From NCBI GenBank assembly GCA_026387965.1, contig JAPLKR010000079.1, forward strand, positions 1 to 7,102: a stretch of DNA of 7,102 bases, read 5' to 3'. How positions within the stretch are numbered: position 1 is the stretch's first letter; every line of letters starts with the position of its first letter. The translations under genes were made by a program, and so were the position numbers. The stretch comes from Fusobacteriota bacterium (GTDB taxonomy: Bacteria; Fusobacteriota; Fusobacteriia; JAPLKR01). Below, in pieces: positions 1 to 7,102 of this stretch. Under the pieces are notes generated by a model. That model had not been told where the DNA came from. It did not search any database and saw only the letters and a list, made by a program, of their open reading frames with translations.

Positions 1-95
1 TTCCCATTTCTGCTATTTGTAACAAATTTACCCAAATATCCGCTTAGCTTGTTTAAGCATAAACAACTTGGTTGTGTCTCGTAACGCAATTTAAC

Positions 96-251
96 TCATG
101 CGTTTCGCACAACTCGAGTTAATGTTTTAATTTTGCACATACTAATAAAATTTTTAAACGAAAGAGCTTTACTTTCCCACCACCCCCACCATACTAACAA
201 GAATTTCCGAGGCAGATTCGGTTTGAAAATTATTAGTAGTATTTTTTTCAT
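96..251 (-). other. 51-codon frame with a Trp-Trp-Gly-Trp-Trp cluster, possible leader peptide
   Basis: On the minus strand an ATG at 251 opens 51 codons ending in TGA at 96-98. Codons 21-25 (177-191) read W-W-G-W-W. Four Trp codons in five would be striking for a leader peptide controlling a Trp-regulated unit off the left edge. Against this, no Shine-Dalgarno precedes the ATG, the frame is long for a leader, and I find no strong terminator hairpin after it. A TTG at 197-199 would give a shorter peptide. The Trp run may simply be the complement of a tRNA-like CCA end on plus. Low confidence as a gene. Confidence 0.2.
176..191 (+). other. Possible tRNA 3'-end fragment
   Basis: The 16 bases CCCACCACCCCCACCA divide exactly as a tRNA 3' end: T-stem strand CCCAC, acceptor strand CACCCCC, discriminator A, then encoded CCA. 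They are far more GC-rich than their surroundings. The rest of a tRNA is absent: there is no TTCGA T-loop before it and no GGGGGTG acceptor strand 70-80 bases upstream. If real, it is a duplicated tRNA end such as integrating elements leave at attachment sites, or a decayed tRNA gene. Chance remains possible. Confidence 0.25.
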
Positions 252-309
252 TAACAATGGGTAAAAAATCAGTTATAATTTCATTAAAATACAATTTTAT
301 TACAGATAT

Positions 310-335
310 AAAAGAATAATAGCAATTATTCTTTT
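310..335. terminator. AT-only hairpin, possible weak terminator
   Basis: An exact 11-bp inverted repeat (AAAAGAATAAT / ATTATTCTTTT) surrounds a 4-base AGCA loop, and the plus-strand side runs into six T. The shape is that of an intrinsic terminator, but the stem holds only one G-C pair, so it would be weak. It sits just outside the IS-like end at 349 and could act in either direction. Confidence 0.3.
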
Positions 336-348
336 TTAACTAACATGG

Positions 349-690
349 TGTTGTGTCAAGAAAGTGGACGCATCAAATCCGAACAAATTAACTAGCTTTT
401 TTTAAGTTCTGTAGCGTAGTATAATTTTTAAAATTGATTAGGCGTGCAATCATTTATAGCACCATGAATTCTATTATAGTTGTGAAGTGTAGAATATATT
501 CTGTAATGCTGTCAATGACTTACTGTCTCGTCTTATACTTTTAATGATAAACGAGTTCTTTTTTCAAGATTCTATGAAACCTCGGCAATGTTGTCATGGC
601 GACCAACGTGGAGACATCTCGAATTTTACAGGGATAGATCTCTCTGTTTCGCTCGATCTGACATATTGAAAAATGTCCAGTTTTTTTTGA
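349..690 (-). mobile_element. Decayed end of an IS3-family insertion sequence
   Basis: This stretch contains the 3' part of a transposase in pieces (next entry), followed on the minus strand by about 75 bases ending near 349-371. The terminal bases there, TGTTGTGTCAAGAAAGTGG on plus, resemble IS3-family ends, which begin TG and often carry a run close to AAAGTGGAC. The other end and the 5' part of the transposase are missing: mtnK begins to be read at 712. The right boundary is approximate and I could not find a target-site duplication. Confidence 0.6.
428..678 (-). pseudogene. IS3-family transposase OrfB (rve integrase core), C-terminal fragment
   Basis: Read on minus, the pieces match the end of IS3-type DDE transposases. 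One frame gives residues like FHRILKKELVYH, an in-frame stop, KYKTRQ, another stop and VIDSITEYI. After a shift, the next frame gives LHNYNRIHGAINDCTPNQF and a TAA at 428-430. In intact relatives this is the region S-M-S-R-x-G-x-C-x-D-N-A ... F-F-x-T-L-K-x-E-L ... Y-N-x-x-R-x-H-x-x-L-x-x-x-T-P. Further upstream HDN survives near 590-600 but in a shifted frame. Several frameshifts and at least two stops show that it is dead. The 5' limit is uncertain. Confidence 0.75.
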
Positions 691-711
691 TTTGCTATAT
701 GAAAAAATACA

Positions 712-1887
712 TTAAATTAATTCAATAAGATTTTGAATACTTTCAAGAAGTTTACGATTGACAATCATGTAGCGTGCTTTTCTCAAAATTTTCTCTTGAA
801 TTTTCGCGCGAAGTTTTAAATCTTCTATTCTTTCTATATCTCTATTGTGAGCAAGTCCATGCATTCGACGCACCATCGTGGTACCTGCAAATCCTAACAT
901 ATTTGAAAAAAGCTCTTGTAGATAAAAATTTAAAAATTCATCCCCCATGATCTTCTGTGTGGATTTTAACTTCACTAATTTGATAAAATTTTGTGAGAAA
1001 CACTCCCATAGCTCTCTAATTAATATTTTCAAGTATCTTTGGTAATCATCTTTTCCATCAAAATCGACACCTTCCCATGAATAGTTGTTGATAATAAGAT
1101 TGCCGATGAGTTTTCCAATATCAAAAGCTGTCGGCCCATAAAACGAGAACTCGGTATCAAAAACCACACATCTCTCACGATTTCCAAATAGTGAGCCTGT
1201 GTGTAAATCTCCATGAAGAAGCGACTCTGTGCTGGTTAAAAAGAGGTATTTTAATTTAGTCACCTCAACTTTCAACGCCTCATCTGTCCAAAACTCTTTT
1301 TCTAAGTAAGTACGAAGTTCAGAATTGATCACATTGCTCTTAGCATCGTAATATGGATCCGTAAAAATAAGCTCCTCTGTGATTTTACACAGTTCTGGAT
1401 TGCTAAATTTTTTAACAAGTTCTCGCTTCTCTTTTCCAGGAAGATAAAAATCTGAGCTATAAAATCCCATCGCTGCCAAAAATTCCCCTACATCCTTGGC
1501 AAGTGTAGGAAACTCTATTCCGTTTAGCATTTCATAGCGTACCACTCGCATCGGCGCTAAATCCTCTAAAATCATTACAGCCATCTCTAAATCTTTAAGT
1601 AAAATATTAGGTACTTTTCCAGGTGCATATATATTTTGAAGCTCTAAACTCTCTGCTTCGATTCTGATTCTATCCACAGTTAAGGGCCATGCATTACCAA
1701 CTACTTTAAGATAAGGAGGAGCTTGCTTCACTATAATCGACTCTAATTCCGTTTTTACTCGAAATACAAAATTTAAATTGCCATCCCCAATCTCTTCCAC
1801 CTCTACTTTATCTTTAGATGACTTAAAAAAACCTTTTGATTCACAATATTTAGCACAATTTTCTACCGTCAGTACATACTTATCCAT
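712..1887 (-). CDS. mtnK: S-methyl-5-thioribose kinase
   Basis: This enzyme phosphorylates 5-methylthioribose with ATP to give the 1-phosphate, the kinase step of methionine salvage in the cytoplasm. The 391-residue product is the usual length and matches Bacillus MtnK throughout. It has the glycine-rich GDGNLNFVF (residues 35-42), the lysine-bearing IVKQ (52-55), WPLTVDR (67-73), the catalytic HGDLHTGS (225-232), a metal-loop DTE (244-246, usually DPE) followed by FSFYGP, and the twin arginine VRRMHGLAH (339-347) that in the family contacts the substrate. I chose the ATG at 1887 over a TTG at 1905 because AAAGGG lies nine bases before it. No mtnA or other salvage gene is adjacent. The DTE for DPE change is conservative, so I expect an active enzyme. 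Confidence 0.95.
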   Translation of the reverse strand: MDKYVLTVENCAKYCESKGFFKSSKDKVEVEEIGDGNLNFVFRVKTELESIIVKQAPPYLKVVGNAWPLTVDRIRIEAESLELQNIYAPGKVPNILLKDLEMAVMILEDLAPMRVVRYEMLNGIEFPTLAKDVGEFLAAMGFYSSDFYLPGKEKRELVKKFSNPELCKITEELIFTDPYYDAKSNVINSELRTYLEKEFWTDEALKVEVTKLKYLFLTSTESLLHGDLHTGSLFGNRERCVVFDTEFSFYGPTAFDIGKLIGNLIINNYSWEGVDFDGKDDYQRYLKILIRELWECFSQNFIKLVKLKSTQKIMGDEFLNFYLQELFSNMLGFAGTTMVRRMHGLAHNRDIERIEDLKLRAKIQEKILRKARYMIVNRKLLESIQNLIELI

Positions 1888-1896
1888 TTGTTTATA

Positions 1897-1902
1897 CCCT
1901 TT
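1897..1902 (-). promoter_or_regulatory. Ribosome binding site of mtnK (decides the start)
   Basis: AAAGGG on minus, nine bases before the ATG at 1887. The upstream TTG at 1905 would overlap this site, so the ATG is the better start and the protein is 391 rather than 397 residues. Confidence 0.7.
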
Positions 1903-1919
1903 CAAAACTTTCTATATCG

Positions 1920-1946
1920 GCATCTCAACCATAAAATATGAGATGC
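1920..1946 (-). promoter_or_regulatory. Hairpin in the mtnK 5' untranslated region
   Basis: An exact 8-bp inverted repeat GCATCTCA / TGAGATGC with an 11-base loop lies between the likely mtnK promoter and its ribosome binding site. No T run follows, so it is not a plain terminator. It may stabilise the transcript or be incidental. I do not recognise a riboswitch. Confidence 0.35.
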
Positions 1947-1994
1947 ACTGATATCTCTACCTCTTTTATCTTCACCTATTCTCCCCAAATAAAA

Positions 1995-2023
1995 ATTATA
2001 CCCTTACCTCTCTACCTCTTGAA
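1995..2023 (-). promoter_or_regulatory. Likely sigma-70 promoter for mtnK
   Basis: On minus, a perfect TATAAT (-10) at 2000-1995 follows TTCAAG at 2023-2018 with a 17-base spacer. The -35 is weak (3 of 6 matches). Transcription would start around 1988, leaving a leader of about 100 bases before mtnK. Confidence 0.5.
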
Positions 2024-2286
2024 GCACTTCTAAAAAGTATGCATTGATTGTTTCTATCGGCTGGCGAGATGATTTAAACATTTTCAATTGAGATAATTTT
2101 TTTGCATTTTGTAATTCCTTCTAATGCGCACTTTGCCAAAAATTCACCTCTCCGGAGTGTTATTTGTCCTTTGGTATCGAGTAGCGTTGGAAGTAACCTC
2201 CAAATTCTCATTTTCACTCCAAAACTCAGTAAAAATTTTTCTGTCCAAAGGGCTAGCCATCCTTGGATAAAAATTGGTTTTGTTTT
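2004..2286 (-). pseudogene. Possible frame-broken coding remnant between the nuclease-like gene and mtnK
   Basis: Three short minus frames tile this stretch: 2144-2260 (38 codons, with IFTEFWSENENLEV), 2074-2211 (45 codons) and 2004-2081 (25 codons, MFKSSRQPIETINAYF). The last two overlap by eight bases. The piece SSRQPIET resembles the RQPIE stretch near the C terminus of IS982/IS4-like transposases, which suggests one decayed transposase read through shifting frames. The match is short and from memory. No frame is intact over the whole stretch. Confidence 0.3.
2074..2211 (-). CDS. Possible 45-residue protein of unknown function
   Basis: The ATG at 2211 is preceded by GGAG with a spacing of five to six bases (GGAGTGAAAATG), a good ribosome site, and the frame runs 45 codons to TAA at 2074-2076. 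Residues 12-20 (DTKGQITLR) recall the KGQITLP strand of AbrB/SpoVT-type DNA-binding domains, whose size is similar, but the rest does not convincingly follow that fold. The frame is also open upstream as far as the stop of the neighbouring nuclease-like gene. It overlaps the following 25-codon frame by eight bases, as coupled genes do. Equally it may be one piece of the decayed remnant described for this stretch. I do not assign a function. Confidence 0.25.
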   Translation of the reverse strand: MRIWRLLPTLLDTKGQITLRRGEFLAKCALEGITKCKKIISIENV

Positions 2287-3378
2287 CTAAAATTGATAAA
2301 TATTGGTAATATTTCCATTTGCAACGACGTCACGCGTAATATAGCTAGTATAGGTAAAATTCGCATTGTTAGGGTCAAAAATAGCGTTTAGTACATTAGC
2401 AAGTCTCATTCCTGCAACGTACACTTGCTGCTTTGACATATTTTGAACAAACTCCGTGTAGCGCTCATCATTAAACATAATAATTTTATTATCCGAAGCT
2501 CCATTTTGGAAATTATAAGCAATTTTTTTATTGTTATTTTGTAGTGCTTGAATGGCAAGTTTATTTGTTTCAATTGCCCAATCTCTCACCGAAGCTAGAG
2601 ATACAAGATAATTTGCTTTACTGTTATTTGAATACATTTGCTCAATATCTTGAGCCGATGTTCTTATTTGCTGTGATAACACCTTGGCATTCTCAATCGC
2701 ATCTGAATTACTAGAGAACGAAAACACTCCCCCTGCATCATTCCACAAAGCATACAATGTCTGATCTTGGGTACCTGAGACATCTAACACCCCTGGAATA
2801 TTCAATGGAACTTGCAAAAATATAAGTCTTGCGCTTTCTGTGTTTTGAGAGTTCATAAAAGGATTGCTCACTTGAAATGGTTGTGTGGCATTACCAACAA
2901 AAGAGATTAAGTAACGAAGTGCAATAGCCTTTGTATTATTCGAAATACCGCTACTACTTGATAATACTTTCTCGGCGCTTTCTATACCATAAGCTAAATT
3001 ATCCCCATTAGAACTTATATAGGCTGTGGAATAATAGCGCATAATAGGTCCTGCTGAACTACTTTGACTTATATACGTTTGAATAGTGAGTATCTGTAAA
3101 TTTTTATTAAATTTCTTTTGAACCAGCGATTTCCAATTGGACTCGTTAAGTGTTTCGGCCCATAATGAAGCTGTTTGAATTGTTGAAGTTTTTGCTGATA
3201 ATTCTTGAGTTCCAGGATAAGAGATGGGCGTGCTCAGTAATGATGCAACGCTCTGTTTGGTTGAAGGAGTCATATTATTCCAAGCTATTTGTGAAATAAC
3301 CATATGTGTTGGTGCATTCCAACAATAAGAAAATTCTGTAGCCACCAGTAATGCGGCACATATATATATAAATTTCAT
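2287..3378 (-). CDS. Exported S1/P1-nuclease-like protein with degenerate metal site
   Basis: The 363-residue product has a signal peptide (residues 1-19) that would leave W20 as the mature N terminus, as in S1/P1 nucleases where Trp1 and His6 bind zinc; here W20 and H25 keep that exact spacing. Other family landmarks are ASLWAETL (70-77, family ASWADxx), ALRYLISFVGNATQPFQ (153-169, family VHFIGDxHQPLH), LYALWND (208-214, family LHxxWD), WAIETNKLA (267-275) and QQVYVAGMRLANVLNAIF (317-334). The ligands are mostly replaced: D by E, HF by YY at 115-116, H-D-H by S-N-Q, and H-x3-D by Y-x3-N. It is therefore probably exported but not a three-zinc nuclease. A strong AAGGGGGAG site precedes the ATG. 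Confidence 0.85.
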   Translation of the reverse strand: MKFIYICAALLVATEFSYCWNAPTHMVISQIAWNNMTPSTKQSVASLLSTPISYPGTQELSAKTSTIQTASLWAETLNESNWKSLVQKKFNKNLQILTIQTYISQSSSAGPIMRYYSTAYISSNGDNLAYGIESAEKVLSSSSGISNNTKAIALRYLISFVGNATQPFQVSNPFMNSQNTESARLIFLQVPLNIPGVLDVSGTQDQTLYALWNDAGGVFSFSSNSDAIENAKVLSQQIRTSAQDIEQMYSNNSKANYLVSLASVRDWAIETNKLAIQALQNNNKKIAYNFQNGASDNKIIMFNDERYTEFVQNMSKQQVYVAGMRLANVLNAIFDPNNANFTYTSYITRDVVANGNITNIYQF

Positions 3379-3407
3379 TACTCCCCCTTAAATCCTTCTC
3401 TATGTAT

Positions 3408-3436
3408 ACTGTATCATTTTTTATTTTCTATTTCAA
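3408..3436 (-). promoter_or_regulatory. Likely promoter of the S1/P1-nuclease-like gene
   Basis: On minus, TTGAAA (3436-3431) and TACAGT (3413-3408) are spaced by 17 bases, about 30 bases before the ATG at 3378. The -35 matches 5 of 6 consensus bases and the -10 matches 4 of 6. It follows directly after the terminator hairpin at 3439-3479, which would insulate it from upstream transcription. Confidence 0.5.
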
Positions 3437-3438
3437 TA

Positions 3439-3479
3439 AAAAAACTATCTTTAGTATTTTATCCGAAAGATAGTTTTTT
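3439..3479. terminator. Intrinsic terminator, probably bidirectional
   Basis: A perfect 14-bp inverted repeat (AAAAAACTATCTTT / AAAGATAGTTTTTT) encloses a 13-base loop. Each orientation ends the stem with a run of T. On minus it lies 17 bases after the stop of the 37-codon frame at 3497-3610 and would end any transcript arriving from the permease side. Confidence 0.8.
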
Positions 3480-3496
3480 CAGCTTTTTTGATGACT

Positions 3497-3610
3497 CTAT
3501 ATATATTCATAAAGAGCTTGTTCATCTAGTTTGCTTATCTGTATCATCGTTTTATCCGAATACTCTTTTAACTCAATTTTTGCTTCAACAGATAACGCGG
3601 TTGTAAACAT
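3497..3610 (-). CDS. Possible 37-residue protein of unknown function
   Basis: An ATG at 3610 opens 37 codons ending in TAG at 3497-3499. The product is acidic to neutral and mostly polar, beginning MFTTALSVEAKIELKEY, with no membrane segment or motif I recognise. The ribosome site is poor: AGAG lies only two bases from the ATG. The frame stays open for eleven codons upstream (SNYEPKKRD precedes the Met), so it could be the tail of a longer, broken gene. A strong terminator starts 17 bases after the stop, which is what a real gene end looks like. I cannot name a function. Confidence 0.35.
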   Translation of the reverse strand: MFTTALSVEAKIELKEYSDKTMIQISKLDEQALYEYI

Positions 3611-3726
3611 ATCTCTTTTTTTAGGTTCATAATTACTTCTCTATAATATAAATATTTTATTCACACATATATAGCGGCGCATAAATGAGAAACTCTTGTG
3701 AACACATCTTAAATTTTTATACGTAA

Positions 3727-3762
3727 TAAAGGAAAAGAAGACGGTTGGGGGACCGTCTTCTT
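3727..3762 (-). terminator. Intrinsic terminator downstream of the permease gene
   Basis: An exact 11-bp stem (AAGAAGACGGT / ACCGTCTTCTT) has a 6-base loop. Read on minus it is followed by a T-rich tract (TTCCTTTATT), so it can end the permease transcript about 140 bases after its stop at 3900. On plus no T tract follows; instead AAGGGAG and an ATG do. It is the most GC-rich hairpin in the window. Confidence 0.6.
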
Positions 3763-3774
3763 AAGGGAGAAAAT

Positions 3775-3831
3775 ATGAAAAATTATTTTACTAGCTTATC
3801 GCTATATGTTTATTATACTCTATATGTGTGA
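3775..3831 (+). other. 18-codon plus-strand frame with a strong ribosome site
   Basis: AAGGGAG at 3763-3769, five bases from the ATG at 3775, is an excellent ribosome site. The frame encodes 18 residues, MKNYFTSLSLYVYYTLYV, ending in TGA at 3829-3831. A possible promoter, TTGTGA then TATACG 16 bases later (about 3697-3724), would place the GC-rich hairpin at the start of the transcript. It could be a tiny hydrophobic peptide gene or leader, but no gene follows on plus. It lies inside the inverted-repeat-bounded stretch. Low confidence. Confidence 0.2.
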
Positions 3832-3899
3832 ATTTAACGTGTTTTTCAAATAAATTTATAATAATTTAATCAAATTTAAAGTTGATTCGTCTAGATGTT

Positions 3900-5096
3900 T
3901 CATAATGTGCTTCCTATGAAATAAGATACAAGCAATAACACTCCTAGTATAAGTATAACATATGCGCCTTTGCTCATATGAATTTTACTTTTTTTCATTA
4001 AAATTACTGGTAAAACATAAGTTAATATCGCAATAATTGGGGTAATAAATATTCCAACAACTTCTAAAATATTTAGATTAAAGAGTAGCACAATAAACAC
4101 AAAACAAATGCTTAATACCGCTATCACAATTTTAACTCTCGTATTGTTTTTAGATCTTTTAGTTGTCAACATATTTTTTAGCGGCTCACTTAATCCTACA
4201 AAAGCCCCTAAAAATGATGCTGGTAAAATCAAAAGTCCTAACCACTTAGCCAAAATAGAAAGTCCTGGAATATCTAGAACACTCAATGCTGTCTGACTTT
4301 GAAGTCTTGCTACGTCCATTTCTGCGGGGGTTAATGCCAACGTGGATGATACGACAAAAAAACCAATAAATACTACGATTAACAGTTGTGAAAAAAAGAG
4401 CGTATCCCGGCAATCTTTCATCATGACCTCTTGGCTTTTCCCTTCTTTTTTATAAGTAAATACCATCTCAGAAATAATTGCAAAATAATTAATTGCCATA
4501 ATTACAATAGGAAGTATTAGCAACACACCCATTATGAGATTAGCTACTGATGGAAACTGTGAAAATTCAGAAAAGTTCCAATAAGGTATTAAACAAAGTG
4601 AAAAAATTAATAGCGCTGCCATAATAAATATAGATTTTATTCGCATTACCACATAAAGCAAAAACTGCTTAAATACAATTATTAATGAAAAGAAGATCGT
4701 GATTATTAAAATAAAATACAAGCTATCCTTTGATGTAAATATTCCAATATTTTCAGATTTTGAAAAGGCAAATAGATCATTTTTAAATCCTGTGACATAC
4801 ATACTGATAATCCCGAGCATCACAAGTAAAAATGCCACGACGAGTATTTTTCCACCAATTTTTCCAAACTGCTTTTCAATCACATCGCTATAACTGCACT
4901 CTTTATCTCTTGAATTTTCTACAACCAATTTACCAATGTATTTTTGTCCAAAATAATTAATAAAAAAGGCTATCGGAAGCGATATTATAAAGGCATATAT
5001 TCCACTCTTTCCGATTTCGTTGGGTAAAAACAAAACCCCTGCACCCATACATGTTGCAAAACACACAGCTATCCAACTTAATTTGTTATTTTTCAT
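3900..5096 (-). CDS. HAAAP-family aromatic amino acid permease, probably tryptophan uptake
   Basis: The product (398 residues) is an inner-membrane secondary transporter with about eleven hydrophobic segments. It opens with WIAVCFATCMGAGVLFLPNE, the first-helix signature of the hydroxy and aromatic amino acid permease family (TdcC, SdaC, Mtr, TnaB, TyrP), in which GAGVLFLP forms the unwound substrate-site helix. Length and layout fit the family. The sequence alone does not separate Ser/Thr from aromatic substrates, but the leader upstream encodes tandem Trp codons before a terminator, so I infer tryptophan uptake. Two ATGs (5099, 5096) follow GGAGG; the second has the better spacing of four bases. 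The transcript probably ends at the hairpin at 3735-3762. Confidence 0.88.
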   Translation of the reverse strand: MKNNKLSWIAVCFATCMGAGVLFLPNEIGKSGIYAFIISLPIAFFINYFGQKYIGKLVVENSRDKECSYSDVIEKQFGKIGGKILVVAFLLVMLGIISMYVTGFKNDLFAFSKSENIGIFTSKDSLYFILIITIFFSLIIVFKQFLLYVVMRIKSIFIMAALLIFSLCLIPYWNFSEFSQFPSVANLIMGVLLILPIVIMAINYFAIISEMVFTYKKEGKSQEVMMKDCRDTLFFSQLLIVVFIGFFVVSSTLALTPAEMDVARLQSQTALSVLDIPGLSILAKWLGLLILPASFLGAFVGLSEPLKNMLTTKRSKNNTRVKIVIAVLSICFVFIVLLFNLNILEVVGIFITPIIAILTYVLPVILMKKSKIHMSKGAYVILILGVLLLVSYFIGSTL

Positions 5097-5100
5097 CATA

Positions 5101-5105
5101 CCTCC
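5101..5105 (-). promoter_or_regulatory. Ribosome binding site of the permease (decides the start)
   Basis: GGAGG on minus lies one base before the ATG at 5099 and four bases before the ATG at 5096. One base is too close for normal initiation, so the second ATG is favoured. Confidence 0.65.
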
Positions 5106-5173
5106 ACATAGTTTTTGATTATATTGTAAAATAAAACAGATCTGAATTATCCAGACCCGATTTTTTTAAATAT

Positions 5174-5201
5174 AAAAAAATCTGCTCTAAAAAGCAGATT
5201 T
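5174..5201 (-). terminator. Attenuator terminator in the permease leader
   Basis: On minus, AAATCTGCT pairs exactly with AGCAGATTT across a 6-base loop, and seven consecutive T end at 5174. It lies between the leader peptide and the permease, so it ends transcription before the gene unless the stem is disrupted. It could also stop transcripts from the membrane protein gene at 5384-6511. Confidence 0.8.
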
Positions 5202-5247
5202 CTAATTTCAATAGAAAAAAGACGCTTCGAGCCTAGACGGTGCTTAT

Positions 5248-5295
5248 TTAATTTATAAGTAAAATCAAATTGCTCCACCAAAAATTTCTACTCAT
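5248..5295 (-). CDS. Trp-rich leader peptide of the permease transcript
   Basis: A 15-residue peptide, MSRNFWWSNLILLIN, is read from the ATG at 5295 to TAA at 5248-5250. Its ribosome site, GAGGAGG five bases upstream, is among the strongest in the window. The adjacent Trp codons at 5275-5280 are the sensing element: translation speed across them reports the supply of charged tRNA-Trp. The size, the early position of the Trp pair and the terminator about 50 bases after the stop all fit leader peptides such as TrpL. The peptide itself is unlikely to have another role. Confidence 0.75.
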   Translation of the reverse strand: MSRNFWWSNLILLIN

Positions 5296-5327
5296 CGCTG
5301 CCTCCTCAAATATTATTTTATAACACT

Positions 5328-5356
5328 ATTGTACCTCGAATATTTAAGCTACACAA
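5328..5356 (-). promoter_or_regulatory. Promoter of the leader peptide-permease transcript
   Basis: On minus, TTGTGT (5356-5351) and TACAAT (5333-5328) are separated by 17 bases. The -10 matches 5 of 6 consensus bases and the -35 keeps TTG. Transcription would begin near 5320, about 25 bases before the leader ATG. I did not find a convincing TrpR operator over it. Confidence 0.6.
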
Positions 5357-5383
5357 GAGCAACTTTTTATCGCGTTCGCACAG

Positions 5384-6511
5384 TTATTGCTCAAACTCTC
5401 TTTTTTCACTTTGTATCCCCATCACTGCATATAGACATTGATAATAAAACATCCATTTTATTACACTCGCGATAATATAGATCGGCACAATAAAATACCA
5501 GCTTTGCAATATAAAACAAAAACCCACACACCATAAAATAGCGTAGGTTAGTGCCAAAAATTTTGACGGCACAATTTTTGTACATTTTACTTGGTTCATT
5601 TGATTAACAATATTTTTTTGAAGTACAAGTAACGCAGAAAATCTCCAATAAAAGTTATAAAAAGGAATATAGTGCCGACCTACTGTTTGAGCTGACAAGC
5701 TCCTATCTTGAGTAACTTCATAACATAACTTATATAATAGTTTTCCTTCATATATCCAAATAAGTATTGTGGATGCTACGATACTTATTATCAAGACTAG
5801 TATCAGAAAATTTAGCCCACTAATATCACACTTTCTCTCTAAAAAAATCAAAACCACATTCGACATAAAGAGCCAGAACCCAACATTAAAATTCTTTCGA
5901 ATTTTACTAATTTTCTTTATACTCTCCGACTTAACTACTACATTTATTTGAGATGTTAAAGCTTCATGTCTTAAAATTTCACTATTTCTACTCTCTTCTT
6001 TTCCAGCAATTCTCATCAGCTTGTAAAAATACCATATGTTAAATACAGCTGACGCTATAATTACAAATATCGTTTGAGAAAAAGAGAAGTAAAATATTAA
6101 AATACAACTGGCAGCTGAAAAAACAATGTAGACACTTATCAATGTTCTACCAGGAATATAGTATTTCCCACACTTTTCACTGCGTAGTTTTCTCATATGT
6201 AAAATGAGTTTGATGTTAAAGGCAAAAATCCAGTAGATATTATAAATGGGAATAAAAAGAAACCCCACTGCTTTTCCGGGCGAAATATGTTTATTCTTTC
6301 TCTTAAATATATTATCCCATATAAAGTAAAGAAAAATATAGCGTTTAACAAGTGATACGATAGAAAACCCCAGCCCAAAAATACAAAATATAAGTGGTAA
6401 CAAAATTTTATCTGTATGCAAAATAAGTTGTATTCCTATAAGTGAAAATAACCAAGAAAGAGCCAAAAATAGTACCCATGAATAAAACTTATTTCTAATT
6501 TTGCTTTGCAT
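5384..6511 (-). CDS. Multi-pass membrane protein with two PGKAVGF-type repeats, function unknown
   Basis: This 375-residue protein has about eight hydrophobic segments and no signal peptide or enzyme motif. It appears to be a tandem duplication. The first half has hydrophobic segments at 10-32 and 37-55, then SPGKAVGFLFIPIYNIYWIF (77-96), two more segments and a Y-K-L-M-R-I-A end (163-169). The second half repeats the plan with SAQTVGRHYIPFYNFYWRF (273-291) and Y-x-x-L-Y-A-V-M-G-I at the end (357-366). The PGKAVGF-FIP-N-YW signature occurs in small bacterial membrane proteins of unknown function, perhaps related to DUF4328-like families. AGGCGGTG sits just before the ATG. It lies 59 bases after its paralogue and is probably cotranscribed with it. 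Confidence 0.8.
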   Translation of the reverse strand: MQSKIRNKFYSWVLFLALSWLFSLIGIQLILHTDKILLPLIFCIFGLGFSIVSLVKRYIFLYFIWDNIFKRKNKHISPGKAVGFLFIPIYNIYWIFAFNIKLILHMRKLRSEKCGKYYIPGRTLISVYIVFSAASCILIFYFSFSQTIFVIIASAVFNIWYFYKLMRIAGKEESRNSEILRHEALTSQINVVVKSESIKKISKIRKNFNVGFWLFMSNVVLIFLERKCDISGLNFLILVLIISIVASTILIWIYEGKLLYKLCYEVTQDRSLSAQTVGRHYIPFYNFYWRFSALLVLQKNIVNQMNQVKCTKIVPSKFLALTYAILWCVGFCFILQSWYFIVPIYIIASVIKWMFYYQCLYAVMGIQSEKREFEQ

Positions 6512-6529
6512 AACACCGCCTTTGATTTC

Positions 6530-6539
6530 AAAAAAAAAA
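6530..6539 (+). repeat. Ten-base A tract ahead of the membrane protein gene
   Basis: Ten consecutive A (T on the coding strand) lie 19-28 bases before the start codon at 6511, just upstream of its ribosome site. Tracts of this length slip during replication and could vary transcript leader length or expression. With TCAAAAAA nearby it can also form an AT-only 8-bp hairpin between the two membrane protein genes. Confidence 0.5.
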
Positions 6540-6570
6540 GTTGTTTTTTGACATACTCTTTTCTTAAATT

Positions 6571-7101
6571 CTACGATAAGCTTTGAAACTCTTCAATCTT
6601 TTCAACAGCTTTAGTACATTTATAAAGATAAAGTACCATTAACAGCACGCCTATGATACTTACAATTTGACAGTAGTCTCCTAAAAAATATGACGCTACG
6701 GGGCCTACCCATGTAAGAAGGATCGCAAGGACCGCCATCCATTTACACGCACCCATTTTATGCTCTATTCCATGATTTTTCATGTAACTTCTAATTCTTC
6801 CTACTAAACCCGCATAGACATAGAAAACCCAATATATATTAAATGCCGGAATAAATATAAATCCCACAGCTTTTCCAGGTGACGCACTCCCATGTCCTTC
6901 ATAAATTCTTTTATACATCGAATATAGCAAAATCATTTTATAAACTAGGGCTACAATGAGAAAAGCCCCGCCACATAGTGAGATAATTAGGCCAATATAA
7001 TTTGTTGCTACTGGCGCATTGACAACAATGAGTATATCACCCACAATAACGAGTCCTAGTCCTATTATAAACCACATAAAATATCTACTAAATTTTTTCA
7101 T
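6571..7101 (-). CDS. Small multi-pass membrane protein with PGKAVGF motif, function unknown
   Basis: This 176-residue protein has four to five hydrophobic segments (about 8-27, 33-55, 81-101, 119-139, 144-160). The central signature SPGKAVGFIFIPAFNIYWVF (74-93) is followed by a basic cytosolic-looking stretch and an ending YLYKCTKAVEKIEEF (158-172). It is clearly paralogous to the next gene, whose two halves each resemble this whole protein. The ATG at 7101-7099 lies one base from the window edge, so its ribosome site cannot be seen and an upstream start is possible; MKKFSRYF is a plausible N terminus. TAG at 6571-6573 is 59 bases before the next start. No function is assigned. Confidence 0.78.
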   Translation of the reverse strand: MKKFSRYFMWFIIGLGLVIVGDILIVVNAPVATNYIGLIISLCGGAFLIVALVYKMILLYSMYKRIYEGHGSASPGKAVGFIFIPAFNIYWVFYVYAGLVGRIRSYMKNHGIEHKMGACKWMAVLAILLTWVGPVASYFLGDYCQIVSIIGVLLMVLYLYKCTKAVEKIEEFQSLS

Positions 7102-7102
7102 T

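Follow-up and report, generated by a model that had tools for sequence, protein, structure and literature searches.

Organization of the permease locus

The stretch of DNA analyzed here (the window, 7,102 nt from a Fusobacteriota bacterium) carries a gene for an amino-acid permease on its minus strand, preceded by an intergenic region with a short leader ORF, an intrinsic terminator (T1) and several candidate regulatory elements (Table 1). The start codon of the permease gene (ATG at 5099, minus strand) is preceded by its own GGAGG and, since the gene is closed by its own terminator, the transcription unit is probably monocistronic.

Table 1. Features of the permease gene and its flanking regions.
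Feature	Position	Strand	Basis
Candidate leader promoter TTGTGT-17-TACAAT, weak, 8/12	5328..5356	minus	Read by eye; below scan threshold
Shine-Dalgarno (SD) of leader ORF, GAGGAGG	5300..5306	minus	Read from sequence
Leader ORF MSRNFWWSNLILLIN, tandem UGG codons at 5280-5275	5248..5295	minus	Sequence; shuffle test
Candidate antiterminator hairpin, -8.5 kcal/mol	5191..5228	minus	Folding; no better than shuffles
Intrinsic terminator T1, 12 bp stem, loop 4, T-rich tail	5176..5203	minus	-12.8 kcal/mol
Second terminator-like hairpin T2, between T1 and permease	5137..5159	minus	-10.6 kcal/mol
Promoter-like site TTCAGA-17-TATAAT, downstream of T1	5118..5146	minus	Promoter scan, 10/12
Amino-acid permease gene, 399 aa	3900..5099	minus	PF01490 / HAAAP-like; nearest model TIGR00814 (stp), below cut-off
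Terminator after permease	3735..3762	minus	Terminator scan

The gene upstream of the intergenic region (5384-6511) encodes a membrane protein and lies on the same strand. It adjoins a second membrane-protein gene (6571-7101, also minus), and the two products have a repeated domain in common (36% identity over 95 aa), which the second half of the longer protein matches as well; the similarity of this domain to DUF4328 was only sub-threshold. Elsewhere on the minus strand of the window are genes for an S1/P1-type nuclease that seems to carry a signal peptide (2287-3378; PF02265, E 1.7e-16) and for the S-methyl-5-thioribose kinase MtnK (712-1905), which exceeds its NCBIfam cut-off. In the region beside mtnK (1906-2286, minus), several frames contain short open stretches that overlap one another, and the region resembles a decayed gene.

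A leader ORF with tandem tryptophan codons

Read on the minus strand, positions 5306-5248 are GAGGAGGCAGCG ATG AGT AGA AAT TTT TGG TGG AGC AAT TTG ATT TTA CTT ATA AAT TAA. This is consistent with the original prediction of a 15-codon leader peptide with tandem Trp codons and a strong ribosome site: the predicted ORF has 15 codons and a TAA stop, codons 6 and 7 are the in-frame UGG pair, and a perfect AGGAGG, within the run GAGGAGG, is situated a few bases upstream of the ATG. To assess how often such an arrangement arises by chance we took the 284-nt stretch that separates the permease from the gene before it (5383-5100) and generated 20,000 dinucleotide shuffles, among which an SD-preceded short ORF of any kind was found in 12% and an SD-preceded short ORF containing WW in four. 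The leader with its WW, SD and terminator is present, correctly ordered and improbable by chance.

In a genome with many gaps, one SD-preceded WW ORF somewhere might still be a chance occurrence. Two genome-wide scans for the pattern SD...ATG...WW gave 26 and 19 matches, at partly overlapping places; a script tested the frame of 24 of the 26 first-scan matches, and the remainder and all 19 of the second scan were read by eye. Most of these matches carry TGGTGG out of frame. Among the in-frame matches elsewhere, four are inside long genes (rapZ, mutL, ftsZ and a transaldolase-like gene, as named from sequence) and two meet an in-frame stop before the WW, and no second intergenic leader with SD and WW was found in either scan once the matches had been checked for frame. 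Covariance-model searches of the region gave no T-box match up to E = 5, and no other known RNA family in Rfam matched at its gathering score.

Terminators, promoters and predicted RNA folding

T1 consists of AGAAATCTGCTTTTTAGAGCAGATTTTT followed by the T-rich tail, and is separated from the leader ORF by a 44-nt spacer (minus strand); it corresponds to the U-tailed terminator that had been proposed before the permease. A fold of 5174-5320 had been suggested as a check, but as a plus-strand interval this lies on the strand opposite to the gene; on the minus strand, the RNA 5327-5165 folds better than its shuffles (z = -2.63). The proposed leader promoter exists as a sequence at 5356-5328, but is a poor one and was not among the 39 sites of our promoter scan. 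These sites were themselves barely more common than in shuffles (33.6). Two elements were absent from the original prediction, the T2 hairpin and the promoter-like site at 5146-5118; as the latter lies beyond T1, it could, if active, free the permease partly or completely from control by the attenuator.

The antiterminator option (5228-5191) can form a hairpin on folding, but when the spacer was shuffled the 5' arm of T1 was equally paired upstream in 24.3% of cases, and for this reason we regard the antiterminator as possible but unproven. We modelled the ribosome as a masked 30-nt stretch and considered the RNA up to the terminator loop. With the ribosome stalled at W6 or W7, the spacer was free in the model and the T1 5' arm was paired upstream at 0.67-0.74, compared to 0.55 with no ribosome or with a ribosome at the stop codon. 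The modelled effect of a Trp stall on this pairing is in the expected direction and of modest size, and much of the upstream pairing is with the SD region, not with the partner in 5228-5191. Once the 3' arm of T1 exists, the minimum-energy structure has the terminator in every modelled state, so that antitermination, if it occurs, has to be kinetic. The end of the leader stop codon is 20 nt upstream of 5228 and, judging from this distance, a ribosome terminating there would probably not cover the 5' arm of the antiterminator, in which case the ribosome would have to be released and the 1:2 pairing re-formed.

These features may also be read as two unrelated units, with T1 as the terminator of the upstream gene 5384-6511, the permease transcribed from its own promoter at 5146-5118, and the small ORF a product of chance or an unrelated small protein. 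This would agree with the fact that T1 is the first terminator after the end of that gene at 5384, on the same strand, with the better match of the 5146-5118 site relative to the leader promoter (10/12 vs 8/12), and with an antiterminator that is not above chance. However, the similar number of promoter-like sites in shuffles makes the 10/12 site weak evidence, a perfect SD together with an in-frame WW is rare in so short an ORF (4/20,000 shuffles), and it is even less likely that a random WW ORF would stand in front of an amino-acid permease in an organism that seems to be auxotrophic for Trp (see below). Overall, we consider the two-unit arrangement rather unlikely.

The permease and its substrate

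The PF01490 match of the permease is above its cut-off. Among the NCBIfam subfamily models, the protein matches TIGR00814 (stp, Ser/Thr) over its full length (E 1.9e-56), but at 191.8 bits against a cut-off of 525.8; the TdcC model scores 84.2 bits, also far below its cut-off, and the aromatic model araaP was not reported in this search, whereas it was weakly reported for both paralogs described below. Since all subfamily scores are far below the curated cut-offs, the permease falls outside the named HAAAP subfamilies. It had been claimed that the leader fixes the substrate of the permease, which is too strong in view of the Ser/Thr score and the unregistered aromatic model; the leader is the sole indication of Trp as the substrate, and suggests Trp without fixing it.

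A Trp attenuator could also control a permease for another substrate, such as serine or threonine, as a precursor or co-limiting amino acid. Such a case would agree with stp, a Ser/Thr transporter model, and TdcC being the closest models, with araaP unregistered. Against this are the distance of all scores from their curated cut-offs, which places the protein outside the named subfamilies, and the fact that regulation through Trp codons most simply implies Trp, and we judge transport of another substrate to be quite improbable.

The genome has three permeases of this family, the window gene and paralogs on contigs C12 (47% identity) and C91 (25%). By eye, no leader was seen in the only ~74 nt available upstream of the C12 paralog, and no recognizable Trp leader upstream of the C91 paralog. 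In the collection searched, the genus, family and order are each represented by this genome alone, and the class and the phylum by 98 genomes each. No ortholog of the permease was found among these 98 genomes, in which only the genome's own three permeases matched, apart from one short, stop-riddled fragment (E 7e-4); an ortholog was likewise absent from the results of a viral-contig scan and of two scans made over genome contigs. Plasmid records gave distant permeases only, 24-28% identical among the 40 matches listed, some of them annotated as HAAAP. The attenuator candidate is known from one genome only. Across the phylum's other 97 genomes the permease family is nearly missing, which may reflect acquisition from outside or loss elsewhere.

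Tryptophan metabolism of the host

Searches for trpB and trpC, which were positive in 14 of 14 control genomes, found neither gene in this 95.5%-complete assembly: the one weak hit for trpB belongs to a threonine ammonia-lyase, and nothing matched trpC (indole-glycerol-phosphate synthase). Based on these absences, Trp auxotrophy of the host is likely though not proven. The assembly, in 141 contigs, also gave no match to 16S rRNA. Four Beta_elim_lyase matches were considered as candidates for tryptophanase and look like other enzymes by NCBIfam, namely a cysteine desulfurase (NifS), a serine hydroxymethyltransferase, an RfbH-type enzyme and a weakly matched threonine-aldolase-like protein. With trpB and trpC missing and no tryptophanase seen, an importer induced by Trp starvation would be physiologically sensible. 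The proposal of a Trp-scavenging switch on an uptake gene is accordingly upheld in part: the leader, its SD, T1 and the missing trpB and trpC all fit, but the antiterminator is no better than chance.

Discussion

The explanation we favor, with somewhat better than even confidence, is transcription attenuation mediated by the ribosome, through which an amino-acid importer, probably for tryptophan, is expressed according to how much charged tRNA-Trp is available. A ribosome short of Trp-tRNA would stall at codons 6-7 of the leader, and the RNA downstream would fold so that the T1 5' arm is sequestered, either via 5228-5191 or through base pairs between the arm and the SD region, and RNA polymerase would read through into the permease gene. 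When Trp is plentiful, the ribosome would reach the stop codon, the upstream RNA would re-pair with the spacer, and T1 would end transcription. Uptake would be a natural target of such an attenuator because Trp synthesis appears to be missing from the organism.

Classical Trp attenuators precede trp operons and trpS, including the leaders of Corynebacterium and Streptomyces (PMC1262725). The candidate resembles these leaders and E. coli trpL in its order of a short ORF with tandem UGG, an intrinsic terminator and the regulated gene. It differs in that its target is a stand-alone permease, in that the 1:2 and 2:3 pairings are only candidates, and in its occurrence in a single genome. Control of uptake by leaders that read amino-acid supply does have precedents in Firmicutes, where histidine attenuators or T-boxes are found on his transporter genes (PMC9413887) and T-boxes have been used for predicting transporter substrates (PMC2494555). 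Unlike those systems, which employ His attenuators or T-box RNAs, the locus described here has no T-box. Within our incomplete coverage of the literature, we found no report of a tandem-UGG leader and terminator before a stand-alone Trp permease.

Trp-related leaders are also known to act by peptide arrest. The leader peptide TnaC senses free Trp via arrest at its stop codon, works through Rho, and has W12, D16 and P24 as its arrest features. As in E. coli tnaC-tnaA-tnaB, the leader described here lies upstream of an HAAAP-family permease gene; in E. coli, Trp transport and catabolism are under TnaC (PMC10941005), and the HAAAP permease TnaB is a Trp permease (PMC3937554), which raises the idea of an arrest peptide of the TnaC kind, with the permease induced by high free Trp. 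In contrast to TnaC, the leader is without W12, D16 and P24 and ends in ILLIN, it has tandem UGG and an intrinsic terminator, and the genome has no tryptophanase-like match. We therefore regard an arrest peptide as very improbable here.

Returning to the ribosome-mediated attenuator, the idea of the switch is classical and its target, an uptake gene, is unusual. More tentatively, and with less than even confidence, we suggest that the locus represents a classical Trp-codon attenuator that controls a Trp importer, rather than biosynthesis genes, in a lineage whose Trp synthesis has been lost, and that it is the mark of a Trp-specific branch among the Ser/Thr-like HAAAP permeases. If this is true, attenuation outlives the loss of a biosynthetic pathway, or is newly recruited after it, and serves scavenging, and the leader would point to a substrate that can be tested for a permease to which sequence models assign none.
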